From Methanomicrobiaceae archaeon (GTDB lineage: Archaea; Halobacteriota; Methanomicrobia; Methanomicrobiales; Methanomicrobiaceae): DNA of 64,000 nucleotides. Of this stretch, positions 1 through 64,000 are shown piece by piece. Within the stretch, counting starts at the first letter, position 1. The number at the start of each line of letters is the position of its first letter. The notes under the pieces were generated by a model that saw only the letters and a list, made by a program, of their open reading frames with translations, was not told the origin of the DNA and made no database searches. Location: contig JAFGKW010000036.1 of the NCBI GenBank assembly GCA_016928355.1, forward strand, positions 1 through 64,000. The letters run 5' to 3'. A program made the position numbers and the translations under genes.

Positions 1-328
1 CTATTATTATACAGCTCATTTATGTTTCATTAATGATGAGGTCAGCATTCATCATAAAGGTATCATGAGATGAAAACAGGGTACATTAATATGCCATAAG
101 GATCAGGCATTAACCAGAGATAACCGGATGATAATTATGAAGCTATTATACGAAAAATTCCATATTTATATTTCAATCAGGGCAAAGAACGCCCTAATTT
201 AACAAAGAATATATAAAATCATTTCTAAAAAATGATGAAGAGAAATATTTTTAAATAAATTATTAAAGGTATCGGGGGAAGATCGTATTAATTTATTTCC
301 GGATTTTTATCGACAATGAGCTGATCAT
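1..328. other. AT-rich leader region, no gene seen
   Basis: No convincing coding frame was found on either strand. The last 90 bases are very AT-rich and include a TATA-like stretch (TTTTTAAATAAAT near 247-259) that could serve the sensor gene starting at 329. A short purine run (GAGCTGA) lies just upstream of that start and may be its ribosome binding site. Confidence 0.5.
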
Positions 329-1288
329 ATGAGAAAATACCTGCTCATCAACTGTGCCATAGCGTTCTCAACGCTGATTGTGCTGCTGATCTCGTTTGAA
401 ATGCTTTCGGCAGGAATTTCAGCCGTATTCCCTCATTTCTATTATCTGCCAATACTAATTGTTGCCTACTTTTATCCGGACAGGGGTATTGCTTTTTCAG
501 TAATTATCAGCCTTTTATATATAATTCCTGTAATCTTTTTTTTCCCGGGGGACTTTCTCAGCCTCTTCTCTGCCCTTGTAAGGGTCTTCATGTTCATACT
601 TGTCGCAATTATAGTTTCACGGCTTGTCATAAGAAACCGCAATAAAATTGAGGAGAACATTGACCTAATCGAATTCCAGAATAAAATAATAGAGAATCCT
701 AATGTAATGGTCACCGCCTCCGACAGGGAAGGAAGAGTTGTAATATGGAACAGGGGTGCAGAGAATATCACCGGATACCTAAGAGACGATGTTATTGGAA
801 GATCGGACATCTGGAAAAAAATCGTTCCCGAAGGGGAAACTGCTGAAAAAATTCAATCAAAAATTGCCGGGATAAACTCAAATTCAGGATCTGTTGAAGG
901 AATTCCCATCCCGCTTTATAGGAAAACCGGTGACGTGCGTTACCTTCTTGTCTCATTACAGGGCCTCAATACTGAAGCCGGGGATTCCCCGGGTATTCTT
1001 ACAATTGCCGTCGACATCACTGAAAAAATGGCCCTTGAATCTGAGAACAGAAAGGCCCTCGCGCAGATCGAGAAGAACATCTCCCAGATGTATGTTCTCA
1101 ATGACGAGATCAGAAATCCACTCGCCGTTATCCTCGGTCAGGCTGAACTCGACGGGTCCTCCTCAAGAGATATAATATGCGAGCAGGTAATCCGTATCAA
1201 CGATATCATCACGCAGCTCGACCGGGATTCGACAGAATCAACAAAGATCTTCGAGTACCTGAGAAAACATTACGATTTTTTTAAGTGA
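329..1288 (+). CDS. Membrane PAS sensor with truncated kinase-like tail
   Basis: 319 residues. About four hydrophobic segments occupy residues 5-100, followed by a charged linker and one PAS domain (about 115-235, ending in the typical 'DITEK' motif). The tail carries a HisKA-like helix, N-D-E-I-R-N at 258-263, in which Asp259 sits where the phospho-accepting His is expected. No HATPase domain follows; the protein stops about 55 residues later. As it stands it can sense but probably not autophosphorylate, so it may be a dimerisation partner or a decayed kinase. The GC and codon look matches its neighbours, and the next gene starts 52 bases later with its own TATA-like element. Confidence 0.8.
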   Translation: MRKYLLINCAIAFSTLIVLLISFEMLSAGISAVFPHFYYLPILIVAYFYPDRGIAFSVIISLLYIIPVIFFFPGDFLSLFSALVRVFMFILVAIIVSRLVIRNRNKIEENIDLIEFQNKIIENPNVMVTASDREGRVVIWNRGAENITGYLRDDVIGRSDIWKKIVPEGETAEKIQSKIAGINSNSGSVEGIPIPLYRKTGDVRYLLVSLQGLNTEAGDSPGILTIAVDITEKMALESENRKALAQIEKNISQMYVLNDEIRNPLAVILGQAELDGSSSRDIICEQVIRINDIITQLDRDSTESTKIFEYLRKHYDFFK

Positions 1289-1306
1289 AGTATGTGTTTA
1301 AAAACA

Positions 1307-1321
1307 TAAATATATATTTAA
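1307..1321 (+). promoter_or_regulatory. Candidate TATA box for the PHP-domain gene
   Basis: The run AAATATATATTTAAT lies about 25 bases upstream of the ATG at 1341. That spacing would place transcription start at or next to the start codon, and no Shine-Dalgarno sequence is visible, so a leaderless transcript is plausible (inference). Confidence 0.45.
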
Positions 1322-1340
1322 TCTTAACAAATACATATAT

Positions 1341-2141
1341 ATGCCTCTGTCATACGTAAATTATAACCCCCTTATCGAGGACTCCGCCGGAGAGAGATGT
1401 GGTTCCGGTTCAGGAACGGTCATGTTCGATATGCATGTCCACTCCGTGTATTCAAACGATTCGATAAATGAAGTCCGGACTATTGTAAGGGCCTGGGAGA
1501 AGACCGGCATCCTCCCGCTGGTATGCGATCATGACAGCATAAAGGGATCACAGAAGGTCTATGAGGCAATCAGGGAGATTGAACCCGACATTCCCGAAAT
1601 CTGGGCTGAGGAGATTCTGACAGCTGACGGAGAAATTATCGGGGCCTTTTTAAACGAAGAGATTTCCCCTGGTCTTGGCGCCGATGAGACACTCGATATC
1701 ATACAGGAGCAGGGCGCGCTATCCATCGTTCCACACCCCTTTTGTACCTACAGAACGACTGCGATAGACAGGAGAGTCCTCGAAAGAATTGGCGACAGAA
1801 TAGACATCATCGAAGGCTATAATGCAAGAACGCCTGATGCGAGGGAAAATTCAATGGGCCGTACTTTTGCGAAGAAGAACGGCAAGCCAATATCAGCGGG
1901 TTCGGACGCCCATACACCTGTCGAACTTGCGAGAAATTATATCATTATAAAAGAGTTTGGGAATCCATCAGAGCTTATCAGGAACATAAGAGACGGGGAG
2001 ATCCTTTTCACCCCCGCACCCGCAGAGGTGCATGAATTTACGATATTGTTCAAAAAGATGCGGCGGGAGAACAATATTCAGGGCAGTTTCAATAAAAATA
2101 TTGATATCCTTATCCAGGTTGCAGGAATTGCAAATCCCTGA
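1341..2141 (+). CDS. PHP-domain metal-dependent phosphoesterase
   Basis: 266 residues. The PHP metal-binding motifs appear in order: D-M-H-V-H-S (30-35), C-D-H-D-S (62-66), a Glu pair at 90-91, H-P-F (132-134) and G-S-D-A-H (187-191). Such proteins hydrolyse phosphoesters (nucleotides, histidinol phosphate, DNA ends) with di- or trinuclear metal sites; the substrate cannot be told from sequence. The first 27 residues look non-conserved and a second ATG at 1422 (M-F-D-M-H) begins exactly at the domain, so that start is a real alternative. The gene is probably transcribed alone, with a TATA-like element directly upstream. Confidence 0.85.
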   Translation: MPLSYVNYNPLIEDSAGERCGSGSGTVMFDMHVHSVYSNDSINEVRTIVRAWEKTGILPLVCDHDSIKGSQKVYEAIREIEPDIPEIWAEEILTADGEIIGAFLNEEISPGLGADETLDIIQEQGALSIVPHPFCTYRTTAIDRRVLERIGDRIDIIEGYNARTPDARENSMGRTFAKKNGKPISAGSDAHTPVELARNYIIIKEFGNPSELIRNIRDGEILFTPAPAEVHEFTILFKKMRRENNIQGSFNKNIDILIQVAGIANP

Positions 2142-2229
2142 GACCAGACATTATAATTTCTTCCGGACCACCGGCCTTCCGCCCAAACTCTTTTTTGCCC
2201 ATAAGGCACCTCATTAAATGGTGAATGTC

Positions 2230-4932
2230 ATGAAAATCCCCCATATAGCAGCAGCGGCACTGCTGATCATCGGATTCCTTTTTATTGCACTGGCAGGATT
2301 ATTCGGGGAATGGTTCTGGTTCGGGACCACCGGATACCAGGAGGTATTCTGGACAATGATCCTGGCAAAGGCCGTTCTCTTTGTATTATTCTTCGCAGTA
2401 TTCTTTGCCTTTTCATTCGGAAATGCTTACTTTGCCACAAAGAGAGCTTCCGGCGGTATTATAAAAAACCGGGGAATTCTGCTGGCTGTTGGCGCCCTGG
2501 CTGCACTTGCAGCAATACTTGCGGCACTTGGAATATCCTCTGCGTGGGAGACCATCCTGAAATATATGAACCAGGTTCCGTTTTTGACAACCGAGCCTGT
2601 ATTCGGGCTTGATATCAGTTTTTACGTCTTTAGCCTGCCCTTCTATTCGCTTATAATCTCGTTCATCATCGGACTTCTGTTATTTTCCATACTCATCTCG
2701 GTAATACCATATATCCTCCGGGAGGACTGGATTAGTTTTACCGAAAACGGGCAGATATATATTAAAACAGGCGAAACCGGACCGGACTGGACCGGATTCT
2801 TGAAACAATTCCTTCCCCAGTTAAACCTGCTTCTCTTCCTGCTCTTTGTGGCTGTCGCCGCAAAACTCTGGCTTGTAAGATATGATCTCCTCTTCATACG
2901 CTCCGGAGCGGTATTCGGCGCCGGTTACACCGACATTCATGTTACACTGCCTGTACTTACAATCCTGACTGCCGTCTCCCTGGTAATAGGTATCGGGTTC
3001 CTGGTAAACGAGAAATTAAAGAGTATTTCAGTCATCAAATATGGCATTGCGGCCTTTATCGCCATTGCAGCAGTGGGTTTCCTGGCAACCGCCGTGGTAC
3101 AGGGGATATTAGTCGAACCGAACGAGTTCAACCTTGAAAAACCGTATCTCAAGAACAATATTGAGTACACTCTCGATGCCTACGGTCTCGCGGACGCCGA
3201 AGAGACGGTTTTTTATGTAAACTACACTCTCACGGCACAGGATATTGATGACAACAAACTGACGGTGGAGAACATACGGCTCTGGGACTGGAGACCGCTT
3301 AAGACCACCTATGAACAGCTTCAGCTCTTCAGGACATACTACGCGTTCAACGATATCGATGTCGACAGGTACAATATCGACGGAATGTACAAGGAAGTCC
3401 TCGTCTCAGCAAGAGAGATGGACACCCGTAACCTGCCCTCTACGGCACAGACATGGGTCAACACGCATCTCGTCTACACCCACGGTTACGGAGCCGTAAT
3501 GAACCCCGTCGATGTAGTGACGGCCGAGGGCCTGCCCGAGTTTTACTTAAAGGACATTCCGCCAACATCAGACTATATAGAGCTTCAGCAGCCCCGCATA
3601 TACTTCGGTGAGATGACAAACGATTACATCATCACCAACACGGACACCGAAGAGCTGGACTATCCTGCCGGGGACAACAACATATACACGTCATACTCCG
3701 GTGATGCGGGAGTGCAGCTGTCAGGTATAATCAACAGGCTGATCTATGGTATAAAGTTCGGGTCCGTCGAACTGCTTGTCTCGGGATCTGTCAGGGACGA
3801 TAGTAAAATTCTGATGTACAGGAACATCGGTGAGCGGGCCTCGACCATCGCCCCGTTCCTCTCGTATGATCCCGATCCGTACATCGTTGTCGCGGACGGC
3901 AGACTTTACTGGATCGCTGATGCCTACACATCTTCGGATATGTATCCCTACTCCGAGCCTGTCGGTGCATCTTTCATAAACGAGTATAAGACCAGTTACA
4001 TCAGGAACAGCGTAAAGACCGTAATAGACGCCTATACAGGAGAGGTGACATATTATGTAGTCGACCCGGACGACCCCCTGATAAAGACCTACAGGAAGAT
4101 CTTCCCCGGCGTCTTTAAGGACTTTGAAGAGATGCCGGACTCTTTAAAGGAGCACGTCAGGTATGCCCAGGGACTCTTCGAGATCCAGGCAAACAGGTAC
4201 GCTACATATCACATGAAGGACCCGATGGTCTTCTACAACAGGGAGGACGAATGGGTCATTCCGGACGAGGTATACAGGCAGAACAGAGAACAGATGCAGC
4301 CCTACTATGTCATTATGAAGCTCCCTGAGGAGCAGTCCGAGGAGTTCATACTCATGCTCCCGTTCACCCCGAGAAGCAAGGAAAATATGATTGGCTGGAT
4401 GGCCGCCCGCTCGGATACCCCGGATTACGGGGAGCTCATAGTATACCAGTTCTCAAAGCAGCAGCTGACATACGGCCCGATGCAGATCGAGGCAAGGATC
4501 GACCAGGACACAGAGATCTCACAGGCGATAACACTCTGGTCACAGTCGGGATCTTCGGTCCTGAGAGGCAATACGCTGGTCATTCCTATTGAGAATTCTA
4601 TTCTCTATGTCGAACCTCTTTATCTCGAGGCAACCGAGAGGGGTACACTCCCGCAGCTCAAGCGTGTAATCGTCGCCTACAACGACCGCCTGACCATGCA
4701 GAATACCCTTGACGAGGCTCTCGGGGTCATATTCGGCGGTGTGATTGCAGAAGAAGTGACGGAAACCGTTAAAGACGAAGGAGCTGGTGCTGTAGTCACA
4801 GGCGACTCTGAACTGCTCCTCAGGATTGCATCATTATATTATAAAGCCCAGGAAGCTCTCGCAACAGGAGACCTCGGAGATTACCAGTACTATATTGATG
4901 AGATTGGAAAACTGGTGCAAGGGGTGGCATGA
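2230..4932 (+). CDS. UPF0182 family large membrane protein
   Basis: About 900 residues. Roughly seven hydrophobic segments fill the first third (including an early F-G-E-W-F-W-F-G motif). A long extracytoplasmic domain follows with the family's typical segments, such as L-W-D-W-R-P-L and T-P-R-S-K-E-N-M-I-G-W-M-A. This matches UPF0182 (COG1615), found in archaea, actinobacteria and cyanobacteria, with no established function. An upstream ATG at 2218 exists, but GGTGA at 2220-2224 stands 5 bases before the ATG at 2230, which favours 2230 (M-K-I-P-H). It is followed by the 420-base intergenic stretch that carries two origin recognition boxes. Confidence 0.88.
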   Translation: MKIPHIAAAALLIIGFLFIALAGLFGEWFWFGTTGYQEVFWTMILAKAVLFVLFFAVFFAFSFGNAYFATKRASGGIIKNRGILLAVGALAALAAILAALGISSAWETILKYMNQVPFLTTEPVFGLDISFYVFSLPFYSLIISFIIGLLLFSILISVIPYILREDWISFTENGQIYIKTGETGPDWTGFLKQFLPQLNLLLFLLFVAVAAKLWLVRYDLLFIRSGAVFGAGYTDIHVTLPVLTILTAVSLVIGIGFLVNEKLKSISVIKYGIAAFIAIAAVGFLATAVVQGILVEPNEFNLEKPYLKNNIEYTLDAYGLADAEETVFYVNYTLTAQDIDDNKLTVENIRLWDWRPLKTTYEQLQLFRTYYAFNDIDVDRYNIDGMYKEVLVSAREMDTRNLPSTAQTWVNTHLVYTHGYGAVMNPVDVVTAEGLPEFYLKDIPPTSDYIELQQPRIYFGEMTNDYIITNTDTEELDYPAGDNNIYTSYSGDAGVQLSGIINRLIYGIKFGSVELLVSGSVRDDSKILMYRNIGERASTIAPFLSYDPDPYIVVADGRLYWIADAYTSSDMYPYSEPVGASFINEYKTSYIRNSVKTVIDAYTGEVTYYVVDPDDPLIKTYRKIFPGVFKDFEEMPDSLKEHVRYAQGLFEIQANRYATYHMKDPMVFYNREDEWVIPDEVYRQNREQMQPYYVIMKLPEEQSEEFILMLPFTPRSKENMIGWMAARSDTPDYGELIVYQFSKQQLTYGPMQIEARIDQDTEISQAITLWSQSGSSVLRGNTLVIPIENSILYVEPLYLEATERGTLPQLKRVIVAYNDRLTMQNTLDEALGVIFGGVIAEEVTETVKDEGAGAVVTGDSELLLRIASLYYKAQEALATGDLGDYQYYIDEIGKLVQGVA

Positions 4933-5070
4933 AACCAGTAATTCCCACCCGGACTATATATTCAAAAGTACTAAAAATCCAATAACAATACCCTTTTATC
5001 CTGTCCGTCAAACAACAGAATTAAAACAATTTTTATAATTGGATTAATCTTTTAATCATAAATTAAAATA

Positions 5071-5093
5071 TTTCCAGTGGAAGCAATGGGGTG
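5071..5093 (+). promoter_or_regulatory. ORB element A1
   Basis: TTTCCAGTGGAAGC is followed by AATGGGGTG. It matches the archaeal origin recognition box layout: a TTCCAGTGGAA dyad with a downstream G-run, bound by Orc1/Cdc6. Confidence 0.8.
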
Positions 5094-5262
5094 TTTGCCG
5101 ATCTGTGGGCTACAATCCCCGCGCCATTTCAAAACGCATAAAATAGTGTCCGATTGTATGTACCTACTACTACCGGATGCGCGGACGGGAAGAAAAAATG
5201 CCGGACCTTTTATAATTTAACACATGTCAGACAATGAACATATATTGTCATTATGGTCTCCT

Positions 5263-5284
5263 TTTCCAGTGGAAGCAAAGGGGT
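5263..5284 (+). promoter_or_regulatory. ORB element A2
   Basis: TTTCCAGTGGAAGC is followed by AAAGGGGT, nearly identical to element A1 and to the element at 8989, and in the same orientation as A1. Confidence 0.82.
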
Positions 5285-5352
5285 ATATACAGCCTGATCT
5301 ATGTTGAAAAACTGCACCCTGATCGCTGATGCAGGATCATAAAAAAGATGAC

Positions 5353-6510
5353 TTAAAGTTTTCCGATGAACTCTTCGATCCGTGCAACTGCGGTCAGCAG
5401 ATCGTCCCTCGAGACCGCATAACTACACCTGAGATGGCCCTCTCCCGATGGTCCGAATACGCTTCCTGGAACAACTGCAACCTTGTGCTCTTTTAACAGC
5501 CTCTCTGCAAAGACCACATCAGATAGCCCGGTATCTTTTACGGATGGGAATGCATAAAAGGCTCCTTTCGGCATGTGGCACGGAAGACCGGCACGGTTGA
5601 GCGATTTCACAAAGAGGTTTCTCCTGACATGATACTCGCTCACCATTCCGGCGCAGGAGTCCCAGCCGTTCTTCAGGGCCTCGACCGCAGCGTACTGGGC
5701 TCCTGTTGGTGCGGAGAGCATGACGTACTGGTGTATCTTTAATGCCGCACTACAGAGCTCCTCCGGTGCGCAGAGGTACCCTACCCTCCAGCCGGTCATT
5801 GAGAAGGCTTTCGAGAAACCGTTGATCGTTATCGTCCTCTCCCGGAGGCCGTCGATGGAAGCAGCCGAAGCGGGCTCCCCTTCGTAGGTTAGCTCGTTGT
5901 ATATTTCATCGGAGATCAGGAGCAGGTCGTGGTCGATGATGATGTCAGATATCGCCTTATAATCATCCTTACTCATCACGCCTCCGGACGGGTTGTTCGG
6001 GAAGTTGCAGAGAAGAACTTTTGACTTCGGGGTTACCTTCTCCATCAGCGCATCGGGTGTAAGCCTGAAATGATCTTTCTCCGTGCAGGGGACATATACG
6101 GGAATCCCCCCGGAGAGCATTACACCTGATGTATATGCAATATACGCCGGTTCTGCGACAAGGACCTCATCGCCAGGGTTGACAACCGACCTTATCGCTA
6201 TATCCAGCGCTTCCGATGCCCCGGTGGTTATCATTATCTCGTTCTTTGGAGAGTAGTCGACTCCGAAACGGTCGAAGAGGTACCTGGATATCAGGCTCCT
6301 TAGCTCCGGAAGACCGCTGTTTGACGTATAGGCCGTCTGACCCTGCTCTATCGAGCGTATCGCCGCTTCCCTGACGTTCCAGGGTGTGTCATAATCCGGC
6401 TCGCCAACGCCAAGCGAAATTATATCCTCCATCTCCTGGGCGATATCAAAAAATTTTCTGATGCCTGAAGGCGGGATCGCTTTGACTCTCTCTGAACGGA
6501 AATCTCTCAT
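5353..6510 (-). CDS. PLP-dependent aminotransferase, class I/II (aspartate aminotransferase-like)
   Basis: 385 residues, the normal length for fold-type I aminotransferases. Visible motifs are S-L-G-V-G-E-P-D-Y-D-T-P near 32-43, P-N-N-P-S-G-G at 171-177, D-E-I-Y at 201-204, and the PLP lysine in G-F-S-K-A-F-S-M-T-G-W-R (Lys234). The likely role is transamination of an amino acid with 2-oxoglutarate; substrate is not decidable between aspartate, alanine or aromatic types. A GGAGTGA sequence overlapping the preceding Lrp-type gene's stop serves as ribosome binding site, 12 bases downstream of that gene. The pair therefore looks co-transcribed, with the regulator possibly sensing the amino acid involved. 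Confidence 0.9.
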   Translation of the reverse strand: MRDFRSERVKAIPPSGIRKFFDIAQEMEDIISLGVGEPDYDTPWNVREAAIRSIEQGQTAYTSNSGLPELRSLISRYLFDRFGVDYSPKNEIMITTGASEALDIAIRSVVNPGDEVLVAEPAYIAYTSGVMLSGGIPVYVPCTEKDHFRLTPDALMEKVTPKSKVLLCNFPNNPSGGVMSKDDYKAISDIIIDHDLLLISDEIYNELTYEGEPASAASIDGLRERTITINGFSKAFSMTGWRVGYLCAPEELCSAALKIHQYVMLSAPTGAQYAAVEALKNGWDSCAGMVSEYHVRRNLFVKSLNRAGLPCHMPKGAFYAFPSVKDTGLSDVVFAERLLKEHKVAVVPGSVFGPSGEGHLRCSYAVSRDDLLTAVARIEEFIGKL

Positions 6511-6522
6511 TCGAATTCACTC

Positions 6523-7014
6523 CTAAAACGAATAAGGCAGTCTCTCGCGGCCCTTCTTCTCAAAGATTTCGTACCCGTTCTCCTTGTATGTCTTCATGAT
6601 GAGGATCGTCGCGGTCTCTTTTATGTGCTCCATCGGGGCGATCTGTTCAGATACGAATCTTGTCACCTCGTGGATATCCTTTCCATAGACGAGCATTGAG
6701 AAATCATAGGCTCCGCTGATTAGCCTCAGCGATCTCACCTGGTTGTGATGCGCAATCCTCTCTGCTATCTTATCATAACCGAAGTCTCTCTCAGGGGTAA
6801 CTTTCAGTTCCAGGATCGCGGCGACATGCCCGTCCCCGGCCTTCTCCCAGTCTATGCAGGCAGAATAGTTCCTTATTATCCCCTCTTCCTCCATTCTTCG
6901 GATACGTTTTTCTACCCCATCCTCGTCCAGATCAAGCATATCGGCAAGGACGGCGTATGACGTACGGCAGTCCTCTTCAATGAGTTTTAAAAGCATTCGG
7001 TCTTTTTCGTCCAT
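6523..7014 (-). CDS. Lrp/AsnC family transcriptional regulator
   Basis: 163 residues from the preferred start. An N-terminal helix-turn-helix (D-E-K-D-R-M-L-L-K-L onward) is followed by a RAM/AsnC ligand-binding domain (A-A-I-L-E-L-K-V then G-A-Y-D-F-S-M-L-V). A longer reading from 7029 exists, but GGTGAG lies 5-6 bases before the ATG at 7014 and supports the shorter form. It sits between orc1 and the aminotransferase on the same strand and is likely co-transcribed with the latter. Lrp-type proteins in archaea commonly regulate neighbouring amino-acid metabolism genes and themselves, which is the likely role here (inference). Confidence 0.88.
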   Translation of the reverse strand: MDEKDRMLLKLIEEDCRTSYAVLADMLDLDEDGVEKRIRRMEEEGIIRNYSACIDWEKAGDGHVAAILELKVTPERDFGYDKIAERIAHHNQVRSLRLISGAYDFSMLVYGKDIHEVTRFVSEQIAPMEHIKETATILIMKTYKENGYEIFEKKGRERLPYSF

Positions 7015-7094
7015 TAATCTCACCGGCATCCGGTGACCTGCAGCACTTCTCTTCTGCCGCAGGTACGTCTGGTATTAGAAATGTCTGGTTTCAT

Positions 7095-8408
7095 TTATCT
7101 TAAGAGTGCCCTGTACCTGTTGAGATCAATCTTTGCAAGATCCTCCTCGACAAACCTGTCATCCTTGAAGATCGTCTCCTTTATCCCGCCGCTGCCGGAG
7201 GAAAACCACATCTCCTTGGTTCTTCCGTACCGGCCCCTTGAAACGACGCGGGAGTTTATCACGCCAAGCATCGTAAGCTCGGAGATGAGATCCGCAATTC
7301 TTCTGTGGGTGAGAACATCAAGATCAAGAGCGTGGGCGACGTCCCTGTATACCTGGGCAACTTCGCCGGTTGTAAAAAGCTGCCTGTTCATATCGACGAG
7401 GAGAAGCATTGAATAGAGAACGGCCTTGCTCTGGGTGGGAAGGGAAGAGATGCAGACGATCATGCTGTCAGTCTCGATCTTCTGCTGGGCCATCTTGACA
7501 TGTGCTTCGCCTACTTTCTGGGAGTTTTCGCGCTCTGCGAGTTCCCCGGATATACGGAGAAGATCGAGAGCCCTTCTGGCATCTCCATGCTCCTGCGCCG
7601 CAAGGGCCGCACATAATGGGATTACCCCGTCTTCGAGCACCTTCTCCATGAAGGCGACATCAGCCCTCTGTTTAAGGATATCGCACAGCTGCGGGGCGTT
7701 GTATGGAGGGAAAACAAGTTCTTCTTCAGAGAGGGAGGACAATACACGGGGATCAAGGAAATTTGTAAACCTCAGATCATTTGAGATCCCGATCATGCTG
7801 ATCTTCGCGTTTTTAAGCTCGGAATTGAATCTTGTAAGGTTGTAAAGGGTCTCATCACCGCTCTTTTTTACCAGTTTATCGATCTCATCAAGTACGATGA
7901 CGTTTACCCCGCCCATCGCCTCGACAAGATTCTTGAGTTCGGTATAAACCTGATCTGTCGGCCATCCGGTCATAGGGATGTTCGTCCTTGGTTTGTCGCT
8001 GGGTTTATTATCCAGATTTTCAAGCTCGTTTGCAATCTGCGCAAGAACCCGGTACTGGGTGTCGATAAGTTCACAGTTCAGGTGAATTACATTGCAGGCC
8101 TTCCCCATCTCCCTGCATGCATTCTCAAGCTCGTGCCCGACATATTTCACAGATGCAGTCTTTCCTGTCCCTGTTTTGCCATATATCAGAATATTTGAAG
8201 GAGTTTCATTTCTTATTGCAGGTGCAAGGATCGATGCAATTGAATCTATCTGATCCTTCCTGTGCGGCAGAGTCTGTGGCCTGTGTGAATGCCGAAGAAC
8301 TTCCCTGTTTTTGAAAATTCCCCTGTTATTTAAATATTTATCAAAAAGACCGCCGGCAAGACGCCTGGCGGGCGTACCCGAAGAAACCTGATCCGATTCA
8401 AACTCCAT
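7095..8408 (-). CDS. orc1: Orc1/Cdc6 replication initiator
   Basis: 437 residues. AAA+ ATPase with Walker A G-K-T-G-T-G-K-T (77-84), Walker B V-L-D-E-I-D (about 172-177), sensor 1 around S-M-I-G-I-S-N-D, and an arginine-bearing sensor 2 segment G-D-A-R-R-A-L-D-L-L-R. A C-terminal winged-helix region (after about 320) would grip ORB DNA. It recognises the origin and helps load MCM. The promoter side opens directly onto the 837-base ORB-bearing gap at 8409-9245, the usual arrangement of an archaeal origin beside its initiator gene. GGGGAGG lies about 11 bases before the ATG. It is transcribed in the same direction as the downstream Lrp-type regulator and aminotransferase. Confidence 0.96.
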   Translation of the reverse strand: MEFESDQVSSGTPARRLAGGLFDKYLNNRGIFKNREVLRHSHRPQTLPHRKDQIDSIASILAPAIRNETPSNILIYGKTGTGKTASVKYVGHELENACREMGKACNVIHLNCELIDTQYRVLAQIANELENLDNKPSDKPRTNIPMTGWPTDQVYTELKNLVEAMGGVNVIVLDEIDKLVKKSGDETLYNLTRFNSELKNAKISMIGISNDLRFTNFLDPRVLSSLSEEELVFPPYNAPQLCDILKQRADVAFMEKVLEDGVIPLCAALAAQEHGDARRALDLLRISGELAERENSQKVGEAHVKMAQQKIETDSMIVCISSLPTQSKAVLYSMLLLVDMNRQLFTTGEVAQVYRDVAHALDLDVLTHRRIADLISELTMLGVINSRVVSRGRYGRTKEMWFSSGSGGIKETIFKDDRFVEEDLAKIDLNRYRALLR

Positions 8409-8662
8409 CTAAACTATAGCCTCCCCTCAAATATGTCTGCAGTTTTTGCAGGTTCCCGGCTGTGCCCAAAACAGATTGGAACCTGCATGACCCTGAATAC
8501 AGTAATCCGGGTTGCACTGTAAATACGTGCTCTTCCACTCGGTAACTGCGATGAATATAAAATTGAATTCTACTGTTTATTAATCCCTTTGTTTTCCCGG
8601 AGGACAAAGAATTAATTCATAGATCCAGTGAAATTATCGAAAAAATATTCACTGTTTACCCC

Positions 8663-8685
8663 CACCCCTTTATTTCCACTGGAAA
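8663..8685 (-). promoter_or_regulatory. ORB element B1 (inverted, long G-run)
   Basis: Read on the minus strand: TTTCCAGTGGAAATAAAG followed by GGGTGGGGG. The G-run faces orc1. It lies about 255 bases upstream of the orc1 start. Confidence 0.88.
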
Positions 8686-8810
8686 TATTTTAGATTCAAT
8701 CGTGTCAATTGATGATTGCCTCCAGTAATGAGATTTCCAGGATCGAAAAATATCATAATTGATCTAATAATAACCGGGAACCGTGTTAATACAATCTTGA
8801 ATTAAAAACC

Positions 8811-8905
8811 TGTTCATATACACCTTTTTTATTTTTATAGAACTTTATTTATTTTATTATTAAAAAAATCAAATAGGTTTGTTTATATATTATTAATTTC
8901 TTAGA
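8811..8905. promoter_or_regulatory. Candidate DNA unwinding element
   Basis: An almost uninterrupted A/T stretch with runs such as TTTATTTATTTTATTATT and TTTATATATTATTAATTT. It lies between the outward-facing ORBs at 8663 and 8989, where duplex opening would be expected (inference from layout). Confidence 0.65.
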
Positions 8906-8988
8906 TCCAAATGGCTATTTTTCAGACTTCATTAAAAAAAGGTACTTTTCAGACTTGCAAAAATTCTGCACTGCCTGTCCGGATATGT

Positions 8989-9015
8989 TCTCCAGTGGAA
9001 GCAAAGGGGTGGGGG
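8989..9015 (+). promoter_or_regulatory. ORB element B2 (long G-run)
   Basis: TCTCCAGTGGAAGCAAAG followed by GGGTGGGGG on the plus strand. It mirrors B1 in orientation and shares its extended G-run, which the elements of islands A and C lack. Confidence 0.88.
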
Positions 9016-9245
9016 TCTGTTCGATCCCAGGATGGAAAAATTAAAAGTCCCTGGATTATATTCATGAATCAAAGAATCTATTTCACGCGGTTAAATTGAC
9101 AAATCAGGGAAAATATGAAAGGGAAATGAGAATTAGGAACTAAAAAGTATTAACAAAAACCCGGGAAAAGGAAAAGGAACCAGAATAAATTTCAGGTATT
9201 ATGCTTTCGCAATCCTTGATCTTTTTTGATTTGAGCCTGAAATCT

Positions 9246-9836
9246 CTACCTGTTTACATCAAGAAGTGCACATCTCTCGATCACAAGTTCTTCAATTCTG
9301 TCTGTTCCACAAAGCTCAATCTCTTCGCGGGTCAGTGAAAATATTTCTGCCAGTCCGGATATCCTGTCAGCTGTCAGGTTCCCGAGGTGTTCCAAACAGT
9401 CTTCATCCCTGACCAGGATAATATTATTTTCCGTGCATTCATCAAGGGAAGCAATTCTTCCGGCTGCATCACCGGCCTTCTCTTCAAAATCTTTCCTTTT
9501 TCCATCTTCCGGGATCCTGCTGCAGATCAATATTACGGAATCGTTCATTCCCCGGTGAATTCCGAACCCGGAGGCGAAACCCGTCTGTCTTGTTCCAAGT
9601 GCATAGAGAAGAATTTCCATCTCGAAGAAGTTTGATATAGGATTCTTATTTTCAAAGAATGATCTTTCGGCAAAAGAGAGAGCTGCCCGTATATGCCTGC
9701 AGCCTGCGATCGCTGACGCATCGAAGAAGACAATATAGACAGATGAAGATTTACCAATATCCCTGACCTCTCCGAGAAATTTGCGCTCACCAGGGATATC
9801 GAACTTTCCCGTGTAAATTCTGTAATTCATAACCAT
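9246..9836 (-). CDS. cgi121: KEOPS complex subunit Cgi121
   Basis: 196 residues. The segment P-I-S-N-F-F-E-M-E-I-L-L-Y-A-L-G-T-R-Q followed by G-I-H-R-G-M-N-D-S-V-I-L-I-C matches the Cgi121 core (archaeal members read 'N-x-F-W-M-E-I-L-x-R-A-x-G-x-R-Q'). Cgi121 recruits tRNA to the KEOPS complex, which makes the t6A modification at position 37. The open frame extends upstream to 10100, but that part is antisense-like shadow within hel308. GGTGG stands 6 bases before the ATG at 9836, 13 bases after the hel308 stop, so it is probably translated from a hel308-cgi121 transcript. Confidence 0.85.
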   Translation of the reverse strand: MVMNYRIYTGKFDIPGERKFLGEVRDIGKSSSVYIVFFDASAIAGCRHIRAALSFAERSFFENKNPISNFFEMEILLYALGTRQTGFASGFGIHRGMNDSVILICSRIPEDGKRKDFEEKAGDAAGRIASLDECTENNIILVRDEDCLEHLGNLTADRISGLAEIFSLTREEIELCGTDRIEELVIERCALLDVNR

Positions 9837-9849
9837 ATTCTGCCACCAC

Positions 9850-12081
9850 TTAGAAGCTGAAGATTGAGGACTGGCCGTTTCCGTTTGTTTTTCCCCCGGA
9901 AGGGCCGTCTTGATCCTCATCTTCAGCGACCCTGCCCTTTCTGCCTCCGGTAATCCCTGAAAAGCCGGCACCGGCTCCGGAGGCCTGGTCCATGATCTGC
10001 CTTGCAATCTTCCTCCCGACGATCGCCGCGACACGGTCAAATCCTGCCGCAGTAAGATCTTCGGGCGAGAGTATGTTGTTGTTGAAGAGCCTTCTTGCAC
10101 GAACGCGGCCTATGCCCTTCAGCCTGACGAGCGGCAGGAGCTCTCTCTTTATACCGTGCTGCACACGTATTCCGGTCTCGCGGACGGGATCCCTGAACTC
10201 AGGGACCAGCATCGAAGAGAGCCTCGATGAAGCATGGAGCAGCCAGTTCATCCCCTCGACCGTATTGTAGATATCCCCCGGCCCGACGCCGTACCGGCTG
10301 CATATCAGGTCTTCGCCTGCCTCGGATATCCAGTCGTTTACGAGCATCGCGGTCTTGAGCGCCCTGAAGCCCTCCTCCATAGAGTCAAAGGATATCTCCT
10401 CCCAGAGTTCGTCTTCGTTTTCAAAGTAGAACCTTTCGAGAACATCCATATCGCTCTTCTTTATGTAGAGGGTATACATGTCCGGCGTCGTGCAGAGCAC
10501 CTGGAGGAAGCCGAGATCTGAGAATTCCTTCGGCGGGGCTCCTGTCTCCCTTCCGCTTCTTTCCCTCAGTGCACCGGTGATGACCTCGGCGGTCCGGGGT
10601 GTTATATACAGCCGGGATACAAGGTGCCCGTACTCGGTTGCAGAGAGAAACTCCCCGGTCCTCGTTATCATCCCGGCATCCTCGAGGAATAATACAGCAT
10701 CTTCGACAATACGGTCGATATATGCTGTGCTTTTATTCATATGAACGTAGAACGTCCCGTTCAGGAATTCAGGAAGCCCTTCTTTGGTCTTAACGAATCC
10801 GGTCGAGATAAGGGAGAGTATCTGCCCGGTAAGAACCCGCTCGTCGTCGAGCCGGGATGTCACGTCCTCGGCCGGTGCGCTGATGAACTCCTCATAGAGA
10901 CCATTTGCAACCTCCGGCCCCTTTGCAATCAGGATTGCCTCCCCGTAAGGGTCGAGATGCGGTCTTCCTGCACGTCCGGCCATCTGCCTGTACTCCCTGA
11001 CCGGGATCGGGACCATCCCCTCACCGCCTTTAAACCTCAGGTAGTCCCTGATTATTACGCGTCTCGCCGGGAGATTAAGGCCTGCTGCGAGGGTGGGTGT
11101 AGATGATATCACCCTGATAGATCCCTGCCGGAACCCTCTCTCGACGATCTCCCTCTGGTTTCTCTTCATGCCGGCATGGTGAAATGCCGCACCCTTCTTT
11201 ACACAGGTCGCAAGGATCCTCCCCATGTCGGTTTCGGCGGCCTTTTCAAGCTCTTCTGCTAGTTTTTCGAGCTCAGGCTCGTCGAGTTTCAGGGCGGTTG
11301 CCATCCTTTTTGCGCAGCCTTCGGCGTTTCTCCTTGAATTTACAAATACAAGGCACTGCCCGCCGTCATTAACACAGTCTATGCAGAGGTTTTCGTCGTC
11401 GTTCTTCTTCGGTGTCTCTATTGGCCTTATCTCTTCGCCGAAGTACAGGGTATCCCTGCAGAACACTCCCTCTTTAAGATCCACAGGTCTCCAGTCGGAG
11501 GTGACGAGTTCTGCACCAAGCCAGGAGGCAAGGGCTCCCGGGTTTCCGATCGTCGCCGTCAGCCCGATCATCTGGAGATTTTCGTTAAGGTGCCGGAGTT
11601 TGGTGATCACCATCTCAAGCGTGGCCCCGCGATCCTCCGAGTCAATGAGATGTGCCTCGTCCAGGATAAGGCATGTAATATTACTCATCCACGGTGTGTT
11701 GTTTCGCAGGAGAGAGTCGACCTTCTCCGAGGTTGCTATGACGATATCGTTTCTGCCAAGATATTCGTCCCTTTTGTCAAAATCCCCGGTGGCAATCCCA
11801 ATCTTCGGGCCCTTGCCCGAGAACTCTTCGTACTTCTCGGAGGCAAGAGCCTTCAACGGTACGACATACAGGCACTTGCCGCGGGATGCGACATGATGGT
11901 GCATTGCCATCTCGGCGACAAGTGTCTTTCCGCTCGCTGTCGGGATGGATATGAGGAGATTTTTGCCTTCAAGAAGTCCTTTTTTAACACATTCAGTCTG
12001 GGGAGGATAAAGCTCTGATATTCCCTTTTTTGCACATGCTGATACGAGCTTTGCCGGAAGATCGAGCTCTTCAAGTCTCAT
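9850..12081 (-). CDS. hel308: ATP-dependent DNA helicase Hel308 (Hjm)
   Basis: 743 residues from the preferred start. Superfamily 2 helicase: motif I P-T-A-S-G-K-T (47-53), motif II D-E-A-H (141-144), motif III G-L-T-A-T-I-G-N, motif VI Q-M-A-G-R-A-G-R. A helix-hairpin-helix (L-K-G-I-G-R-V-R-A-R-R-L-F) lies near the C-terminus. It acts on stalled forks, unwinding lagging-strand DNA. The extreme C-terminus is G-Q-S-S-I-F-S-F, resembling a PCNA-interacting motif. The frame opens at 12129, but GGGGAGTG lies 8 bases before the ATG at 12081 and the protein then begins M-R-L-E-E-L-D-L-P as in relatives; this leaves the ORB at 12101 upstream of the gene. Confidence 0.95.
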   Translation of the reverse strand: MRLEELDLPAKLVSACAKKGISELYPPQTECVKKGLLEGKNLLISIPTASGKTLVAEMAMHHHVASRGKCLYVVPLKALASEKYEEFSGKGPKIGIATGDFDKRDEYLGRNDIVIATSEKVDSLLRNNTPWMSNITCLILDEAHLIDSEDRGATLEMVITKLRHLNENLQMIGLTATIGNPGALASWLGAELVTSDWRPVDLKEGVFCRDTLYFGEEIRPIETPKKNDDENLCIDCVNDGGQCLVFVNSRRNAEGCAKRMATALKLDEPELEKLAEELEKAAETDMGRILATCVKKGAAFHHAGMKRNQREIVERGFRQGSIRVISSTPTLAAGLNLPARRVIIRDYLRFKGGEGMVPIPVREYRQMAGRAGRPHLDPYGEAILIAKGPEVANGLYEEFISAPAEDVTSRLDDERVLTGQILSLISTGFVKTKEGLPEFLNGTFYVHMNKSTAYIDRIVEDAVLFLEDAGMITRTGEFLSATEYGHLVSRLYITPRTAEVITGALRERSGRETGAPPKEFSDLGFLQVLCTTPDMYTLYIKKSDMDVLERFYFENEDELWEEISFDSMEEGFRALKTAMLVNDWISEAGEDLICSRYGVGPGDIYNTVEGMNWLLHASSRLSSMLVPEFRDPVRETGIRVQHGIKRELLPLVRLKGIGRVRARRLFNNNILSPEDLTAAGFDRVAAIVGRKIARQIMDQASGAGAGFSGITGGRKGRVAEDEDQDGPSGGKTNGNGQSSIFSF

Positions 12082-12100
12082 TTTGGCTGCACTCCCCGGG

Positions 12101-12122
12101 ACCCCATTATTTCCACTGGAGA
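12101..12122 (-). promoter_or_regulatory. ORB element C1 upstream of hel308
   Basis: Read on the minus strand: TCTCCAGTGGAAATAATG then GGGT. It lies 20-41 bases before the preferred hel308 ATG (12081), about where transcription would start if the TTTTAAA near 12137-12143 acts as TATA box. Confidence 0.75.
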
Positions 12123-12172
12123 GCAGCATATTGGGTTTAAAAGGTTAAATTTACAAAAAATATATGGTATTT

Positions 12173-12185
12173 TTTCCAGTGGAAA
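12173..12185 (+). promoter_or_regulatory. Mini-ORB element C2
   Basis: TTTCCAGTGGAAA without a downstream G-run. It faces C1 in inverted orientation, about 50 bases away, in the gap between hel308 and the KH-protein gene. Confidence 0.65.
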
Positions 12186-12212
12186 TATTGCCATGGTTTT
12201 CAATTCCGCATA

Positions 12213-12755
12213 TCAATAGTAATAATCGAAGATGTTTGCTTTTGCTTCCTTCTTCTTCTTGTCGAGGTATGAAAAGACACTTTCATGCGGCATTCCGTCT
12301 ATGAGCATCTCTATTGCGTGCCTTGCGGTCTTTACCTGCTCAACCCCGCCTATTATTGCAACCGTCTTTCCCAGGACAGATATCTCGGCCCCGGACATGT
12401 CCTCGATCTGCTCACGGGACTTTCCGGCGCTTCCGATGATCCTTCCACGGGTCCTCTCCATCTGTTTCGGGTTTCTGCATGCGGCGGTCAGGTCAATTAT
12501 ATCGAGTATCATGTCTTCATCTTCAAGGAGGCAGAATGCCCTCTTTGGCGAAAATCCCCTGTTTATGGCCATTACTATATCTGCCGCCTTAAGGAGCAGA
12601 GGTGCATCCTCACCCTCTATCGTAATCAGTCCGTCCTCGCTGTCGATAGTAAGATTTGTCTTAGTTTCATTCTCGATCTTGCGCTTTATAACTCCGCCTT
12701 TTCCGATTATTACGGCGATTCGCGCCCGTGTGACTCTTATCTCCTGTGTTGCCAT
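12213..12755 (-). CDS. KH-domain RNA-binding protein, Pno1/Dim2-like
   Basis: 180 residues with two KH domains. The first has the GxxG loop I-I-G-K-G-G-V-I-K; the second has R-I-I-G-S-A-G-K-S-R-E. The archaeal Pno1/Dim2 homologue binds the 3' end region of 16S rRNA during small-subunit assembly and partners RIO1 kinase; a rio1 gene is in this window about 13 kb away rather than adjacent. The C-terminus is basic then tyrosine-rich (D-Y-Y-Y). It lies upstream of hel308 on the same strand, separated by 131 bases that hold two ORBs and a likely hel308 promoter, so it is probably its own transcript. Confidence 0.85.
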   Translation of the reverse strand: MATQEIRVTRARIAVIIGKGGVIKRKIENETKTNLTIDSEDGLITIEGEDAPLLLKAADIVMAINRGFSPKRAFCLLEDEDMILDIIDLTAACRNPKQMERTRGRIIGSAGKSREQIEDMSGAEISVLGKTVAIIGGVEQVKTARHAIEMLIDGMPHESVFSYLDKKKKEAKANIFDYYY

Positions 12756-12884
12756 ATTTAGATTACCGGTAATTTTCTGTTCTATAGTTGTCTTTCATTT
12801 GTCATATAATATGAGATGGCGGAGAGTTCATTCAGGCATCTGATCATAAATGTTTCGTAATACATCAGCGGAAGAATCCTGCAT

Positions 12885-13997
12885 CTAACCTTCTTCTTTT
12901 ATTTTTTCTGCAACTTCGAATAATATCTTTTCAGCGATATCTGAATCAAAGTTGTTGGTAAGTACGACAATGCTCATATCGCTTTCAGGCAGGTAATACA
13001 TCTCTGAAACAAAACCACCTGATGACCCGTCATGACCGATAAGGCGGCCGTAGGGTTTTTCTATCACAGATATGCCAAGACCGTATGAATCTCCTGAGTC
13101 ATCCGGAACCGTCCGGAGCATCTGTGAAAACATATCCCGGCTGATAAACTGTTCGTTCATCAATGCAGGCAAAAATTTTGCAATATCTTCTGCATTTCCG
13201 ACAATACCACCATCACCAAGACCAAAACCGTCGTTGTACATAGTAACATCAACAAATTCCCCCTCGACTTCTTCATATCCTCTGACAGTTTCCGGTCCGG
13301 TTTTTCCCGGACTCTCCAGGTAGCACGAATCCATTCCTGCCGGATCAAATATCCTGCTCTTTAACTCCTCAGCAAGCGTGTTTTCTGTAACATTTTCTAT
13401 AAGGATCTGGAGCAGAACATAGTTGTTATTGCAGTATTCAAATCTGGTCCCCGGGGGAGATTCAGCCGGAATATCGTAACTGTAAGTTACGACCTCTTCT
13501 GCCGTCCACTGGTGCGAGGGGTCAGCGGCTACCAAATCATCAAATTCGTCAGTCATGTAATCCGGAATTCCGCTTCTCATCTGCAAAGTTTCCCTGACGG
13601 TCGCCTCATCTGCATTTGCAACAGATGATGCAATATCTTCAGGCAGATAATCGCCCAGAGGGGCATCAAGGTCTATATGCCCTTCTTCTGCCAGCTGCAG
13701 TACAACCGTTGCAACAAATGTTTTTGTTGCACTCCCGATACGGAATAGATCGGTTTTGGAAACGGGCCTTTCCTTTTTCAGGTCTGAAAGACCGGCAAAA
13801 GCTGAATATGTACCCTTATTTCCTGTTGCATATATTACTACACCGGGTTCAGCGGAGAGAGAATACCGGTCGAGAATATCGCCAAAATAACTGTTATTCT
13901 CTTTGCTGTCTTCTCCGGATGGAAAAAGAAGCAAAATTCCCGCCCCCGCGATCAGGAGTATGAGGAAAACCACTCCCACATAATATGCGTATCTCAT
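12885..13997 (-). CDS. Membrane-anchored serine beta-lactamase-like hydrolase (class C fold)
   Basis: 370 residues. One N-terminal hydrophobic segment (about 5-26) serves as signal anchor, placing the catalytic domain outside. The penicillin-binding/class C beta-lactamase motifs are complete: S-A-T-K with Ser89 and Lys92, Y-C-N at 188-190, and H-D-G-S-S-G-G near 323. Archaea lack peptidoglycan, so the substrate is likely a peptide, ester or lactone, or an amidated cell-surface compound (inference). Family members in archaea are usually seen as acquired from bacteria. The start lies 138 bases from the divergent membrane-protein gene at 14136; their promoters share the region with the tandem palindromes at 14053-14088. 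Confidence 0.88.
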   Translation of the reverse strand: MRYAYYVGVVFLILLIAGAGILLLFPSGEDSKENNSYFGDILDRYSLSAEPGVVIYATGNKGTYSAFAGLSDLKKERPVSKTDLFRIGSATKTFVATVVLQLAEEGHIDLDAPLGDYLPEDIASSVANADEATVRETLQMRSGIPDYMTDEFDDLVAADPSHQWTAEEVVTYSYDIPAESPPGTRFEYCNNNYVLLQILIENVTENTLAEELKSRIFDPAGMDSCYLESPGKTGPETVRGYEEVEGEFVDVTMYNDGFGLGDGGIVGNAEDIAKFLPALMNEQFISRDMFSQMLRTVPDDSGDSYGLGISVIEKPYGRLIGHDGSSGGFVSEMYYLPESDMSIVVLTNNFDSDIAEKILFEVAEKIKEEG

Positions 13998-14052
13998 CAG
14001 GTAGAGTAATTACTTAATTTATATGAGAGTTCGCATGGTATTTTCAGGAAAT

Positions 14053-14088
14053 TGTTATATACTTCTAACATGTTATATAAATCTAACA
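14053..14088. promoter_or_regulatory. Tandem 18-bp palindromic operators
   Basis: Two abutting copies of TGTTA-N8-TAACA (14053-14070 and 14071-14088), each with TATATA inside the spacer. A degenerate third copy (TGTTA-N5-TAATA) spans 14095-14109. They lie directly upstream of the membrane-protein/XRE gene pair and overlap the expected TATA box, so binding would repress. The XRE protein at 14738 is the obvious candidate ligand (inference). A related TGTTA-N3-TAACA occurs at 14978-14990, just after the XRE gene. Confidence 0.6.
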
Positions 14089-14135
14089 AAGTGCTGTTAA
14101 TTTCTAATACAATCCAGCAAAACGAAGGAGAAAAA

Positions 14136-14714
14136 ATGGAGAAAAATATGGAAGACAGGAACAGAAAAATGGTTTTAACAGCTATTTTCGGCATTGCAGC
14201 CGTAATTATTGCACTTTTCGTGGTCTATATTAGCACAGGAGGGCTGTCTGCTGTGGCGGTTGTATGGGGACTGATGATTATTGCACTTCTTTCGGCACTT
14301 ACAGCCGTTAAAACAGGGAGAAAGAAGGAATATAATTATGCGGGTGTCGCTATCGGCGCCCTGATGGTTGTTGCCGGCCTTATGATAAGTGCGATGTCGT
14401 ATTTCGATTCCGGCACAACCGCCGGTTCGGGGATGGTTACCGGCGGCACCATATTGCTCGTAATCTGTCTTTTATCCCTAAAAAAGTCCCCGGATCGCGA
14501 TATCAGGGATGAGCGTTCGCTGAAGATCGGGACATGGGCGATAGCTTACTCGTGGTACCTGACCTTCTTTGTGGTTATCGTGATCTTCTGGCTATCGTAT
14601 CTTGATATCGTTGTAATTGAAGCTTATGCAGCTATAGGAACCCTGGTACTTCTTATGCCCCTGAGCACTGTTGGATTCCAGTGGTACTTCTCCAGGAAGG
14701 GGGATGTCTATTAG
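14136..14714 (+). CDS. Six-TM membrane protein paired with XRE regulator (DUF2178-like)
   Basis: 192 residues. The start at 14136 is supported by GAAGGAG five bases upstream; the longer frame from 14052 runs through the operators. About six hydrophobic segments fall in three pairs, with a cytoplasmic [13 protein letters not shown] loop near the middle. That loop is typical of the DUF2178-type membrane proteins often encoded beside a small XRE regulator in archaea and Firmicutes. Function is unknown; a role in envelope stress or export has been guessed for such pairs but is not shown. The downstream XRE gene starts 23 bases after the stop. Confidence 0.75.
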
Positions 14715-14737
14715 ACGCAGGTCCCGGGGGAATGAAG

Positions 14738-14932
14738 ATGGACACCAGAATCCGGGAGTTCAGGGCGAAAATGAATATGACCCAGGCACAGCTTGCAGAA
14801 CTTGTCGGGGTCAGAAGGGAGACGATCGTATTTCTCGAGAAGGGGAAGTACAACCCGTCCCTCAAACTCGCCCATGATGTCGCAAAGGTCTTTGATACGA
14901 CGATTGATGAGATTTTTATCTTCGATGATTAA
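14738..14932 (+). CDS. Small XRE-family transcriptional regulator
   Basis: 64 residues, essentially one helix-turn-helix domain: [17 protein letters not shown], then [12 protein letters not shown]. It belongs to the compact XRE group that represses its own operon. GGGGGAA lies 5-7 bases before the ATG at 14738; an ATG at 14732 is possible but too close to that site. It sits 23 bases after the membrane-protein gene, in one operon behind the tandem palindromes at 14053-14088, which it likely binds (inference). Confidence 0.88.
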
Positions 14933-15034
14933 TTTATGCGGGAAATATCCATATAACTTTAAATCTGATAAATAAAGTGTTAAAGTAACAATCTCCCTTT
15001 TGAATTGAAGGAGGGATAGGCTTTCGCAGGGTAT

Positions 15035-16777
15035 ATGTTCATGCTCCCGGTAGTTTCAGGTCTGTTATTTGATGGTGGATTCTGCCTTATTTCGGCATTC
15101 ATTACCTGCAGTCTTGGTTTTTTTGTCTATGCACAAAAGCCCTCGTCCATTGTTCACCGGCTTTTTTTTGCAGTGATGATCTCGGCAGCCTACTGGGCGA
15201 CAGGGGAGTTTTTCATATGGCAGGCAGACAGTCTTGAGGGAGTCACATTCTGGCTCAGATTCAGCTCTTTCTGGCCCATGACCATAGCCTTTGCTTCACA
15301 TTTCATCCTGGAATTTACCGGAACATTTTCCGATGATAAGAAGAAACGCACCATCCTGGCAGGCGTCTATATTATCGCCATATTACTCTCATTTGCCGGG
15401 GTGTTTACAGACTACCTCTATGTCGCTGCATTCAGGCCCGGCACCGGTTATCTCTATGTTCCGGCAGGCAATAATCCCATTTACATAGCCGGAGTCCTGT
15501 ACACGGCGTTCATAATGCTCTGGTCATTCGGTGTGGGTTTTGTCTCATGGCGATATACCGAACCGGGGATAAAGCACAGCCAGAACAGGTTATTGTTTGA
15601 AGGAATCATCATTGCCGTTTTTTTTGGAATGCTCTCAGGGATATTCCTGCCATTATTCCAAATATATATCCCGAATCTTGTCTTTATCGGCTTTGTCATA
15701 TTATCGATTCTGACGGCGTATGCAATATGGCATTACGGGCTTTTCGTGCTGAGCCCTGAGACGGCAGTCCCCGAGATTATGAAGACAATGCCAGACGGCC
15801 TGATTCTGATTGACAGGAGCGGAGATATTGTTGCTGTCAATGAATCAGTGGAGAACATCTTTCCTTCGCTAAAGGATTCTCCTGCAGGAAAATCTGCCGG
15901 ATCACTGGTTCCTGAGGACGATTACGCTACAATAAAAGGAACCATATCTGAAAAAGGCCAGATATCTGACTTTGAAATCAGCCTTCCCGGCGAGACTGCG
16001 AGATATATAAGTGTGTCAGGATCGGTTGTGAGGGACGAAAGCGGCCGGCCATCGGGGGCTGTACTCATTACCAGGGATATTACAGAGCGGAAAGAGTCTG
16101 AGAATGCACTCCGGGTTGCAAACAAAAAACTCTCACTCCTTTCACAGATAACCCGTCATGATATCAGCAATCTGATTACCGCACTCTCCGGCAATCTCGA
16201 CCTTCTTGATGAAAAATTAAAGGATCCCGGGGAGAGGCGGTACCTTGACAGGTCAATCGATATTACAGACAGGATCATGAAACAGATTGAATTTTCACGC
16301 AGTTACCAGGACATAGGACTGGAAAAACCGCGGTGGATCGATCCTGAAGATCAGATATCCGGGGCCCTGGAGAGCCTTATCAGGGAGGATGTTCAGATCC
16401 GGCTGAAGATTGATCCTGTTTTGATCTACGCCGACCCCCTGCTTGAAAGAGTCTTCTATAACCTGATTGAAAATGCCGTAAGACATGGCGAAAAGATAAC
16501 TGAGATTATCATATCGACAGAAGAACAGGAGGACGGCAGCCTGGTACTGAGGGTAAAGGACGACGGCGTCGGCATTCCGGACGGGGAAAAAGAGAAGATA
16601 TTTTCATACGGGCATGGAAGGAATACAGGATTCGGGCTTGCCTTCGCCCGTGACCTCCTATCGGTTACAGGAATTGAAATATCTGAAAAAGGCGTTTACG
16701 GGGAAGGGGCATCTTTTGAGATACATATACCAAAAAAGGCATGGAAACCGAAGTCCGGTACAACGGTCTCCGAATAA
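15035..16777 (+). CDS. 7TM-domain PAS sensor histidine kinase
   Basis: 580 residues. The N-terminal 230 residues hold about seven hydrophobic segments resembling the histidine-kinase 7TM sensor module. A PAS domain (about 245-350) and a linker follow, then the archaeal-type H-box S-Q-I-T-R-H-D-I-S-N with His375, then HATPase (N-box L-I-E-N-A-V-R-H-G, D-D-G-V-G-I-P, G-F-G-L-A-F). All kinase motifs are intact. The strong GGAGGG at 15011-15015 is 19 bases before the ATG and stop-blocked in frame, so initiation at 15035 or 15041 lacks a well-placed site. No response regulator is adjacent. Confidence 0.87.
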   Translation: MFMLPVVSGLLFDGGFCLISAFITCSLGFFVYAQKPSSIVHRLFFAVMISAAYWATGEFFIWQADSLEGVTFWLRFSSFWPMTIAFASHFILEFTGTFSDDKKKRTILAGVYIIAILLSFAGVFTDYLYVAAFRPGTGYLYVPAGNNPIYIAGVLYTAFIMLWSFGVGFVSWRYTEPGIKHSQNRLLFEGIIIAVFFGMLSGIFLPLFQIYIPNLVFIGFVILSILTAYAIWHYGLFVLSPETAVPEIMKTMPDGLILIDRSGDIVAVNESVENIFPSLKDSPAGKSAGSLVPEDDYATIKGTISEKGQISDFEISLPGETARYISVSGSVVRDESGRPSGAVLITRDITERKESENALRVANKKLSLLSQITRHDISNLITALSGNLDLLDEKLKDPGERRYLDRSIDITDRIMKQIEFSRSYQDIGLEKPRWIDPEDQISGALESLIREDVQIRLKIDPVLIYADPLLERVFYNLIENAVRHGEKITEIIISTEEQEDGSLVLRVKDDGVGIPDGEKEKIFSYGHGRNTGFGLAFARDLLSVTGIEISEKGVYGEGASFEIHIPKKAWKPKSGTTVSE

Positions 16778-16857
16778 CCGGGATTGACAAAATTAATGAC
16801 TATTTTTAAATGATAATGAATGATTAAATTACACTAACAATCTTTTGAGGAAATATC

Positions 16858-18306
16858 ATGTCCGAATCCCCTGAACGGCAGAAGATGTCGCCGAAAGAGC
16901 TCCTGATCGTCCTCGTGATCTCACTGGGATCATTCATGTCCGGTCTTGATGCAACAATTGTAAATATCGCCCTTCCAACCATCGGAAAGGCGTTCGATGT
17001 ATCGACCGTGGCCGTATCGTGGGTATTAAATGCCTACCTGATCGTCCTCGTCAGTCTGCTCCTTGCGGCCTCGCGTCTCGGTGATATCAGGGGTTATCGG
17101 AAGATCTTCCTTGGGGGCTTTGTAATCTTCACCTGCGGGTCGGCCCTGTGCGGCTTTGCACCGACGATAGACATTCTGATTGGTTCACGTATGATCCAGG
17201 CTGTCGGCGGTGCAGTTATCGCTGCACTCGGATCTGTCATGGTCACGTCCTACCTTGCCTCCTCCCTCCGGGGGCAGGCACTTGGGTTTGTGGCGATGTT
17301 CACGATGCTCGGTGCTGCGCTCGGCCCCGTAGTCGGGGGATTTTTGACCAGCGCACTCTCGTGGCAGTTCATATTTTTCGTAAACCTGCCTGTCGGAATA
17401 CTTGCAATACTTCTCGGGCTGCACGTCCTGCCCCGTCTCGACCCGGTCTCGCCGGATGCACGGCTCGATGCCCCGGGCGCCGCCATCGTCTTTGTCGCCC
17501 TTGGAACTTTGATCTTCGGACTTACAATGCTCCAGGGGCCTTCAGGAACAGCAGCAATGGCCGCCCTTGCTGTATCTCTCGTCTTCTGGGCGCTTTTCTA
17601 TATCAGGGAACATCGTGCACCGGAGCCGCTCATCGACTTCAAGCTCTTCTCCAGCCGGGCGTTTTCTCTCCAGAATATAAACGTCATGATCGTTCAGCTC
17701 TGCATGGCCGGGGTAATGATCGTGATGCCGTTCTACCTTGAGATGGTGAAAGGAATTCCGACAGACAATGCCGGGACAATCCTGCTCGCCCTCCCCATAG
17801 GCATGATCCTGACCTCCCCAATCGCCGGAAGGGTTTCTGATGTCATCGGGACAAAAAAACCTATAATCATTGGATTGATAGTATCTGCCGCCGCTCTCTT
17901 CCTGCTCTCCAATCTAAGCGCCAGTTCGAGCGTAGGTCATGCGGAAGTCTATCTCTTCCTTCTCGGGGCGGGAACCGGGTTTGCTTATGCTCCGCTGAAC
18001 AGTGCGGTAATGGGAATTTCACCGCCGGAGTCACGCGGTTCGACATCGGGGCTTATCAAGATGATGACCAATCTCGGTTCTTCGCTTGGGGTCGCCCTTG
18101 TAATGCTTGTGGCAGCCGCCGCCCTCGGGCCGAAACTGGCCCAGGTATCCGCCCACACACTTCCTGCACAGGAGCTCGCAGGAGCCTTTGATGCTGCATT
18201 CTTTTTCCTCATGGGAGTCGAGATCCTCGGCCTTATCCTGATGTTTGCAATAAAGGATGTTCAGACGGATTACAGCACGGACGGGGAACCGGTTGCAGGA
18301 TTCTAA
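16858..18306 (+). CDS. MFS drug-efflux-type transporter, DHA2 family
   Basis: 482 residues, about 14 hydrophobic segments. The family signature G-L-D-A-T-I-V-N-I-A-L-P-T-I lies in the first helix, and a helix-5 motif G-A-A-L-G-P-V-V-G-G is present. DHA2 (QacA/EmrB-like) proteins export hydrophobic compounds by proton antiport; the substrate is unknown. AGGAAA precedes the ATG closely. GC content looks somewhat higher than in neighbouring sensor genes, which might indicate transfer but is a weak sign. It ends 78 bases before the preferred start of the ion-channel gene on the same strand. Confidence 0.9.
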   Translation: MSESPERQKMSPKELLIVLVISLGSFMSGLDATIVNIALPTIGKAFDVSTVAVSWVLNAYLIVLVSLLLAASRLGDIRGYRKIFLGGFVIFTCGSALCGFAPTIDILIGSRMIQAVGGAVIAALGSVMVTSYLASSLRGQALGFVAMFTMLGAALGPVVGGFLTSALSWQFIFFVNLPVGILAILLGLHVLPRLDPVSPDARLDAPGAAIVFVALGTLIFGLTMLQGPSGTAAMAALAVSLVFWALFYIREHRAPEPLIDFKLFSSRAFSLQNINVMIVQLCMAGVMIVMPFYLEMVKGIPTDNAGTILLALPIGMILTSPIAGRVSDVIGTKKPIIIGLIVSAAALFLLSNLSASSSVGHAEVYLFLLGAGTGFAYAPLNSAVMGISPPESRGSTSGLIKMMTNLGSSLGVALVMLVAAAALGPKLAQVSAHTLPAQELAGAFDAAFFFLMGVEILGLILMFAIKDVQTDYSTDGEPVAGF

Positions 18307-18384
18307 TCACATTTTTTTGAAATGCCCGGGTCTTTCCCGGCTGAAAGCGTCAGTATTTATGAGGTACCGGCTTTTATTACTGGT

Positions 18385-19296
18385 ATGAAAGATCCCGGAG
18401 TGTCTGGTATTACTGTAAAATCCAGGGTCCATGAAATACTCGAAAAATCCCCGGGCAGTGACAGGACGGCCTTTATCATCCAGGCCACACTTGCCATAGT
18501 CATACTTTTGAACACGGTTCTTGTCGTTATATATACCGTGCCGGAGATAGACCGGGATTACGGGCTTACAATAAATATCCTGATCACTGTCTGTCTGCTC
18601 GTCTTTGCAGCAGAATATATCCTCAGGCTCTGGTCATGTACCGAAGCCCCGACACTTCGCAGGAGGACAGCCGAACGCCTGCGGTATGCAACCGGATTTT
18701 TTATGATAATCGACATGATATCGATAATTCCGCTTGCATTTCCCTTCTTCTTTCCGAGGGATTTTGCACTTCTCAGGACGTTCCGACTGCTCTCTATATT
18801 CAAGCTGGGCCGTTACGCACGCCACTCGGAGTCTCTTGCAATGCTCAGGCGAGTAATTGTCAAGAAGAGGGAGATCTTCACTATCATGATCTTCTTTCTG
18901 GTATTCATCATTCTCTTCTCTTCCACAATTATGTATCTCGTCGAGTACGATGCCCAGCCGGAGAAGTTCTCAAGCATTCCCGCTGCGATGTGGTGGGCGA
19001 TGATGACAGTTACGACGGTCGGGTACGGGGACATAATCCCGGTAACACCCCTCGGGATGATGCTTGGATCGATCATAACACTTGCAGGGGTTCTCCTTCT
19101 CGCACTTCCGTCTGCAATTCTCGCATCCGGTTTTATCGAGGAGCGCCACAAGGAGCGTAATTTGTTATCCGGAACAACGCCTGAGAAGGAAATCGAGCTT
19201 CTTGAAAGGCTTGCGGGACTTAAAGAGAGCGGAAGTCTGTCGCGAGAAGAATTTGAAGAACTCAAACAGATTGTTCTGCGGAATAAGGAAGAATGA
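18385..19296 (+). CDS. Voltage-gated-type potassium channel
   Basis: 303 residues from the preferred ATG. Four voltage-sensor helices come first. The S4-like segment L-L-R-T-F-R-L-L-S-I-F-K-L-G-R-Y-A-R has regularly spaced positive residues. Then come S5, the pore and S6 with selectivity filter T-V-T-T-V-G-Y-G-D. The cytoplasmic tail ends in a SHOCT-like helix (L-E-R-L-A-G-L-K-E-S-G-S-L-S-R-E-E-F-E-E-L). The channel would conduct K+ across the cytoplasmic membrane. The frame opens at 18322; 18385 is preferred because a TATA-like TATTTATGAG lies about 25 bases upstream, suggesting a leaderless message. The 18322 start would add 21 residues. Confidence 0.88.
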   Translation: MKDPGVSGITVKSRVHEILEKSPGSDRTAFIIQATLAIVILLNTVLVVIYTVPEIDRDYGLTINILITVCLLVFAAEYILRLWSCTEAPTLRRRTAERLRYATGFFMIIDMISIIPLAFPFFFPRDFALLRTFRLLSIFKLGRYARHSESLAMLRRVIVKKREIFTIMIFFLVFIILFSSTIMYLVEYDAQPEKFSSIPAAMWWAMMTVTTVGYGDIIPVTPLGMMLGSIITLAGVLLLALPSAILASGFIEERHKERNLLSGTTPEKEIELLERLAGLKESGSLSREEFEELKQIVLRNKEE

Positions 19297-19299
19297 CGG

Positions 19300-19337
19300 T
19301 TAAACCTGAAAAATAATTTTTTTGGCTGATGCCTGGA
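19300..19337. terminator. T-rich terminator between convergent genes
   Basis: AAAAATAATTTTTTTGG lies between the convergent channel and lipoprotein genes. A T-run of this kind is the usual archaeal termination signal, and its A-rich 5' side could serve the opposite strand as well. Confidence 0.4.
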
Positions 19338-20123
19338 TCAGACCTGTGACTCTTCAATACTGACGGTCCATTCGCCGTCGCAGACTACGTTGAAGAGGTA
19401 GTTGTTGTCCTCTGAAACCGCCATAACTACGGAATCGTCATATGTACCCTCGTGCCATGCGAGCGGGGTCTGCAGGTCATCTTCCATGAGCGGATTTCCA
19501 TAGTAGTCGATCAGGTGTACGGCAGTGTACCCACAGTTCTCCGATTTTATCGCGATGTTGTATGTTCCGGCATTAATCTGGAAGAAAGGTGTCGCCTGAT
19601 TGCCGGTGCCCGTGAAGGTCTGGGGTGGGATTCCGTTGATTGCTTCGGGGAAGGAGGTCTCGATATTCCATGAACAGTCCGTGGTCACATCGAAGTTTGT
19701 CTCTGCGTTGTCCTCGATCATGAATAACTGTGTCCAGACATATTTACCGTCCTTCATTGCCTTATCTGCAACTTTTTCATTGAAGCCGAACGGGATTGAA
19801 ATGTAGTCCTTTTCGGTCGAGATGTCGATAGTTCCTGAATCGGGCTTGTCCTGCTCAAAGACGAGAAGGTGGACTCCGCCTGCAAGGCCTGTTGTTACCT
19901 TCCCGTTTCCTGTTCCGGAGAGATCTGCGGTCTCTTCTCCGGTCTCTTTCGTCTCTTCAGGCGTTGCCGGCTCTGTAGGGCCTGTCGTCGGAGCTGTCGT
20001 CTGTGCTGTTGTCTCCTGTGTGCCACTGTCGGTGGTCCCGGTACATCCTGCCGAAAGCACCAGTGCCGCTGCGAGAATGGCGATAAGAGTGGTTAAAACC
20101 AGAGTTCCTGTCTTTGATTTCAT
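19338..20123 (-). CDS. Exported lipoprotein, function unknown
   Basis: 261 residues from the ATG at 20123 (a TTG at 20132 also opens the frame). The N-terminus is a signal peptide ending in a lipobox-like L-V-L-S-A-G-C-T-G. A Thr/Pro/Glu-rich linker of about 50 residues follows, common in anchored archaeal surface proteins. The remaining 190 residues look like two related beta-rich halves: each contains a Cys followed by an aromatic-rich strand (T-D-C-S-W-N-I-E and V-C-D-G-E-W-T-V-S-I-E) and ends in a similar pattern, suggesting an internal duplication. No enzymatic motif is seen. No Shine-Dalgarno sequence precedes the start. Confidence 0.78.
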   Translation of the reverse strand: MKSKTGTLVLTTLIAILAAALVLSAGCTGTTDSGTQETTAQTTAPTTGPTEPATPEETKETGEETADLSGTGNGKVTTGLAGGVHLLVFEQDKPDSGTIDISTEKDYISIPFGFNEKVADKAMKDGKYVWTQLFMIEDNAETNFDVTTDCSWNIETSFPEAINGIPPQTFTGTGNQATPFFQINAGTYNIAIKSENCGYTAVHLIDYYGNPLMEDDLQTPLAWHEGTYDDSVVMAVSEDNNYLFNVVCDGEWTVSIEESQV

Positions 20124-20193
20124 GTTTAACAATTTTGCTTTACATTATTATTATTTTTTGATCGGATTTTTTTGGCGAATCGAAAATAGTTAT

Positions 20194-20216
20194 ATCAATT
20201 AATATGACATATTGAT
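20194..20216. promoter_or_regulatory. Inverted repeat at the start of the toxin operon
   Basis: ATCAAT-N11-ATTGAT, with the right arm ending 4 bases before the ATG at 20221. The surrounding TTAATATGACAT is partly repeated. The position suits an autoregulatory operator for the downstream antitoxin-toxin pair (inference). Confidence 0.45.
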
Positions 20217-20220
20217 TAAT

Positions 20221-20520
20221 ATGACAGAAGAGGGGGTAAGTGAACCCGCTGCTGTATATACAAGATCGAGACCTTCGCCGCGTCTTGAAACGGTCAGGAT
20301 GGTCGAGGAGTTCATCAGGGAATGGAGCGGTCACTACAAGCGGCGCGTACTCTGGGAGAATCTCCCGAAAAAGATGATGTACCAGACATACAAAGAGATC
20401 ATCGAATATCTTCTGGAATCGAAGAAGATCGCGATCAATTCGGAAGGCTACGTCGGATGGATCTTTGACAGCGATCTCTATGAGAGATACGCAAAGAGAC
20501 CTGACCTGAGAGTCAGGTAA
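20221..20520 (+). CDS. Winged-helix-like protein, putative antitoxin of the RelE-type pair
   Basis: 99 residues. The body (about 25-95) reads as helices with a small winged-helix pattern: L-W-E-N-L-P-K-K-M-M-Y-Q-T-Y-K-E-I-I-E-Y-L-L-E-S-K-K-I, then a short beta turn N-S-E-G-Y-V-G-W-I. It resembles the helix-turn-helix antitoxin-like proteins that precede RelE-type genes in methanogens, but no named family is recognised with certainty. The ATG at 20221 follows an inverted repeat. The RelE-like gene starts 13 bases after its stop, so the pair looks translationally linked. Confidence 0.6.
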   Translation: MTEEGVSEPAAVYTRSRPSPRLETVRMVEEFIREWSGHYKRRVLWENLPKKMMYQTYKEIIEYLLESKKIAINSEGYVGWIFDSDLYERYAKRPDLRVR

Positions 20521-20533
20521 TTTCGGGTTTCAC

Positions 20534-20872
20534 ATGAGATGCGCACTTTCTTTTGCCGATGAGAAGGTGAAGGCGGAATGGGAGCGGCTGAATTCATCCG
20601 GCAGGGGAGAGGACAAACAACTCGTCGCGATGCTGAACAGGGCGTTCGATGCACTGGAGAATGACTGCCGCTGCGGGGGTTATATCCGCAAAAAACAGAT
20701 TCACAAATATTATACGAAAAAATATGGGGAGCTGCCGAACCTGTGGAAGTACAATCTTTCGGACTCTTGGCGGCTCGTATATTTCGTAACCGCTTCGGGC
20801 GGAGATCCGCTGAGCGTTGTCGTCGAATGGATGACCCACACGGAATATGACAGGAGATTCGGGTATGACTGA
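20534..20872 (+). CDS. RelE/ParE-superfamily toxin-like protein
   Basis: 112 residues. The order of helices and strands (D-E-K-V-K-A-E-W-E-R-L, then K-K-Y-G-E-L-P-N-L-W-K-Y-N-L-S-D-S-W-R-L-V-Y-F-V) fits the RelE fold. The L-x-D-S-W-R-L-V-Y core is shared with ribosome-dependent mRNA interferases, and the end (E-W-M-T-H-T-E-Y-D-R-R-F-G-Y) matches the catalytic C-terminal helix region. It would cleave mRNA in the ribosome when its antitoxin is lost. It follows the small winged-helix-like gene by 13 bases. An HsdS remnant begins 5 bases later. Confidence 0.75.
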   Translation: MRCALSFADEKVKAEWERLNSSGRGEDKQLVAMLNRAFDALENDCRCGGYIRKKQIHKYYTKKYGELPNLWKYNLSDSWRLVYFVTASGGDPLSVVVEWMTHTEYDRRFGYD

Positions 20873-20877
20873 CCGGA

Positions 20878-21060
20878 ATGCAGGAGGGGAAGATAATAAA
20901 GCAGAAGGCCCCTCCCCCCCCTCTCCCCGAACAGCACCGGATCGTCGAACGGGTGGACGCTCTCATGAAGCTCTGCGACGAACTCGAAGAGCGGGTATCG
21001 GCACGGGACGGGGCGGCGGAGAGGCTCGTTCTTTCGGTCTGCGGCGGGATCTGCGGGTGA
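20878..21060 (+). pseudogene. hsdS: Remnant of type I restriction specificity subunit HsdS
   Basis: A 60-codon frame containing P-P-L-P-E-Q-H-R-I-V-E-R-V-D-A-L-M, the hallmark central/C-terminal conserved region of HsdS, followed by the coiled-coil start C-D-E-L-E-E-R-V. A full HsdS is about 400 residues, so this is roughly one seventh. A stop in frame lies just upstream (about 20866). No hsdM or hsdR is in the window. The overlapping frame from 20847 is a shadow. This indicates that a restriction locus once stood here and was deleted, leaving toxin-type neighbours. Confidence 0.8.
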
Positions 21061-21097
21061 GGTATCCCCGACCGCCAAAAGCTTGATAAAGTAAACA

Positions 21098-21123
21098 TCC
21101 AATATATTGGACATATGTCCAAT
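21098..21123. promoter_or_regulatory. Overlapping palindromes across the MNT start codon
   Basis: Half-sites TCCAAT (21098-21103), ATTGGA (21106-21111) and TCCAAT (21118-21123) form two perfect palindromes: a 14-base one at 21098-21111 and an 18-base one at 21106-21123. The second is centred on the ATG at 21115. The MNT protein has its own winged helix and could bind here to repress its translation or transcription (inference). Confidence 0.6.
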
Positions 21124-21702
21124 AATTTAGACATAACTGAGAATCACCTCAGGATCCTCTCCCTCTTTGCGAAGGGATATGACCGGGAGTATTACACCCG
21201 GGAGATCTGCCGTCATGTGCCCGTCTCCCACGGCACTGCCTGGAACGTCCTCTCCTCTCTTGAAGAAAAAGGTGTTACAACCTCGGGGATGAAAGGGAGA
21301 ACAAGGATATTCAGGCTGAAAAAGACCATAAATGCACAGAACTACATGCTCCTCGCCGAAAGTTACAGGAGGCTTAAATTTTCGGAAAAATACCCTCTTG
21401 TTGATGAGATAATATACAAAATCCTCCCTGAATTCAGCGGTCCGCTTGCACTCTTCGGCAGTTATTCATCCGGGGATGCGACAGAGAATTCCGATATCGA
21501 TCTCTTTGTGGCAGGCACCTTCAATAAAAATGAAATACTCAAAAATTCAAGGAAATTCGGAATCGAGATTAACGTTAAGCAATATGAAAAAGAACTCTTC
21601 AAAGAGGCAGGTTTGAAAGACTATCTTATCAGGGAGATCTATAATAATCATGTTTTTCTTAAATGCCCGGAATTTTTTGTGTCTGAGGTGATGAGGAATT
21701 GA
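21115..21702 (+). CDS. Winged-helix plus nucleotidyltransferase (MNT) antitoxin-type protein
   Basis: 195 residues. An N-terminal winged helix (about 8-68) with H-V-P-V-S-H-G-T-A-W-N-V-L-S-S-L-E is followed by a minimal nucleotidyltransferase domain: G-S-Y-S-S-G at 115-120 and S-D-I-D-L at 126-130, the metal-binding aspartates. In MNT/HEPN modules the MNT protein modifies the HEPN RNase (for example by AMPylating a tyrosine) to silence it. The HEPN gene overlaps its stop. Palindromic DNA covering its start codon suggests self-regulation through the N-terminal domain. Confidence 0.85.
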   Translation: MSNNLDITENHLRILSLFAKGYDREYYTREICRHVPVSHGTAWNVLSSLEEKGVTTSGMKGRTRIFRLKKTINAQNYMLLAESYRRLKFSEKYPLVDEIIYKILPEFSGPLALFGSYSSGDATENSDIDLFVAGTFNKNEILKNSRKFGIEINVKQYEKELFKEAGLKDYLIREIYNNHVFLKCPEFFVSEVMRN

Positions 21703-22166
21703 GCGATATTGAATGGTGCAAAAAACAGAGAAACGGGATAAAATTGATCGATCCAAGCGACAACCTCTCCGTTGCGTACCTGTCCAAAGCGGAAGATGCC
21801 CTTGAAACAATGAATTCAATCACCTCCCATTACTGGATAATCTCGACAGGGTATTATGCGATGTACTATTCTCTCTATGCTGTTTTAATGAAAGCCGGAA
21901 TAAAGAGTGAAATACACACATGCACAATCGGCTGCATGGATGAATGTTTTGAGAAGTACTTCGATTCTGATGATGTCGATACAATTGAAAATGCAAGAAT
22001 CCAGAGAGTCCAGTCCCAATACTATACTATCCGCGAATCCGGTAAAGATGAGGTAGCCGGAATAATAAAAATTGCCCCGGTCTTTCATCTAAAATGCAGG
22101 CATATCTGCGGAATGATAAAGCCGGGTGATATAGAAGAGATCAGGGAAATTGTAAGGGAAAAATAA
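21699..22166 (+). CDS. HEPN-domain toxin-type protein of MNT/HEPN pair
   Basis: 155 residues. Helical, with the HEPN family pattern Y-L-S-K-A-E-D-A-L-E-T-M, then G-Y-Y-A-M-Y-Y-S-L-Y-A-V-L-M-K-A-G. The strict R-x4-6-H RNase motif is not obvious (candidates are around K-S-E-I-H and R-I-Q-R), so catalytic activity is uncertain. The start is a TTG overlapping the upstream TGA stop (TTGA), with GAGGTG 8 bases before it; this gives tight translational coupling. It is expected to act as an RNase toxin neutralised by the MNT partner. Confidence 0.8.
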   Translation: MSDIEWCKKQRNGIKLIDPSDNLSVAYLSKAEDALETMNSITSHYWIISTGYYAMYYSLYAVLMKAGIKSEIHTCTIGCMDECFEKYFDSDDVDTIENARIQRVQSQYYTIRESGKDEVAGIIKIAPVFHLKCRHICGMIKPGDIEEIREIVREK

Positions 22167-22200
22167 ATTAATTATTCTTTTTGAATAGGAATAGATCCAT

Positions 22201-22380
22201 TCATCTCTTAAAAGCCCGGACCTTAATCGATAAAACGGTCTTCTCGATCTCTGCCAGCCTCTCTTTTGTAATGCCTTTGTCGTCCAGGATATCCTGCACA
22301 ACCGGATCGCTTGAGAACTGGTCGAGGGGAAGAGTCGAATCCCGGCCCGGTTCTCCTCCCCCAGGATGAATTCGACAGAA
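22201..22380 (-). pseudogene. Gene fragment of unknown origin
   Basis: On the minus strand an open frame without start codon reads like real protein: P-L-D-Q-F-S-S-D-P-V-V-Q-D-I-L-D-D-K-G-I, then T-K-E-R-L-A-E-I-E-K-T-V-L-S-I-K, ending at a TGA at 22201. It is blocked by a stop at 22381-22383 and converges on the HEPN gene. It looks like the C-terminal 50-60 residues of a lost gene. I do not recognise the family. The neighbouring frames are shadows. Confidence 0.4.
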
Positions 22381-22494
22381 TCACCGGCTGATCGAATAAA
22401 TATCCACATTGTGTTATTTTTATACTACTGAGTTTCTTTTCAACACTTAAACCGGATTGTTTATTATTCTGTAATTTATAGGAAAATTAGTGAA

Positions 22495-24276
22495 TTGAAG
22501 TTGAGGCGGACTGAAGATAGGGGAAGGGGAACGGTTACGGCAGGCGTTATGGTCTGTCAGAGGCTCTATGAGTCCCTGGAGCCTGCCCTTTCCTGCGGGA
22601 GACTCTCCGGCTTCCCCGTTGAGATCTGGCCCCGGCAATGCAGCGGGGACTGCATAAACATTCCCGGATTCGACGAGGCAGCATCCCGGCTCTCTCAAAA
22701 ATGCAGCCGTTTTTGTGTTCTTACCTGCTCCTGCCCCGATAATTCCTCCTTTCCGGATTATCCCGGTGAAAGACTGATAGCCACGCGACAGGGCGCAGAG
22801 CTTCTTCTTCCGTTGGACATTATATCTGAAAAACAGTCTGCAGGCGAAATTTTTCTTTTCCCTTCAAAATCCCCTGAGAATAAAGAATATCTCTCTTTTC
22901 TTCAGGACTCCTGTAAGAATAGTACCGGACTGCCCTCCGGGATAATCATTCCTGACACCGGTGCCGGGGCTGTTACGGAAGAATTCATCCGGGAAATTGA
23001 GAATATTACGGATATACCTGCGCAAGTCGAGAAGACTGGTCTTGACTTCTTTGAAAGCTATCTCGGAAGCCGGCTTTATGAAACCGGATATGACCTGGCA
23101 GGCCTGGAGGTTGAGAGATCCGTGATTGAAAAGGGGGGGCTTAAAAAGGAGCTTTCTGATTCCCTGATGGCTATGGATATGCTGGGACTGCTTGTCGGCC
23201 TTAAGGATGAGGAGAACGTAATCGAGACGACAATAGAGCTGATTTCCACTCTTTGTTCTCCCGAGCAGGTCGTATATGCCGGTGTAAGGAACAACCGGAT
23301 TGAATCTGTTTTTAAGCTCAAGCCTAAGTCAGAGGTGACCTCGTGCATTGATCTCCCCCCCGGATCAAAGGTTCCGGATATTAGTGAAAATCCCTCCGGG
23401 GACGGGTTTGTGCTTCCGGTTTCCGTGTGGGGAGAGATTGTAGGCCTCCTCTCTGTTGAGGGGATCGGCTCCTGTGCCCGGACGGAAAGTCACAAGAATA
23501 CTGTACTGTTATTTCTTCCTTTATGCGGTCTTGTAGTCAAGAATGCAAGGAATTATTATGAACTCGAAGCCGCTCTCTACGAGAGGGACGAAGAGATTGA
23601 GCTTAGGAAACAGGCGGAAGAGGGACTGTCGGGAGCGATAAGGAAGCTAAATCTTTTGTCGGGTGTGACCAGGCACGATATTTTGAACCAGATAATCATT
23701 GCAAATTACTATCTTGAAACGGCAATCGAGGACTCTCCTGAATGGGGTGAGACCTTAAGCCCTGTAAAGAAATCCATCGACGAGATCCACAGGCAGATAG
23801 AGTTTACAAAAAATTACCAGGATCTCGGGGTCTCGCCGCCCTCATGGCAGAATGCTCCGGGGCTTATCAGGAGATGCTTTGATGAAAGGGTATACCCGGC
23901 CGGTGTCGAGGTCGCAATCGATCTTCCTGAGACCGAATTCCTTGCTGATGCCATGCTTGGAAAGGCCTTCTGCAATGTCATATCCAATGCCTACAATCAT
24001 GCAGAAGGAATGAAACACCTGAAAATTACCGGAAGGCCTGTGGACGACTCATTTTTATTAACTATCGCTGACGATGGGGAGGGTGTCCCTGAGGATAAAA
24101 AAGAGCTTATATTCAGGCGTGGTCATGGAAAAAATCACGGTTACGGTCTCTTCCTTGTCAAAGAAATACTTGGCCTTACAGGGATTATTATCAGGGAGAC
24201 CGGTATGTTCGGGGATGGGGCCGTATTCGAGATCGTGATTCCCCCCGGGTCGTGGCGTAACACCGGTGCCGTTTGA
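22495..24276 (+). CDS. Cytoplasmic GAF sensor histidine kinase with Cys-rich N-terminus
   Basis: 593 residues (TTG start at 22495; an ATG at 22549 is a good alternative). No membrane segment. The first 90 residues hold seven or more Cys, including C-S-G-D-C and C-S-R-F-C-V-L-T-C-S-C, which suggests a metal, Fe-S or corrinoid site (inference). A GAF-like domain covers about 225-355, a coiled linker about 360-380, the H-box V-T-R-H-D-I-L-N with His394, and an intact HATPase (N-V-I-S-N-A-Y-N-H-A, D-D-G-E-G-V-P, G-Y-G-L-F-L). The exported glycosidase-like gene follows after 35 bases on the same strand. Confidence 0.85.
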   Translation: MKLRRTEDRGRGTVTAGVMVCQRLYESLEPALSCGRLSGFPVEIWPRQCSGDCINIPGFDEAASRLSQKCSRFCVLTCSCPDNSSFPDYPGERLIATRQGAELLLPLDIISEKQSAGEIFLFPSKSPENKEYLSFLQDSCKNSTGLPSGIIIPDTGAGAVTEEFIREIENITDIPAQVEKTGLDFFESYLGSRLYETGYDLAGLEVERSVIEKGGLKKELSDSLMAMDMLGLLVGLKDEENVIETTIELISTLCSPEQVVYAGVRNNRIESVFKLKPKSEVTSCIDLPPGSKVPDISENPSGDGFVLPVSVWGEIVGLLSVEGIGSCARTESHKNTVLLFLPLCGLVVKNARNYYELEAALYERDEEIELRKQAEEGLSGAIRKLNLLSGVTRHDILNQIIIANYYLETAIEDSPEWGETLSPVKKSIDEIHRQIEFTKNYQDLGVSPPSWQNAPGLIRRCFDERVYPAGVEVAIDLPETEFLADAMLGKAFCNVISNAYNHAEGMKHLKITGRPVDDSFLLTIADDGEGVPEDKKELIFRRGHGKNHGYGLFLVKEILGLTGIIIRETGMFGDGAVFEIVIPPGSWRNTGAV

Positions 24277-24311
24277 AATAAATATCAGATGGATTTATAT
24301 AGTCAGATAAT

Positions 24312-25607
24312 ATGGTCCCGAAGATTGCAGTTGCAGTATTGAAACTAATAGCGGTAGTGGTGATTGTTGTCGGATCGATTTTTGCATTCCGAATCTGTCC
24401 GCCTGCGGGCCCCTGGCCAATGCCTCCGTGGTGTGAAGGAGGAATAGATGTTCCTAATTTCGATTCAGGTCTCCATTACGAGGAGTACGTGTACTCCGAC
24501 CTTCCGTATATTACGGAAAACTACGAAGCAACAGATCGCCCTCTGGTAATGGGAATGGCGATGCAGGACAACTGGGGGAAGATTACCGGAACCGGGCCTA
24601 ACGGGAATTATATAACCGAGGACAACCGCCTCTATGTCGATTCTTCGATGGAAAGGCTTTCGGCGATTAACTCCGAACTTGTATTGATTACAGATTTCGC
24701 CACGATGGATGAGGATCTGAATATTTTCTCACAATCGCGGGGCGGTGCCGCTATGATAGAGCAGGGGGAATTTAATGATATTGCCTCATCGGCGAGGGCG
24801 AACGGGCTTGAGACGATGCTGATTACAAATATATACGAGCTTGAGCCGCTTGCACGCCACCAGATCAACTGTGAAAATATTACGGAGGATAAGATCGACG
24901 GCCTCTTCTCAGAATGGAGGGAGCAGGTACTCTATGAGGCTGGCAAGGCAGAATCGGCCGGATTTGATTATTTTGTAATCAACCCGAGAGACATCGGCTT
25001 CTTTTTCTGTGAATATGACAGCTATGCCGTTCAGTACTGGCCCGGAATTGCAGAGGATGTGAAGAAGCAATTCTCCGGAAAGATCGGGATGTGGGGACCT
25101 TCATATTATTTCAGCGATTACTCATTCGATACTTCGGATCTGGACTTCATCATATTGGACGATGGAATAACGGAAATCGTAGGGGGAGCCTCTGAAGATG
25201 TGGCTGATATCGAGTCAAAATGGACTGCATGGTTTGAGAGGTACCGGAATGCAAGGGAGTCTGCAGGTGATGACAAAGAGTATTTTGCCATGATCCTGAT
25301 GCCCTCCTATGACGGTGCGATGCAGGGAGGCTGGGTCGAGATATTTGACCTCTCGACTATCTATATAGAGGGAAGCACCGAGAACCTCGTTAGGGATTAT
25401 AAGGAGCAGGCTCTTGTCTACGAGGGATTCTTCCGGGCCGTGTACAACAGCGACGACCCGCCGGTGGACGGCGTCATATCTTATGCCTACTGGTGGACCG
25501 ATAATATGTATCCTGACACATTTTTTGTGAGAAATGATATCGTGCATTCAATAAGAGGAAAGGATGCGGATCACGTATTTGCAAAATGGGGCGGAGTCTT
25601 CGCCTGA
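24312..25607 (+). CDS. Exported protein, possible TIM-barrel glycosidase-like
   Basis: 431 residues. One N-terminal hydrophobic segment (about 5-27), then a Pro/Trp-rich hinge C-P-P-A-G-P-W-P-M-P-P-W-C with two Cys. The rest alternates strands ending in acidic residues (E-L-V-L-I-T-D-F, F-D-Y-F-V-I-N-P-R-D, D-F-I-I-L-D-D) with helices. This looks like an eight-fold barrel such as extracellular glycoside hydrolases, and the surface is Trp/Tyr-rich. I cannot assign a family or catalytic pair with certainty. It follows a Cys-rich sensor kinase gene by 35 bases and converges on rio1, with an AT-rich terminator-like AATAATATTTTTT between. Confidence 0.6.
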   Translation: MVPKIAVAVLKLIAVVVIVVGSIFAFRICPPAGPWPMPPWCEGGIDVPNFDSGLHYEEYVYSDLPYITENYEATDRPLVMGMAMQDNWGKITGTGPNGNYITEDNRLYVDSSMERLSAINSELVLITDFATMDEDLNIFSQSRGGAAMIEQGEFNDIASSARANGLETMLITNIYELEPLARHQINCENITEDKIDGLFSEWREQVLYEAGKAESAGFDYFVINPRDIGFFFCEYDSYAVQYWPGIAEDVKKQFSGKIGMWGPSYYFSDYSFDTSDLDFIILDDGITEIVGGASEDVADIESKWTAWFERYRNARESAGDDKEYFAMILMPSYDGAMQGGWVEIFDLSTIYIEGSTENLVRDYKEQALVYEGFFRAVYNSDDPPVDGVISYAYWWTDNMYPDTFFVRNDIVHSIRGKDADHVFAKWGGVFA

Positions 25608-25626
25608 AAAATAATATTTTTTAGTT

Positions 25627-26463
25627 TTACGGCGTCATACGGTGTTCGCCGACGACCTTTCTGAAGAACCCTTCTTCATCTTTTATTTCACAGTGTCTTT
25701 TGAAGAACCGGTTGATATTGCGGATATCGCGGACGAGGAACTTTACGGCTTTCGGGTGATCGGGGGTGACTGCCTGCCCCATATCGATTATCACCGGGTG
25801 CTCTCCGTCGAAGAGGATATTGAACTCGGAGAGGTCGGCATGCACCAGGTTTGCCTTGTTGAAGAGGACATCGATCGAGTCCATGACCTCTTCGTATATT
25901 GCCTGCATGTCAAGTTCGTCATGATCAACCGCTCTCAACTGGGGGTAGGGCGTCTCTCCCTCACCCATGAGTTCCATGATGAGGATGTTCCGGTCAAAGT
26001 AGAGCGGTTTCGGGCATCTTATTCCGGCATCGTACGCCCGCATGAGGTTTGAATACTCTTTCTTTGTCCATGCAAAGATGATCTCCTTCCTGGACTTCCT
26101 GACCGAGGAGAAACGAGGATCTCCGGCGAGATACTCGCTCATCGTCTTGAAGCTCGCCGACTGTATCCTGTATATCTTTATCGCGACGGGGATTCCGTCC
26201 CAGTTCTCACCGTAGAATACGTTTGCCTCTTTTCCAGTCGAGATGGAGCCGCCGATTAAGGAGATGTGCTTCTTGTTGACGAGCTTGTATAGTGCAAGGA
26301 GGGTAACGTCGTCGAAGACGTTCTCCATCACCTTGAACTCGTCGGCCTCCTTTATCCTGATTCCAAGTTTCTCGACCTCCCGGTCGAATTTTTCGAGTAG
26401 TTTATCCCTGTCCAGCGTCCTCACCGTTCCTTCTCTATTGCAGTCACTTTCCTGTATCATCAT
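25627..26463 (-). CDS. rio1: RIO1-type serine/threonine protein kinase
   Basis: 278 residues. RIO-specific P-loop G-G-S-I-S-T-G-K-E-A-N-V (71-82), ATP lysine Lys96 in V-A-I-K-I-Y, catalytic loop V-H-A-D-L-S-E-F-N (about 207-215) and metal-binding I-I-D-M-G-Q. The archaeal RIO1 ATPase/kinase acts in late 40S-like subunit maturation with the Pno1/Dim2 KH protein (here at 12213-12755, not linked). Tandem ATGs at 26463 and 26460 open the frame; the first 15 residues are weakly conserved. It converges on the exported protein gene with a gap of 19 bases. Confidence 0.93.
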   Translation of the reverse strand: MMIQESDCNREGTVRTLDRDKLLEKFDREVEKLGIRIKEADEFKVMENVFDDVTLLALYKLVNKKHISLIGGSISTGKEANVFYGENWDGIPVAIKIYRIQSASFKTMSEYLAGDPRFSSVRKSRKEIIFAWTKKEYSNLMRAYDAGIRCPKPLYFDRNILIMELMGEGETPYPQLRAVDHDELDMQAIYEEVMDSIDVLFNKANLVHADLSEFNILFDGEHPVIIDMGQAVTPDHPKAVKFLVRDIRNINRFFKRHCEIKDEEGFFRKVVGEHRMTP

Positions 26464-26680
26464 ATGGAGTTTAATAATGATAAGTGTCGTTCACGGAAGC
26501 CCGGAAGGGTGCAATATATAATTAAAGATTTTTTACTGGTTTAACCATATTAAATATATATTATGTTGAAAAGGTATATTTCCGAGAATTCGAAACACAA
26601 TTCTGAAGACTGGTTATTGCCTGCTTGGTGGTTTGGGGATTTATACCTCGCCTGCAGGCTGATCCAGTACTGGTGATTAA

Positions 26681-27643
26681 ATGAGGATTTCGATAAAATA
26701 CAAGCTCCTGACAGTAATGCTTTTTCTATCTGTCGTTCCGCTTGCTGTTCTTGGTATGATCTCTCTTCAGGACTCAAATACTCTAAGCAGGGAGATTGCA
26801 GGGGAGGCGCAGAATATCGGGGAGATCTCGATTGATGAGAGTACGGAAGCACTTACCGCCCTTGGTGCCGAACTGATGAAGGTCAAGGCCGGGGATGTTG
26901 CAAAACAGGTTGAAATATATATAAAAGAAAATCCGGAGATGACACTTTCCGACCTTCAGAATGATCCTGAATTCAGGTCTATAATTGTTCAGGATGTCGG
27001 GGAGACCGGATTTACGACTGGAATGGATGCCGATACGCTTGTGATACGATTCCACAGGAACTCCGGTGATGAAGGTGTCGATCTCCATAACAAGCAGGAT
27101 ACAAACCCTGAATATTATAAACTGCTTCAAAGCGGCTGGGGATATATCGATACCAGCGGCTATTACACGTGGTCCGACGAAAACGGTGAGATTCGCGACA
27201 AGTACGGTTATTTCGTCGTTGCACAGGCACCGACGGCAGATAATGTCTTCCTGAGGGTCGGTGCCACAGTCTATACCGATGAATTCTCAGAACCGTCACA
27301 AAGAACAGAGGCAAAGATCCAGGAGAAGCTGACCGAGACCGAAGAGAAGATTTCAAAGAAAACTTCGGAGATGTCGACCCAGAATACTGTTCTTATTATT
27401 ACAATATTAACGATCCTGGTGGTTACTGCAATCTCGTTCTTCTTTGCGGCCTCGATAACAAAACCACTTCACAGGCTGCGCGATGTCGCCGACAGGGTGA
27501 GCATGGGAGATATGGAGGATACAGAGATTGATATTGCAAACGAGGACGAGATCGGCGATCTTGCAGAGTCCTTCCAGAGGATGATAGTGAGCATGAAGTA
27601 CTACATGTCCAAGTCAAAAGCGGTAACGAATTCCGAAGATTAG
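26681..27643 (+). CDS. Cache-HAMP membrane sensor without output domain
   Basis: 320 residues. Two membrane segments (about 10-27 and 234-256) bracket an extracytoplasmic domain of about 200 residues that fits a Cache-type sensor (W-G-Y-I-D-T-S-G-Y-Y-T-W and G-Y-F-V-V-A-Q). A HAMP domain (about 257-310: I-T-K-P-L-H-R-L-R-D-V-A-D-R-V) follows, and the protein ends there. No kinase, MCP or cyclase output is present, so signalling must pass to a partner. The next gene begins 10 bases later behind a strong GGAGGAG site, and is the likely partner. Confidence 0.85.
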   Translation: MRISIKYKLLTVMLFLSVVPLAVLGMISLQDSNTLSREIAGEAQNIGEISIDESTEALTALGAELMKVKAGDVAKQVEIYIKENPEMTLSDLQNDPEFRSIIVQDVGETGFTTGMDADTLVIRFHRNSGDEGVDLHNKQDTNPEYYKLLQSGWGYIDTSGYYTWSDENGEIRDKYGYFVVAQAPTADNVFLRVGATVYTDEFSEPSQRTEAKIQEKLTETEEKISKKTSEMSTQNTVLIITILTILVVTAISFFFAASITKPLHRLRDVADRVSMGDMEDTEIDIANEDEIGDLAESFQRMIVSMKYYMSKSKAVTNSED

Positions 27644-27652
27644 GAGGAGTCC

Positions 27653-28600
27653 ATGTCAGAATGTGGCAGATACCGGGATTCTTTCACGGGTATAAACGGA
27701 TACGGAACGGGTGGCCCGGGCGGGGGCGACAACCGCCGGACTTCGGGTTCTGCTGTTAAATCCATGAAGCTTCCACGGGGAAGGTTCGACCGTTTTGCCC
27801 GCCATGTTACGGTATCCGAGATTCTGGAAGAGCTTGAGATATCAGGTTTTACCGGGAACTGCTGTGGACTTTTTGGCGAATCGATGGCAGAAATGGTATA
27901 TTCCGGGGGAGAAATCGTTGTCGCGGCCTTCTGTGGCAGGGAAGGAAACGAAGCTCTTCAGGAGATCTTCTCCATCCCGGATGAGACCGTTTCGGCCGAG
28001 TTAATGATATACAACGAGGCCAGGGTCACGCTTTCAAAGGAGTTCAATCCCGGCTGCGTCGTTAAGGGAGAAAACCGTTATTCGTTTCTTTCCGGCCGGA
28101 TACCCGGGGGAGATAAAGTCTCTCCGGCCACGGCTGCGAATCCCGGTGTAAACGATGAATTTGACATCAATGAATCGGAGATTCGGGCGATCAAATTCGA
28201 TTTTCGCAATGATGTGGAGTCCCTTCTCAGGAGCAGGAATCTTAGTCACCTGATCATGAAGGAACAGCCTGAAAAGGAAGAGAGTGAAATACCGGGGGAA
28301 GAGACCCCGGAAGAACTGATAACAGAGATTGAATTTGAGGAAATTATACAGGGAGAAGAGGATATGACCGATTACAGCAGATACCAAAAGATGATAATTA
28401 ATACCCTTGCAAGAAAACTCGGCCCTGCCGCCGGGGACTTTGCGGACGATATGGCGAGAAAGTCTGGAACTAAATTTTCGAACATATTCCCTGGGAACAT
28501 CGAGATTTTTGCCAACCATGTTGAGAAGCACTCCACACAGTTCATCTCCCCGGCCGAGGCCCAGTTTATCGCGAATACAATAAGGAAGCTGAAGGCGTGA
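27653..28600 (+). CDS. PATAN/DUF2226-like cytoplasmic protein
   Basis: 315 residues, soluble. After a Gly-rich lead (about 15-30), residues 40-140 follow the PATAN/DUF4388-like pattern: T-V-S-E-I-L-E-E-L, a short tG-x segment, then Y-S-G-G-E-I-V-V-A-A-F and G-N-E-A-L-Q-E-I. DUF2226 proteins of methanogens look similar. An acidic linker (about 205-240) joins a small helical C-terminal domain (K-M-I-I-N-T-L-A-R-K-L-G-P-A-A-G). PATAN-type domains act as effector modules in signalling. Encoded 10 bases after a Cache-HAMP sensor, it may be its output partner (inference). The family call is tentative. Confidence 0.6.
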   Translation: MSECGRYRDSFTGINGYGTGGPGGGDNRRTSGSAVKSMKLPRGRFDRFARHVTVSEILEELEISGFTGNCCGLFGESMAEMVYSGGEIVVAAFCGREGNEALQEIFSIPDETVSAELMIYNEARVTLSKEFNPGCVVKGENRYSFLSGRIPGGDKVSPATAANPGVNDEFDINESEIRAIKFDFRNDVESLLRSRNLSHLIMKEQPEKEESEIPGEETPEELITEIEFEEIIQGEEDMTDYSRYQKMIINTLARKLGPAAGDFADDMARKSGTKFSNIFPGNIEIFANHVEKHSTQFISPAEAQFIANTIRKLKA

Positions 28601-28630
28601 GAAATCAGGGTAGAATTATTTTCCCGGGTA

Positions 28631-28740
28631 TAATAAGGGCAAAAGCCCCTTGTGGGGCATGCCCATGCTTAATTCACCACTCGAATTCGCGCAACTGCGA
28701 TAGCCCGGCCTTGCGATCGGGAGAGACAGTCTTTCAGGAT
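28631..28740. other. GC-rich structured intergenic segment
   Basis: Between convergent genes lies an unusually GC-rich stretch with several short hairpins: GCCCC-TTGT-GGGGC at 28645-28658, an overlapping GGGC-AAAA-GCCC at 28637-28648, and CCCG...CGGG near 28704-28721. It could be a bidirectional terminator or a small RNA. No tRNA or known RNA motif was recognised. Confidence 0.3.
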
Positions 28741-28774
28741 GATTAAAAGAAAGAAAAATTCAGTTGTATTTTAC

Positions 28775-29725
28775 TCATTCGTTCATGTATTCCCTTGCAG
28801 GGGCGAGGACCTCGATTAAGCCGTCGGTCGTCATCGCCTTTAGATCTGCGGGGTGGACCTCTCCTGAGGCATATGCGGCCTCGCACTCCTCGTAGGATGC
28901 AAATTCGCGGTCGCCGCCGAACTTCTCCGGCCTCTTCAGGGTGACGGTGCCCATCCTCGGGAAGATGTGGTATTTCAGTGTCTGGAGAACGGGGTTTTCC
29001 TCTATCTCCGACGGGCAGAAGGCCTTCTTCATCTTCTTCTTTATGATTTCCTCGGAATCGGCGACTGAGATGTAGTTTCCTTCGGACGAGGACATCTTCT
29101 TCCCGTTCAGACCGTTTAAGATTGGGGTGTGCATGCAGAGCGGTGCTTTTTCTCCGATTGTCGGCAGGTACTCCCTTGCGAGCATGTGGATCTTCCTCTG
29201 GTCGATTCCGCCGAGTGCCATATCGACTCCGAGAGTGTGGATATCGACCATCTGCATGATTGGGTATACCATCTGCGATACGCGGGGGGCGTCCATGTTC
29301 CTCCCTACTTCGTCCATGCTCCGCTTCGCACGGTTGAGTGTAATCGCCTGCGAAAGCCGGAGGACATTCAGTTCGTATTCTGGCGTTAACTGAACGTCGG
29401 TGCCGAGAACGAACTCGACTCCCTCGCCCTTCAGGCCGACTGCCTCAAAGCACCGGCGGTTGTAGTCCGCAAGCTCCTGAACCTCCTCCATCGTTCCCTT
29501 CTGGTTGAGGAATGCATGAAGGTCGGCGAGAAGGACGACGATCTTAAACCCGGCTTCCTTTAAGTCTATCAGTTTGTTTATTGTAACGAGGTGGCCGAGG
29601 TGGATCTCGCCGGACGGCTCATAACCCGCGTAGACGCGTTTCTCCGGCTGCGCCATCACTGCCCGGAGTTCGTCTTCGGTTACGACTTCGACTGTATTTC
29701 TTACTGCAAGCTCGAATGAGTCCAT
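28775..29725 (-). CDS. tyrS: Tyrosyl-tRNA synthetase
   Basis: 316 residues, the short archaeal form without the bacterial S4 domain. Class I signatures: H-L-G-H at 42-45 (HIGH) and K-M-S-S-S at 210-214. Tyrosine-recognition segments are Y-A-G-Y-E-P-S-G near 32-39 and Q-M-V-Y-P-I-M-Q-M-V-D near 151-161. It charges tRNA-Tyr with tyrosine. All core motifs are complete. It is transcribed alone, convergent with the PATAN-like gene and divergent from the broken HEPN gene. Confidence 0.96.
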   Translation of the reverse strand: MDSFELAVRNTVEVVTEDELRAVMAQPEKRVYAGYEPSGEIHLGHLVTINKLIDLKEAGFKIVVLLADLHAFLNQKGTMEEVQELADYNRRCFEAVGLKGEGVEFVLGTDVQLTPEYELNVLRLSQAITLNRAKRSMDEVGRNMDAPRVSQMVYPIMQMVDIHTLGVDMALGGIDQRKIHMLAREYLPTIGEKAPLCMHTPILNGLNGKKMSSSEGNYISVADSEEIIKKKMKKAFCPSEIEENPVLQTLKYHIFPRMGTVTLKRPEKFGGDREFASYEECEAAYASGEVHPADLKAMTTDGLIEVLAPAREYMNE

Positions 29726-29807
29726 TCGTTATAATTTCGTTTGCCGTGTGGATAATTGTAGTGGTGAGGAGGATAATTTCATAACCGTACGGATGGGTTG
29801 ATATTAT

Positions 29808-30784
29808 ATGGAAGACCAGATCAGCAAATTTTGGAATATATATGGTCGCTTTGTTTTAACAGATTCATTTCGATATAAGGATATATTTCAGATTTATCCT
29901 CATGAAAATTCAGAGATAAACTCTGAAGATATTTTCGAAGCTAAATATGCCATGGTTCTTGATTATAAATACAGTCCAGAACCTTTTTCCACAAAATCAG
30001 GTGAAGAGTTATGGTTTGTTGATATCTTTGAAAACAAGAGACTTAAATAATATTCTGAAAAGGCCTTAGATGAGATTGATTTCTCAAAAGGTACAGATCT
30101 AGCCTTTTTAATTGTATGAAAGAAATTCGCCCGAGGAATATTTGCAGAGAAATAACTTATATATTGAATTTATTTTTGTCGCATAATATATGGTATGATG
30201 AAGGTGTACTTCCAAGATCAATTGATGAATTTGAGATAATTGAGTCTCACAATGAAAACTATATTCCATTTAATAATTATTTTAAACCTAATTTCCGATA
30301 TACTGTCGATCTTTCAGTTGGTAAAGATAGGAACCGTCTCTTTTTGCCAGATACTATGGAGTATTTTTTTGATAGATATTTCTCATTAAGTAAAGAAAGA
30401 AAGACGCGATTTTTCTCTGCGGCTCATTATTTTTATCAGGCTGAACGTGCTTTCACTCTCTCTTCTGAAGTAAGGTATCTTTTGTTTGCATGTGCAATTG
30501 ATGCACTAACTCCTTCAAATTTATCTGCAGGAAAACGGTTTAAAGGATATATTAAAGCATTTTCTGGTATATCTGATTGGAACGAAGACGAAATTAAATT
30601 TATAAAAAAATTATGGAAGATTCGTAGTGACCCAGCTCATGGAGATATCGTCAGACATGATCTGATTCTTGATTGTGATTTTTATGCAGGAAAAGAAGAT
30701 TATTGCCCGGACTATGAAACAATGAGATCCATTGCACAATGTGTTTGCATTAACTGGCTTTCAGCTGATGATAAAAAAAATTAA
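29808..30784 (+). pseudogene. Broken ApeA-like HEPN protein gene
   Basis: Two open frames (29808-30050 and 30116-30784) look like one gene. After the first stop (TAA at 30048) the same frame continues sensibly (Y-S-E-K-A-L-D-E-I-D-F-S-K-G-T-D-L-A-F-L-I-V) up to a TGA at 30117, where the second frame takes over with M-K-E-I-R. So there is one nonsense codon and one frameshift. The C-terminal part has the ApeA-like HEPN pattern: L-F-A-C-A-I-D-A-L-T-P-S-N, G-K-R-F-K-G-Y-I-K, and the R-x4-H motif R-S-D-P-A-H-G. ApeA-type HEPN proteins are anti-phage RNases. The region is visibly more AT-rich than its surroundings, a sign of transfer. Confidence 0.6.
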
Positions 30785-30841
30785 CGAGATAAATAATAGC
30801 ATCATAAATTCTTAAAAGGGTTTTTAATACATCTATTTGTC

Positions 30842-32023
30842 TCAAATCCTCACAAGAAAAACAAGATAAACCGCTGCCTGCACAACCGTCAGCGGAATCC
30901 CGACGGCGGCGAATCTCAAAAATCCGATAGTATGGCCGGTCTTCTCGGCGTTCTGGATGATTATTATATTGCTCGCCGCCCCGAAGATGAGCAGGTTTCC
31001 TGCAAGCGTACTGCCTGCGGCAAGTGCCATCATGACGTTTTCCGGGGCTCCGGCGGCCGTTATCATTGGGAGGAACAGGGCGGTAAAAGGGACGTTTGAG
31101 ATAAGCTGGCTTGCAAGAATCCCAAGCCCCATTACAAGCGGAATCGATGTGAATATCCCCGGTGCACCCTCCGCCAGGCTCCCCGGAATCCCGGTGTCCC
31201 AGACGCTCTGCATCAGGACGAACATAGCGGCGAAGAAGACGAGGGTGTGCCAGTCGATGTTCTTCAATATAGTAATCCTCTCTTTCGAAAGAGCGATCAC
31301 CGGAACTGCGGCTGCAAGTGCTATAATGGTCAGCGGAAAGAGAGAGCCAAAACCCAGGAAACCGGCCGAAATCCGGACAATGATAAGGCCTGCAAGGATG
31401 AAGAACCCGAGAAGGGCAATACTCCCGTATCTCCTTTCATACGGCTGCTCCTCCTTTTCATACGAGCACCCGCCACCGAACTCTTTTCTGAAGAAGATCC
31501 TTATGGCTGCATACGTTAGGAACAAAGAGATGACCGTCGGGAGTGCAAGATACCCTGCGAATACCGCGAAAGGGTTTTCGATCCCGGATTCGACTGCAAT
31601 CAGCAGGTTCTGCGGATTCCCTACAGGGCTCATGACACTTCCGGTGGTTACCGAGAATGCAAGTGCTATGAGGAGCATCTCAGGCGGAAGCCGTGTCCTG
31701 AATGCAAGTGAGAGAACGAAAGGAGTCCCGATGATCGCGATGGTGTCATTCATAAGGAGAGCCGAGAGAATCCCGGATAAGAATATTAAAAGCAGGACAA
31801 GTGTGGAAGGGCTCTTTACATCTTTAAATATCATGTTTGAAACCCTGACAAGAACACCGCTGTCTGAAAGCGCCTCTCCTACGACGAAGGTTCCAAACAG
31901 AAATAACATCACATCAGGATTGACGGATTCAAGAGCGGCCGGGGGAGAGATTCCCCCGGTGATAAGTACCGCCAGAGCTCCTCCGGACATGATCTGCCAG
32001 ATTTTCAGGCGTACCGGCAGCAC
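30842..32023 (-). CDS. ArsB/NhaD-superfamily anion permease, N-terminus disrupted
   Basis: 393 residues from the GTG at 32023, about 10-11 membrane helices. The ion-transporter superfamily motifs M-N-D-T-I-A-I-I-G-T-P and M-S-P-V-G-N-P-Q-N-L-L-I-A, and the V-N-P-D-V-M-L-F-L-F-G opening, point to the ArsB/CitM/SLC13 group; the substrate (arsenite, citrate, other anions or Na+/H+) is not decidable. The coding frame continues upstream to an ATG at 32098, giving a normal first helix (L-I-P-L-V-I-L-A-V-V-L-V-L-I). However, codon 4 of that reading is TAA (32087-32089). Either the gene is damaged, or translation starts at the GTG or a rare start after the TAA. Confidence 0.8.
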   Translation of the reverse strand: MLPVRLKIWQIMSGGALAVLITGGISPPAALESVNPDVMLFLFGTFVVGEALSDSGVLVRVSNMIFKDVKSPSTLVLLLIFLSGILSALLMNDTIAIIGTPFVLSLAFRTRLPPEMLLIALAFSVTTGSVMSPVGNPQNLLIAVESGIENPFAVFAGYLALPTVISLFLTYAAIRIFFRKEFGGGCSYEKEEQPYERRYGSIALLGFFILAGLIIVRISAGFLGFGSLFPLTIIALAAAVPVIALSKERITILKNIDWHTLVFFAAMFVLMQSVWDTGIPGSLAEGAPGIFTSIPLVMGLGILASQLISNVPFTALFLPMITAAGAPENVMMALAAGSTLAGNLLIFGAASNIIIIQNAEKTGHTIGFLRFAAVGIPLTVVQAAVYLVFLVRI

Positions 32024-32262
32024 ATTTCTTGCAGAAATGAGAACCAGAACAACTGCAAGAATAACAAGCGGAATCAGCGTAAGGAGTTATTGTCTCATCC
32101 GGATTTAATTCTTCCAGTTATCCTGTAATACCCGTAAATATTGAATCTGACCATAAATTATTGCTTAGATAATGGTCCGGAAAATGCCTGAATCCCTTTT
32201 TTTGGGACTGCAAAACGGTTTTATATCTTATAATGCTATTAAAAACATTGGAGGGACAGTCA

Positions 32263-32628
32263 ATGCTGAAAGTGCTTGAGAGAAGTCATGGTAATATTGT
32301 TGGAATAGAGGCGTCCGGGGAGGTAACGGAAGAGGACATCAGGGAAATAACCCCCCAGCTGGACGAACTCATAGAAAAATATGGTAAAATAAGCTGGATA
32401 TATGTCATAAAAACCACGAAATATAAGACAGTTCGTGCAATGTACGAGGACATGATGTGGCTTTTGAAGAATATAAAAAATTTTGACAGGATGGCAATCG
32501 TCGGAGAAACGAAATCCGAAGAGCTCCTGATAAAGATCGACGGCCTCGTATTTGGAGAAAAGTACTTTGATATATCTGAGATTGATCAGGCCTGGGATTA
32601 TATCGAAGGTGCAGAAACCAGATTATAA
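32263..32628 (+). CDS. SpoIIAA-like (STAS-related) protein
   Basis: 121 residues. Strand-helix pattern of the SpoIIAA-like family: V-V-G-I-E-A-S-G-E-V-T-type opening (here N-I-V-G-I-E-A-S-G-E-V-T), E-E-D-I-R-E-I-T-P-Q-L-D-E-L-I, then W-L-L-K-N-I-K-N-F-D-R-M-A-I-V-G and the final D-x-x-Q-A-W-D-Y-I. In many microbes it is a stand-alone cytoplasmic protein of unclear role, possibly lipid or ligand binding. An upstream frame starts at 32233, but GGAGGGAC stands 5 bases before the ATG at 32263. It converges on the large receiver-kinase gene with 4 bases between. Confidence 0.82.
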   Translation: MLKVLERSHGNIVGIEASGEVTEEDIREITPQLDELIEKYGKISWIYVIKTTKYKTVRAMYEDMMWLLKNIKNFDRMAIVGETKSEELLIKIDGLVFGEKYFDISEIDQAWDYIEGAETRL

Positions 32629-32632
32629 TTAC

Positions 32633-35452
32633 CTAAATATTCTCTATCAGGTCTTTTTCGTTATTTTTTAGAGATCTGCAGCCGCCCGGCGGAATAATAA
32701 TCTCAAAGACTGCACCTTCTCCTTCTTTTCCGCATTCCAATATCCTGATGTCAGTTATAGATAATATCTCTCTTGAAAGGAAGAGCCCCAGTCCTGAATT
32801 ATCTCCATATCCGCGAAGGAATATCGTCTCCTTTTTGTCTTCGGGAACTCCCCGACCGTTGTCTTTCCAGAAGATCGATGTAACTTCACTGGATCTGCTG
32901 CATGACACTGAAATCTCTGAAACCTCTTTTCCATGCATAAGTGAATTATCAAGTAGGTTTGAGAACACTTTTTCGAGCATAGGGTCTGCATAGACCTCGA
33001 TCCCGGGGATATTGATTTTAAAGGTAATATCACGGGGAACATGCAGAGAACCGGTCATCTTTCGGATATCCTGCCATGAAGGTTCGGCCACACCAAGCTC
33101 ATCATAAAGCCCGGTAAATTTTATAAGCTTCTCAATATCCAGAACCTGTGATTTCAGCTTTTCCACTACTTCTAACATCTTAGGGGGGCGCCCCTCCATC
33201 TTTGCCATCTCGAGGTACGCGAGAACAGGCGTTATCCTGTTTAATATATCATGCCTTGTAATGCTGTTTAAAAGGAGAAGCTTGTGATTTGCCTGGATAA
33301 GTGCAGCCTCAGCCTTTTTTCTCCGTGTAATGTCTATTGCCTCGGGAACAAGATATATGATCTCACCCTTTTCGTCCCTGACCGGCCTGAGGGAGAAGTC
33401 GAGATGCCTGATAAACCCGTCCCTGTCAGGGATCGTGATCTCGGATTTTACAGTCACTCCTCCGGAGGACATACCTACTGCGTCTCTGATCTTATTTTGC
33501 ATATCAGGCAGATCCTTCCACCAGCCTGATTCCCAGAGGTATTTTCCCTTAATATCCCCAAAATCGACATCGATTAGTTTCAGGGCAGTCCTGTTTGCAT
33601 AAAGAACTCTTCCTTTTTTATCAAGAATTCCCGCAAGCTGGAAAGACTGGTCAAAAACAGCTCTCATCCGCCTCTCGCTCTCAAGAATCCTGTCGTGTGC
33701 CTTCTTTAGCTCGGAAATATTCCTTGTAACTCCGAATACGGCCGTCTTCCCCCCCCATATCCCTCGGGTTACTTTTGTTTCGGCAGGAACGATCTCTCCC
33801 GTCTTTGTCATTATGGGGATGAAATTCGATTCAAGGTTGCCTTCAAATATCCCGTTTAAGACTACACCTATCTCATCCCTGTAATCCGGAGGATGCAGTA
33901 TAGCGATATGCTGCCCGATGAGTTCTTCCTCCTCGTAACCTGTATATTTCTGTAGGGAAGAGTTTGTCATCAGAATGATACCCGAGGAGTCGGTAACATA
34001 GAGATAGTCTTCGATCTCATCGAAGAAACTCTCGAGATTTTTCCTGGTTTTTCTCTGCTCTTCGCTCATTTTTATCCTGAAAATTGCGCCTGATGCCTGT
34101 GTGGCGAGAGCCTCCACAGAGGCCTTCATCTCCGGGGACATCTCTTTCAGAGTATGAGATGAGCATACAAGGAACCCCAGGATCTTATTTTCATATATGA
34201 GCTTTGCACCATGGTAGCAGGTGATGCCCTCTTTCTTCATCCATTCAGGATTAAAGCCTTTCAGGTTAGTCTCGTCAATAAAAAATTCCTCAGAACCGGC
34301 TTTAGATATCAAATCAGAATTCTTCAGTTTCAGGACAGATACATTCTTTATATATTCGTTGGATACTCCGGCAGAGGCCTCAAGTCTCATTAAACCCGAA
34401 TCCCCATGTGCAATATATACTCCGCAGGAATCCGCTTCTTCAAGGCTGGCTGCCGATTCTAAAACAGCGTTGATGGCCCCCCGGAGTGTAGAAGTTTTTC
34501 CCAGGGTGACCCCCAGATTGCGCTGGACCATCAGCAGTCTTTCTGCTCTTTTTATACTAGTGACTTCCCTTAATGACTCTATCGCACCGGTTATCTTTCC
34601 GTCAATATCAAAGAGCGGAGATGCGGTAAACCACCTCGTGACTCCTTTCTCCCCTCTTATACAGGAAAATGAGCGTTCTGAAAAGATCTGGTTACCATCT
34701 GAAATAACCGGAGGGAAACTGTATTCCTTTTCCAGGCCGGGATTGAGAACAAGGTCGATAAGGATAGGCCGCTTTATACCATAAAGCTGACATGAATATT
34801 CATAATCTCCCTTCCCCATGATCTCGTCCGCCTTTACCCCTGAAAGCTTCTCCATCGCCCTGTTCCATGCTATCACCTGTCCTCCGGTGTCGATTGCGAA
34901 GGTTGGATCAGGCAGAAAAGTGATAATCTGCTGAAGCTGGTTTGCGCTCTCTGCGAGTTCGCCTCTTTTCCTGTTGATCTCCGCAAGGTTCTCCCTTAAT
35001 TCCTCTTCAGTAAGTTCAAGCCTTCTGTTGATCTTACTTAATTCCTCATTTTTCCTGATGATCTCGTCTGCATTCTTTTTTCTGTCGACAGCAATCTTCA
35101 GTTTGTGAGACAGCTCGGCAAACAGTGCCATGGGATCGCCTCCCTTCTGGATGTAAAAGTCGGCACCGTTGTTTATCGCCTGGATGACGACATCTTCCCT
35201 TCCCTTCCCGGTGAATAGGATGAACGGGATGGTGTTTCCGGCGCTCCTTATTATTGAAAGGAATTCAATACCATCCTTAACTGGCATCTGGTAATCGGAG
35301 ATAACAGCGTCATAGCTCTTTTTATCCATCATCAAAAATGCTTCATCCACAGATTGTGCAGTGTCGATCCTGAATTCTCCGCCCTTTTCAAGGTAAATCT
35401 TCGTTAATTTGAGGAGATTTTGTTCATCATCTACATAGAGGGCGGTGATCAT
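32633..35452 (-). CDS. Receiver-PAS-GAF-PAS-PAS hybrid histidine kinase
   Basis: 939 residues, soluble. An N-terminal receiver domain (1-115) has acidic pocket D8-D9 and phospho-acceptor Asp53 (V-I-S-D-Y-Q-M-P). A coiled coil (about 125-170) follows, then PAS (about 175-300), GAF (about 310-450), PAS (about 460-585), PAS (about 590-710), H-box I-T-R-H-D-I-L-N with His734, and HATPase (L-L-D-N-S-L-M-H-G, D-N-G-R-G-V-P, G-L-G-L-F-L). The receiver at the front suggests input from another kinase; it is the only receiver domain in the window. All kinase motifs are intact. No partner gene is adjacent. Confidence 0.9.
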   Translation of the reverse strand: MITALYVDDEQNLLKLTKIYLEKGGEFRIDTAQSVDEAFLMMDKKSYDAVISDYQMPVKDGIEFLSIIRSAGNTIPFILFTGKGREDVVIQAINNGADFYIQKGGDPMALFAELSHKLKIAVDRKKNADEIIRKNEELSKINRRLELTEEELRENLAEINRKRGELAESANQLQQIITFLPDPTFAIDTGGQVIAWNRAMEKLSGVKADEIMGKGDYEYSCQLYGIKRPILIDLVLNPGLEKEYSFPPVISDGNQIFSERSFSCIRGEKGVTRWFTASPLFDIDGKITGAIESLREVTSIKRAERLLMVQRNLGVTLGKTSTLRGAINAVLESAASLEEADSCGVYIAHGDSGLMRLEASAGVSNEYIKNVSVLKLKNSDLISKAGSEEFFIDETNLKGFNPEWMKKEGITCYHGAKLIYENKILGFLVCSSHTLKEMSPEMKASVEALATQASGAIFRIKMSEEQRKTRKNLESFFDEIEDYLYVTDSSGIILMTNSSLQKYTGYEEEELIGQHIAILHPPDYRDEIGVVLNGIFEGNLESNFIPIMTKTGEIVPAETKVTRGIWGGKTAVFGVTRNISELKKAHDRILESERRMRAVFDQSFQLAGILDKKGRVLYANRTALKLIDVDFGDIKGKYLWESGWWKDLPDMQNKIRDAVGMSSGGVTVKSEITIPDRDGFIRHLDFSLRPVRDEKGEIIYLVPEAIDITRRKKAEAALIQANHKLLLLNSITRHDILNRITPVLAYLEMAKMEGRPPKMLEVVEKLKSQVLDIEKLIKFTGLYDELGVAEPSWQDIRKMTGSLHVPRDITFKINIPGIEVYADPMLEKVFSNLLDNSLMHGKEVSEISVSCSRSSEVTSIFWKDNGRGVPEDKKETIFLRGYGDNSGLGLFLSREILSITDIRILECGKEGEGAVFEIIIPPGGCRSLKNNEKDLIENI

Positions 35453-35636
35453 CTGATTATAATAGATTGGGGGAGACTGATTTAATATTTAAGAATTGAA
35501 TCTGTGATATAAATGTTATATGAAACAAGTGATACCTTTATATTTTTTCCATTTTAACAATCTGTCAACTAATACAGCAGGATCAGCCTGCAATATAATA
35601 TTACTGAATCCTGATTGAATTCTCCGGAGTCTCCTT

Positions 35637-38024
35637 ATGGAAAAAAAAGGCCATTTCTTTCATTGTCTGGTAAGGTTTTTCCTTATAGCATCATTTTTGT
35701 CTCTCATAATTATACCTGTCCATGTTTCGGCTACCGAAGAGGATTTTTCCGGAGATGTCATCAGGATTGTAACCGATGACAATTATCCCCCGTTTTCATT
35801 CAGGGACAGCAGCGGAGAACTTCAGGGAATTATTATCGACCAGTGGAGGCTCTGGGAGGAAAATACAGGGATTTTAGCCGATATTACGGGGATGTCGTGG
35901 GGAGAGGCACAGAAAGCCTTTGAGGCGGGAGAGTATGATGTGCTTGAGACCCCGATGTACACCCCGGATAGGGCCCAAAAATACGATTTTTCAGACCCTT
36001 ATGCAGATATAGAGGCTGCAATATACTTCAACAGCCAAATATCCGGCATATCGGGCCTGCAGTCACTCAAGGGTTTTATTGTAGCAGTAAAATCCGGTGA
36101 TGCCTCATATGATTTCCTTATAGAGCAGGGAATCACAGAGTTTGCAGAATATGACAGTTATGAGGATATTATCCTCGCAGCAAAGGATGGGGATGTAGTG
36201 GTATTCGCCATGGACTCTCCCCAGGCTGATTATTTTCTATATAAATTCGGGATACAGGATAATTTCAGACGAACAGAACCCCTGTACTCTAACAAGATTC
36301 ACAGGGCCGTCCTGAAGGGAAACACCGCCATTCTGGATACAGTTAACAACGGTTTTAACAGCATATCAGCAGACGATTACGACTCGGTAGACAGAAAATG
36401 GTATGGCATTTCGGGACCCTCAAAGACAGATATGCGCCTTTTATTCGTTTTCATCGGCGTAATACTGATATTAATAATACTACTTGCCGGATGGAATTAT
36501 GTTCTCAAGTTAAAGGTCCGTGAAAAGACAGCAGAGCTCCTTAAAGAGATTGAATCCGGGAAAAAACAGACAGCAGAACTTTCCGAGAGCGAGAAGAGGT
36601 TCAGGGAGATTTTTGACAATATCAACGATGCAGTCTTCCTTGTATCGGCAGATTTGGAGAAAGAGAAGGGCGCAATAATCTCGGTAAACAGGGCGGCATG
36701 CAGAATGCTCGGGTATACGGCAGAAGAGTTTCCGTCTCTCTCTCTTAAGGATATTCACGCTAAGGAGAAGAGAGGGGATCCCGGCAGGACTGTTGAAATC
36801 CTGAAAAGTTCTCCAAATGCCGTGATTGAGACTGAATATCTCAGGAAAGACGGCTCCACGTTTCCTGTCGAAGTGTCCATTCATCGCTTTGTTCTTGGTG
36901 ACAAAAATGTTGTTCTTGCAGTTGCGAGAGATATCAGTGAAAGGGTGGATGCATTACTGAAACTCGAGCAGAGCGAGAGGAGATACAGGAATGTTGTTGA
37001 GGATCAGAACGAGCTTATATGCAGATTTAAACGAGACAGGACCATAGATTTTGCAAATACCTCATTCTGCAGGTACTACGGTCTGGAAAAGGATAAAATT
37101 GAGGGAGAAAGGATTGATTTTGAGATATTCCCTGAGGACAGACAGAAGCTTAAGGAGCATTTTAAAAGCCTCACACCTGCAAATCCTGTCGCTTTAATTG
37201 AGCACAGGGTAATTCTTCCCGATGGAAGGGTAAGGTGGCAGTCATGGTCTGACAGGGCGGTCTTTGATGAAAAGGGAAAATTCATAGAATTCCAGTCTGT
37301 CGGAAGGGATATTACAGAGTCGAAGAGAAAGGATGAGGCTCTCGCACTGGCAGCAAAGAAGCTCAATATCCTGAATCATGTCACCTTTTCAGAGATACAG
37401 AATTATCTCTTTTGCGAGAGGGGCTATCTCCAGCTTGCAATGGATCTTTCGAATGATGAAACTCAAAAGGACTTCCTTGAAAAACAGGCTGAAACAATGG
37501 AAAAAATAGCTGAAACGCTTCAGTTTGCAAGGAATTATCAGGATCTCGGAATCTCACCGCCGGAATGGCACGACTTCGAAAAGACCTTCGTATTTGCCAT
37601 CTCACATACAAACACATCAAATCTCAGGAAAAATATCGATATATCCGGCGTATCAGTATTTACTGATAATCTCCTGGAAAGAGCCATTTCGGTAATGATC
37701 TCGAAGATTCTTACCCATAGCAGGAATACCACATCTCTTTCTCTTGGTTATGAAAAGGCAGGTGAGATGCTGAGGATAATCTTTGAAACTGACGGAAAGG
37801 GAATCCCGAAGGATTCAAAGCGAAATATCTTTACAAGAGGCGGCGATCCTGAAACCGGAATTGATCTTTTCCTGATTGAGGAGGTTCTCTCTGTTACGAA
37901 TATCTCTATAAGCGAGAACGGGGATCCCCGGGAAGGAATTCGTATAGAAATTCTTGTTCCTCCGGGAATATTCAGAATGGAAGGAGTTGATCGTGCCGAT
38001 CAGAATCCGGAACATACTGGATAA
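35637..38024 (+). CDS. Solute-binding-domain PAS sensor with degenerate kinase core
   Basis: 795 residues. A signal/first membrane segment (about 12-32) is followed by an extracytoplasmic SBP_bac_3-type amino-acid-binding domain (about 38-260: I-V-T-D-D-N-Y-P-P-F-S-F opening), a second membrane segment (266-286), a coiled coil, and two PAS domains (about 320-440, 450-570). The H-box equivalent reads H-V-T-F-S-E-I-Q-N, with Ser585 in place of the phospho-accepting His. In the HATPase-like end the N-box is lost (S-K-I-L-T-H-S-R-N) and the G2 box is weak (E-T-G-I-D-L-F-L), while D-G-K-G-I-P remains. It therefore looks like a pseudokinase receptor that signals by other means. Confidence 0.85.
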   Translation: MEKKGHFFHCLVRFFLIASFLSLIIIPVHVSATEEDFSGDVIRIVTDDNYPPFSFRDSSGELQGIIIDQWRLWEENTGILADITGMSWGEAQKAFEAGEYDVLETPMYTPDRAQKYDFSDPYADIEAAIYFNSQISGISGLQSLKGFIVAVKSGDASYDFLIEQGITEFAEYDSYEDIILAAKDGDVVVFAMDSPQADYFLYKFGIQDNFRRTEPLYSNKIHRAVLKGNTAILDTVNNGFNSISADDYDSVDRKWYGISGPSKTDMRLLFVFIGVILILIILLAGWNYVLKLKVREKTAELLKEIESGKKQTAELSESEKRFREIFDNINDAVFLVSADLEKEKGAIISVNRAACRMLGYTAEEFPSLSLKDIHAKEKRGDPGRTVEILKSSPNAVIETEYLRKDGSTFPVEVSIHRFVLGDKNVVLAVARDISERVDALLKLEQSERRYRNVVEDQNELICRFKRDRTIDFANTSFCRYYGLEKDKIEGERIDFEIFPEDRQKLKEHFKSLTPANPVALIEHRVILPDGRVRWQSWSDRAVFDEKGKFIEFQSVGRDITESKRKDEALALAAKKLNILNHVTFSEIQNYLFCERGYLQLAMDLSNDETQKDFLEKQAETMEKIAETLQFARNYQDLGISPPEWHDFEKTFVFAISHTNTSNLRKNIDISGVSVFTDNLLERAISVMISKILTHSRNTTSLSLGYEKAGEMLRIIFETDGKGIPKDSKRNIFTRGGDPETGIDLFLIEEVLSVTNISISENGDPREGIRIEILVPPGIFRMEGVDRADQNPEHTG

Positions 38025-38040
38025 TTGGAAAAAGATAATT

Positions 38041-38055
38041 GTTATAAAATATATA
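38041..38055 (+). promoter_or_regulatory. TATA-like element before a small ORF
   Basis: GTTATAAAATATATA is centred about 20 bases before the ATG at 38066. This spacing would give a leaderless or nearly leaderless transcript. Confidence 0.35.
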
Positions 38056-38065
38056 GAATTTACCA

Positions 38066-38167
38066 ATGGATGGAAAATTATCTGATGATGGAAAAGCAAG
38101 TATTGTTTTCTTTATCGGAGTAACTCTTACAGTATTTTCGCTGATGCTTTACTGCAGGTTCTGCTGA
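38066..38167 (+). CDS. Putative 33-residue single-pass membrane protein
   Basis: A short frame reads M-D-G-K-L-S-D-D-G-K-A-S, then a hydrophobic segment I-V-F-F-I-G-V-T-L-T-V-F-S-L-M-L-Y with a C-terminal C-R-F-C. The charged head, clean transmembrane helix and well-placed TATA box are protein-like. It overlaps the 3' end of the photolyase gene (opposite strand) by 19 bases. No homologue is recalled, so existence is tentative. Confidence 0.35.
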   Translation: MDGKLSDDGKASIVFFIGVTLTVFSLMLYCRFC

Positions 38168-39561
38168 TTTATTTGTTTAACCGTCTCTGAATAGATTTTT
38201 TTTGCAATCATCGCCTCGGTTTTATGATCAACAACCGGTGGCGGGTAACCGCCTGTGGTCTCAGATTCTCTTTTATTTAGAGAGTGTATCTCTTCAGGTG
38301 CCAAATCCGCGAGTTCTGGAATCCATCTCTTTATATAGATGCATTCAGGGTCGTATCTCTTCTGCTGGAGCCAGGGATTGAAGATCCTGAAATACGGCTG
38401 TGCATCGCAGCCGGTCGATGCAGCCCACTGCCAGTTGCCGTTGTTTACCGAAGGGTCATAGTCAAGAAGCCTGGATGCGAAGTATCTCTCTCCGCGTCTC
38501 CAGTCGATGTGAAGGTCTTTTACAAGAAAGGATGCGGCAGCCATTCGTACACGATTGTGCATGTAACCTGTTATATTCATCTCCCTCATTCCCGCGTCGA
38601 TAAACGGAAATCCGGTCCTGCCTTCGCACCAGAGTTCAAAGAGGTCATCGCCATCGTACCACTGCAGTGATTCAAATCTGCTGTAAAACGGATTTTTAAA
38701 GACTTGCGGGTGGATAAAGGCTATATGGGTGAAGAAATCTCTCCAGTAGAGCTGCCTGATAATTCCATGATCGGTGCTGAGTTCTTTAGATATGGTATGA
38801 TATGCCTCACGGACAGAGACTGTTCCGAATCTGAGGTGCGCCGAAAGCCTGGTGGTCCCGTTCTCTGCGGGAATATTTCTTTTATTATCATAGTTCTTAA
38901 GCCGGGAGGTATTTTTTAACAGCCTCTTCCCTTCGGCTCTGCCTCCTTTTGGGGTCATCAGGGCCGGTTTATTTATTTTGCTGGCAGTATCTGTATAGAA
39001 GAGGTCCTGCGGACCTGTTTCCTCAAAGAAACCCTCACCGGAAAAATTCCGACAGGTGCATTCTGAGGGTTCATATACAGGAATCGATGAGGCCTTCCTG
39101 AAATACGGGGTAAACACAGAATAATAGCCCCCGTCATTCCTGAGTACATCCTCCGGCTCGTTAAGCAGTGAACCGGGCAAAGAAATATATCTGCATCCTG
39201 CCTTTTTGCAGGCTCTCTCCAGGAGAATATCGCGTTTTAGCGAATACGGAGTATAGTCGCGGGTGCAGAATATTGCTTCAGCTCCGTCTCTGCACAGCTC
39301 CTCAGCAAGTTTTACCGCCCCGTTACTATAATACCGGAGTTTTCCGCCCCTCTCTATAATATCAGCAGCGAGCTCTTTGAGGCTCTCTGATATGAACCGG
39401 AGCCTGTTTTCAGGACTATTTCTGATAAGGCTTTTTTCTGCGGCAAAGCAGGTTATTACACTCTCTGAAGATTCAAGTGCCGCCAGAAGGGCAGGGTTGT
39501 CGTCGACCCTCAGGTCTCTTGTGAACAGATGTACCGAGAGGCCGAAATTTTTATCCGGCAT
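38149..39561 (-). CDS. phr: Deoxyribodipyrimidine photolyase, class I
   Basis: 470 residues. An N-terminal Rossmann-like antenna domain (L-F-T-R-D-L-R-V-D-D-N-P-A-L) is followed by the FAD domain with M-H-N-R-V-R-M-A-A-A-S-F-L-V-K-D-L, D-W-R-R-G-E-R-Y-F-A, then D-P-S-V-N-N-G-N-W-Q-W-A-A-S-T-G, the substrate/FAD signature with its Trp residues. It repairs cyclobutane pyrimidine dimers using blue light; the intact N-W-Q-W-A-A motif favours a CPD photolyase over a cryptochrome. It is a single gene between sensor kinases and ends convergent with the small ORF at 38066. Confidence 0.94.
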   Translation of the reverse strand: MPDKNFGLSVHLFTRDLRVDDNPALLAALESSESVITCFAAEKSLIRNSPENRLRFISESLKELAADIIERGGKLRYYSNGAVKLAEELCRDGAEAIFCTRDYTPYSLKRDILLERACKKAGCRYISLPGSLLNEPEDVLRNDGGYYSVFTPYFRKASSIPVYEPSECTCRNFSGEGFFEETGPQDLFYTDTASKINKPALMTPKGGRAEGKRLLKNTSRLKNYDNKRNIPAENGTTRLSAHLRFGTVSVREAYHTISKELSTDHGIIRQLYWRDFFTHIAFIHPQVFKNPFYSRFESLQWYDGDDLFELWCEGRTGFPFIDAGMREMNITGYMHNRVRMAAASFLVKDLHIDWRRGERYFASRLLDYDPSVNNGNWQWAASTGCDAQPYFRIFNPWLQQKRYDPECIYIKRWIPELADLAPEEIHSLNKRESETTGGYPPPVVDHKTEAMIAKKIYSETVKQINQQNLQ

Positions 39562-39688
39562 TATGATAGCGGATTGCCCTGTGGTGTAAAAAAGGTGTTG
39601 ACTCTCATAATAGCCGGGTTATTGGAGAAAAAATGAGAAAAGATTTAATAGTTCTTAATAATACTTCCAGTTATTCACCGGAGTTCGA

Positions 39689-42589
39689 ATGGTAAAAGAC
39701 TGGCTGAAAAAGGGCGGTGACGGCATTATAAATATCGGAGACAGCACAGGCTGGTTATTCGGCACGGATAAAGCCGATATTCATTTGATCGTCAGTCTTC
39801 TTCATGACGCCTTCGATCAAGGATACAGGGTTCTCTTAATTCTGGATCATGACATGAGAGATGAGATTATATCTTATCTCAGTGAGGAGGGAATCAGTTT
39901 TAAAGATAAATTATCTGAGGGAATCATAGTACACCCCTCCGGATTCTCCTGCTGTGATACAGGGGCGCCGGCAGAAGTTGAGGTTATCAGGCTTTTTGAT
40001 CATGAAACTGCCGAAGCAAAAAAATCAGGCTTCAGTTCTCTTTTTGTTATTGCAGACAGTAAGTGCATTCTGGGAATATCTCCCGATGAGAGCCGTGTTC
40101 ACGAATTTAAATCTGCAGCAGATCGTTTTATTGCCGGGAAGAACTGCATCCTTCTTCTTGGAATTGACAGAAGCCGCAATTCTCCGTCCTCTGTCATGTA
40201 TATGATAGAGAACCTGAAAAACCTGGTTTTTAATGGAAAAGTCCTTAAAAATCCCTGTTATATCCCTCCAAAAGAAATACCCGTAAAAAACCGGAATTCT
40301 GCAAGAATTGATTATACCCTGAAAAACATTCTTGCTTTCAATGAAAACGAGGAGCAGCTTAAGAACAAGGTCAAGCTTCTTGAGGAGAGAAGGGAGGAGA
40401 TAGACTCCCTCCTCCCTGAATTGAGAAGACTGAAGAATATTGTCAACAACAGCCCTGCAACCGCATTCCTGTGGGATGCATCCGAAGGCTGGCCTGTGAT
40501 CTTTGTATCCCAGAACATTTCGAATTTCGGCTATAATCCTGTTGATTTTTACTCCGGGAATATAGTATTCTCCGATATAATTCATCCCGATGATGTCGAC
40601 CGTGTTGGCAGGGAGGTTGAAAGACTGACTGCAGAGGGAAGAATCGAATATACACAGGAGTACCGGATTCTGACCAGCACAGGGGAAGTCCGATGGGTTG
40701 ACGACCGTACTATTGTCCACCGGGACGATTCAGGGAAACCGGTGATGTTCGAGGGGGTTTTGATGGATATCACCGAGAGCAAAGAGCTTGAGGAAGAACT
40801 CAGGCTTTCGAATGAAAAATATTCGACCCTTTTTACTATGAACCCCGATGCAATTGCACTCAGTACTGTTGCTGAAGGGAAAATTCTGGAGGTCAACGGG
40901 AGATTCGAGGATCTGACGGGGATTCCCCGCAGTGAATTAATCGGAAAGAGTGTTAATGATATTTTGTTTTATAAAGATCCTGGGGACAGGGAAGCCTATA
41001 TTAGTGAAATCACGGAAAAAGGTTCAGTGACCAACTTTGAGGTCGTGTTGTTCGGTGCCGGCCAGAGAACAGTTTATACAGAGATGTCCGGGAGACTGGT
41101 CGATATCGGGGGACAGAAATGTATACTGACAATAATACACGATATCACCGAACAGAGACTTATACGGGAGAAGATTCGTGAAAGTGAGGAACGTTTCCGT
41201 GCGGTGAGTGAAGCCGCCATAGATTCTATAATAATAATAGATAGTGACTCCACAGTGGTCTTCTGGAATAAAGCCGCAGAGAGGATGTTTGGCTATCCGG
41301 CTGAAGAGATCCTGGGAAAAAGGTTTATTGATATTGGAGTTCCAGAGGAACTGAAATCAAAGCCGAAGGCTGTTTTTCAGTCATTAAAAGAAGAAAAAAT
41401 GCATCCTTTCCTAAACAATATTTTAAATTTCACTCTCATGAAGAAAGGGGGGAAGAAGTTTCCTGTCGAGGTATCTACATCTGCAGTGAAGATTAGGGAC
41501 AGTTGGTTCATAGTGGCCATTATCAGGGATGTTACCGAGAGGAGGAAGTACGAAGAAAAACTCCGTGTATCTTCGGCTAAATTCAAGAATACTTTCAACT
41601 CTATACAGGATGCCCTGTATATTATCGATAGGGATTATACTATCGTGAATATCAACAGGGCCTTCCTTGAGACACTTGGCCTCCGGAGGAGTGAGGTTGT
41701 CGGAAAGAGGTGCCAGGATGTATTTAAGGACAATTACGACATCTGCGATTCATGTCCCGTTAAGAGGGTTTTGGAGACAGCAAAGCCATGCCGTGTTGAA
41801 TTATCTGTAAAGACCACAAAAGGCCGGGAGCTTCTCTTTGATACACTGGGTTCTCCCATCTTCAATAAGGAAGGCGAGATGATTCTCGTGGTACTCTCCG
41901 GAAGGGACATCACCGAGATGAAGGAATACAGGAGTGCAATCGAAGAGGCAAACAAAAAACTGAATCTTTTATCACAGATCACCCGTCATGACATCCTCAA
42001 TTCACTGACCATATCGACAGGCTATCTCAGCCTCCTGGAAGAGGATGCACCACCTGATATAAGCGATTATATCTCAAGACTATCGACCTCAATCGATACC
42101 ATCAGGCGCCAGATAGAGTTCACCCGCGACTACCAGGATATGGGCGTATCCCCGCCGCAATGGCAGAAACTCCTTCCCGTTCTTCAGGCCTGCAAGTACC
42201 AGGGTGGTGGCCCCCCGGAGGGATCGGATTTCATCACGGATCTCCGGGATATTGAGATATTCGCTGATCAAATGTTTGAAAAGGCAGTGTGCAATATAAT
42301 CACAAACGCCTACAAGCATGCCGGAGGAATGAAGAGCCTGAAAGTTTATGATAAGGAGGAGGGCGATTCTCTCCGTATCATCTTCGAAGACGATGGCCCG
42401 GGGATTTTGGAAGAGAAGAAGGAGAGTATATTCAGGCCGGGTTATGGCAGGGAGCATGGCTATGGCCTTTTCCTAGTAAAGGAGATTCTCGGGATAACCG
42501 GGATTGAAATATCGGAGACCGGTGATCCGGGCAGGGGTGCAAGGTTTGAGGTGTTTGTTCCTTCCGGGAAGTGGAGACAGACTGAATGA
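39689..42589 (+). CDS. MEDS-PAS(4) sensor histidine kinase
   Basis: 966 residues, soluble. The N-terminal 190 residues match the MEDS (methanogen/methylotroph DcmR sensory) domain: G-W-L-F-G-T-D-K-A-D at 27-36, then L-I-L-D-H-D-M-R and D-R-F-I-A-G-K-N. A coiled coil (about 225-250), four PAS domains (about 255-370, 375-490, 495-620, 625-745), the H-box I-T-R-H-D-I-L-N with His767, and an intact HATPase (I-T-N-A-Y-K-H-A, D-D-G-P-G-I-L, G-Y-G-L-F-L) follow. MEDS domains are thought to sense hydrocarbon or one-carbon derivatives. The fourth PAS carries C-D-S-C, a possible redox or metal pair. Confidence 0.88.
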   Translation: MVKDWLKKGGDGIINIGDSTGWLFGTDKADIHLIVSLLHDAFDQGYRVLLILDHDMRDEIISYLSEEGISFKDKLSEGIIVHPSGFSCCDTGAPAEVEVIRLFDHETAEAKKSGFSSLFVIADSKCILGISPDESRVHEFKSAADRFIAGKNCILLLGIDRSRNSPSSVMYMIENLKNLVFNGKVLKNPCYIPPKEIPVKNRNSARIDYTLKNILAFNENEEQLKNKVKLLEERREEIDSLLPELRRLKNIVNNSPATAFLWDASEGWPVIFVSQNISNFGYNPVDFYSGNIVFSDIIHPDDVDRVGREVERLTAEGRIEYTQEYRILTSTGEVRWVDDRTIVHRDDSGKPVMFEGVLMDITESKELEEELRLSNEKYSTLFTMNPDAIALSTVAEGKILEVNGRFEDLTGIPRSELIGKSVNDILFYKDPGDREAYISEITEKGSVTNFEVVLFGAGQRTVYTEMSGRLVDIGGQKCILTIIHDITEQRLIREKIRESEERFRAVSEAAIDSIIIIDSDSTVVFWNKAAERMFGYPAEEILGKRFIDIGVPEELKSKPKAVFQSLKEEKMHPFLNNILNFTLMKKGGKKFPVEVSTSAVKIRDSWFIVAIIRDVTERRKYEEKLRVSSAKFKNTFNSIQDALYIIDRDYTIVNINRAFLETLGLRRSEVVGKRCQDVFKDNYDICDSCPVKRVLETAKPCRVELSVKTTKGRELLFDTLGSPIFNKEGEMILVVLSGRDITEMKEYRSAIEEANKKLNLLSQITRHDILNSLTISTGYLSLLEEDAPPDISDYISRLSTSIDTIRRQIEFTRDYQDMGVSPPQWQKLLPVLQACKYQGGGPPEGSDFITDLRDIEIFADQMFEKAVCNIITNAYKHAGGMKSLKVYDKEEGDSLRIIFEDDGPGILEEKKESIFRPGYGREHGYGLFLVKEILGITGIEISETGDPGRGARFEVFVPSGKWRQTE

Positions 42590-43114
42590 ACTTTCAGGAT
42601 ATCTGTCTTTCAACAGAATTCAGACTGATTTACAGATTTTATTTTTTTAAATTATTGCGGTTTATTATTGCAGGTCAGCCGGGAGCGTCTGATCGATGAG
42701 AAATTATGCCAGCATGGCATGAGTTGTTGTTTATGGCCCAATTTCCAGCAATATGGATATATGAATAAGCTGTATCCGGAAGTTTTCTTAACCCGTTCAG
42801 GCATATTACAAGGTTCTAAATAAAAGAGCAGATCATAATAAATAATAGTTAAAAAAGCATACTAATTATAAAAAATAATAGAAAAAGTAGTAATTTATAT
42901 TAGCCGCCCCGATCAAAGCGACGGTAAATAAATTAATTATGATGTAAGTAAAAATTTATTGATAAGTAGGAAGCGGGATAATTGCAAATTATTCGCCCGG
43001 ATAGACTTTTAATAAAAGTGCATTGATTGGAATCGATAAAATTGCCCGTACAGGTATTTGATATGACAAAAGGGAAGACAAACAGGTATACCTTCTTCTT
43101 TGGGGGAAGATAGA
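42590..43114. other. Long AT-rich intergenic region before the pilus cluster
   Basis: 525 bases without a supported gene. The first part has a small perfect palindrome ATGCCA-GCA-TGGCAT (42706-42720); the rest is A/T-rich with several possible TATA elements (for example near 42885-42900 and 43003-43015). It likely carries the promoter and regulatory sites for the transglutaminase gene. No repeats or RNA genes were recognised. Confidence 0.5.
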
Positions 43115-44311
43115 ATGACTGTTCATCATGAGGAAGAATCAGAGCATTCCTTTATGGCATATAATGAAAGCCTGGTCATTAATAAAAACGGTGAAAAAAT
43201 AAAAATTGTCCGGGATTTTGAACATACAATTATCAGGAGTAAAGAGTTCGTTAACCTTGATGGAAACCTTGTGCCATTTCACCGCAAAAATTTTCCTTTC
43301 GATATCTATGATATTGAGTTTACAAAGAATGTAGAGAATGAGGAGCTGTTTGTTGACGGAAAGCAGCAAACTTTGAAACTCGTTCAACATATTCAAATCA
43401 AAAATGTTGAATATATTCTGTTTAATGGCAGTTATAAGGAATATTCTTCATTTAACCCTGTAAATTTTGGCAATGAAAAAAATGTAAAACCCAGGGATAA
43501 TAAAAAAATAATTGCAGCTGTGGCAGGAGTGGTTCTGGTAATATTTACAGTGGCCATCTTCTCTGCATTTGCAGGTGCATACCCTTCCCAGGATCAGTAT
43601 AAATCTGTCGAAACACAACCCTGCGTTTCTGCAGCGATATCTGAATCAAAACCGGAACCACCAATCCCCGGATTTTTTGAAAGATCATATTCATGGACGT
43701 ACAATGACCGGGCTGACAGAATGTTTTTGGGCGGCACGAGTTCGGACAGAACATATACAATGACAATATCCGTCTCTAAAAATTCATATTACCGCTCTAA
43801 GGACTCTGATCACTCAAGCCATTATTTTTCATCATATGTAAATGACACATTAAACCTGCAGGAAACAAAAACGATTGCCGACAGTATTCTTGAGATGGGA
43901 AAAAAATATGGATTTGGTAAATTTGAGAACGCGATGAATGCCGCATCTTTTGTTCAGCAATGTATTCCATATACCAAAGATGAGGTTTCAACCGGCTATA
44001 TGGATTACTGGCGTTATCCTGTTGAAACCCTTGTGGATAATGGTGGGGACTGTGAGGATTCATCAATTCTTCTGGCTTCAATACTGCAGGATATGGGATA
44101 TGAAGTCATTGTTATAGGTCTCCACACAGATGACCGGAATGGCCATGCAGCCGTTGCAATAAAAAATGTGGTAAACCCGATCTGCGGCAATTGCGCACAG
44201 ATTGAATACAATGGTGAGAATTACCTGTATCTGGAATCGACAAATACCAGCGAAATCGGATACATTCCTTATGAATATTACGGGGTGAACGCGTATGATG
44301 ATTTTGGATAA
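43115..44311 (+). CDS. Membrane-anchored transglutaminase-like protein
   Basis: 398 residues. A cytoplasmic-looking N-terminal domain (about 1-125, beta-rich) precedes one membrane segment (about 132-155: A-A-V-A-G-V-V-L-V-I-F-T) and an extracytoplasmic transglutaminase-like domain. The catalytic triad is visible: Cys in D-N-G-G-D-C-E-D-S-S, His in R-N-G-H-A-A-V-A-I, and an acidic residue in L-E-S-T-N. Such proteins crosslink, cleave or amidate proteins. GGGGGAAG 5 bases before the ATG at 43115 fixes the start (a TTG at 43100 is less likely). It lies 100 bases before the pilus-type operon and may process its substrates (inference). Confidence 0.8.
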   Translation: MTVHHEEESEHSFMAYNESLVINKNGEKIKIVRDFEHTIIRSKEFVNLDGNLVPFHRKNFPFDIYDIEFTKNVENEELFVDGKQQTLKLVQHIQIKNVEYILFNGSYKEYSSFNPVNFGNEKNVKPRDNKKIIAAVAGVVLVIFTVAIFSAFAGAYPSQDQYKSVETQPCVSAAISESKPEPPIPGFFERSYSWTYNDRADRMFLGGTSSDRTYTMTISVSKNSYYRSKDSDHSSHYFSSYVNDTLNLQETKTIADSILEMGKKYGFGKFENAMNAASFVQQCIPYTKDEVSTGYMDYWRYPVETLVDNGGDCEDSSILLASILQDMGYEVIVIGLHTDDRNGHAAVAIKNVVNPICGNCAQIEYNGENYLYLESTNTSEIGYIPYEYYGVNAYDDFG

Positions 44312-44411
44312 AACGGATGTTTTCTCACAAATAATCGATTTTAGAGAGATATTTTACACCAATTGCAGAAGTATACCGGTAAAATCCGGGTGCATTATAA
44401 AGGAGTGAAAA

Positions 44412-45338
44412 ATGACAGGAAACCAGGCCCCGGATATTGACCATTTAATAAAAATTCTTTCAATTATAGTTATCGCCACAGTAATCTTAGTTGCTGTATT
44501 GGGCGCTATTTTCGTCGTAAAAATGTTCACTGACGATGAAGCGGCTTCGGGGATGTCTGAAGCGCTGTCAACATCGGCAACGCCTCTTCCTGACGAACCT
44601 GATCCTGTAATTACGCCAATAAAGACTCCGCAAACAAGCGGAATAGATTCCGGTGAATATGAGAATCTCTCCGGGCGGACAATCAGGATGCCGGTTGATG
44701 CAAGTGCTGAAGATTCAGTAAAAGTGGTTGAGAGTATTATACCTGATGATCCTGCGTTTAAATCTGAAGAATTCAACAATACTGCAGCTGATTACACTCT
44801 TGCGATAGAATATTATCAGCTGCTTTACCAGAAGGAGTACACTTTTTTGTATAATTCCTCGAGCATTATTGCCACGGTGGGCAAAGGTCCGCTTGTTGTC
44901 TGTTATGATGTCTCAAATTTTGCTGTTACAAGCGGTAGTGGTACAGGCAGTACGATGAATACACAGGATCAGTATACAGATGAATCTTCAACTACAATTG
45001 AAGGCCTGCCTTATGAAAATCCATACTATTCATTTCTGGATATTGCAGTAACCGACACAAGTACAGGTGAAGTTGTGGCAACTGGCGGGTTTGGAAGAAC
45101 ACATCCGTCAACTGAAGAGCAATATCTCAAAATACCGTTGACCGGTGAATATCGAATCGACATGTACGGCAGCGGTCTCGATTTGGAACTTAGAATCCTC
45201 TCGGGAACGGTTCCTGAAAATCCCAATGCTATTGCTATTGATCCTAATATGAAGAATAAATATTCAATTGTGATCAGTGAAGACGAAACCGGGGAAACCG
45301 GGGCATCGTCTGAGCCGCCTATGGAGATGTGGTATTAA
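44412..45338 (+). CDS. Anchored extracytoplasmic protein of the pilus cluster
   Basis: 308 residues. A single membrane segment (about 15-37) follows a short cytoplasmic head; then comes an extracytoplasmic region with a Pro/Thr linker (about 55-90) and a beta-rich domain ending in W-Y. A four-residue repeat of E-T-G/G-E-T-G lies near the end. No enzymatic motif is seen. AGGAGTG six bases before the ATG is a strong ribosome binding site. The next gene, the secretion ATPase, starts one base after its stop, so they are co-translated. A structural or accessory role in the pilus machine is likely (inference). Confidence 0.65.
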   Translation: MTGNQAPDIDHLIKILSIIVIATVILVAVLGAIFVVKMFTDDEAASGMSEALSTSATPLPDEPDPVITPIKTPQTSGIDSGEYENLSGRTIRMPVDASAEDSVKVVESIIPDDPAFKSEEFNNTAADYTLAIEYYQLLYQKEYTFLYNSSSIIATVGKGPLVVCYDVSNFAVTSGSGTGSTMNTQDQYTDESSTTIEGLPYENPYYSFLDIAVTDTSTGEVVATGGFGRTHPSTEEQYLKIPLTGEYRIDMYGSGLDLELRILSGTVPENPNAIAIDPNMKNKYSIVISEDETGETGASSEPPMEMWY

Positions 45339-45339
45339 C

Positions 45340-47205
45340 ATGTCCTCTACAGCCTTTGAAATATCAGAAAACACAGAATACGTCGAAATATTTGTTGAAT
45401 CAAATGACTCTTTAGAAAATAATATAGCGACAGAATTATATCCGGCAACTGACGGGTCAGGAGAATCTGTGACAGAAGGATTTATAGCGCCTTCAGGTGA
45501 GGAAAAATCCACCGTCAGTTTGAAATCAGCGATAGATTTTTTTAAAGGCAGCCTTTTCAAAAATAGTTCAGGCAAACCGGAAAAAGATGTAAACAGAGAA
45601 GAAAAAGAGGGAATCCAAACCCCGGAAAAGAGTAAAACCAATATTTCAGAATATTTAAAAGATCGCTATACAATCCTGAGAAACTCTATAATACCGGAGA
45701 AAGCTGAATCCGGGGAACAGATTTTTTACCATTCAGATTATCCTGAAAAACCTGATATCAAACCAGAACTTTTACCTGATTCTGTCGAAGTCCTTGAATG
45801 CCACTGGCTCAATCCCCCTCATTCCTATGCATGCATATACGAGGATAGCAATAAAAATCTCTTTTATTCTGTATTCGAGCCTGAAATCTCGATGAAGGAG
45901 CGAATTATTCTTGAAGAGACCGACTCGCATCTTAAGAGCGTCCTGATATATGACAGTCCTGCCAGCCAGGTTCCCGGGAAGATAGACAGCCGGCAGATAT
46001 TCAGTATTGCAAGGAATTTTGATGACAAAATTCAGGAAGACAGGGTTGCGGTTATCGAGTATTACCTAAAGAGAAACTTCCACGGTTACGGAAAGCTCGA
46101 CCCGCTCATGAGAGACGAGAACATAGAGGATATTACATGCAACGGTTCAGGTATTCCCGTTTACCTGTATCACAGGAAATATGCTAATCTGCCGACGAAT
46201 CTGGTCTTCGAACCTTCAGAGATCAACAGGTTTGTCATGAAACTTGCACAGAAGGCCGACAAACAGCTTTCGCTTACGAGTCCTCTTGTTGATGCGGCTC
46301 TTCCCGGAGGTGCAAGGGCCCAGATCACCTATACCGATGTAGTATCCTCTAAGGGGAGTTCCTTTACGATCAGGAAGTTCCGTTCAGAACCTATGACACC
46401 TGCCGATCTCATCTATTACGGGACTTACGATTCGGAGATTATGGCCCTTATCTGGCTTGCGGTAGAGAACCGGAGGAGTATGATTGTAGTGGGGGGAACG
46501 GCCAGCGGAAAGACATCGACGATGAATGCGGTATCGCTCTTCATTCCGAGACATTCAAAGGTTGTCTCAATTGAGGATACGCGTGAGCTGTATATGCCTC
46601 ACGAGAACTGGCTCCCTATGAAGACAAGGGAGAGTGCGGCGGAATCGGGAAAAGGCAACGTCGATATGTTTTCCCTTCTTCGTTCGGCCTTAAGACAGAG
46701 GCCCGAGTACATCATTGTCGGAGAAGTCAGGGGAAAGGAGGCCCAGACACTTTTCCAGGCGATGAACACGGGGCATACGACCTATTCGACGCTTCATGCC
46801 GGTGGTGTTGAGCAGGCCGTAAACAGGCTGACCACAGATCCGATAAATGTCCCTGTTGCGATGTTCGGGGCGCTGGATCTTATCGTTATTCAGCAGCTCC
46901 AGTATGTAAAGGGGAGGATGGTTCGTAGATGTACCTCTTTAAATGAAGTGGTCGTAGAAAAGAGCAGGATCCGGTGGAATAAGATATTTGAATGGGACCC
47001 TGTCTCGGACTCCTTCAAAAAAACAGGCAACCATTCGATGGTTATCGAAGGTATTGCGTATATGCACGGCTGGTCGTACGAAGAGGCTCTTGAAGAGATA
47101 AGGCTCAGAAAACAGGTTCTTGACACCATGGTTACTGAGGATGTTCATCATTTCAGGGAGGTCTCCGGGAGAATCGAGAATTTCAGGCGGGAGTATGTTT
47201 ACTGA
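45340..47205 (+). CDS. Type II/IV secretion system ATPase (archaeal pilus motor)
   Basis: 621 residues. A variable N-terminal extension (about 1-200) precedes a GspE/TadA-type ATPase: Walker A G-G-T-A-S-G-K-T with Lys391, Asp box V-S-I-E-D-T-R-E-L-Y, Walker B Y-I-I-V-G-E-V-R-G, and His box G-H-T-T-Y-S-T-L-H-A. Subunits form a hexamer at the cytoplasmic face and drive pilin assembly or secretion. The frame opens upstream at 45277 inside the previous gene; the ATG at 45340 directly after that gene's stop is preferred. It overlaps the platform gene by 11 bases. Confidence 0.92.
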   Translation: MSSTAFEISENTEYVEIFVESNDSLENNIATELYPATDGSGESVTEGFIAPSGEEKSTVSLKSAIDFFKGSLFKNSSGKPEKDVNREEKEGIQTPEKSKTNISEYLKDRYTILRNSIIPEKAESGEQIFYHSDYPEKPDIKPELLPDSVEVLECHWLNPPHSYACIYEDSNKNLFYSVFEPEISMKERIILEETDSHLKSVLIYDSPASQVPGKIDSRQIFSIARNFDDKIQEDRVAVIEYYLKRNFHGYGKLDPLMRDENIEDITCNGSGIPVYLYHRKYANLPTNLVFEPSEINRFVMKLAQKADKQLSLTSPLVDAALPGGARAQITYTDVVSSKGSSFTIRKFRSEPMTPADLIYYGTYDSEIMALIWLAVENRRSMIVVGGTASGKTSTMNAVSLFIPRHSKVVSIEDTRELYMPHENWLPMKTRESAAESGKGNVDMFSLLRSALRQRPEYIIVGEVRGKEAQTLFQAMNTGHTTYSTLHAGGVEQAVNRLTTDPINVPVAMFGALDLIVIQQLQYVKGRMVRRCTSLNEVVVEKSRIRWNKIFEWDPVSDSFKKTGNHSMVIEGIAYMHGWSYEEALEEIRLRKQVLDTMVTEDVHHFREVSGRIENFRREYVY

Positions 47206-49006
47206 CAGTATTATCAGGTCTTTCATCAAATCCCTTGACTCTGTGGAGTTCCGGAAATCGCTCCGTGGCTCTCACCTTCCGGTGACAGGCAGCCAGTATA
47301 TTGCACTCACCCTGATGGCAACAATAATTGCCTTTCTTTCCGGTCTTATTTCAGTAATCTTATTATATATTCTTGAGATTGAGTTCAATATCTTCCCTTT
47401 TCTTTCGCAGGAGATATCAATGGCAATTGTCATTATTATCATCGTATGCCTTGTTTTTTCATTTGCATACTATTACCCTGTTCTCCTTGCACAGGGTAGA
47501 AAGACGAGGATCAACCTTGAACTGCCCTATGCCATCACATATATGCAGGCGATGTCCTCGACGATGACACTATACGGCATCTTTAAGAGTATCTATCAAA
47601 ATGAGGATCTTTACGGGGAGGTTTCTCATGAATGCGGGATGATTGTCAGGGATGTGGATCTCTTCGGCGAGGATCTCCTGACAGCAATGAAGAATACGCA
47701 GGAGATAACTCCCTCAAAGACATTTGGGGACCTTTTAAATGACGTTGCAATGGTCTTCCGGACAGGAGGAAGCCTTACCGATTTCTTTGCATCGAAGTCG
47801 AGCCATTACAGGCAGGTGGCCCAGCAGGAGATGGAGAACACCCTAAAGACCATCGAGATAATGGCCGAAATATATGTTACTGCATTTGTTGCAGGCCCGA
47901 TTGCAATAATGATAATGCTCGTCGCCCAGAACCTTTCAGGATCACAATCGGTTGAATATCTCATGCCGCTGATGTACTTCGGTCTCCCTGTAGGTGCGGC
48001 AGGGATGGTCTTTCTTCTCTATATCATAATGCCTCCCGACACACTGAAAATTACCAAAAAAGAGGTTGTCGGCAGTGAATATGACGGGATCCCGTGTGAG
48101 CCGGGAGATCTGAAGGATATTGATGACGCCTTTATAAAAAAGGTGGAATCAAGCAGGCAGTTCCTGAAGATGAAGGATATTCTCAAAAACCCGCTGCGAT
48201 ATTATATCTCTGATTATCAGTTTGGTCTTGTATTCGGGATGGCCGGACTCTGCATCGTCTCAATCCTGTACATGAACGGGACTATAGCCGGATATTTTCC
48301 GAAGTACACTTTTGAGGTTTTCATCTCAGTCGGGATAATCGCGTACCTGATCCCGATCGCCTTTGCTTATGAAGCAAGAAAGTGGTACCTGAACCAGTTT
48401 GAGGCACAGCTCCCCGAATTTCTTCGCGAGATCTCGGACATGAAGGATATGGGAATGACTCTCCAGAGTGCCATTCATATAATTGCCAACAGCAAAATCG
48501 GGGTTCTTTCATCTGAGATCAGGGTCGCCTCAGAGGAGATAAAGATGGGTACGAGCGTATCCGGTGCATTATCAAAAATGGAGGAGAGAATTGGTCTCGT
48601 ATCTGTAAAAAGAGCGATATCTCTTATTATAAAGGCCAGCGAGATAACCGATTATATCAGGGAGATACTGGCGATTGCCATTGGAGATATCGAGCATTAC
48701 CTGAAGATGAAGAATGAGCGTTTCGGGGTCTCATTCATCTATGTGGCCATTATCTACCTGTCGTTTGGCATATTCCTGTACTCGGCATACGAACTGAACA
48801 TATCATTTATCACGAGTTTTCAGGATTTTGACGTCCAGTTCGATACTGCCTCGAATATCCAGGATATGTTCAGGATATCCTTAATCCTCGGATTTTTCTC
48901 CGGGATTATGGCCGGTCAGCTCAGTGCGAACACCATACTTGCGGGACTTAAGCACACCGTGATATTCCTTGCGGTATCAATCGTGCTTTTCGTATATATT
49001 CTGTAG
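47195..49006 (+). CDS. TadC-like pilus assembly platform membrane protein
   Basis: 604 residues with two T2SF domains, each a cytoplasmic helical bundle ending in a membrane helix pair (first about 60-290, second about 330-595). Typical segments are L-P-Y-A-I-T-Y-M-Q-A-M-S-S and L-P-E-F-L-R-E-I-S-D-M-K-D-M-G. As in FlaJ/TadC of archaea, it would be the inner-membrane platform bound by the ATPase. GGGAG just before the ATG at 47195 and the 11-base overlap with the ATPase gene support this start over 47120. Confidence 0.9.
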   Translation: MFTDSIIRSFIKSLDSVEFRKSLRGSHLPVTGSQYIALTLMATIIAFLSGLISVILLYILEIEFNIFPFLSQEISMAIVIIIIVCLVFSFAYYYPVLLAQGRKTRINLELPYAITYMQAMSSTMTLYGIFKSIYQNEDLYGEVSHECGMIVRDVDLFGEDLLTAMKNTQEITPSKTFGDLLNDVAMVFRTGGSLTDFFASKSSHYRQVAQQEMENTLKTIEIMAEIYVTAFVAGPIAIMIMLVAQNLSGSQSVEYLMPLMYFGLPVGAAGMVFLLYIIMPPDTLKITKKEVVGSEYDGIPCEPGDLKDIDDAFIKKVESSRQFLKMKDILKNPLRYYISDYQFGLVFGMAGLCIVSILYMNGTIAGYFPKYTFEVFISVGIIAYLIPIAFAYEARKWYLNQFEAQLPEFLREISDMKDMGMTLQSAIHIIANSKIGVLSSEIRVASEEIKMGTSVSGALSKMEERIGLVSVKRAISLIIKASEITDYIREILAIAIGDIEHYLKMKNERFGVSFIYVAIIYLSFGIFLYSAYELNISFITSFQDFDVQFDTASNIQDMFRISLILGFFSGIMAGQLSANTILAGLKHTVIFLAVSIVLFVYIL

Positions 49007-49018
49007 GAGGCGTATTGA

Positions 49019-49456
49019 TTGAAGGAAAAAAATAATTGCAGGAACGGTCACGACGCAGTGTCTCCGGTTGTTGGAGAGATGCTTGTCCTGACGATGGTCC
49101 TGATACTTGCGGCGGTATTTTCATCATCTCTTTCAGGATTCATTCCTGATGACAGGCCGGAATCAGTAAATCTTGCAATATATGGCATTTACAATGTAAG
49201 TGAGGATGTCAATGTCACCATCTGGCACAAGGGTGGAGACCCCCTCCATCTCTCCGATATCAGGGTGATCTTCTCGGATAGCGACACCTATGCGGTTGTA
49301 AATTATCATACTAATATGACCATCAATGATGATCCTGATACCAGTGTCTTTCTTCCCGGTGATTTCATGGTTGTTGATCCGGGGAACGACGTTAAAGGGT
49401 GCAATGTCAGAATTGCAACATCAGATGCGGTTATCTTCACGGGGAAGGTGAAATGA
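49019..49456 (+). CDS. Archaeal type IV pilin-like protein (small)
   Basis: 145 residues. Short basic head, then D-A-V-S-P-V-V-G-E-M-L-V-L-T-M-V-L, the archaeal pilin N-terminus (class III signal, cleaved before the hydrophobic helix by an EppA/FlaK-type peptidase not in this window). A small beta-rich body follows. The start is TTG at 49019, with GGAGG 8 bases upstream just after the platform gene's stop. Its stop overlaps the next gene's ATG (ATGA), so both are co-translated. Confidence 0.85.
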   Translation: MKEKNNCRNGHDAVSPVVGEMLVLTMVLILAAVFSSSLSGFIPDDRPESVNLAIYGIYNVSEDVNVTIWHKGGDPLHLSDIRVIFSDSDTYAVVNYHTNMTINDDPDTSVFLPGDFMVVDPGNDVKGCNVRIATSDAVIFTGKVK

Positions 49457-50394
49457 GAAGGAAGGATGACGCAATTGCACCGGTGGTTGCGATGCTCCTG
49501 ATTCTTGCTGCAATCGTAACCCTGATCTCGATCTATAATTCAGGCTATATGCCACAGCTAAAGGAGGAGGCGGAGGTTGAGCACATTGCAGAGGTTGAGT
49601 CGGCCTTTATGGATTATGTCACATATATTGAGAATTCTGCAAGGGAGAAGAAAGGCGGCACTGTTTCCATACCGGTAAAGCTCGGCGGCGGGGATATATT
49701 TCTCTCGTCAATAAGATCAGGGGGGGCGCTTTCGGTTTCCGGGTGCAGTGATATTATCAGTATCTCCAATGAAAGTGAAGTCTTCATGAACGGAACTCTC
49801 TGTTCGCTGGAGTATGAGACTGTCGGGAACTTCTGGCATGACAGGGGCTATAACTGGAGTTATGGGATCGTCAATATATCTGAATTTTCGAATGAGATGC
49901 CACTGAGATTTGCCGGAATGGATGCCGCTTGTGATTTTATAGAGAACGATTCCGGTTTTTCAGGTTCTCTTGTAAATGTGGATTTCAGCGGAAGGCATTT
50001 CTCTGAATTCGACGCCGACGGCAACTTCACAGGCAGGACATATTACAACTGCACCGCAATATATGTCGATATCGTAAGAATTCAGGGAGATCCGGATTGT
50101 ATTTATGTATCGGGAAACGGGGATGCGATAATATCTATGGATACGGTCCTGTCACAGGAGCTGAACATGACAGGAAGATACCTTAACTTTAAGATGACCG
50201 ATATGGACGGTGAAGGAGTATTCCTGAAGAGATCCCTGCTTAATGGAATAAATACCGATCTTTACAGGATCAAAAGAGAGGGTTTTGCAAATATTGAAGG
50301 GGTCGACGGCGGCAATGACTGGTGCAGCATCATAAGCAACGATAATGTGCCGTTTCTTGTAAGGTTCGTCAATATCACCATTGCTGTGAGGTGA
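49453..50394 (+). CDS. Large pilin-like protein
   Basis: 313 residues. The N-terminus M-R-R-K-D-D-A-I-A-P-V-V-A-M-L-L-I-L is again a class III-type signal with a hydrophobic helix (about 8-30). The long body has several paired Cys and N-x-S/T sites for archaeal N-glycosylation (for example N-E-S, N-G-T, N-W-S, N-C-T). Larger than an ordinary pilin, it may be a minor or tip pilin or adhesin (inference). GAAGGTGAA precedes the ATG at 49453, overlapping the upstream stop. It abuts the convergent DUF5658-like gene with no gap. Confidence 0.8.
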   Translation: MRRKDDAIAPVVAMLLILAAIVTLISIYNSGYMPQLKEEAEVEHIAEVESAFMDYVTYIENSAREKKGGTVSIPVKLGGGDIFLSSIRSGGALSVSGCSDIISISNESEVFMNGTLCSLEYETVGNFWHDRGYNWSYGIVNISEFSNEMPLRFAGMDAACDFIENDSGFSGSLVNVDFSGRHFSEFDADGNFTGRTYYNCTAIYVDIVRIQGDPDCIYVSGNGDAIISMDTVLSQELNMTGRYLNFKMTDMDGEGVFLKRSLLNGINTDLYRIKREGFANIEGVDGGNDWCSIISNDNVPFLVRFVNITIAVR

Positions 50395-50748
50395 TCAGAG
50401 TATGACTATCTTCATATGAATAATATTCCAGGATATAACAAATATGTACCAGGCTGCTATTGCCATTACAGCAATAGTCCCGTATCTCTTTGTAATTTTG
50501 TCTGAGATATATGCCACAGCGGCAATCACGGAGAGGACAGCCATCTTAAGGGCGATATGAATTGCAGGGAATTCTACAAAGGGCCGCATAACTGCGTTCA
50601 TCTCGAACCCGCCGGAGGAAAGGATCACTTCTGTAGTAATCACATCCATCATGAAGAGAGCCCATAAAACCAACAGGCCGTACCAGAGGTAAGTAAAATC
50701 ACCGCCTCCGGAATTCCTGTAAACACGGACCCTTTTATGTGCACTCAT
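50395..50748 (-). CDS. DUF5658-like small membrane protein
   Basis: 117 residues, about three hydrophobic segments (near 22-40, 58-80 and 90-110). The pattern M-D-V-I-T-T-E-V-I-L-S-S-G-G-F-E-M-N-A-V-M-R is characteristic of DUF5658 proteins in archaea (function unknown). A GTG at 50757 also opens the frame. Its stop touches the pilin operon's last stop codon, so it is transcribed against it with no spacer and could form overlapping transcripts. Confidence 0.75.
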   Translation of the reverse strand: MSAHKRVRVYRNSGGGDFTYLWYGLLVLWALFMMDVITTEVILSSGGFEMNAVMRPFVEFPAIHIALKMAVLSVIAAVAYISDKITKRYGTIAVMAIAAWYIFVISWNIIHMKIVIL

Positions 50749-50894
50749 CTCTCTCACTCACTTTTTTCGGCGGGTTTCCCATGAAGTGCAATATATCGTC
50801 CCGGGATATATAATTAAGCCCTCTGGCAAGCTATAATTGAAATTAGGCTATAAATACGATTAATTATTACGAAAGTATAAAAGAGTATAAATTT

Positions 50895-51434
50895 TTAAGG
50901 ATTCTTTCCTGCCGCAACTGCCAGTGCGGCCAGAACACCTGCTATACCCAGCCAGACCGGAACAGGCGACTGTGTCGGCAGGGGTGTCGCTTCGTCCCCG
51001 GTCCGGGGAGCTTCGGTCATATCAGGTGTCGACTGTACCTGTGTCGGAACGGTTGTGGGTATCTTTGTCGGCGGGTTTCCCGTTACCGTGAATGCCTGGA
51101 GCAGGTTCGATGAACCCCCGTAGGAGTATTCTGAGTTCGGTGGAATGCTCATCGTGTACTCCCCGTCAGTCCATCCGGTGGTGTCAGCCTCGATATACCA
51201 TTCCCCGCCTTCCTGGATGGTGAAAGGAAGAGTTGCGACCTCTTTGTTACCCACGGTGGCTTTCCTGAAGAAGTTCATCTCAGTGGTAAAACCTGCCGGA
51301 AGTGTGCTTGTTCCTGTAATATAAAGGACCGATCCTGATTCAACTGTCGTAGGTGCTTCAAAATTAATTATATATGCGGATGCAGATCCTGCAAGAAGAA
51401 ACAGGCATAAAATCCCCGCTATAACTCTTTTCAT
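50895..51434 (-). CDS. Secreted DUF3821-like surface protein
   Basis: 179 residues. A cleavable signal peptide (M-K-R-V-I-A-G-I-L-C-L-F-L-L-A-G-S-A-S-A) precedes a beta-rich domain (F-E-A-P-T-T-V-E-S-G-S-V-L-Y-I-T-G-T-S) typical of the DUF3821-type surface proteins of Methanomicrobiales. A Thr/Pro-rich stalk (about 120-158) and one C-terminal membrane helix follow, so it is likely displayed on the cell surface. No catalytic motif. It is transcribed alone. Confidence 0.75.
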   Translation of the reverse strand: MKRVIAGILCLFLLAGSASAYIINFEAPTTVESGSVLYITGTSTLPAGFTTEMNFFRKATVGNKEVATLPFTIQEGGEWYIEADTTGWTDGEYTMSIPPNSEYSYGGSSNLLQAFTVTGNPPTKIPTTVPTQVQSTPDMTEAPRTGDEATPLPTQSPVPVWLGIAGVLAALAVAAGKNP

Positions 51435-51590
51435 ATTTGAATAATGGAATACGGGCGATATATATCTTGCCTATTACCGCTGTTGCCGTGGGCATTCATT
51501 GGTTTTTAGTCAAATAAAATCAATACAGATTCTTTGCGGAGTGTGTTCTGAATTAAAAGGAAAGCTGATGAGCGGGAATCCGCCGGGGGT

Positions 51591-52196
51591 ATGGACAGAA
51601 TTGCAAAGACGATCTTCAAACCGATATACCCGGTAATTGCAGAGAATGCGGTGAATGAAACAGGGATTCGTGAAGGAGTCTGCATAGATGCGGGAAGCGG
51701 GCCGGCATCGCTTGCTATTGCTATGACAGAATACCCCTTCAGGATCTATGCACTTGATCACTCGCCATTATCAAATGAAATCGCGGTGAGGAATATTGAG
51801 GAGGCCGGGCTTTCAGGCAGGATCACCGTGATTGAGGGAGATATTGAGGATATTCCGCTTGAATCAGGAATTGCCGATCTTATCGTGAGCAGGGGCTCGA
51901 TATACTTCTGGAAAGATCACGGGAAGGCATTTTCAGAGATCGAACGGGTTCTGAAATCCGGGGGAAAGACATACATCGGAGGCGGATTCGGGAATGCAGT
52001 TCTAAGGGACAGTATAGTCAGTGAGATGATCAGGAGAAATCCGAAATGGGAGGAGAAGTATAAAAGAAACACTTCGGATGATATGAGGCTGAAGTTCACC
52101 GGTGCAGTTTCAAAACTTAAACACTGTAATGTCCGTTATATCGACGACGATACCGGTTTCTGGATACTTCTTGAAAAGAGAGGAATTTTACAATGA
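51591..52196 (+). CDS. Class I SAM-dependent methyltransferase
   Basis: 201 residues. Motif I V-C-I-D-A-G-S-G-P-A-S, then an acidic motif Y-A-L-D-H-S, and motif IV region D-L-I-V-S-R-G-S-I-Y-F-W, typical of UbiE/MenG-like methyltransferases. Substrate unknown. The start lies close behind GGGGGT. Its stop overlaps the ATG of the frameshifted radical SAM gene (ATGA), so the two were a coupled pair and probably part of the FetAB-like operon downstream. It may modify a ligand of the same metal pathway (inference). Confidence 0.82.
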   Translation: MDRIAKTIFKPIYPVIAENAVNETGIREGVCIDAGSGPASLAIAMTEYPFRIYALDHSPLSNEIAVRNIEEAGLSGRITVIEGDIEDIPLESGIADLIVSRGSIYFWKDHGKAFSEIERVLKSGGKTYIGGGFGNAVLRDSIVSEMIRRNPKWEEKYKRNTSDDMRLKFTGAVSKLKHCNVRYIDDDTGFWILLEKRGILQ

Positions 52197-53857
52197 AATG
52201 CCCTGTCTGTGAGATCGGCTGTGATATTCCCGACGGGGGCACATGACGTTGCGGGATGTACACCCGCCTCGGGAGGGGCATAGCCGAGATACACGTGGAC
52301 TCCTATATGACGATGGTGCCCATATCGATGAGAGACGATCCCCGTTCTTCACTACATCCTCGGGGCGAAGGTCATGCAGGTCTCGGGAATCGGCTGTAAC
52401 TTCTCGTGCAGGGGCTGTATATCAGGAATATTCACCTCCAACTCAAGATCAGTATCCGGGGCCCTGAAGAGGATTCCACCCGGGAAGGTAGTCTCCAAGG
52501 CGGTTGAAGAGGCATGCGAGGGCATCGCCTTCTGCCTCAATGAACCGCTCGTATCATATTATACCTTTATGGGGGTTGCAGAAGCGGCTAAAAAGGAGGG
52601 GCTTTTTACTGGAATATCTACAAACTGCTATTTTACGGAGAGTGCGGCACATCTGCTCGCACAGAAGATTGACTTCATAAATATAGGGTTCAAGGGAGCC
52701 TCGGATTCGAGGTACCGTTAATGCGGGGTTCCGTCATCAGCCCCGGTATTCAGCAACCTGGAGATACTCCACGATGAGGGTGTTCATGTTGAAGCGTCGG
52801 TCATGCATCTTAGCGGTATGGAAGGGGAGAGGTCAGGGAGACCGCAAGGCGAATCTCTGAAGTTTCACGAGGGATACCTCTCCAGGTGATGAGATTCGTG
52901 CCCTTCGGTGATGCGGCGATCGACCTCGAACCGGCGGTAAGCAGGTCTGAATTCCCTCTGCAGTGAACTAAAGGCACGGCTTGATCACGTATATCTCTTT
53001 AACTCCTCCGGAACCAGGTTTCTAAACACGACCTGCCCCGGCTGTGGATCTATTATTGCAGAAAGGAAGTTTTACGGGCCGATGGGCTGCAAGACTACAA
53101 ACCTGATTCCCGGAGGAGCGTGCAGCTGCGGGCATACCCTATAGCTCAGGGGTTCTTTCAGGGAGGGAGTCTTCCACGAGGAGGGAATGATTGGCGGATA
53201 CCGCCCGACTGGCTCTGGAAGGATCTCCTGAAGGAGAATTACCTTGCCTATGTCCACGAGAAGCTGGCATCTTTTGAGACTTATTATGAGATGGTGATGG
53301 ATCTTTCCCGGAGGACTAACAAGGACAGCCGAAGGCGAGAGGCTGATCGGCTACCTTGAATCAAAGAGCAGACCGGTGATCGAAAAAGTGTTGGGATGTG
53401 AAAGACCTGCAGTATATTATTCGATGGGAACACCGCTCTTCGGGTTAATCGGAACAAGGTTTGAGAACAGCATTGTCGAGAGCGCCTGGGGAATAAGCCT
53501 CAACAGAAATATTACACGACAGGGAAAGCCGGGTGTAACGCTTTCAAAGGATGCTTATGCCTGAATCCCGATTATATCATAATCTCAGGTCTGTTCTCTT
53601 CTCCTGTCTCCGATTACATGGATTACTGCATACGTGAGGGCCTGAATACCAGAGCCGTAAAGAACGGCCGGATATTTAATATGGTTCCCGGGTGGGACTT
53701 CGGCATCCCCAGGTGGATTCTCGGGCTGATGCATCTGGCAAACATCCTGCACCCCGAACTGTTTTTGGAAAGTGAGAGAAAAGAATACTACATGAAATTT
53801 TACAGGGATTCGGAGACGGATACAACAAACAGGTCGTTTGTGAAATATCTCCCTTAG
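52193..53857 (+). pseudogene. Frameshifted radical SAM / TroA-like fusion gene
   Basis: Reading the frames together gives one protein of about 550 residues, broken by about eight single-base changes (near 52240, 52335, 52720, 52825, 52935, 53140, 53330, 53560). The order is: a Cys-rich head, M-K-C-P-V-C-E-I-G-C; I-A-E-I-H-V-D-S-Y-M; radical SAM motif G-I-G-C-N-F-S-C-R-G-C; a second Cys cluster (T-C-P-G-C-G-S and G-A-C-S-C-G-H); then a periplasmic-binding TroA-like half ending G-W-D-F-G-I-P-R-W-I-L-G-L and L-H-P-E-L-F. Coding signal is otherwise excellent, so the changes are recent or assembly errors. A coupled methyltransferase precedes it and a FetAB-like transporter follows. Confidence 0.7.
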
Positions 53858-53949
53858 AACAGATAGGAGAGTTCTCCACCTCCTGTTTTTTTACCGGTCA
53901 ATTCATAACTAATAATATATAACGGTCTGTATTTGCAGGATAGAGATAT

Positions 53950-54618
53950 ATGAATATTGAAAGTCCTCCGCTTCTAAGTGTAAGTAATCTTGGGGTTTCA
54001 TTTTCAGGCAAAACCCTCTTTAGCGGGCTTTCCTTTAATATCGATGAAGGTGAGCTTGTGGTACTCACCGGCCCTTCAGGCTCGGGGAAGAGCACCCTCT
54101 TAAAGTGCCTTAATCGGCTGGTTGCCCCTGGTTCAGGTTCGATAATGCTGAGGGGCGCGGATATTTCGTCATGCGATCCGGCGGTTGTCAGGAGGTATAT
54201 CACGTATGTCGGCCAGATCCCGGCGATGTTTCCCGGAACCGTTGCTGAAAACCTGTCATATCCCTTCTCTTTTAAGGCGAACAGGGGTCTTGGGATGCCT
54301 GATTTTGGTGAGATTCTCCGGGAAGTAGGTCTTTCTTCCGATTATTGCGTGAAGAATGCATCAAGGCTTTCCGGAGGTGAACAGCAGAGGGTGGCGATTG
54401 CACGTGCTCTTGCCCTCTCCCCGCGTATCCTCCTGCTCGACGAGCCGACTGCATCTCTTGATGAAAAAGTGAAAATTGTCCTCGAAGAACTGATAGTCAG
54501 GCTGAACAGGGATCTTTCCATGACAATTATCGTCGTCACCCATGATATGGAACAGGCAGGAAGGCTTTCTGGAAGGATACTCAATATCGGAGATGAAGGG
54601 CCGGGGGAGGGCCAATGA
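53950..54618 (+). CDS. ABC transporter ATP-binding protein, FetA-like
   Basis: 222 residues. Walker A G-P-S-G-S-G-K-S-T, Q-loop Q-I-P-A-M-F-P, signature L-S-G-G-E-Q-Q-R-V, Walker B I-L-L-L-D-E-P-T, H-loop V-V-T-H-D. It overlaps the permease gene by 4 bases (ATGA). Together they match the FetAB/UPF0014 system, in Escherichia coli a putative iron exporter. The ATG at 53950 lies about 25 bases after an AT-rich TATATAACGG stretch that may be its own promoter. Confidence 0.9.
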   Translation: MNIESPPLLSVSNLGVSFSGKTLFSGLSFNIDEGELVVLTGPSGSGKSTLLKCLNRLVAPGSGSIMLRGADISSCDPAVVRRYITYVGQIPAMFPGTVAENLSYPFSFKANRGLGMPDFGEILREVGLSSDYCVKNASRLSGGEQQRVAIARALALSPRILLLDEPTASLDEKVKIVLEELIVRLNRDLSMTIIVVTHDMEQAGRLSGRILNIGDEGPGEGQ

Positions 54619-55376
54619 CAGGTGAACTGTATGACCCTGTTGCGGGTCTCCTGAATCTTGGAATAGCCATTGTACTTGTTGCGGTTGTAATCGGTCTGTT
54701 ATGGCTGAAAAAACTTGGTCTTGAGAAGGATCTTGCAGTTGCGGTTGCGAGGGCGGTTGTACAGCTCATGGCGATGGTGGTGATAATCGCTTTCATATTT
54801 GAGACGGGAAATCTAGTTCTTGTCACTGCAATGCTTCTGTTTATGATGGCCTTTGCCGCAAGGATATCGGCTGAAAGGGCTGAAAAACTTGAAAACCCGT
54901 TTTGGGTAACATTTCCGTCGATTGCTGCTGGTTCCGGTCTTATAATTGTCATCCTGGTAATCAGCGGCGTTATCCCCATGACCGCAGAATATATCATTCC
55001 GCTTGGCAGTATGGCAGTCGGGGGAACGATGATTGTATGTTCACTTGTCCTGAACCGGTATTTTGCCGAACTGTCATCAAACCGCAGCCTCATTGAGGCG
55101 GCAATGTGTCTTGGTGCAGATAATGAGGAGGCGATACTGCCGCATATCAGGCAGAGTGTAAGGGCCTCGCTTATCCCGAGTGTTGACAGGATGAAGTCGC
55201 TTGGCATCGTGATTCTTCCCGGTGCGATGGCAGGTATGCTTATCGGAGGAGTCAATCCGCTGTGGGCAGCAGAGTACCAGCTCGTTATAATGTTCATGAT
55301 ATTCTCTTCAGAGGCGCTTTCAGCCCTGATCGCGGTCACCCTGGTAAAGAAGAATTTTGATATAAACCGGCTTTGA
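54615..55376 (+). CDS. fetB: FetB/UPF0014 family permease
   Basis: 253 residues, about seven hydrophobic segments. Family segments A-V-A-R-A-V-V-Q-L-M-A-M-V near 45-58, and R-I-S-A-E-R-A-E, then G-M-L-I-G-G-V-N-P-L-W-A-A-E-Y-Q-L toward the end. It is the membrane partner of the ATPase just upstream. In E. coli FetAB exports iron under oxidative stress; direction and substrate here are unproven. It is followed by a hairpin-rich intergenic stretch. Confidence 0.88.
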   Translation: MTGELYDPVAGLLNLGIAIVLVAVVIGLLWLKKLGLEKDLAVAVARAVVQLMAMVVIIAFIFETGNLVLVTAMLLFMMAFAARISAERAEKLENPFWVTFPSIAAGSGLIIVILVISGVIPMTAEYIIPLGSMAVGGTMIVCSLVLNRYFAELSSNRSLIEAAMCLGADNEEAILPHIRQSVRASLIPSVDRMKSLGIVILPGAMAGMLIGGVNPLWAAEYQLVIMFMIFSSEALSALIAVTLVKKNFDINRL

Positions 55377-55502
55377 CTATCACCCTTTGGGGCTCCACCG
55401 ACATCATAGAGTTTATGCTGTCGCCTTTGGCTCCGCCACAAACCTGAGTTGCAGCCGTCCCTTCGGGACGCCAGCAACAAACAGAAAATATGATGGTCGG
55501 TT
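55377..55502. terminator. Hairpin-rich spacer after fetB
   Basis: A clear hairpin CGTCCC-TTC-GGGACG (55456-55470) sits inside outer arms GTTGC (55448-55452) and GCAAC (55474-55478). Two similar CCTTTGG-type motifs lie upstream (near 55383 and 55425). It is probably a terminator or processing site; a small repeat family is possible. Confidence 0.4.
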
Positions 55503-55532
55503 GTGCCAAACAGTCATATCTGGGACTGGTGT

Positions 55533-56360
55533 ATGAGCAGACTTATCGACTACAATGAACTCTGGAAGCTTCTTATCAGGAGGCGTGGGTTCGATCCCCG
55601 GGCTGACGTGGACCCGGTGGAATTCTGGGACAAACGTGCAGAGAATTATCTTGATACTACAGTATCGCCCGAGGACAAATGCCATGAGCTTTATCTTATC
55701 GATGTGAGGACCGGAAACACCGTGCTGGACGTGGGTGCGGGCGTTGGAAGGCTCTCAGTGCCGATTGCGAAGAAATGCGCACATGTAACCATCGTCGAGC
55801 CCTCGGGTTCCATGATTGCGCACCTTAAGCGGAATATGGAGGATTCGGGATTCTGGAATTATACAATAGTCCAGAAGAGATGGGAGGATGTCTTAATAGG
55901 GAGCGACGTCCACCAGCATGATGTTGTGATATCAGCCTTTTCTATGGGCGTCCTTGATGCAGAGGAGGCTTTATTGAAGCTTGACCGGGCTGCAAAACGG
56001 GCAGTATACGTGTTCTGGTTTGCAGGCGAGCAGGACTTTGATGGTCTTGAGTCATGGCTTAGGCAGCAGGGAATAGGAAACGGCCCGGAAAACGGACTTC
56101 CTGACTATATCCACCTAGTAAATATTCTCCACCAGGCGAAAATCCACGCAAATATCAAGATAATGGACAACGAGTGGAACGCCGTATACCCCGGGGTCGA
56201 TGATGCAGTGGCCTCGGCCATCGAATCAGGGCTTGTCACTCCCGAAAATGCAGGATATGCCAAAAAATATTACGAGAGCGTAATGGTCTCCGGTGAGAAC
56301 GGTGAGTGCATTATCCCGAAGAAGAAGAAACAGGCGATGATCAGCTGGCGGAAGGACTGA
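55533..56360 (+). CDS. SAM-dependent methyltransferase, tandem copy 1
   Basis: 275 residues from the ATG at 55533 (a GTG at 55503 would add 10). SAM motif V-L-D-V-G-A-G-V-G-R-L-S-V-P-I, acidic motif I-V-E-P-S-G-S-M, and a family-specific lead D-x-N-E-L-W-K-L and P-V-E-F-W-D-K-R-A. The next gene is a clear paralogue sharing the same layout (L-D-I-G-A-G-N-G-R-L-S-V-P-M and A-E-F-W-D-K-M-A), so they arose by tandem duplication. The substrate is unknown; the position after a FetAB-like system and a radical SAM gene suggests a metal-chelate or tetrapyrrole pathway (inference). Confidence 0.82.
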   Translation: MSRLIDYNELWKLLIRRRGFDPRADVDPVEFWDKRAENYLDTTVSPEDKCHELYLIDVRTGNTVLDVGAGVGRLSVPIAKKCAHVTIVEPSGSMIAHLKRNMEDSGFWNYTIVQKRWEDVLIGSDVHQHDVVISAFSMGVLDAEEALLKLDRAAKRAVYVFWFAGEQDFDGLESWLRQQGIGNGPENGLPDYIHLVNILHQAKIHANIKIMDNEWNAVYPGVDDAVASAIESGLVTPENAGYAKKYYESVMVSGENGECIIPKKKKQAMISWRKD

Positions 56361-56385
56361 AGATCAGGGAAAGGGTATCAGGACG

Positions 56386-57225
56386 ATGAAAGGGGTCTTT
56401 GACCATAACGAATTCTGGAAGTTCCATCTCAGTGAGCGGCCCGGATTTAAGGATAAGGATGAAAATCCTGCTGAATTCTGGGATAAGATGGCTGCACATT
56501 ATGAGAGGTCGTCTTTCCGCAACACCGAGAATAATATCCGTGATTTTTTACATCTTGATATCCGTCCTGAGGATACTATCCTGGATATCGGTGCTGGAAA
56601 CGGGAGGCTTTCTGTTCCTATGGCCTCAAAAGCCAGCTTTGTTACAGCTCTCGATCCTTCAGGGGGGATGCTCGAAAGGCTTGAGGCCAATATGAGTAAG
56701 ACGGGTTTTAAGAACTACAAGACGATCTGTTCGCGATGGGAGGATATATCTGTCCCGAAGGATATCGGCGTCTATGATCTCGTTGTCTGCTCGTTCGCCC
56801 TCGGCTTCTATGACCTGAGAGCAGCGCTCGAAAAGATGGATAAGGCCGCCTTCAGGTCGGTCTGCCTCTTCTGGTTCGCCGGGAAAAAGCACGACGATGG
56901 GCTTGTTTCGCATATCGCGGATTCCAAATGGCATGAAGCGGACGAAAAGCCACCCTATCCGGATTACCAGTACGTAATCAATGTTCTTCACGAGATTGGT
57001 ATATTTGCGGATGTTACCATCGAGACCTACTATTGGAAATATCCGTTCGAAAGCCCGGACGAGGCCGTCGAACAGGCACTGCTTTTCAAAAAGATCGGTC
57101 CTGAGGACCGCGACGTCGCGTATAACTATTATCTCGACCGGCTTGAAGAGGAGGATGACGGGACTCTTGTCCTGAGGACGCAGGCCGACCAGGCGTTCAT
57201 CAAATGGGATAAGAATACGGATTAA
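56386..57225 (+). CDS. SAM-dependent methyltransferase, tandem copy 2
   Basis: 279 residues, paralogue of the upstream gene over its whole length. SAM motif I-L-D-I-G-A-G-N-G-R-L, acidic motif A-L-D-P-S-G-G-M, then the shared S-V-C-L-F-W-F-A-G-K (copy 1: A-V-Y-V-F-W-F-A-G-E). Gap to copy 1 is 25 bases, so likely one transcript. Its end lies 6 bases from the convergent ADP-ribosylglycohydrolase stop. Confidence 0.82.
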   Translation: MKGVFDHNEFWKFHLSERPGFKDKDENPAEFWDKMAAHYERSSFRNTENNIRDFLHLDIRPEDTILDIGAGNGRLSVPMASKASFVTALDPSGGMLERLEANMSKTGFKNYKTICSRWEDISVPKDIGVYDLVVCSFALGFYDLRAALEKMDKAAFRSVCLFWFAGKKHDDGLVSHIADSKWHEADEKPPYPDYQYVINVLHEIGIFADVTIETYYWKYPFESPDEAVEQALLFKKIGPEDRDVAYNYYLDRLEEEDDGTLVLRTQADQAFIKWDKNTD

Positions 57226-57231
57226 AAATCA

Positions 57232-58164
57232 TTATTCCGCCGGATATTTCTGTTCTAACTTTTTTCCAAGCTCAAGTATATAATCCCTGCCGTAATCCCC
57301 GTTTTCAAGATTTGTAAGAAGTTTCTCCGGCAGCACAGCCACCGGGTGGTCTGCCATTATTATCCCGAGTATTATGCAGAGGGTGGTGTCCGTGTCTCCG
57401 CCGAGGGAGAGTGTCTTTTTTATCGCCTGGAGCGGGTCTGAGGCATTCATCTTTAAAATATAGAGCACCGTCCCGAGGACCGGTTTTGCATCGGTGTATG
57501 GAGGGCCGAAATCTGCGTATTCACCAAGAATTGTCTCCGGGTCGAACTCTTCGAGTGCATCAACGGCCCGGAGATACCCACAGATTTTGGCCCATATCTG
57601 TTCCATATGTTGTAATATATACTCAATAACGCAGCTCCGGAGGCCTAAGTTGTAGTAGAAGTAGTGAGATGCAAGTGCAATTCCAACCGACGCCGAAACG
57701 GCGTATGTGTGTGTATGGGAAATTTCGGAGTTTATTATCGCGTTCGTTATCACGTCCCCGCTGTCCGGAAAGAGACCGATTGGAACAGCCCGCATGGCCG
57801 ATCCGTCGGATTTCCTTTTTGTTTTCTCTTCAACACCAATCCAGGCGATGAATTCCTCCCCGGTGCGTGAGTTTTCGAGCATCGAGAGTGTTTCCACCGA
57901 GTATCCCTCCCGTGGGTCACGCCGGTACGCCTCCACGAATCTTCCTGCAAGTATTTCTGCTTCGAAGGATTCTCCGGAGAGCATGGTCTCTGCAACGGCG
58001 ATCGACATCTGGGTGTCGTCGGTGTATACTCCGGTTCCCTTTGCGTATTCTTCCGGGACGGCATCGATATGGATCTTTTTCCCTGGTATGCTCTCGTACT
58101 CCCTGCCGAGTGCATCCCCGATGGCAATTCCGAGCATCATCCGCTGTGCCCTGGAGAGATCCAT
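57232..58164 (-). CDS. ADP-ribosylglycohydrolase family protein
   Basis: 310 residues from the preferred ATG. Family motifs: G-I-A-I-G-D-A-L-G-R-E-Y-E near the N-terminus, Y-T-D-D-T-Q-M-S (metal-binding Thr/Asp/Asp), and S-L-G-G-D-T-D-T-T near the C-terminus. Such enzymes remove ADP-ribose from Arg or other sites, or hydrolyse related nucleotide links, with two Mg2+. The frame opens upstream at 58317, but that 51-residue lead overlaps the start of the divergent ABC gene and lacks motifs; the ATG at 58164 begins M-D-L-S-R-A-Q-R-M-M-L-G-I-A-I-G-D as in relatives. Confidence 0.88.
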   Translation of the reverse strand: MDLSRAQRMMLGIAIGDALGREYESIPGKKIHIDAVPEEYAKGTGVYTDDTQMSIAVAETMLSGESFEAEILAGRFVEAYRRDPREGYSVETLSMLENSRTGEEFIAWIGVEEKTKRKSDGSAMRAVPIGLFPDSGDVITNAIINSEISHTHTYAVSASVGIALASHYFYYNLGLRSCVIEYILQHMEQIWAKICGYLRAVDALEEFDPETILGEYADFGPPYTDAKPVLGTVLYILKMNASDPLQAIKKTLSLGGDTDTTLCIILGIIMADHPVAVLPEKLLTNLENGDYGRDYILELGKKLEQKYPAE

Positions 58165-58239
58165 ATCTCTAATATCGGCGGACCTGGATAAATGAATATT
58201 GTAAAAACCCGTATCTGCATGAAGGGCGATACTAGTGCA

Positions 58240-59034
58240 ATGGATATACAGACCGCCCCTCCGCTGCTCGACTTTGAGAACGTCACTGTAATCAGGAACG
58301 GGAAGGAAATTCTTCATTCACTCTCGCTTAAGGTGGATTCCGGGGAGAACATCGCGATTTTAGGTCCGAACGGCTCGGGCAAATCGACCATGATCCGGGC
58401 GATTACCCGTGAGAACTACCCTGTTCTCTGCGACGGGCTCCGGTTCAGGATTATGGGTAATGAGGTCTGGCATGTCGGGACGCTTCGGACTATGCTAGGG
58501 ATCGTTTCTCCGGAGCTTCAGCTGGTATACAACAGGGAGACGACCGGGCGGGACGTGATTCTCTCGGGCTTCTTCTCTTCAATCGGGCTCTTCATGCACG
58601 AGGTAACTCCGGAGATGAGGGGGAAGGCCTGCGAAATACTCGAATTCCTGGAGATCGGGCACCTCGCCGGCCGCCCGATGATGCGGATGTCCACAGGCGA
58701 GGCAAGGCGTTTTCTGATCGGGCGGGCACTCGTCCACGACCCGAAGGCACTTATTCTCGACGAGCCGACGACAGGTCTTGACCTCCACGCCCTCCACCAT
58801 TTCAGGACGACGATACGGAAGATCGCCGCCTTGGGGACGAACATCATCATGGTGACGCACAACCTCCACGACATAATCCCGGAGATATCGAGGGTTGTTT
58901 TGATGAAGGACGGAAGAATCGCCGGGGACGGGCCGAAGGAGGAAATTCTAAAGGATGATATAATCGGCGGCCTTTTCGATGTCCCGGTCACGATCAGTAA
59001 GGAAGGCGACTGGTACTACGCAAGTGGTTTTTGA
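58240..59034 (+). CDS. ABC ATPase, ModF/YlmA-like, without permease
   Basis: 264 residues from the ATG at 58240 (ATGs at 58219 and 58192 also possible; none has a strong ribosome binding site). Walker A G-P-N-G-S-G-K-S-T, signature variant M-S-T-G-E-A-R-R-F-L, Walker B A-L-I-L-D-E-P-T-T-G-L-D-L, H-loop V-T-H-N-L-H-D. The S-T-G-E-A-R-R variant in place of S-G-G-Q is typical of the ModF/COG1119 type. No permease is adjacent, so it may act as a soluble ATPase. It is divergent from the ADP-ribosylglycohydrolase gene. Confidence 0.85.
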   Translation: MDIQTAPPLLDFENVTVIRNGKEILHSLSLKVDSGENIAILGPNGSGKSTMIRAITRENYPVLCDGLRFRIMGNEVWHVGTLRTMLGIVSPELQLVYNRETTGRDVILSGFFSSIGLFMHEVTPEMRGKACEILEFLEIGHLAGRPMMRMSTGEARRFLIGRALVHDPKALILDEPTTGLDLHALHHFRTTIRKIAALGTNIIMVTHNLHDIIPEISRVVLMKDGRIAGDGPKEEILKDDIIGGLFDVPVTISKEGDWYYASGF

Positions 59035-59079
59035 TATTAAAAGCAAGGATTAAGCTTCTTTGAGCAGATTATTGATCAG

Positions 59080-59664
59080 ATGGATGAATATCTCTATAAA
59101 ACGGCCCTGCTGATCCTGATTATTGCGTTCCTGTTCGTCCGCGGACCCTTTGTGATGAAGTCCCGGAAGAAGGAGAGTAAGGTCATGAAGAGTTCGGCAA
59201 CGGACAGGCTTCAGGTCGGGCTGAGCACGCTTGGGATGATGGTCTTTCCGGTGATATTCTGCCTCTCCCCGTACTTCGAAGGGTTCATGATGAACCTCCC
59301 CGATGCCCTGAGAGTCGCGGGGATAATTATCTATGCGGCATCGCTCGTGCTGATGTTCCTTGTTCTAAGAGAGCTCGGCGGGGACTGGTCGATGAACCTC
59401 GAGCTTAAGGAAGGGCACAGTCTTGTCGTTTCCGGGCCTTACAGGTACGTATGCCATCCGATGTATACGGCTTTTCTCCTCATGATGGTGGGGCAGTTTC
59501 TCATCGTTTCGAACTGGTTCGTCGGCATCTTTGGGATTGCTTCATTCGGCCTTCTCTGCATCATGAGAATCCCGAACGAGGAGAGGATGATGGAAGAGGA
59601 GTTCGGGGACGAATACAGGGTATATTCTGAAAGGACGAAGAGGCTGATCCCCTTTTTGATCTGA
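59080..59664 (+). CDS. Isoprenylcysteine carboxyl methyltransferase-like membrane protein
   Basis: 194 residues, about five membrane segments. C-terminal SAM-binding pattern of the ICMT/PEMT family: L-V-V-S-G-P-Y-R-Y-V-C-H-P-M-Y-T-A-F, then N-E-E-R-M-M-E-E-E-F-G-D-E-Y-R-V-Y. In archaea these are often annotated as isoprenylcysteine methyltransferases but may act on phospholipids or quinone-like compounds. It lies 45 bases after the ABC ATPase gene on the same strand. Confidence 0.85.
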   Translation: MDEYLYKTALLILIIAFLFVRGPFVMKSRKKESKVMKSSATDRLQVGLSTLGMMVFPVIFCLSPYFEGFMMNLPDALRVAGIIIYAASLVLMFLVLRELGGDWSMNLELKEGHSLVVSGPYRYVCHPMYTAFLLMMVGQFLIVSNWFVGIFGIASFGLLCIMRIPNEERMMEEEFGDEYRVYSERTKRLIPFLI

Positions 59665-59710
59665 CTTTTTTTGGGGATTTTCAGGCCGGAATCTGAAATA
59701 CTAATGAACT

Positions 59711-59731
59711 ACTAATTTGTGCAGAATTAGT
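59711..59731. promoter_or_regulatory. Inverted repeat ACTAATT-N7-AATTAGT
   Basis: Perfect 7-base arms about 105 bases upstream of the Fic gene start. A second and longer inverted repeat lies closer to the gene. Confidence 0.4.
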
Positions 59732-59766
59732 ATTTGAGCGATCAGCTTAGGATTCTTATTTACAAA

Positions 59767-59795
59767 ATCTATCAAAATGTAATAAATTGATAGAT
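59767..59795. promoter_or_regulatory. Fic promoter inverted repeat ATCTATCAA-N11-TTGATAGAT
   Basis: Perfect 9-base arms with an 11-base A/T-rich spacer, ending 38 bases before the Fic ATG. A regulator site is likely; the Fic protein's own C-terminal winged helix is a candidate (inference). Confidence 0.55.
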
Positions 59796-59833
59796 AATGA
59801 TAATATGGATCAATTAGATATAGAAATTTAGTC

Positions 59834-61117
59834 ATGAAGCTCCCTCAAACTCCGGAATATTCTGAAGAAGACTTACTAAAGGCATGGGGATATATTGAAA
59901 ACCATGATGTAATGGATGCTATATTCAGGTATAATAGTAAATACCTCCACTGGGAGGAGCTGAGGCGACGTGAACTCCCTGTTGATCCTCTGTATGTCTG
60001 GATACTGATGAAGTTCTTAAGGGACAGAGAGATGAAGTATCTTCATTTCGATAAGCTTGAGCTTAAATACGATCTCCTTGACGATTTTATCGAGAAACTT
60101 CATCATCTTGATAAATCTGCTGCAGGAACCATCTCGTCTGGTCTCGATTCGATGTCCCGCGATATGGACCAGTTTATCATCAATTCCTTAATGGAGGAGG
60201 CAATCGCATCGAGCCAGATTGAGGGAGCCGCGGTCACAAGGAAGATCGCAAAAAAGATGCTCCGTGAAAAGAGGAAACCGGTCAATAAGGACGAACGGAT
60301 GATCCTGAACAATTATATCACGATGAAGGAGATCACTTCGATGAAGAGTCAGGATCTGACATCTGAACTGATATTGCATATTCACGCGAACATTACCCGT
60401 AATACTCTCGAAAATCCAGAGGACGAAGGTCGTTTCAGGGACAACGATGAGATAAGGGTCTTTGACCAGTGGGGAAACATCCTGCACACTCCTCCGGATT
60501 TCAAAAAGGTGGAGGAACTAATCGGAAAATTTTGTGAATTTGCAAACAATGACGAGGAGCAGTTCATTCACCCGGTAATAAAGGGAATAGTCCTTCATTA
60601 TCTCATGGGGTACATTCATCCATTCAATGATGGTAATGGCAGGTGTGCAAGGAGTATCTTTTATTGGTATATGCTTAGGAAAGACTACTGGATATTTGAA
60701 TATATGGCGGTATCAAGGGCGATAAAAGATACCAAGGGCCAGTACAAGATGGCATACCAGTATACTGAGAGTGACGGAAACGATCTCACGTATTTCATCA
60801 TGTATAATCTCAAGGCAGTGAAGATAGCGGTCGACAATATCCTGAAGTATATCGAGAAAAAGCAGAGAGAAAGCAAACAGGCGCTAAAAATTCTCCAGGA
60901 AAGCGATGATCTAAATCTTCGGCAGGCGAATGTAATCAAGTCGCTCATAAAGGAGCCAGATAAACCGGTAACGATCAAAGAGATAATGGAGACGTATCAC
61001 ATCGCATACGGAACGGCGAGAAACGATCTCTTCCATCTCGAAAAATCCGGGTACCTGCAAAAGCAGAAATCCGGAAAAGAATTTTATTTCATATTCAGGG
61101 GTCTGAAAAATCAGTGA
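59834..61117 (+). CDS. Fic-domain AMPylase-type protein with winged helix
   Basis: 427 residues. The Fic core motif is complete: H-P-F-N-D-G-N-G-R-C-A-R. The inhibitory helix motif S-S-Q-I-E-G upstream of the core (near residues 132-137) marks it as a class II Fic, normally auto-inhibited. A C-terminal winged helix (about 360-420: I-A-Y-G-T-A-R-N-D-L-F-H-L-E-K-S-G-Y) suggests DNA binding or target recruitment. It would transfer AMP to a target protein (target unknown). A long inverted repeat lies in its promoter and the tail of a second Fic gene follows. Confidence 0.92.
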   Translation: MKLPQTPEYSEEDLLKAWGYIENHDVMDAIFRYNSKYLHWEELRRRELPVDPLYVWILMKFLRDREMKYLHFDKLELKYDLLDDFIEKLHHLDKSAAGTISSGLDSMSRDMDQFIINSLMEEAIASSQIEGAAVTRKIAKKMLREKRKPVNKDERMILNNYITMKEITSMKSQDLTSELILHIHANITRNTLENPEDEGRFRDNDEIRVFDQWGNILHTPPDFKKVEELIGKFCEFANNDEEQFIHPVIKGIVLHYLMGYIHPFNDGNGRCARSIFYWYMLRKDYWIFEYMAVSRAIKDTKGQYKMAYQYTESDGNDLTYFIMYNLKAVKIAVDNILKYIEKKQRESKQALKILQESDDLNLRQANVIKSLIKEPDKPVTIKEIMETYHIAYGTARNDLFHLEKSGYLQKQKSGKEFYFIFRGLKNQ

Positions 61118-61136
61118 ACCGCCCTCTAATGGTTAG

Positions 61137-61358
61137 CAGATCGAACAGAGCTCGGCTAAGGATATAATAAGGAACATCCCGGATATAAACCGGAGGCAGG
61201 CGGAGATTCTCGGGGAGATGATGGAGACCCGGGGTGTCGTCTACGAGACGGCAAGAACCGATCTCCTGGCGCTTGCAGATCTCGGTTATATCAGGAAGGA
61301 GAAGCGAGGAAGGGAGTTTGTTTTCCGGTTTGATGAAGGGTGTGGGTTGGGAGGGTGA
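61137..61358 (+). pseudogene. C-terminal fragment of a second Fic gene
   Basis: An open frame without start reads S-S-A-K-D-I-I-R-N-I-P-D-I-N-R-R-Q-A-E-I-L, then V-Y-E-T-A-R-T-D-L-L-A-L-A-D-L-G-Y-I, ending at TGA 61356. This matches the C-terminal winged helix of the upstream Fic protein (R-Q-A-N-V-I... T-A-R-N-D-L-F-H-L-E-K-S-G-Y-L), with about 12 residues missing. It is the leftover of a tandem or replaced Fic gene. Confidence 0.7.
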
Positions 61359-61449
61359 TTATCACTCTCAAAGTTTTATTTAGAGAGAAAGGGGGGACGT
61401 TTCCCCCTCCCAAAAAACCCAAATACCACCGCCTTCAAACATCCATCCA

Positions 61450-61617
61450 ATGGAATACACAACAAGAGAAATTATCATCTTCGTGGCATCGGCCGTCGCG
61501 ATCCTCGCAAGCCTTGTAAACATCCTCCAGGGTGCGACCGGAACGGGACTCTGGGTCTCCGTGTTCGTGGTCATGATGTTTCTGATCGTGATTGTCATGA
61601 CAGCGAAGAAGGCGTGA
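61450..61617 (+). CDS. 55-residue two-helix membrane protein
   Basis: M-E-Y-T-T-R-E-I-I-I-F, then two hydrophobic segments (about 9-26 and 34-51) separated by G-A-T-G-T-G, ending T-A-K-K-A. Composition and clean topology are protein-like, although the ribosome binding site is weak. It is short of the usual length cutoffs, and opposite-strand frames through it are not protein-like. No homologue is recalled. Confidence 0.55.
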   Translation: MEYTTREIIIFVASAVAILASLVNILQGATGTGLWVSVFVVMMFLIVIVMTAKKA

Positions 61618-61697
61618 GGGAAAAAAACTCTGTTCTTCACCGGGAATTAAAAAGAGTACAGGTAATAAATCCTGCAAAAGGAGTTTCGTGTTGCAGT

Positions 61698-63137
61698 TTA
61701 ATGGTTCTCATCGTTAAACCGGTAACCGCCTTTCGGCACCCTGATCTCGAAGTTGACTCCCTCCCCCTCTCTTCCTTTCTCGGTAATCTCGATGCCGGTT
61801 ATTGAGAGTATCTCCCTCGAGAGAAAGAGCCCGATCCCCTGGATCTTCTCATCCTGGTATTTTTCAAATATTGAATCCTTTTTTCCGGCAGGAATCCCCC
61901 TCCCGTCGTCTTTGTAAACGATCGTGAGAGAGTCAGGACCCTCCCTGAAACTGAGCGAGACAACTGTTACATGCTCCCCGTGAATTACAGAATTGTCTGC
62001 AAGTGCGAAGAAAACATCTTCAAGGGAAGGATCTGCAAAGATCTCCACTCCCCTTAAATCCGTCCTGTGAGAAATATGCGAGGCCGTAAAGTCGATATGG
62101 GATATTGCAAATAAAAAGACCTGTTCCACATTCTGCCAAAGAGCCGGCTTAAGACCAAGATTCTGGTATCTCCTGGCAAATTCAAGCGATTCATTGACAT
62201 TTTTTATTATCGAGATCTCCTTCTCAATATATTTTTGAATATTGCCATCCTTCGTGAGCTGATTCTGGAGTTCAATATAGCCGTAAAGCGAGAAGACGGC
62301 ATTCTGGATATCATTAAACGTTACCTTGTTTAAAAGGTTGATTTTCTCGTTTGCACGCTCCAGTGCAGCCTGTGCCATCATCTGCTCTGTAATATCCCTG
62401 CATACAACAAGGACGAAACTGCTGCCATCGGCCCTCCGCATGGCCCTCACTGCCTCTCCAACCCAGATAACGGTACCGTCCTTCCTGACCTTGCGGAACT
62501 TCCAGGAATTGATAATCCCTTTATTTTCAAGGCATTGCCTGAGATTCTTCTCCACCGCCGCTCTGTCGTCAGGATAGAAGAGGTTGAGAACGGGGCCGCC
62601 CGCCAGCTCCCCGGCGGTATATCCGAGCTGCGAAGCCCCGAACTCATTGACCGAGAGGATCTTTCCTTCTTCATCGAGAGTAAAGTACATCGAAGGATTT
62701 TCGTCATATAAAGCTCTGAACCGCTCTTCGCTCTTTTTGAGCTCCTCTTCCGCCTTTTGCAGTTCATCAAAGTTCTGTTTCAGCTCCTCCTCGTCAGCAG
62801 CAAGCTGTTCATAAGCCCGGTTCAGATCATCATGCTTTCTGCGGGTCTCCTCTTCCGCCTTCCGGCGGTCCATTACCTCACGGGCAATGAAGAAGAAACC
62901 GGCGAATACAAGAATATAGGCGATAATCCTGACAACCACGAGAACAGGCTCGAATAATTCCTTAAGGCCGAAGATCAGTGAGATGTGAGAAATCCCAAAA
63001 AGAAGGAAAGCGGAACCGATAATCAGGGGTGTCCCGCTGTCTGTCTTCCTGTACCACCAGATGCTGATTAAAACAATCCCTGCACAGAAGATCAGGTTAA
63101 TGAAACTTATAAAATCAAAGACAAAAGCCATATTCAT
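61698..63137 (-). CDS. Membrane PAS sensor with His-less kinase core
   Basis: 479 residues. Three membrane segments (about 5-25, 36-56, 66-90) resembling a compact 3TM sensor, a coiled coil (95-150), one PAS domain (150-265), then K-V-T-F-N-D-I-Q-N with Asn275 where the H-box His is expected. The HATPase keeps most motifs (A-D-N-S-V-I-H-G, D-D-G-R-G-I-P, G-I-G-L-F-L). So ATP may still be bound, but self-phosphorylation at the usual site is impossible. Its start overlaps the stop of the upstream PAS gene (ATGA-type), so they are co-translated. Confidence 0.85.
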   Translation of the reverse strand: MNMAFVFDFISFINLIFCAGIVLISIWWYRKTDSGTPLIIGSAFLLFGISHISLIFGLKELFEPVLVVVRIIAYILVFAGFFFIAREVMDRRKAEEETRRKHDDLNRAYEQLAADEEELKQNFDELQKAEEELKKSEERFRALYDENPSMYFTLDEEGKILSVNEFGASQLGYTAGELAGGPVLNLFYPDDRAAVEKNLRQCLENKGIINSWKFRKVRKDGTVIWVGEAVRAMRRADGSSFVLVVCRDITEQMMAQAALERANEKINLLNKVTFNDIQNAVFSLYGYIELQNQLTKDGNIQKYIEKEISIIKNVNESLEFARRYQNLGLKPALWQNVEQVFLFAISHIDFTASHISHRTDLRGVEIFADPSLEDVFFALADNSVIHGEHVTVVSLSFREGPDSLTIVYKDDGRGIPAGKKDSIFEKYQDEKIQGIGLFLSREILSITGIEITEKGREGEGVNFEIRVPKGGYRFNDENH

Positions 63138-64000
63138 CCTCCATTCTGTTCTCTCAGGATTGCCTGAACTGCAGTGACTTTCCCGTTCTTGGTCAGCCGT
63201 GAGAGACGAACTTCACAACCGGCCGTGGAGCCGTCTTTGCGGACAGCTTTTATTCCGAAGGCGGGCGGTTTTTCTCCTGAGATAATTTTGCTAATATTTG
63301 AAATAAGTAATGCAGCAGAATCCTCTGTCATTATTCCTGAATTGTTAACGTATTTTCCAAGGATTGCGGTTCTTGAATGCCCTGTATCTCTCTCGAAAGT
63401 ACTGTTCAGTTCTGTTATGGTGCCATCAGGCTCAAAAATTATAATCATGTCACATGCATTCTCAAAGAGTCTTTTATATCGCTCTTCACTAATCCTGCAT
63501 GCCTCCTCCGCTTTTTTTAGTTCTGTGGCATCAAATATGACACCTCTCACTCCCACAGCCCTGTTCTTCCTGATTATCGCATTTGCAAAGATCATTACGG
63601 GAAAGATTGTTCCGTCCTTCCTTACCGCCATATATTCAGTACCTGCAGTATTATCACCCTGCAGAATATTATTTATTTTTTCAATTCCCCTTTCACGATC
63701 TTCCGGAACCAGCATATCAATGGCATTTAACCCCCGTTCAAGATCTGCCGGGGTGTAACCGAAGGCCTCAAATGCCGCATGGTTGGCTGAAATAATAATC
63801 CCTTTTTCATCGGTCTCAAAGACGCACTGCGGCAGCATCTCTATAAGATCACGGTATCTTCTCTCGGAATCCAGAAGTTTTTGTTCAATCTTCTTTCTGT
63901 CGGTGACATCACGCAGGATTCCGGATATTCCGGTGATCTCACCTTTTTCATTTATTACTGCACCGCCATTGTCCTCCATCCAGAAGATGTTGCCGGATTT
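63134..64000 (-). CDS. PAS-domain sensor protein, 5' end beyond the window
   Basis: Partial: 289 codons, open to the window edge. It contains the end of one PAS domain (G-N-I-F-W-M-E-D-N-G, D-V-T-D-R-K-K) and two further PAS domains (about 45-165 and 170-285). It ends L-R-E-Q-N-G-G just before overlapping the start of the His-less kinase gene, with no kinase domain of its own. The pair may form one split sensor: PAS input here, kinase-like core in the next gene (inference). Confidence 0.8.
   Translation of the reverse strand, partial: KSGNIFWMEDNGGAVINEKGEITGISGILRDVTDRKKIEQKLLDSERRYRDLIEMLPQCVFETDEKGIIISANHAAFEAFGYTPADLERGLNAIDMLVPEDRERGIEKINNILQGDNTAGTEYMAVRKDGTIFPVMIFANAIIRKNRAVGVRGVIFDATELKKAEEACRISEERYKRLFENACDMIIIFEPDGTITELNSTFERDTGHSRTAILGKYVNNSGIMTEDSAALLISNISKIISGEKPPAFGIKAVRKDGSTAGCEVRLSRLTKNGKVTAVQAILREQNGG

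Follow-up and report, generated by a model that had tools for sequence, protein, structure and literature searches.

A Methanomicrobiales type IV pilus cassette with a transglutaminase-fold protein and an exoprotein in front: retention and loss of the active site

The pilus cassette and its families

The analyzed stretch of 64,000 nucleotides (hereafter, the window) contains six open reading frames at positions 43115–50394, all on the (+) strand, encoding a transglutaminase (TG)-fold membrane protein, a membrane-anchored exoprotein (EXO), an ATPase, a TadC-like platform, and two pilins (Table 1), so that all genes named in the first-pass annotation are confirmed. Its assignment of the locus to a type IV pilus (T4P)-like machine is borne out by the family matches. 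The ATPase belongs to PF00437 (T2SSE, 1.2e-32, 113.5 bits against the cut-off of 24.9), its closest NCBIfam model being that of the archaellum motor FlaI (NF058587, 399.5 bits, under the cut-off of 550), the TadC-like platform matches PF00482 (T2SSF, 4.2e-19, 69.2 bits) in two stretches, and pilin 1 matches PF07790 (Pilin_N, 2.2e-17, 64.1 bits). The locus has what characterizes an archaeal T4P, i.e., a T2SSE/VirB11-type ATPase, an adjoining TadC/T2SSF platform, and pilins bearing a class III signal or pilin N-terminus, of which pilin 1 is recognized by PF07790, and pilin 2, solely by its N-terminus and position in the cassette. No family model in our search matched EXO or pilin 2; the profile family built on pilin 2 is present at nearly all related cassettes.

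Table 1. Genes of the cassette and codons of the predicted catalytic residues
Feature	Positions	Strand	Comment
TG-fold membrane protein (TG)	43115..44311	+	ATG start 43115, 398 aa; DUF553 over cut-off
Predicted catalytic Cys313 codon (GGDCED)	44051..44053	+	Aligned Cys in 7/7 active-type TGs; R/K/S/T in 25/25 fused
Predicted catalytic His344 codon (NGHAAV)	44144..44146	+	His in 7/7 active-type; A or Y in 25/25 fused
Predicted third triad residue Glu374 codon (YLESTN)	44234..44236	+	Glu in 7/7 active-type, 11/12 other TGs of the order
Membrane-anchored exoprotein (EXO)	44412..45338	+	N-terminal TM anchor, residues 9-40, and outer beta-sandwich domain, jelly-roll/PPC type
T4P assembly ATPase, TadA/FlaI/VirB11 superfamily	45340..47205	+	ATG start 45340; PF00437
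TadC/ArlJ-like membrane platform	47195..49006	+	ATG start 47195; two T2SSF domains
Pilin 1, archaeal pilin N-terminal domain	49019..49456	+	TTG start; PF07790; no Gln
Pilin 2, large pilin-like, nine N-glycosylation sequons	49453..50394	+	ATG start 49453; AIAPVVAMLLILA pilin-like N-terminus; cassette profile family

The tight coupling noted initially for the ATPase, platform, and pilin genes extends from EXO through pilin 2, where the genes are closely packed or overlap (the TadC-like gene starts within the end of the ATPase gene, and the two pilin genes share 4 nt). TG is separated by 100 nt from EXO, the latter having its own ribosome-binding site. The prepilin peptidase family PF01478 has no match in the source genome, whose assembly is just 84% complete. 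Other contigs of this genome encode further Pilin_N proteins, and therefore the major pilins may be encoded outside the cassette.

Pilin 2 carries nine N-X-S/T sequons, compared to 2.9 in composition-preserving shuffles (none out of 2000 as high), its 64 homologues have on average 7.25 sequons with 2.95 expected, and one sequon position is common to 37 out of 63 homologues. Because of this enrichment in both the protein and its homologues, glycosylation of pilin 2, suggested initially, is plausible; for pilin 1 the suggestion does not hold (three sequons, 1.5 expected, P = 0.17). The size of pilin 2, first considered unusual, lies inside the range of approximately 250–550 aa given for a beta-rich euryarchaeal minor-pilin family in the 2016 census (Makarova, Koonin and Albers; PMC4858521). 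Glutamine is absent from pilin 1 and occurs three times in pilin 2.

Fold and active site of the TG protein

The window TG matches DUF553 (PF04473, 3.8e-7, 30.1 bits against the cut-off of 20.5), a family whose name carries no function, while its matches to Transglut_core and Peptidase_C93 are both under the cut-off (PF06035, 17.4 bits, cut-off 27), as is the score against the LapG model (NF045674, 22.9 bits, cut-off 320). The protein consists of an N-terminal domain, a K/R-rich run, a transmembrane (TM) segment at approximately residues 130–152, and the TG domain at approximately residues 245–375. The position of the K/R-rich run before the TM segment suggests that the N-terminal domain is inside, i.e., predicted cytoplasmic, and the TG domain outside. 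In the structure model, with pLDDT about 90 across the core, Cys313 is at the start of a helix, and His344, at the start of a strand. The model's top Foldseek matches share the TG fold (probability about 1, E about 1e-3), with LapG, a protease that cuts an adhesin, ranking first, together with other putative cysteine proteases, and true transglutaminases appearing lower; the pseudomurein endoisopeptidase PeiP is matched as well. By sequence, too, the closest relatives with solved structures are LapG proteases (4fgo, 1.4e-5; 4u65, 0.028). With both model scores below their cut-offs, the likeness to LapG is remote, and we do not claim membership in the LapG family. Six TG-domain matches are found in the source genome.

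Conservation of the catalytic Cys and His, expected in the first-pass annotation, is observed for one type of TG and fails for the other. All seven active-type TGs near these pilus loci, i.e., the window TG and six others, retain Cys, His, and Glu, which suggests selection for the chemistry in these proteins. In the alignment of the longer, apparently fused TGs of a sister clade (see below), both Cys and His are gone in all 25 distinct sequences: the Cys position is occupied by Ser (19), Arg (4), Lys (1), or Thr (1), and the His position, by Ala (19) or Tyr (6). Changes at the Cys or His abolish function in two studied homologues. In HvyA, a BTLCP homologue, the C192S and H226Q alleles are non-functional, and a His-to-Tyr change came up in selection as loss of function (PMC4241560); similarly, the cleavage of LapA by LapG requires the LapG Cys, as the C135A variant does not cleave (PMC3032545). 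Thus, judged by its sequence, the fused TG of the sister clade is a pseudoenzyme.

Distribution of TG and EXO among related loci

With profiles of the six proteins, we searched the approximately 20-kb surroundings of related ATPases in 60 genomes, as well as 65 loci picked out in named genomes by a TadC profile, the relatives' assemblies being partly fragmented. Removal of near-duplicates (TadC more than 97% identical) left 91 loci, 26 of which are other T4P or distant systems, or are without the large pilin. Loci were initially sorted by the genes they contain, and the resulting classes were afterwards compared with the trees. The window cassette falls in a Methanomicrobiaceae clade on both the TadC tree (FastTree) and the ATPase tree (IQ-TREE), and on the TadC tree the sister of this ten-locus clade comprises 23 loci (99*).

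Linkage of TG to the cassette in relatives, as proposed at the outset, is confirmed for the sister clade and at four loci elsewhere, but not for most of the window's own clade. In the sister clade, a fused TG is present in the pilus operon at 21 out of 22 testable loci as delimited on the TadC tree, L087 being without TG and the 23rd locus, L159, being left out because it is cut by a contig end; this long TG is mostly 460–620 aa and lies directly upstream of the ATPase or TadC. In the window clade, only two out of ten loci have TG (the window and G014/L071, whose TG is 46% identical to the window TG over the full length), seven have only EXO, and one is truncated. The two genomes of the same genus have orthologous cassettes without TG. 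Since seven out of ten loci of the clade, including these two, do without it, the pilus machine does not need TG, and we rejected the idea that TG is a fixed part of this cassette type.

Elsewhere in the order, active-type TGs occur near four more loci (L095/L211, L186, L194, L200), three Methanoregula loci show the TG>EXO order with a different TG architecture, containing PEGA repeats, and related active TGs are found away from T4P in other genomes (L127–L130). No TG is located near archaellum-like and other T4P ATPase loci of the same genomes. The active-TG state requires about five changes on the TadC tree, with 50 out of 500 shuffles as low, i.e., it is barely more clustered than by chance, a scatter that fits repeated gain or repeated loss. 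On a tree of TG domains, considered apart from support values and not counted as evidence, the TGs of the window and G014 group together, near the active TGs of Methanoregula and L157.

Same-strand TG>EXO tandems are present at five out of six loci with active-type TG (the window, L071, L186, L194, and L200). At L200 the pair is inverted and placed downstream of TadC; being displaced and inverted together, TG and EXO moved as a unit. Thus, TG and EXO make up a module. The sister clade has no separate EXO gene, and the EXO profile aligns with the C-terminus of the fused TG (hhalign E 5.5e-6, probability 86%). Pilin and TadC profiles, taken as unrelated comparisons, and the middle part of the fused TG give 0.02–0.8, and the N-terminal/TG part of the fused TG gives 0.006, with a 30-residue match to just the TM segment. 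This is suggestive, but not proof, of TG and EXO forming one fused protein in the sister clade.

The EXO structure model (mean pLDDT 67, about 90 in the beta-sandwich core) is matched by Foldseek to the Tk-SP beta domain and CBM folds (E about 1e-3), such beta-sandwich matches being unspecific. The best match, to PPC/jelly-roll domains of the Tk-SP beta domain kind, has no significant counterpart in sequence: EXO shows no family match to a binding module, PPC reaching at best E 0.059 in one out of 20 homologues. In relatives, EXO also has lipoprotein forms. Because EXO-like lipoproteins stand alone away from T4P, EXO appears to be part of a wider family, and we rejected it as a pilus-specific protein.

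Possible roles of the TG–EXO module and known systems

Taking all this into account, we consider the locus to be a Methanomicrobiales T4P assembly cassette, made up of the ATPase, the TadC-like platform, and two proteins resembling minor pilins, with a recurrent two-part surface module, TG and EXO, in front, where the window TG would most likely be a LapG-like peptidase, and the TG–EXO protein of the sister clade, a non-catalytic subunit; our confidence in this composite reading is evenly balanced. The window TG would be a catalytically active cysteine peptidase similar in kind to LapG/BTLCP, held at the membrane by its TM segment and predicted cytoplasmic N-terminal domain, the outer TG domain would cut a pilin, an adhesin, or an envelope protein, and at the base of the pilus the EXO beta-sandwich might hold the enzyme or its substrate. 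TG and EXO of the sister clade would have merged into one protein, whose TG part, devoid of catalysis, would persist as a scaffold or as a subunit that binds peptides. We propose, tentatively and with slightly less assurance, a conversion of an enzyme to a scaffold inside the pilus operon, with the fused dead TG becoming a dedicated T4P subunit across several methanogen families, and with separate TG and EXO genes and an intact site in the window, G014, and Methanoregula.

TG might lack a catalytic role in the window as well and serve there as a binding or scaffold subunit, as the fused TG–EXO, kept in the operon at nearly all sister-clade loci, does without catalysis; we regard this as distinctly unlikely, given the complete triad in the window and the six other active-type TGs. 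Unlikely, though to a lesser degree, is a mere neighborhood, with the window TG, a surface TG peptidase like several others in the genome, having ended up upstream while serving a function of its own. The number of TG domains in the source genome, the cassettes of the same genus without TG, the 100-nt gap ahead of EXO, and the related active TGs away from T4P are all consistent with that, but the same TG>EXO order at G014 and the three Methanoregula loci with PEGA-repeat TGs and the apparent fusion in the sister clade argue for an association. It seems improbable that TG acts not on the pilus, but on the envelope (S-layer, glycan, or peptide-linked wall material), opening a path for the pilus: the likeness of the EXO model to PPC/CBM-type domains and the PeiP match of TG point in this direction, whereas EXO lacks a family match to a binding module and its fold matches are unspecific.

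The least probable reading, which we consider very doubtful, is the one originally proposed, i.e., that a true transglutaminase crosslinks pilus subunits via isopeptide bonds. It is compatible with the TG fold and the intact Cys-His-Glu triad in the window, with the two pilins of the same cassette, and with true transglutaminases among the lower matches of the fold search. It is disfavored, since the window pilins have few or no glutamines, Cys and His are absent from all fused TGs, where the operon coupling is near universal, and TG is missing from the majority of window-clade cassettes; moreover, the closest solved relatives are proteases. Pilins encoded elsewhere could be TG substrates. We thus rejected crosslinking as the leading idea, and the tempting claim of crosslinked archaeal pili is removed as unsupported.

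The link between TG and T4P itself is not new, having been known since 2016. The census describes TG-family surface peptidases (arCOG03450) as strongly linked to euryarchaeal T4P in Methanomicrobiales, states that the role of these peptidases is unknown, and proposes pilin processing or degradation (PMC4858521). It was the only relevant paper found among open-licence literature on transglutaminase-linked T4P in methanogens. The systems it describes share with the window the ATPase, the TadC-like platform, the pilins, large beta-rich minor pilins, and linked TG peptidases, arCOG03450 being likened to the window TG by description; in contrast, its passages on them do not mention EXO, TG–EXO pairing or fusion, or active-site loss. 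Neither the TG–EXO module nor its apparent fusion was found in open-licence literature, nor was the catalytic loss in the form most closely tied to the pilus; all three are new here. The census left open why TG-fold "peptidases" accompany archaeal pili, and the present data split this question in two. The near-invariant operon TG, predicted to be inactive, cannot be a usual cysteine enzyme, and hence its role would have to lie in structure or binding; for TGs with the triad intact, it makes sense to ask about the substrate. The TG–EXO pairing points to EXO as the candidate partner.

Two known systems offer parallels. LapG/BTLCP proteins (Peptidase C93), the best solved-structure match, share with the window TG the fold, the Cys-His-acid triad, and the extracytoplasmic location, and LapG acts on surface proteins; the window TG differs in scoring below the C93 and LapG cut-offs and in having Glu instead of Asp, and, while LapG is recruited by LapD, it would be held by its own TM segment and predicted cytoplasmic domain. 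HvyA of Caulobacter, also a homologue of TG-like cysteine proteases, is encoded together with a surface-export system and requires both Cys and His, but it is periplasmic, and the system concerns the capsule rather than a pilus (PMC4241560).

Transglutaminase-fold proteins of other architectures

The active-type transglutaminase-fold proteins (TGs) of Methanoregula listed in the table, from loci L186, L194, and L200, carry PEGA repeats ahead of the TG domain, an architecture different from that of the window TG. The proteins from loci L132–L135 apparently start with a DnaJ-like N-terminus, followed by a repeat pair, a transmembrane segment, and a TG domain with both Cys and His present; the repeat, of approximately 50 amino acids and in two copies in each protein, is also found in the N-terminal domain of the window TG. 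These proteins possibly constitute a separate family of J-domain membrane TGs. The stand-alone TGs of L138 and L139, outside pilus loci, have partly lost the catalytic triad.

Features in the window and in loci of relatives (L)
Feature	Position	Remark
Methanoregula active TGs	L186:3353-5068; L194:5493-7142; L200:12810-14495 (-)	Adjoin EXO
J-domain-like TG proteins	L132:397-1734; L133:5246-6574; L134:9051-10421; L135:2357-3808	
Stand-alone TGs	L138:9088-10284 (-); L139:2758-3957	Cys to Ser, His retained
Stand-alone EXO-like lipoproteins	L217-L226, each at roughly 5500-6400	
Fusion protein of an EXO domain and TPR-like repeats	L167:6086-8338	751 aa
Large sensor-kinase-like ORF, PAS-domain	window 39689-42589	Upstream of cassette
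Secreted protein	window 50895-51434 (-)	Close downstream of cassette, opposite strand

EXO in other settings

The gene of the fusion protein, in which the membrane-anchored outer protein EXO is represented by its domain, lies directly upstream of the ATPase gene. The EXO-like lipoproteins lie apart from type IV pilus genes, and at least some of them have conserved housekeeping-like genes as neighbors.

Flanks and integrity of the pilus cassette

The secreted protein has a Pro/Thr-rich tail and a hydrophobic segment at its C-terminal end, and appears to be surface-anchored. In loci L096 and L097 (genome G027, apparently Methanogenium cariaci), the cassette genes are split over several frames, which may reflect sequencing error or decay.
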